From Actinomycetota bacterium (GTDB lineage: Bacteria; Actinomycetota; Acidimicrobiia; Acidimicrobiales; Ilumatobacteraceae), in the NCBI GenBank assembly GCA_009704065.1, contig WLEX01000020.1, positions 1 to 10,845 of the forward strand: a stretch of DNA of 10,845 bases. Reading direction: 5' to 3'. Each line of letters opens with the position of its first letter. Position 1 is the stretch's first letter. A model generated the notes under the pieces. That model searched no databases. It saw only the letters and a list, made by a program, of their open reading frames with translations, and was not told where the DNA came from. Shown one piece after another: positions 1-10,845 of the stretch. The position numbers and the translations under genes were made by a program.

Positions 1-905
1 AAGCGTGGACAGATTTCGAAGAATACGACTCTAAACGTTCTGATCTTGCGGGTCGCTCCCAACGTGAGCGCGAATGGGCATCTCAAGGTGTGAGCAAGGC
101 GAAGAAAAAACCAAACGATGGCGACAAGATTCAACGCAACCTCAAAATGAATTCATCAGAGCAACTGGCAGGAAAAGCAGCCCGTACCGACAAACAAATG
201 GAACGTCTTGTCAAAGTGGAAAAGCCCCGAGAGGCATGGCAACTGCAACTAGAGATTCCCCTATCGGAGCGCGGTGGCGACGTGGTTGCGCGGTTATCGA
301 ATGCCACTATCACGCGTGATTCGTTTCAACTAGGGCCAATCGATCTACAAGTGTCATTTGGAGATCGCATTGCCATTGTTGGCCACAATGGCAGTGGCAA
401 GAGCACACTCATTGGTGCACTACTTGGTCGCACTCCCCTCACCGATGGCTCACAATGGATGGGGCCAGGCGTTGTTATTGGCGAACTCGAACAGGCCCGT
501 AATCAATTAGCGGGCCGTAACGATCTTGGCGAGCTAACGAACGCCACGTTGTTAGAGGTGTTCATGGCAGCCACCGGCTTACTGGTGCCCGATGCTCGCA
601 CCCTTCTTGCAAAATTCAATCTTGCTGCAGACCACGTGAATAGACCCGCAGCCTCGTTGTCTCCTGGTGAACGCACACGCGCCGTGCTTGCGCTCCTCAT
701 GGCTAATGGTGCCAACTGCCTGGTGCTCGATGAACCAACGAACCACTTAGATATGCCCGCTATCGAACAACTTGAGCAGGCTCTCGACACTTTTGGTGGC
801 ACTGTTCTCCTAGTCACTCACGACAGATCACTTCTCGAATCAGTACGTATTACTCGCACCATTTCGCTTGATGCTGGCCGTATCGTCAGTGATCACACTT
901 CCTGA
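1..905 (+). CDS. ABC-F family ATPase, C-terminal part (5' end outside window)
   Basis: The reading frame is open from base 3, so the gene starts outside the window; a GTG at 90 is inside the gene and not the true start. About 300 codons remain: the end of the first ABC domain and the charged inter-domain linker (FEEYDSKR, then Lys/Arg-rich helices to about base 240), followed by a complete second nucleotide-binding domain. It has Walker A GHNGSGKST (381-407), signature LSPGE (657-671), Walker B LVLDE followed by PTNHLD (720-752) and the switch histidine in LLVTHD. No membrane segments are visible. ABC-F proteins are soluble and act on the ribosome, either as translation factors (EttA/Uup type) or in protection from ribosome-targeting antibiotics; the visible part does not decide which. 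The 3' end overlaps the convergent GH130 gene by 66 bp. Family assignment is firm; the specific role is open. Confidence 0.93.
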   Translation, partial: AWTDFEEYDSKRSDLAGRSQREREWASQGVSKAKKKPNDGDKIQRNLKMNSSEQLAGKAARTDKQMERLVKVEKPREAWQLQLEIPLSERGGDVVARLSNATITRDSFQLGPIDLQVSFGDRIAIVGHNGSGKSTLIGALLGRTPLTDGSQWMGPGVVIGELEQARNQLAGRNDLGELTNATLLEVFMAATGLLVPDARTLLAKFNLAADHVNRPAASLSPGERTRAVLALLMANGANCLVLDEPTNHLDMPAIEQLEQALDTFGGTVLLVTHDRSLLESVRITRTISLDAGRIVSDHTS

Positions 906-2390
906 ATCTTGATGTTGAGCTATCAGAGAGCTCACGAGATCGTCAATATGTACCAAGGCAATACCAATTGACTGGTCTGCAATGCCATACGGAATCATCA
1001 CATGCTTTCCCATCTGAAAACTTCCACAGGAATACAACACATTGGGCGTGTATCCATCTCGTTCGGCTTCTGTGGGGCACAGCAATGCATCTTTTAATGA
1101 TCCAATCACAATCGTTGGGTCTTCAAGGTTAAGCAACAATGCGCTGATGCAATAGGTACGCATCGGCCCCACGGCATGTGTAAATAGCAACCATCCTGAA
1201 TCCGTTTCGATGGGCGACCCACAATTTCCCATTTGAATCAATTCCCATGATTTGTTAGGCACCTGTACGGGTGTTGCATCGGTCCAATGAGTGAGACTGT
1301 CGGAATACGACACAAAATTCGTTTCATGATCTGCACGCGACATTGCCGCATACCGACCCCCAATCTTGCGAGGAAAAATAGCTAATCCTTTTCCCACCGC
1401 TGCGAAACCAGAAATCGGATGAGATTCAAAAGTTACGAAATCTGACGTAGAAAGAAGTTGTTGAGAAATTTCGAGACCATCAAACGCTGTGTATGTTGCC
1501 AAATACCGAACGCCGGTTTCATCCTCAAACCGGACAAACCGAGCATCTTCCATTCCACGCCATTCAGCAGTGGAGTTTGGCCACAACACGCGTTCAGATA
1601 TTTCAGTATCGATGGGAAATGTAACGATGTAGTTCCGTTCGGCAACTAATCGAAACTGCCGAACCGTAACATCGGCATACAAAAATGAATCGCGTTCTCT
1701 GGAAAACTTCATCAGTGCGTCGTGAAATTCTGCAACCGTAAACCTCGCTCCCATTCCCGCTAGTAAATGACGCGCATTCTCACCGAGCCCACCTTCAGCT
1801 TCTTGTAGGCCAATGAAATCTTCTTTGCATAACAGAGTTTCAAAATGATGACCTGTTACTGGATACACACCAGGCGGATCAAATGCAATCTCACCCTCCT
1901 GCGAGATAGTGCCTACGCGGAATCCGATGGATGACCGATGACCCTCACCAATACCCCGCACACTCATCACGAATCGCGCGAATCCTTCTGCTAATCCCGA
2001 CTGGTCAGGGTGCATCACCGCTGATGGGTTAGTGACTGAAGCTCCCTCAATGGAGTATTCATGTGTGAATAATGCGCCGAGCAATCGCCACCTCTCTAAT
2101 GACAACCGTTCATCCGTATCAACGCGACCCGACACCTTTTGGGCGTTCATTTCAAACACCTCATAGAGATGTTTATGTCGGCTTCCAAACCTCTCTGTTA
2201 GCTCTTGTAACTCCCTGCACACTTCGGATTCCTCGAGGTGTAAAAGTCTCTCGATCACCTGATCTGTTCGAGCTTGATTGGAGCCAAAATCTTCTTGGCC
2301 CGGAACAAACAACCGAGAAATGACTCTTCCTGAATCAGGACGTAATAGGGATTCGGTTCGAACAGCAATATCCGATTGAGTAACTGTCAC
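840..2390 (-). CDS. GH130 family glycoside hydrolase/phosphorylase
   Basis: GH130 enzymes cleave beta-mannosides by phosphorolysis (mannooligosaccharide phosphorylases) or hydrolysis (beta-1,2-mannosidases). Family hallmarks are visible: the GMEDARF motif with the presumed general-acid Asp at about residue 282, the later MGNCGSPI plus GWLLFTH block, and the C-terminal PNVLYSCG/IPYG blade typical of the five-bladed propeller. At about 516 residues it is longer than the common 300-400 residue members because of an N-terminal extension of about 130 residues. There is no signal peptide, so it is probably cytoplasmic. I chose the GTG at 2390 because it forms a GTGA overlap with the upstream stop codon; an in-frame GTG at 2405 would add five residues. 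It is the last gene of the minus operon. The last 22 codons or so lie antisense to the ABC-F gene and look like a non-conserved tail. Phosphorylase or hydrolase cannot be told by eye. Confidence 0.9.
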   Translation of the reverse strand: MTVTQSDIAVRTESLLRPDSGRVISRLFVPGQEDFGSNQARTDQVIERLLHLEESEVCRELQELTERFGSRHKHLYEVFEMNAQKVSGRVDTDERLSLERWRLLGALFTHEYSIEGASVTNPSAVMHPDQSGLAEGFARFVMSVRGIGEGHRSSIGFRVGTISQEGEIAFDPPGVYPVTGHHFETLLCKEDFIGLQEAEGGLGENARHLLAGMGARFTVAEFHDALMKFSRERDSFLYADVTVRQFRLVAERNYIVTFPIDTEISERVLWPNSTAEWRGMEDARFVRFEDETGVRYLATYTAFDGLEISQQLLSTSDFVTFESHPISGFAAVGKGLAIFPRKIGGRYAAMSRADHETNFVSYSDSLTHWTDATPVQVPNKSWELIQMGNCGSPIETDSGWLLFTHAVGPMRTYCISALLLNLEDPTIVIGSLKDALLCPTEAERDGYTPNVLYSCGSFQMGKHVMIPYGIADQSIGIALVHIDDLVSSLIAQHQDSGSVITDDTASIKRNGASNTY

Positions 2391-3415
2391 GGAGCATCTG
2401 ACCACAACAATGGGCGAAGCTGCATCGTTGCCAACATCGCCAAAGTAGATTCCGCACCTTGATTCATATTGACGCCATCGTGTTCTAGGCCGTCATACCC
2501 ACCACAAGTTTCAAAATCAATCATTGAGACACCGGAATCGTTGTTCCCCAAAAACCAGGTCACGGCCATGTGTAACACGTCGTCCCAATATTCGTCTTTG
2601 GTAATAGTGCGGGCACGTTTCGCCGCATCGGCAAGGGCCGCCACCTCAATTGGCTGTTGATCGAATCCGTGGGCTTGCCCCAAGTAGCCGCACCCGCCAA
2701 CAGGGGTGACAGATAAGTGTTCTCCATTGGTTTCCCGTGCCACTAGCCAATGCAATAGTGAGATACCACGCTGCACGAGCCCTGCATCGTTAAGAGTTAC
2801 TCCACACGCCAACATGGTCTCTGGAATCAAGGCATTTGCATAAGTGAGCCGCTCTTCGGGCCATGGCCATTGAAGCGACCCATGAACAAGAGAATTCAAT
2901 ACTTGGGCAGCATCGAGCACCAGACCTAATGCATCTTCATTTGCGGGGTCTACTTTCAGAACTTCCACCGCACCCAATGCCGCAAAGCAACGGGAGCGCA
3001 AGTAGCGAGATCGCTGTTGCGTGCCAAGCGCAAACGCTTCATAACACCTATTGCGTATTTCTGTGTCGGCGCTATCTGCCACTGCTACCCCTAGGCCCCA
3101 CATTGCACGTCCCCAGCAATCATCTGTACTGGGTTGATCTGTCCATACTCTGTCGAAACTCATCCGGTTGTGCACTTTGCCGTTTGGCATCATGGCGTCA
3201 AGAAGAAATCGAGCAGCTATACGTTCGAAGATTTCGGAATCGGGTTGGTTCTTCTCTCGGGCGGAAACAACTAACAGGCGTGCGTTATCGTCAGTGCAAT
3301 AACCATGTACAAATCGAGGATGACTGCCTATGGCATGTTCAAATATTCCTCGATCGTCGGTTAAACGCGAAATGTGACTGAACGTTAGTTGTTGTACTTC
3401 TTCCTGAATAGCCAT
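2387..3415 (-). CDS. Unassigned soluble protein, probable alpha/alpha-barrel carbohydrate enzyme
   Basis: The product is 342 residues, with no signal peptide or membrane segment. I do not recognise a named enzyme. It has repeated helical stretches separated by conserved-looking polar motifs: HGYCTDDNAR (37-46), DDCWGRAMWGLG (98-109), WPWPEERLTYANALIPE (183-199), FDQQPIEVAALADA (251-264), GGYDGL (305-310) and NQGAEST (318-324). Trp/Asp/Glu-rich motifs at helix ends recall six-hairpin (alpha/alpha) glycosidases and epimerases. Its place between a GT4 glycosyltransferase and a GH130 enzyme supports a role in glycan metabolism. The ATG at 3415 shares one base with the upstream TGA and has a GGTGG 7 nt before it; a GTG at 3418 (GTGA overlap) is the alternative. 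Gene presence is firm; the fold and activity are inference. Confidence 0.85.
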   Translation of the reverse strand: MAIQEEVQQLTFSHISRLTDDRGIFEHAIGSHPRFVHGYCTDDNARLLVVSAREKNQPDSEIFERIAARFLLDAMMPNGKVHNRMSFDRVWTDQPSTDDCWGRAMWGLGVAVADSADTEIRNRCYEAFALGTQQRSRYLRSRCFAALGAVEVLKVDPANEDALGLVLDAAQVLNSLVHGSLQWPWPEERLTYANALIPETMLACGVTLNDAGLVQRGISLLHWLVARETNGEHLSVTPVGGCGYLGQAHGFDQQPIEVAALADAAKRARTITKDEYWDDVLHMAVTWFLGNNDSGVSMIDFETCGGYDGLEHDGVNMNQGAESTLAMLATMQLRPLLWSDAP

Positions 3416-4602
3416 CACACTGCCACCGACCACGTTGACGATGCAGAGTTAGCAACATCGACATATCTCGTGGCTACTGCAGTCCATTTATGTTCAGCCG
3501 ATAATGGCACCGTTGCGCTCACCATCGATGACACCAAGGCATCGTTTGTTGCTACTTGACGAATTGCTCGGGCCAGGGCCGCAGGATCTTGGTGGGGAAC
3601 AACCATGCCTGCCCCGCCCGAGAGCAACTCCACTGCGTGAGGAAACCCCGTAGCAATGACTGGACGACCTGCGGCTATTGCATCAACCAACACTCCTGAC
3701 GTGATTTGGTCAGGTGAGTCGTAGGGAAGAACGACGCAGGTGGATTGAGAAATGAGATTAAGTAATGAAGGTAACGGCCGGTAGGTGTCATCGAAGGAGA
3801 TCATGGGAGAAACACCGAGCACGCTTGCCCTGCGCTTCAACATGTCGCGATAGCGCTCGCCTTCCTTCAACACAATCTTTGGGTGCGTCTGACCAGCAAT
3901 TACAAATTCAATGTCATCAATGAGATCGGGTAACAGCGCCAATGCATCGATAACGTGCTCGATCCCTTTTCCAAAGCCCAACAAACCCCAAGTCAGAAGT
4001 CGTGTCTTTCCTGCAGGTGGTGTTTCCAGTGCATGTGGCACCGTGGCGCCATGCGGTACGGTCACCACTTTGTCGGCGTCAAGGCTGTATCCAGCCAAGA
4101 GGCGATCTTTTGCAGCAGCCGTCATGGTCACTAAGTTCTGGGCTATCTCCGCGATGGCTTCCAATACTTGTCGTTGACCGGTGGTGGGCACCAAGGGAAC
4201 TGTGTGCAAAGTCACGATGATCGGAATGATTACATCGTCTAATAGTTCGAGAACTTCGATGCCATCTGGACCACCAAAAATTCCAAATTCATGTTGCACA
4301 AGCAAGTAATCAAATCCATTGATCACCCTCGCAGCATCAACGCGAGATCGTTGAGACCCCGATACCAATTGAGCAACTACACGAGCATCAGAATCATTTA
4401 CCAACTCGTCAACTACCCGAATAACGCCAACTTTGGCGACTCCAACATCTTCGAGACCGCCACATAGTGCGTTAGCAAAAGTGGCAAGGCCACAATGTGT
4501 AGGCGGATATGTGCTGAGCACTACAAAGCTTGCTGCGACTGGAGTTGAACTTCCTGGGTTCCTTGCTGTCATCTCATTTTCCAAAACTGCAGTAGCGACC
4601 AT
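3415..4602 (-). CDS. GT4-like GT-B glycosyltransferase
   Basis: This 395-residue retaining-type GT-B glycosyltransferase would move a sugar from a nucleotide-sugar donor to an unidentified acceptor in the cytoplasm. N-terminal domain motifs are YPPTHCGLATF (32-42), QHEFGIFGG (103-111) and TLHT (131-134). The donor-binding half has VPHG (182-185), TWGLLGFGKGIE (204-215) and SPDQITSGVLVDAIAAGRPV (296-315). The usual E-x7-E pair of GT4 enzymes reads Q-x7-D here (Q299, D307). No membrane helix is seen. The ATG at 4602 overlaps the preceding TAA by one base and has GAGG 7 nt upstream, so the start is well supported; residues 1-22 look like a poorly ordered leader. It is the second gene of the minus operon, behind the LPITG surface protein and ahead of the unassigned and GH130 genes. 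Sugar specificity cannot be read from sequence; mannose is a guess from the GH130 neighbour. Confidence 0.92.
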   Translation of the reverse strand: MVATAVLENEMTARNPGSSTPVAASFVVLSTYPPTHCGLATFANALCGGLEDVGVAKVGVIRVVDELVNDSDARVVAQLVSGSQRSRVDAARVINGFDYLLVQHEFGIFGGPDGIEVLELLDDVIIPIIVTLHTVPLVPTTGQRQVLEAIAEIAQNLVTMTAAAKDRLLAGYSLDADKVVTVPHGATVPHALETPPAGKTRLLTWGLLGFGKGIEHVIDALALLPDLIDDIEFVIAGQTHPKIVLKEGERYRDMLKRRASVLGVSPMISFDDTYRPLPSLLNLISQSTCVVLPYDSPDQITSGVLVDAIAAGRPVIATGFPHAVELLSGGAGMVVPHQDPAALARAIRQVATNDALVSSMVSATVPLSAEHKWTAVATRYVDVANSASSTWSVAV

Positions 4603-5975
4603 TACTGATCCTCATCTTTCATATTTCGTCGGACTTGAACTTGTGAGACCTTCATAAAGAGTCCACCTGTGACCAACAGCATCAATATTGCGAAGAGCAA
4701 GATCGATAACTGAGCACCAGTGATGGGAAGACCATCCGGGATCAATACGTCGAAGGTGTCGCTCGGAGTATTGGTGATGGTGGGGATGTTGTTTTGAAAA
4801 TTATCCCCCTCGCCCTGCGGTGATGCCGGTGTCGTGTTACTGACAGATACCGAGCCCCCAGCTACCGAAGTTGTTGTTACCGCCGGTGCCGTGGTTGTCG
4901 TTACTGCTGGACTGGTCGTTGTTGAGCTCTGCGGAACAGTGGTCTCAGAAAAGATGACGAGTGTTGTGGTCGTTACATCAACCGGCAACGTCGTCGAAGT
5001 TGTCGTAGTGGACTCGAGAGTCGTCGTAGTCGAAGTTGACGTGCTCGTGGAGGTTGTCGTAGTGGGCGCTGCAGTAGACGTAGTGGTTGTTGCACAGGCA
5101 GCATCACAAGCGTCCAGTTTCAGTGATCGATCCAAACTTCCTGCACTGCAGTTATCGACATTTGAGCATCTGAAGTCAAGTACCCGCATGTGAAATTCGG
5201 ACCCAGAGATTGCCGATGCAGAATTTCCATCACCCCAGTCCGTCTTCTTAGCTAAGTGCCCTCCCCACGACAGGACAACGGTCGACTCATTTGCTGTAAA
5301 AACAATGTCAATACTGGTGCTACTTGATCCCGCGTAAGTTCCTGTCAGGTTGTATGCACCGTGATTATTGGGAACCGAACACGAAGCAGAAGCACATAAA
5401 TTTCCAGTATTGGGTATAGCCGCTCCATTTGTTGGGAATGTCGCGCCAAATGCTCGCAGGACCTGACCAGCCAATTGCCCGACGCCTTCGTTGGTCACAT
5501 GTGGATCTATTCCGATCGGAAGGTCGTGACTATTGGGACCACACGAGATTCCAGCGCAAGGAAACGCTGTGAGTTCAGTCATGTCGTATGAAGCCAAATA
5601 GTCAGTGGCGTGTATTCCAGCCTTCGTTGTATCCCACTCAATCGTCACTTGGTATGACTGACCAGCAGTGAGGTGAATGAATTCAGCGCGGTATGGGACT
5701 GACTCACCTTCCGCATAAGTGGAATTATTTGTATTGAGGTTTCCCGTCTGCCATTGATTCGCATTTACATTTGAGTCACATGTTGAATTCTTATTTGCAC
5801 ATTGTTCCAATGACACACTAGGCCGTGTTGCGGCGCTAGCTCCTCTCGGAACCGTGACAACAAATGAGGCGAAAAGGAAGACGCACGCGATTAGCGCAGA
5901 AAAATACTTTGGTCTATTTATTTCAAGATCCTCAATCTTATTTACCCAAGTAGAAGAGTTAAATATATTTTTCAC
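4602..5975 (-). CDS. LPXTG (LPITG) cell-wall-anchored surface protein with Thr-rich stalk
   Basis: A 457-residue secreted protein. It has a long polar N-region (about 22 residues), a hydrophobic core (about 24-42) and a probable signal peptidase site after ASA at 48. A globular domain of about 240 residues follows, containing five closely spaced cysteine pairs (such as CANKNSTC, CAGISC and CSNVDNC). Next comes a Thr/Ser/Pro/Val low-complexity stalk (about 295-380). The end is a sortase signal: LPITG (416-420, bases 4716-4730), a hydrophobic helix, and a basic tail (VRRNMK). Sortase would cleave between Thr and Gly and attach it to the cell wall; no sortase gene is in the window. The GTG at 5975 is chosen because GAGAGG stands 7 nt before it; a TTG at 5990 lies inside that ribosome site. 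The domain resembles adhesin-like extracellular domains, but I cannot name a family. The stalk is a plausible O-glycosylation target, fitting the glycan genes behind it. Confidence 0.9.
   Translation of the reverse strand: MKNIFNSSTWVNKIEDLEINRPKYFSALIACVFLFASFVVTVPRGASAATRPSVSLEQCANKNSTCDSNVNANQWQTGNLNTNNSTYAEGESVPYRAEFIHLTAGQSYQVTIEWDTTKAGIHATDYLASYDMTELTAFPCAGISCGPNSHDLPIGIDPHVTNEGVGQLAGQVLRAFGATFPTNGAAIPNTGNLCASASCSVPNNHGAYNLTGTYAGSSSTSIDIVFTANESTVVLSWGGHLAKKTDWGDGNSASAISGSEFHMRVLDFRCSNVDNCSAGSLDRSLKLDACDAACATTTTSTAAPTTTTSTSTSTSTTTTLESTTTTSTTLPVDVTTTTLVIFSETTVPQSSTTTSPAVTTTTAPAVTTTSVAGGSVSVSNTTPASPQGEGDNFQNNIPTITNTPSDTFDVLIPDGLPITGAQLSILLFAILMLLVTGGLFMKVSQVQVRRNMKDEDQ
4610..4613 (-). promoter_or_regulatory. 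Ribosome binding site of the GT4 gene
   Basis: On the minus strand GAGG lies 7 nt before the ATG at 4602, inside the 3' end of the surface-protein gene. It fixes the GT4 start and shows that this gene has its own initiation site in addition to the TAATG stop-start overlap. Confidence 0.7.
4840..5095 (-). repeat. Low-complexity Thr-rich stalk-coding repeat
   Basis: This is a degenerate tandem of Thr codons (ACA/ACT/ACG/ACC) inside the surface-protein gene, read on the plus strand as repeated gtcgtagt/gttgtcgt units. An exact 13-bp direct repeat, gttgtcgtagtgg, occurs at 4999-5011 and 5053-5065. Codon usage among the Thr residues is mixed, which suggests selection on the protein rather than a recent simple-repeat expansion. 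Such tracts often vary in length between strains. Confidence 0.75.
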
Positions 5976-5982
5976 GGTAATT

Positions 5983-6013
5983 CCTCTCAACAGAAGAGGT
6001 TTTTACGCCTCTT
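5983..6013 (-). promoter_or_regulatory. Leader with two mutually exclusive hairpins at the surface-protein ribosome site
   Basis: Read as RNA from the minus strand, the leader holds AAGAGG (6013-6008), loop CGUAAAAA, CCUCUU (5999-5994), loop CUGUU, then GAGAGG (5988-5983), followed 7 nt later by the GTG start. The central CCUCUU can pair perfectly with the upstream AAGAGG (6 bp), leaving the Shine-Dalgarno free. It can instead pair with GAGAGG (5 bp plus one G-U), which hides it. This is the layout of a translational on/off switch. The pairings are seen directly; regulation, ligand or temperature response are inference. The transcript must start upstream of 6013. A possible minus-strand -10 box TACTTT lies at 6045-6040, with no good -35. 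Confidence 0.5.
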
Positions 6014-6017
6014 GTGA

Positions 6018-6035
6018 TTGTCACTTGATTGACAA
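6018..6035. promoter_or_regulatory. Perfect 6-6-6 dyad, candidate operator or leader hairpin
   Basis: TTGTCA-N6-TGACAA is a perfect inverted repeat in the divergent intergenic region, just upstream of the two-hairpin leader and about 5 bp downstream of the possible minus-strand -10 box. As DNA it has the shape of a dimeric repressor operator. As RNA it would be a 6-bp hairpin with a six-base loop (AUCAAG on the minus strand). No regulator is identified. Confidence 0.4.
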
Positions 6036-6140
6036 CTTCAAAGTAACGAATTCCGCGAAAAACACCTATAAACAAATGTCCTTTCGCCACCTAAGTATTA
6101 ATTCTGCAATTTTCAAAATGTCTTTTTCTTAACGCCGACT

Positions 6141-6146
6141 TACATT
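6141..6146 (+). promoter_or_regulatory. -10 box for leaderless metallopeptidase mRNA
   Basis: TACATT is followed by 6 nt and the ATG at 6153. There is no Shine-Dalgarno (the bases before the ATG are TTGTTTTT) and no clear -35. The spacing places the transcription start at or next to the A of the ATG, as in leaderless actinobacterial messages. Confidence 0.5.
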
Positions 6147-6152
6147 GTTTTT

Positions 6153-7265
6153 ATGAGAAAGTTTCTCTACACATTTGTAATTGCTGTGACATGTGTTTCG
6201 TTAAATAACATTCCCACATCTGCAAGTACCACTTCTGGCCTTCCAGAGAATTACAGCCCAACGAGAGTGGTGACTATTCGTCCCCCTTATGGCTATTCAC
6301 CGGGACCAATATCGGTACGTTTGTCACAATCGGAGATAGTTGCGATTCGACAAATGCAAACAATCGCCGATAAGTGGGCACCAGAAGTAAACATTCATGC
6401 ACCAATCAAGTGGTACATCGAACCTGGCACTGAAAATTCGCCAACATTGGCGTTGGCTAAACAGGCCCTAGTGCAAGCTCAGTATCTCCTTTCGAGGCCC
6501 CAGCTCACAGATTTTTCTGAGACATCAATAATTATTGGCAGGACACAGAGGTTCCTAAAGAAAACAGTTGCTGAGCATAACTGTTTCCCAAATTTGGATT
6601 TTCTTAATGACACTTTCCTGATGGGGGCCACTATTTGCAAACGCCGCGTGATTGTCATCAATTTCACTGGGTATTTTTATGTGAAATCATCTGATGATTT
6701 AGGAGTGGCATCACACGAAACCACTCCTGAGCCGGCCCTGGAAATTACGCCCTACTTATTTGCAGATCGAAACATTGCGAGCCTCGCCCATGAATGGACA
6801 CACAGAGTGAGACGGCTTCCATCCGAGAACCTATTTGCCCATAATGAGCCCTTGTGGTTAGCCGAAGGTATGGCAGAGGTTGTTGGCGGTTTGTCGATAG
6901 TTAAAGCTTCCAAGGGCAGGAAAACCTATTTGGATTTTCATGTGGTTCGTCTTCGAAAATTTTCCGATTTACAAACGACATGCCGAGCATCGCTTACCCA
7001 ATACCGAAATAGAAGTTCCAATGTCTCTGGGTGTGAGTATCTTCGTGGTGCTGCTGCAGTAGAACTTCTCCTATCTCGCTTTGGTGGTATTCGGAATGTG
7101 AATCGCCTTTATGACGATTCGAACCTGACAGGTGACTTTGTGCAGTCATTCTCGAACGTCTACCACATGTCACTGCGAGCCTTTGAATTGCGTGCAGATA
7201 AGTACATGTCGTACATAAGAAGAGCTGACCATGCTGGCGTAAAGAAGGCAGCGATCTCACAGTAA
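6153..7265 (+). CDS. Secreted HEXXH zinc metallopeptidase, peptidase MA-like
   Basis: The 370-residue product has a signal peptide (MRKF, hydrophobic 5-19, probable cleavage after TSA near residue 24). The catalytic motif HEWTH is at 213-217, and WLAEGMAE at 235-242 follows 20-odd residues later; Glu238 is the likely third zinc ligand. This HEXXH plus W-L-x-E-G pattern is typical of gluzincin peptidases of the MA-like group (Pfam Peptidase_MA families). It should act outside the membrane, since no further membrane segment is seen. Mature-part cysteines (C144, C162, then one each in TTCRAS and SGCEYL) could form two disulfides. The cysteine at 14 lacks a lipobox, so it is not a lipoprotein. 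The start is set by the leaderless -10 box. The gene is divergent from the LPITG surface-protein gene. The substrate is unknown. Confidence 0.85.
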   Translation: MRKFLYTFVIAVTCVSLNNIPTSASTTSGLPENYSPTRVVTIRPPYGYSPGPISVRLSQSEIVAIRQMQTIADKWAPEVNIHAPIKWYIEPGTENSPTLALAKQALVQAQYLLSRPQLTDFSETSIIIGRTQRFLKKTVAEHNCFPNLDFLNDTFLMGATICKRRVIVINFTGYFYVKSSDDLGVASHETTPEPALEITPYLFADRNIASLAHEWTHRVRRLPSENLFAHNEPLWLAEGMAEVVGGLSIVKASKGRKTYLDFHVVRLRKFSDLQTTCRASLTQYRNRSSNVSGCEYLRGAAAVELLLSRFGGIRNVNRLYDDSNLTGDFVQSFSNVYHMSLRAFELRADKYMSYIRRADHAGVKKAAISQ

Positions 7266-7266
7266 G

Positions 7267-7295
7267 TACAACCATCACTTGATATCGGAGTTGTA
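7267..7295. repeat. Small inverted repeat between metallopeptidase and GAF-ANTAR genes
   Basis: TACAAC (7267-7272) and GTTGTA (7290-7295) are exact inverted copies separated by 17 bases. There is no T-run after it, so it is not a convincing terminator. It could be an operator or a chance match. Confidence 0.25.
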
Positions 7296-7315
7296 ATGCA
7301 GTTTGCTAGATGAAA

Positions 7316-7325
7316 AGAGGGAAGG
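7316..7325 (+). promoter_or_regulatory. Strong ribosome binding site of the GAF-ANTAR gene
   Basis: AGAGGGAAGG is purine-rich and contains GAGGG 9 nt and AAGG 5 nt before the ATG at 7331. It selects that ATG over the in-frame ATG at 7310, which has no such site. Confidence 0.7.
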
Positions 7326-7330
7326 TTCGT

Positions 7331-7996
7331 ATGAAGACGCAAATCAAGAATAAGGAAATTGCCGAACAATTCGCAGATCTTGCGGATGTCTTTAGTGAAA
7401 CGGTGGATGACGAAGGCCTACGAGTTCTTGCCAGCATCTGTCTGCAGTTGTCAGACCTCGATTCCTGTCTTGTATTCACAACGACCATTGGCAACTCGAT
7501 CGAGTTTTCAGCTTTGGTATCTAACACTCAGGCCACAATGCCAGGCAGTACTTCTGACGAGCCGAACACTTTGTCTCAGCTCGCAATGCGCAGTTTGCGA
7601 CCCGAATTTTCCCTCACCAGCGTGAATTCAGCCATCGTGACTGAGTTTGCATTTCCGCTCCGGGTACATGGAAGAGCCTTAGGTGCCATTTTTATCGAAG
7701 GCAAGGGGCAGCGTTACCTCTCTGCGGAAACGATTGCAGTAATTCAAAGCGTGGCCGATCTTTCTGCTTCGGCCATCTATCAATGTCATCAAATTGTTCA
7801 GACCCGCACGTTGGTCTCTCAACTAAAAGGTGCGCTCGATAGTCGTGTTGTGTTGGAGCAGGCCAAGGGCATTCTCGCAGAGCGAATGAAAATCGATTTT
7901 CCCACTGCATTTCAAGAATTGCGTAACACCGCCCGTCGTGAACAACGCCCCATTCACCATGTAGCTGCAGAGATCGTTTCCACACTCAACAAGTAA
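7331..7996 (+). CDS. GAF-ANTAR domain regulator (RNA-binding antiterminator type)
   Basis: The protein is 221 residues with a GAF-like sensor domain at about 17-152 (ending in VIQSVADLSASAIYQ) and an ANTAR domain at about 162-216. The ANTAR core is well kept: SRVVLEQAKGILAERM, then AFQELRNTARR and HHVAAEIV. ANTAR proteins bind tandem RNA hairpins with hexanucleotide loops and prevent terminator or sequestering structures from forming. The GAF domain would sense a small ligand or redox state; the ligand is unknown. There are no membrane segments and no receiver domain. The gene follows the metallopeptidase by 65 bp and precedes a VOC gene by 18 bp. No loop in the window matches the A1/G4 ANTAR target rule, so its targets are probably elsewhere. 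Confidence 0.92.
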   Translation: MKTQIKNKEIAEQFADLADVFSETVDDEGLRVLASICLQLSDLDSCLVFTTTIGNSIEFSALVSNTQATMPGSTSDEPNTLSQLAMRSLRPEFSLTSVNSAIVTEFAFPLRVHGRALGAIFIEGKGQRYLSAETIAVIQSVADLSASAIYQCHQIVQTRTLVSQLKGALDSRVVLEQAKGILAERMKIDFPTAFQELRNTARREQRPIHHVAAEIVSTLNK

Positions 7997-8000
7997 CGCC

Positions 8001-8006
8001 TAGAGT
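8001..8006 (+). promoter_or_regulatory. -10 box for leaderless VOC gene mRNA
   Basis: TAGAGT is followed by 8 nt and the ATG at 8015, directly after the GAF-ANTAR stop codon. No Shine-Dalgarno stands before the ATG (CTGCGCAT). This suggests the VOC gene has its own leaderless promoter as well as possible read-through. Confidence 0.45.
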
Positions 8007-8014
8007 CTGCGCAT

Positions 8015-8425
8015 ATGAAAATTCTCTTCGTTGCCGGCTTTGCACCCATTGTTCCTAATCCTGTTGATGGGGCTTCCTTCTACAAAGACACTCTTGGGCT
8101 CCCCCTAGAAGTGGTGTCGGGCGACTATTTGGCAGTCGATGGATTTGGTGGCACTAAGCATCTCGGTATTTGGCCATTAGCCGATGCAGCACAATCATGT
8201 TTCGGAACCTCCGAATGGCCGAGTGATGTTCCTATTCCGCAAGCGACTCTTGAATTCGAAGTTGCCGATGTTGATGCCGCTGTTGCAGAACTCATTGCAA
8301 AAGGCCACATATTGATTCACGACACGCGCGTCGAACCATGGGGTCAAACAATCGCTCGCCTACTCGGCCCAGAAGGTCTTCTCATTGGGCTGTGTATTAC
8401 GCCCTGGTTGCACGAACCTAAATAA
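8015..8425 (+). CDS. VOC superfamily (glyoxalase/bleomycin-resistance fold) protein
   Basis: The 136-residue protein has one VOC unit of two beta-alpha-beta-beta-beta modules. The first module contains the FYKDTLGLPLE motif (22-32) and KHLGIW with His49. The second contains TLEFEVADVDAAVAELIAKG, then PWGQTIARLLGPEG near the end. Family members include glyoxalase I, dioxygenases and antibiotic-binding proteins that use a metal held by His and Glu. His49 is a possible ligand here, but the full metal set cannot be confirmed. It is soluble with no signal peptide. Its stop overlaps the convergent nitroreductase stop by 8 bp. The substrate is not predictable. Confidence 0.88.
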   Translation: MKILFVAGFAPIVPNPVDGASFYKDTLGLPLEVVSGDYLAVDGFGGTKHLGIWPLADAAQSCFGTSEWPSDVPIPQATLEFEVADVDAAVAELIAKGHILIHDTRVEPWGQTIARLLGPEGLLIGLCITPWLHEPK

Positions 8426-9071
8426 ACGTTGCCCACTGGTCGAGCGGCATGCGCTCAGACTTCAAAGAGTTGATAGGCGCAGTCTTATCGGCATATCCAA
8501 TTGCCATACCGCAGAACATCATTTCGTTATCGGGTGCTCCCACAAATGAACTCACTGCCTTGTGACGTACCGACCAATATTCCTGCGCACACGTATCGAG
8601 ACCGTTCTCTACTGCGAGCAACATGAACGTTTGCAAGAACATGCCAAGGTCCGACCACTGTGGTGCGCCCATCTGGCGATCGAAGTAGCAAAACAATGCA
8701 GCAGGTGCACCAAAGAAATCGTTGTTGTTTGCAAACTGACGCAAACGACCCGCCTTGTCTTCACGAGCGATGCCGAGAGTGGCATACATCTGCTCACCAA
8801 TGGTGAATCGATTCGTGCGGTACGGCTCGGTGATGCTCTTTGGATAAATGTCGTACTCGGGCTCTTCTACCGGTGGCTGTGTAGCAAGAAACTCGCGCAT
8901 CTTGGTCATGGAGTCGCCACTGACCACGTAGATACGCCATGGCTGCACGTTGCCACCACTAGGTGAACGAGAGGCATCGGTCAGTATTGACTTCAGTAAA
9001 TCCTCGGATACCGGAGTAGGAAGAAACTGGCGCACCGACAAGCGGGCATGTACTGCATCAACAACATTCAT
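8418..9071 (-). CDS. Nitroreductase family FMN-dependent oxidoreductase
   Basis: With the ATG at 9071 the product is 217 residues, the usual size for the family. The N-terminal FMN-phosphate region (ARLSVRQF) and the SPSGGNVQPW motif near 36-45 are typical. The C-terminal half keeps DLGMFLQTFMLLAVENGLDT, the helix that packs on FMN, and the CGMAIGYAD strand near the end. Nitroreductases are homodimers that reduce nitro compounds, quinones or other electron acceptors with NAD(P)H; the physiological substrate is unknown. A GTG at 9077 is an alternative start, but the ATG sits 8 nt after a TAAGGT -10-like box. The gene is divergent from the PhnB-like gene (66 bp between starts) and convergent with the VOC gene. 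Confidence 0.92.
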   Translation of the reverse strand: MNVVDAVHARLSVRQFLPTPVSEDLLKSILTDASRSPSGGNVQPWRIYVVSGDSMTKMREFLATQPPVEEPEYDIYPKSITEPYRTNRFTIGEQMYATLGIAREDKAGRLRQFANNNDFFGAPAALFCYFDRQMGAPQWSDLGMFLQTFMLLAVENGLDTCAQEYWSVRHKAVSSFVGAPDNEMMFCGMAIGYADKTAPINSLKSERMPLDQWATFI

Positions 9072-9079
9072 CGCCACAA

Positions 9080-9085
9080 ACCTTA
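9080..9085 (-). promoter_or_regulatory. -10-like box before nitroreductase gene
   Basis: On the minus strand TAAGGT lies 8 nt before the ATG at 9071. The AAGG within it could instead be a weak Shine-Dalgarno at 9 nt spacing, so leaderless or leadered expression cannot be decided. The same TAAGGTTT octamer occurs on the other strand before the divergent gene. Confidence 0.35.
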
Positions 9086-9125
9086 GTTCTACTGACTCTC
9101 ACTCTTCCCACCCGACCCACATCGG

Positions 9126-9131
9126 TAAGGT
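9126..9131 (+). promoter_or_regulatory. -10-like box before PhnB-like gene
   Basis: TAAGGT is followed by 6 nt and the ATG at 9138. AAGG at 7 nt spacing could also act as a short Shine-Dalgarno. No -35 match is visible. Confidence 0.35.
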
Positions 9132-9137
9132 TTCTGT

Positions 9138-9599
9138 ATGGCAATAACGGGTCTCACAACATTTTTATGGTTCGACAACGAAGCAGAGGAAGCTGCAGAG
9201 TTCTATGTATCCCTTTTCCCAGGTTCTCGCATTACTTCGGTGTCCCACTATGGGCCGGGTTCTCCAAAACCTGAAGGGTCGGTGCTCACTGTCGCCTTCG
9301 AACTGTTTGGACAATCATTTTCTGCTCTCAATGCAAGTCCACAGTTTCCCCATAGTGAGGCTGTGTCTTTTATGGTGCATTGCGACACCCAGGACGAGGT
9401 CGACTTTGTATGGAACGCGATAGTCGATAGCGGCGGCCAAGAGAGTCAATGTGGTTGGTGCACAGATCGATTTGGTGTGAGTTGGCAGATTATTCCTCAT
9501 GCCCTGGGAGCTGCCCTCTCCAATCCAGACCCCGAGAAGTCACAAAAGGCCTTTGCCGCCATGATGAAAATGACAAAAATTGTGATCGACGACCTATAG
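9138..9599 (+). CDS. PhnB-like VOC family protein
   Basis: The 153-residue protein is of the PhnB/3-demethylubiquinone-methyltransferase-like VOC group (Pfam 3-dmu-9_3-mt). The N-terminal motif TFLWFDNEAEEAAEFYVSLF (8-27) with FPGS is characteristic. So are the F-x-L-F-G-Q-S-F-x-A-L-N strand, VSFMVHC, the D-E-V-D-x-V-W helix, and the C-terminal CGWCTDRFGVSWQIIP block. Despite the family name, no methyltransferase motifs are present. Biochemical roles in this family are largely unknown. It is cytoplasmic. It has its own promoter region shared with the divergent nitroreductase and stands 41 bp before the mycoredoxin gene. Confidence 0.9.
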   Translation: MAITGLTTFLWFDNEAEEAAEFYVSLFPGSRITSVSHYGPGSPKPEGSVLTVAFELFGQSFSALNASPQFPHSEAVSFMVHCDTQDEVDFVWNAIVDSGGQESQCGWCTDRFGVSWQIIPHALGAALSNPDPEKSQKAFAAMMKMTKIVIDDL

Positions 9600-9627
9600 G
9601 CCGTTCATAAAGGGCTTCAAATACTTC

Positions 9628-9633
9628 TACACT
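9628..9633 (+). promoter_or_regulatory. -10 box for leaderless mycoredoxin-heliorhodopsin mRNA
   Basis: TACACT is followed by 7 nt and the ATG at 9641, with no Shine-Dalgarno between (GACCACT). It would drive the mycoredoxin, heliorhodopsin and DUF4287 genes as one message. No clear -35 is seen. Confidence 0.5.
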
Positions 9634-9640
9634 GACCACT

Positions 9641-9889
9641 ATGTCGACACCTGCAATCACTATGTACAGCACCACCTGGTGCGGCCCCTGCAAGCGCCTG
9701 AAATCAGACCTTGAGAAATCAGGTATCCCATTTACTCAAATCGATATTGAAAACGATGAAGCTGGAGCAGCGCTCATCGAAACCATCAATAACGGAAACC
9801 GCACAGTGCCAACATTGGTCTTTACTGACGGTTCATCAATGACAAATCCTTCCATTGCAAAAGTGAAAGAACACCTCGGAATCTCATGA
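9641..9889 (+). CDS. Mycoredoxin-like glutaredoxin (CGPC active site)
   Basis: An 82-residue thioredoxin-fold protein that matches actinobacterial mycoredoxin (Mrx1-type) in pattern: WCGPC active site (C14, C17), RLKSDLEKSGI helix, QIDIENDEAGAALI, then NNGNRTVPTLVFTDGS and TNPS near the C-terminus. The cis-proline loop is TVP. Mycoredoxins reduce mycothiol-mixed disulfides in the cytoplasm. The CGPC centre is the thioredoxin form, unlike the CGYC of M. tuberculosis Mrx1. Its stop overlaps the heliorhodopsin start by 4 bp (ATGA), so the two are translationally coupled. The start follows a leaderless -10 box. Confidence 0.92.
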   Translation: MSTPAITMYSTTWCGPCKRLKSDLEKSGIPFTQIDIENDEAGAALIETINNGNRTVPTLVFTDGSSMTNPSIAKVKEHLGIS

Positions 9890-10653
9890 CCAACACACAA
9901 TTTGATGCATCGAAACTTCGCAAACGAAATCTCGTCGCGGGCACGCTTCATTTTGTTTCTTTCATAGCGATCTTGTTGTTATCTAACAACGCATCACTTC
10001 CCGTGACTGCCACGTACATGACCGATGCTCCTGGCACAGGCAAATTCACAGGCTCCATCTCTTTGTTCAACGTGAATATCAGTTACATGGTTGCTGCATT
10101 CATGGCGCTCTCAGCTTTCTTCCACTTCTTTGTGGCTTCTCCAAAGATTTTCCCTCGCTACATCGATGGGCTTACGCATCACATCAATAAATACCGATGG
10201 ATCGAATACTCCCTCTCGTCTTCCATCATGATTGTGATCATCATGCAGTTGAACGGCGTGTCGAACTTCATCGCCTTGCTTGCCCTCTTTGGTGTCAACG
10301 TGAGCATGATTTTGTTCGGATGGCTGCAAGAGCGTTACACCAGCCCAGGCGACGGTGATCTCCTCCCCTTCTGGTTTGGCTGTATTGCAGGAATCATCCC
10401 GTGGGTTGCAGTAGCCATCAACATCACTTCTCCAAACGGCCCTACTGAATCAACGACTCCGGGCTTTGTCTATGGCATCGTGATCTCGCTCTTCGTGTTT
10501 TTCAACTCATTTGCCATCGTGCAATGGAAGCAATACAAGGCCAAAGGGAAATGGGCTAACTACGCATACGGAGAGAATGTGTACATCACACTCAGCTTTA
10601 TTGCTAAGTCGCTGCTTGCTTGGCAAGTGTTTTCGGGCGCCCTCATCTCCTAA
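9886..10653 (+). CDS. Heliorhodopsin
   Basis: A 255-residue, seven-helix retinal protein. Helices are at roughly 14-33, 64-84, 104-121, 125-147, 162-182, 193-215 and 230-252, with the long first loop (34-63) typical of heliorhodopsins. Hallmarks are NKYRWIEYSLSSSIM in helix C, with R104 and counterion E107, and SFIAKSLLAW in helix G, with S237 and the retinal Schiff-base lysine K241. E107 and K241 have the same numbers as in the founding actinobacterial heliorhodopsin 48C12. H22 and H80 probably match its H23 and H80. Heliorhodopsins sit inverted in the membrane (N-terminus inside), have slow photocycles, and act in sensing or signalling rather than pumping in studied bacterial cases. The gene is coupled to the mycoredoxin gene by an ATGA overlap and followed 6 nt later by a DUF4287 gene. 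No retinal synthesis gene is in the window. Confidence 0.97.
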   Translation: MTNTQFDASKLRKRNLVAGTLHFVSFIAILLLSNNASLPVTATYMTDAPGTGKFTGSISLFNVNISYMVAAFMALSAFFHFFVASPKIFPRYIDGLTHHINKYRWIEYSLSSSIMIVIIMQLNGVSNFIALLALFGVNVSMILFGWLQERYTSPGDGDLLPFWFGCIAGIIPWVAVAINITSPNGPTESTTPGFVYGIVISLFVFFNSFAIVQWKQYKAKGKWANYAYGENVYITLSFIAKSLLAWQVFSGALIS

Positions 10654-10659
10654 GTTCTT

Positions 10660-10845
10660 ATGCCGACCGCAAGTGGTGATCGTTCTCAATTCTTTCCAGC
10701 GATTGAAAAGAAACATGGTTTGCCCATATCGCATTGGTTTAGCGCATTAGAAGAACTGACCAACGCAAAGTATCCCGAGCAGATTGCCTACCTTCGAGAA
10801 AACCACGGATTTAGTCAGGCGCACGCCAACGCAGTGGTAATGCAT
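10660..10845 (+). CDS. DUF4287 domain protein (3' end outside window)
   Basis: An ATG 6 nt after the heliorhodopsin stop opens a frame that stays open for 62 codons to the window end. The translation (SQFFPAIEKKHGLPISHW, then EQIAYLRENHGFSQAHANAVV) matches the DUF4287 pattern: F-P-A-I-E-K-K-x-G in the first helix, a tryptophan, then the L-x-E-x-H-G-x-x-x-x-H-A-N-A signature. The domain is small, helical and of unknown function, often with a DUF5655 domain after it; whether one follows here cannot be seen. There is no Shine-Dalgarno, so translation probably relies on reinitiation after the heliorhodopsin stop, which argues for one shared transcript. Confidence 0.82.
   Translation, partial: MPTASGDRSQFFPAIEKKHGLPISHWFSALEELTNAKYPEQIAYLRENHGFSQAHANAVVMH

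Follow-up and report, generated by a model that had tools for sequence, protein, structure and literature searches.

In the window (the whole 10,845-nt contig analyzed here, from a MAG, G000, of an uncultured aquatic bacterium, 71% complete), a mycoredoxin gene, a heliorhodopsin gene, and a DUF4287 gene follow one another on the forward strand in what sequence features support well as an operon. We tentatively read this locus, with a probability of about 0.4, as one leaderless operon acting as a light-associated thiol-stress unit, in which heliorhodopsin sits between the members of a mycoredoxin-DUF4287/YdhG pair. A functional association of the three genes is moderately likely, and the recurrence of such genes in relatives, in other orders, suggests a shared job.

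Three adjoining genes at the window locus

The first gene (9641 to 9889, + strand) encodes an Mrx1-like glutaredoxin with a WCGPC motif, scoring 98.4 bits with the mycoredoxin model TIGR02200 (cut-off, 89.5). Its best PDB sequence match is 2LQO, i.e., Rv3198.1 (Mycoredoxin-1) of Mycobacterium tuberculosis (81 bits). Both are glutaredoxin-like proteins of about 80 residues, but Rv3198.1 carries CGYC, whereas the window protein carries CGPC; both motifs occur in relatives. The mycoredoxin stop overlaps the heliorhodopsin start in a 4-bp ATGA (9886 to 9889, +). Heliorhodopsin (9886 to 10653, +) matches PF18761 and NF038020 with 302.5 and 308.4 bits, respectively, and aligns with the 48C12 structure 6SU3 (306 bits), Lys241 and Glu107 being aligned with 48C12. 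We take Lys241 to be the retinal lysine in TM7 and Glu107 the counterion; the protein is predicted to bind retinal. The ATG of the DUF4287 gene (10660 to 10845, +) stands 6 nt past the heliorhodopsin stop, and its product matches PF14117 with 50 bits (cut-off, 27); the frame breaks off after 62 N-terminal codons because the window is the entire contig. The initial annotation, which had proposed a CGPC mycoredoxin joined to heliorhodopsin through an ATGA overlap and followed 6 nt later by DUF4287, was thus accurate on all three genes. The 4-bp overlap places the locus among the operons of Bulzu et al. (2021), defined by a glutaredoxin gene that is co-oriented with heliorhodopsin and no more than 10 bp away from it.

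A VOC-type gene (PF06983; 9138 to 9599, +) ends 41 nt 5′ of mycoredoxin; a TANNNT box precedes its ATG by 6 nt, and it is probably a separate transcription unit. Farther upstream, a nitroreductase-family gene (8418 to 9077, −) forms a syntenic flank that is also found in the same-genus genomes G154, G158, G161, and G162 (84 to 85% identity). Elsewhere in the window, a 462-residue ORF (4602 to 5990, −) has a signal-like N terminus, a threonine-rich stretch, a C-terminal hydrophobic segment, and no Pfam match; in G142, G143, and G163, a relative (49 to 52%) shares a stretch of contig with heliorhodopsin.

A candidate leaderless promoter shared by mycoredoxin genes

A leaderless-type −10 box, TACACT (9628 to 9633, +), lies 7 nt 5′ of the mycoredoxin ATG. 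Published work on Actinobacteria describes such TANNNT boxes as well as leaderless genes. A TANNNT ending 6 to 7 nt 5′ of the mycoredoxin ATG occurs at 17 of 18 loci, counting the window (a contig end truncates the 18th), versus a background of 3 among the 435 window ATGs, the 17 loci being related by ancestry. The boxes vary (TACACT, TATAAT, TATAGT, TAAGAT, and TAGAAT). On these counts, the candidate box before the window mycoredoxin is more than chance, in agreement with the leaderless-type promoter originally proposed. A generic sigma-70 scan did not report the TACACT box and gave a single promoter prediction elsewhere, below the shuffled mean of 2.0; the scan requires a −35 hexamer and is unsuited to leaderless starts.

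At 14 of the 17 boxed loci, heliorhodopsin lies upstream of mycoredoxin and the box falls inside the gap between the two genes (34 to 39 nt in 13 of the 14); therefore, the box belongs to mycoredoxin. Since mycoredoxin has its own box at these 14 other linked loci, one transcript with heliorhodopsin is not needed there. In the window, no TANNNT box precedes the heliorhodopsin ATG and none lies 6 to 8 nt before the DUF4287 ATG, where one ends at 3 nt. The mycoredoxin box would therefore drive all three genes. The boxes before long DUF4287 genes fit read-through from mycoredoxin to DUF4287: among 28 loci (starts assigned automatically to the closest ATG or GTG), a box 6 to 7 nt before the start was found for 0 of the 4 genes that immediately follow mycoredoxin, 2 of the 5 that immediately follow heliorhodopsin (present in G006 and G215; absent in the window, G007, and G028), and 15 of the 19 elsewhere. 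Together, junctions and boxes make a single transcript, as the initial annotation had envisaged, the simplest reading of the window.

The box and spacer before the heliorhodopsin ATG of G072 (locus L102), TACACTGAGCACT, differ by one base from those of the window mycoredoxin, TACACTGACCACT; this likeness is either chance or a trace of recombination.

Mycoredoxin recurs beside heliorhodopsin in a different gene order

The family set (probably Ilumatobacteraceae) comprised 221 genomes, of which 146 have heliorhodopsin, 90 DUF4287, and 133 a TIGR02200 match (53 above the cut-off). We read 142 heliorhodopsin loci from 139 of these genomes, the window included; neighbor counts are lower bounds because flanks spanned 1.5 to 5 kb, many of them ran into a contig end, and some ten short partial matches were left out. 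The initial annotation had named absence of the same gene order at other heliorhodopsin loci as evidence against its proposal, and the exact order was found at 0 of the 141 other loci in the family and 0 of 90 outside it. The window order was thus seen just once, on one contig of a MAG.

Mycoredoxin nonetheless lies directly beside heliorhodopsin, on the same strand, at 15 of the 142 family loci (14 genomes, confined to the window's own genus, g1, and g23), so that the recurrence of a thiol oxidoreductase next to heliorhodopsin holds beyond the window. At the other 14 loci, heliorhodopsin comes first and mycoredoxin directly after. The own genus contains 12 TIGR02200 matches in 11 of 32 genomes, 10 of which adjoin heliorhodopsin and 2 of which are at contig ends. 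The remaining 127 of the 142 family loci have no adjacent mycoredoxin, and many family genomes (e.g., in g2 and g9) carry their TIGR02200 gene away from heliorhodopsin; the linkage is therefore not the rule. Mycoredoxin-DUF4287 pairs lacking heliorhodopsin in G145 and G159 were set aside as uninformative, as their contigs end there.

A wider phylum sample contained heliorhodopsin in 109 of 396 genomes. Neither mycoredoxin nor DUF4287 was detected with family-built HMMs at the 90 loci outside the family, in flanks of about 1.5 to 2 kb where the contig allows. Of 80 of these 90 genomes, 71 have PF00462 and 15 have PF14117; coordinates compared by eye put the closest glutaredoxin 6.3 kb (G538) and the closest DUF4287 4.7 kb (G252) from heliorhodopsin. 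Since the text of Bulzu et al. reports 31 glutaredoxin/GSHPx cases from a wider set, the present sample does not show a link confined to the Ilumatobacteraceae.

In two g2 genomes, the heliorhodopsin frame is in pieces (loci L136 of G007 and L140 of G003), reflecting either decay or assembly error.

DUF4287-YdhG is the most frequent recurrent neighbor of heliorhodopsin in the family

DUF4287 ranks first among ORF clusters near heliorhodopsin (23 genomes in six genera, 14 within 600 bp), a cluster that also includes a short, 70-residue type. Of the 59 genomes with both genes, 19 from six genera, the window included, have the long type no more than 3 kb away from heliorhodopsin (the heliorhodopsin list covered 143 of the 146 genomes, and the raw figure, 20 of 62 matches, includes a second, partial match in G080). 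Random placement would yield about 0.2 such genomes, an expectation that overstates significance because related genomes are not independent and that is not a probability. The gene is directly downstream of heliorhodopsin in the window, G006, G007, G028, and G215; behind mycoredoxin in G154 and G158; upstream of heliorhodopsin in G142, G143, G163, and G080; divergent in G144; and further downstream in G013, G014, G069, G072, G182, G183, and G185. Eight of 24 genomes have the short type at up to 3 kb from heliorhodopsin, in each case on the opposite strand. DUF4287 also lies close to PF04978 genes away from heliorhodopsin, as coordinate comparison indicated for G201 (contig C25), G202 (C295), and G046 (C7).

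A rather doubtful alternative attributes such neighborhoods to neutral processes: heliorhodopsin would reside at a chromosomal site prone to shuffling and loss, shared ancestry of the site would keep the neighbors, and a chance join would have produced one transcript in the window lineage. It accommodates the recurrence around heliorhodopsin of mycoredoxin, DUF4287, nitroreductase, ABC ATPase, glyoxalase-like, and ANTAR genes, in arrangements such as ABC-nitroreductase-HeR-mycoredoxin-DUF4287, ANTAR-DUF4287-HeR, ABC-glyoxalase-DUF4287-HeR, and ABC-HeR (HeR, heliorhodopsin), as well as that of other families, e.g., Sbt_1 in six genera. However, it accounts less readily for the first rank of the DUF4287 cluster, for the placement of the long gene on the heliorhodopsin strand in 18 of 19 genomes, and for its position directly behind heliorhodopsin in five genomes of three genera.

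The initial annotation had called DUF4287 an unstudied partner. Its recurrence beside heliorhodopsin supports it as a candidate partner, but the picture of a lone domain of unknown function was discarded: full-length relatives consist of an N-terminal DUF4287 domain, which had no PDB match, and a C-terminal YdhG/DUF1801 domain (Fra, frataxin-like). The fold of the latter in a full-length relative matches Bacillus subtilis YdhG/Fra (PDB 2OC6); the window copy is cut before this domain. Unlike B. subtilis YdhG/Fra, the relatives have the extra N-terminal domain and, judging by charge, have not kept the acidic ridge on which iron has been proposed to sit in Fra, helix 84 to 100 being lysine-rich and the net charge of the domain at least +3 in 22 of 24 proteins. 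These features weigh against a further, quite improbable explanation that builds on the Fra-like fold, namely, light-linked iron handling, with DUF4287-YdhG as an iron chaperone, mycoredoxin serving Fe-S/heme enzymes, and heliorhodopsin adjusting the supply of iron under light that turns iron and porphyrins harmful. DUF4287 appears in published work on type 6 secretion; a link to heliorhodopsin was not found in the literature consulted, and it may stand in the supplementary tables of PMC8612252.

The window heliorhodopsin and its flanks have different nearest relatives

The genes around the window heliorhodopsin are closest to those of same-genus genomes: nitroreductase is 85% identical to the G154 and G158 proteins, and mycoredoxin and the DUF4287 N terminus show 87.5 to 89% and 82 to 84%, respectively, to those of G154, G158, and G159. 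The nearest heliorhodopsin is that of G072, from genus g6 (78%, versus 72% to G154). On the heliorhodopsin tree, the window protein joins g6 with support of 96/95 (136 rows) and 91/89 (47 rows). Forcing the window heliorhodopsin into a clade with the same-genus G154 type costs 12.9 log units and is not rejected by the AU test (p-AU 0.072), so that a different origin is favored but not proven, and the window heliorhodopsin is best described as a favored candidate xenolog. The test does reject uniting all 15 mycoredoxin-linked heliorhodopsins in one clade (P = 0.0018), and the tree requires mycoredoxin linkage to have changed at least 4 times.

Mycoredoxin and DUF4287 are direct neighbors in the same-genus genomes G154 and G158, with 11 nt and no heliorhodopsin between them. 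Heliorhodopsin thus seems to have entered, or been moved into, this junction in the window lineage. The clean start/stop joins speak against a chimeric contig without excluding one. Base composition was discarded as evidence of transfer: the window heliorhodopsin has a GC3 of 0.61, yet values of 0.61 to 0.63 are also found in the same-genus G154 and G158.

Heliorhodopsin cysteines and a possible direct thiol switch

The overlap of the mycoredoxin and heliorhodopsin genes invites the idea of a direct thiol switch, in which mycoredoxin would reduce a heliorhodopsin disulfide or mycothiolated cysteine and light sensing would be redox gated. The distribution of cysteines makes this very improbable. 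The only cysteine of the window heliorhodopsin (position 166) is common to all 62 clade proteins (15/15 linked to mycoredoxin and 47/47 unlinked). A second common cysteine, absent in the window, is nearly equally frequent in linked and unlinked clade members (14/15 versus 41/47). A third, at window residue 140 (Ser here), is commoner in linked heliorhodopsins of relatives (9/15 versus 10/121 unlinked overall and 10/47 unlinked in the clade), but it is also present in unlinked close relatives of the window protein. As for DUF4287, 22 of 24 full-length proteins have no cysteine. A disulfide relay from mycoredoxin to heliorhodopsin or DUF4287 was rejected on the same grounds, cysteines being few in the window and the enrichment in relatives weak and confounded with clade.

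Mycothiol context and other recurrent neighbors

The search for the mycothiol pathway used the MshC model alone. Matches above 390 bits were obtained in 22 of 25 genomes of the genus, none reaching the equivalog cut-off of 485.1, and there was none in the 71%-complete G000. The host may well use mycothiol, the term mycothiol deriving here from family names.

PF04978, the mycothiol-S-transferase family by Pfam name, supplies further putative enzymes of this kind: it adjoins heliorhodopsin in at least 11 genomes of genera g9 and g1, divergently in 8 g9 genomes (including G090) and directly downstream on the same strand in G135, G138, and G148 of g1. The linked heliorhodopsins belong to distant clades, so that at least two origins are likely. 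Among genomes with both genes, these lie on different contigs in 3 of 11 from g9 (G088, G089, and G091) and 2 of 5 from g1 (G136 and G146). PF04978 was present in 13 of 18 genomes examined, with one copy each above the cut-off, and among the matches listed it exceeded the cut-off in 107 family genomes, some without heliorhodopsin. In three g23 genomes (contigs C51 of G187, C10 of G184, and C101 of G180), heliorhodopsin has a PF04978 gene on the opposite strand 3.4 to 3.5 kb upstream. A heliorhodopsin-mycothiol-S-transferase linkage was not found in the literature consulted; PF04978 may be listed in the supplementary tables of PMC8612252.

The initial annotation had suggested a tie between light sensing and mycothiol redox control. 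The recurrence of mycoredoxin and PF04978 neighbors favors this connection; against it stand the few cysteines and the derivation of mycothiol from family names, and the glutaredoxin/stress idea was itself published in 2021.

As to the source of retinal, Blh (PF15461) occurs in 10 of the 221 family genomes and in none of the genus, and RPE65-type oxygenases occur in 30 of 32 genus genomes, with 2 matches in G000.

The second-ranked cluster near heliorhodopsin encodes Sbt_1 bicarbonate transporters, found within 3 kb in nine genomes of six genera (locus L038 at 3582 to 4538, −, and G143, G150, G201, G069, G080, G182, G072, and G091); PF05982 was detected in both proteins scanned. In 8 of these 9 genomes, a gene for a small winged-helix regulator is likewise no more than 3 kb from heliorhodopsin. 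DUF4287, therefore, is not the sole repeated neighbor.

Relation to known systems and proposed role

Glutaredoxin genes that adjoin or overlap heliorhodopsin (n = 31 together with GSHPx), and a role of heliorhodopsin in light-induced oxidative stress, are already published (Bulzu et al., 2021; PMC8612252). The window shares the glutaredoxin-heliorhodopsin overlap with those neighborhoods; the text of that paper covered here does not name DUF4287, mycoredoxin, or mycothiol-S-transferase. In the literature consulted, one paper mentions both heliorhodopsin and mycothiol, and the passages on heliorhodopsin and mycoredoxin do not connect the two. Operons of heliorhodopsin with glutamine synthetase, photolyase, or an ABC transporter have also been described (PMC9529153, PMC9769723, and PMC11109279), and in them heliorhodopsin is reported to bind or modulate the neighbor's product; those partners differ from the ones in the window. 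The ten neighbor groups named in the available text of PMC11109279 include DUF2177 and DUF2238 but not glutaredoxin or DUF4287. Not found in print, then, are the linkages of heliorhodopsin to DUF4287-YdhG and to mycothiol-S-transferase; the present analysis further adds the conservation of the leaderless-type promoter and the rearrangement of the gene order.

According to the thiol-stress reading, transcription from the leaderless promoter at the mycoredoxin start would extend through all three genes, so that heliorhodopsin, as a retinal light sensor, would be made together with mycoredoxin and a soluble DUF4287-YdhG protein. Mycoredoxin would reduce mycothiol-protein mixed disulfides. Heliorhodopsin might touch a partner directly, a guess made by analogy with reports on other heliorhodopsins; DUF4287-YdhG is a likelier partner than mycoredoxin because it is the most frequent recurrent neighbor. 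A more ambitious version, which we regard as unlikely, has heliorhodopsin in the Ilumatobacteraceae feed light signals into a mycothiol-linked stress pathway, with the DUF4287-YdhG protein as its soluble output. Selection would then repeatedly reassemble heliorhodopsin with mycoredoxin, mycothiol-S-transferase, or DUF4287-YdhG, and in the window contig a heliorhodopsin from another lineage would have been placed inside a ready mycoredoxin-DUF4287 operon.

Partner genes are the main clue to the role of heliorhodopsin. DUF4287-YdhG is a small soluble protein of known fold, and the repeated presence of its gene beside heliorhodopsin, in six genera, makes it a concrete candidate for such a partner. 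Should the mycothiol link prove real, heliorhodopsins of aquatic actinobacteria would act in thiol-stress control, and the light/oxidative-stress proposal of 2021 would become directly testable.
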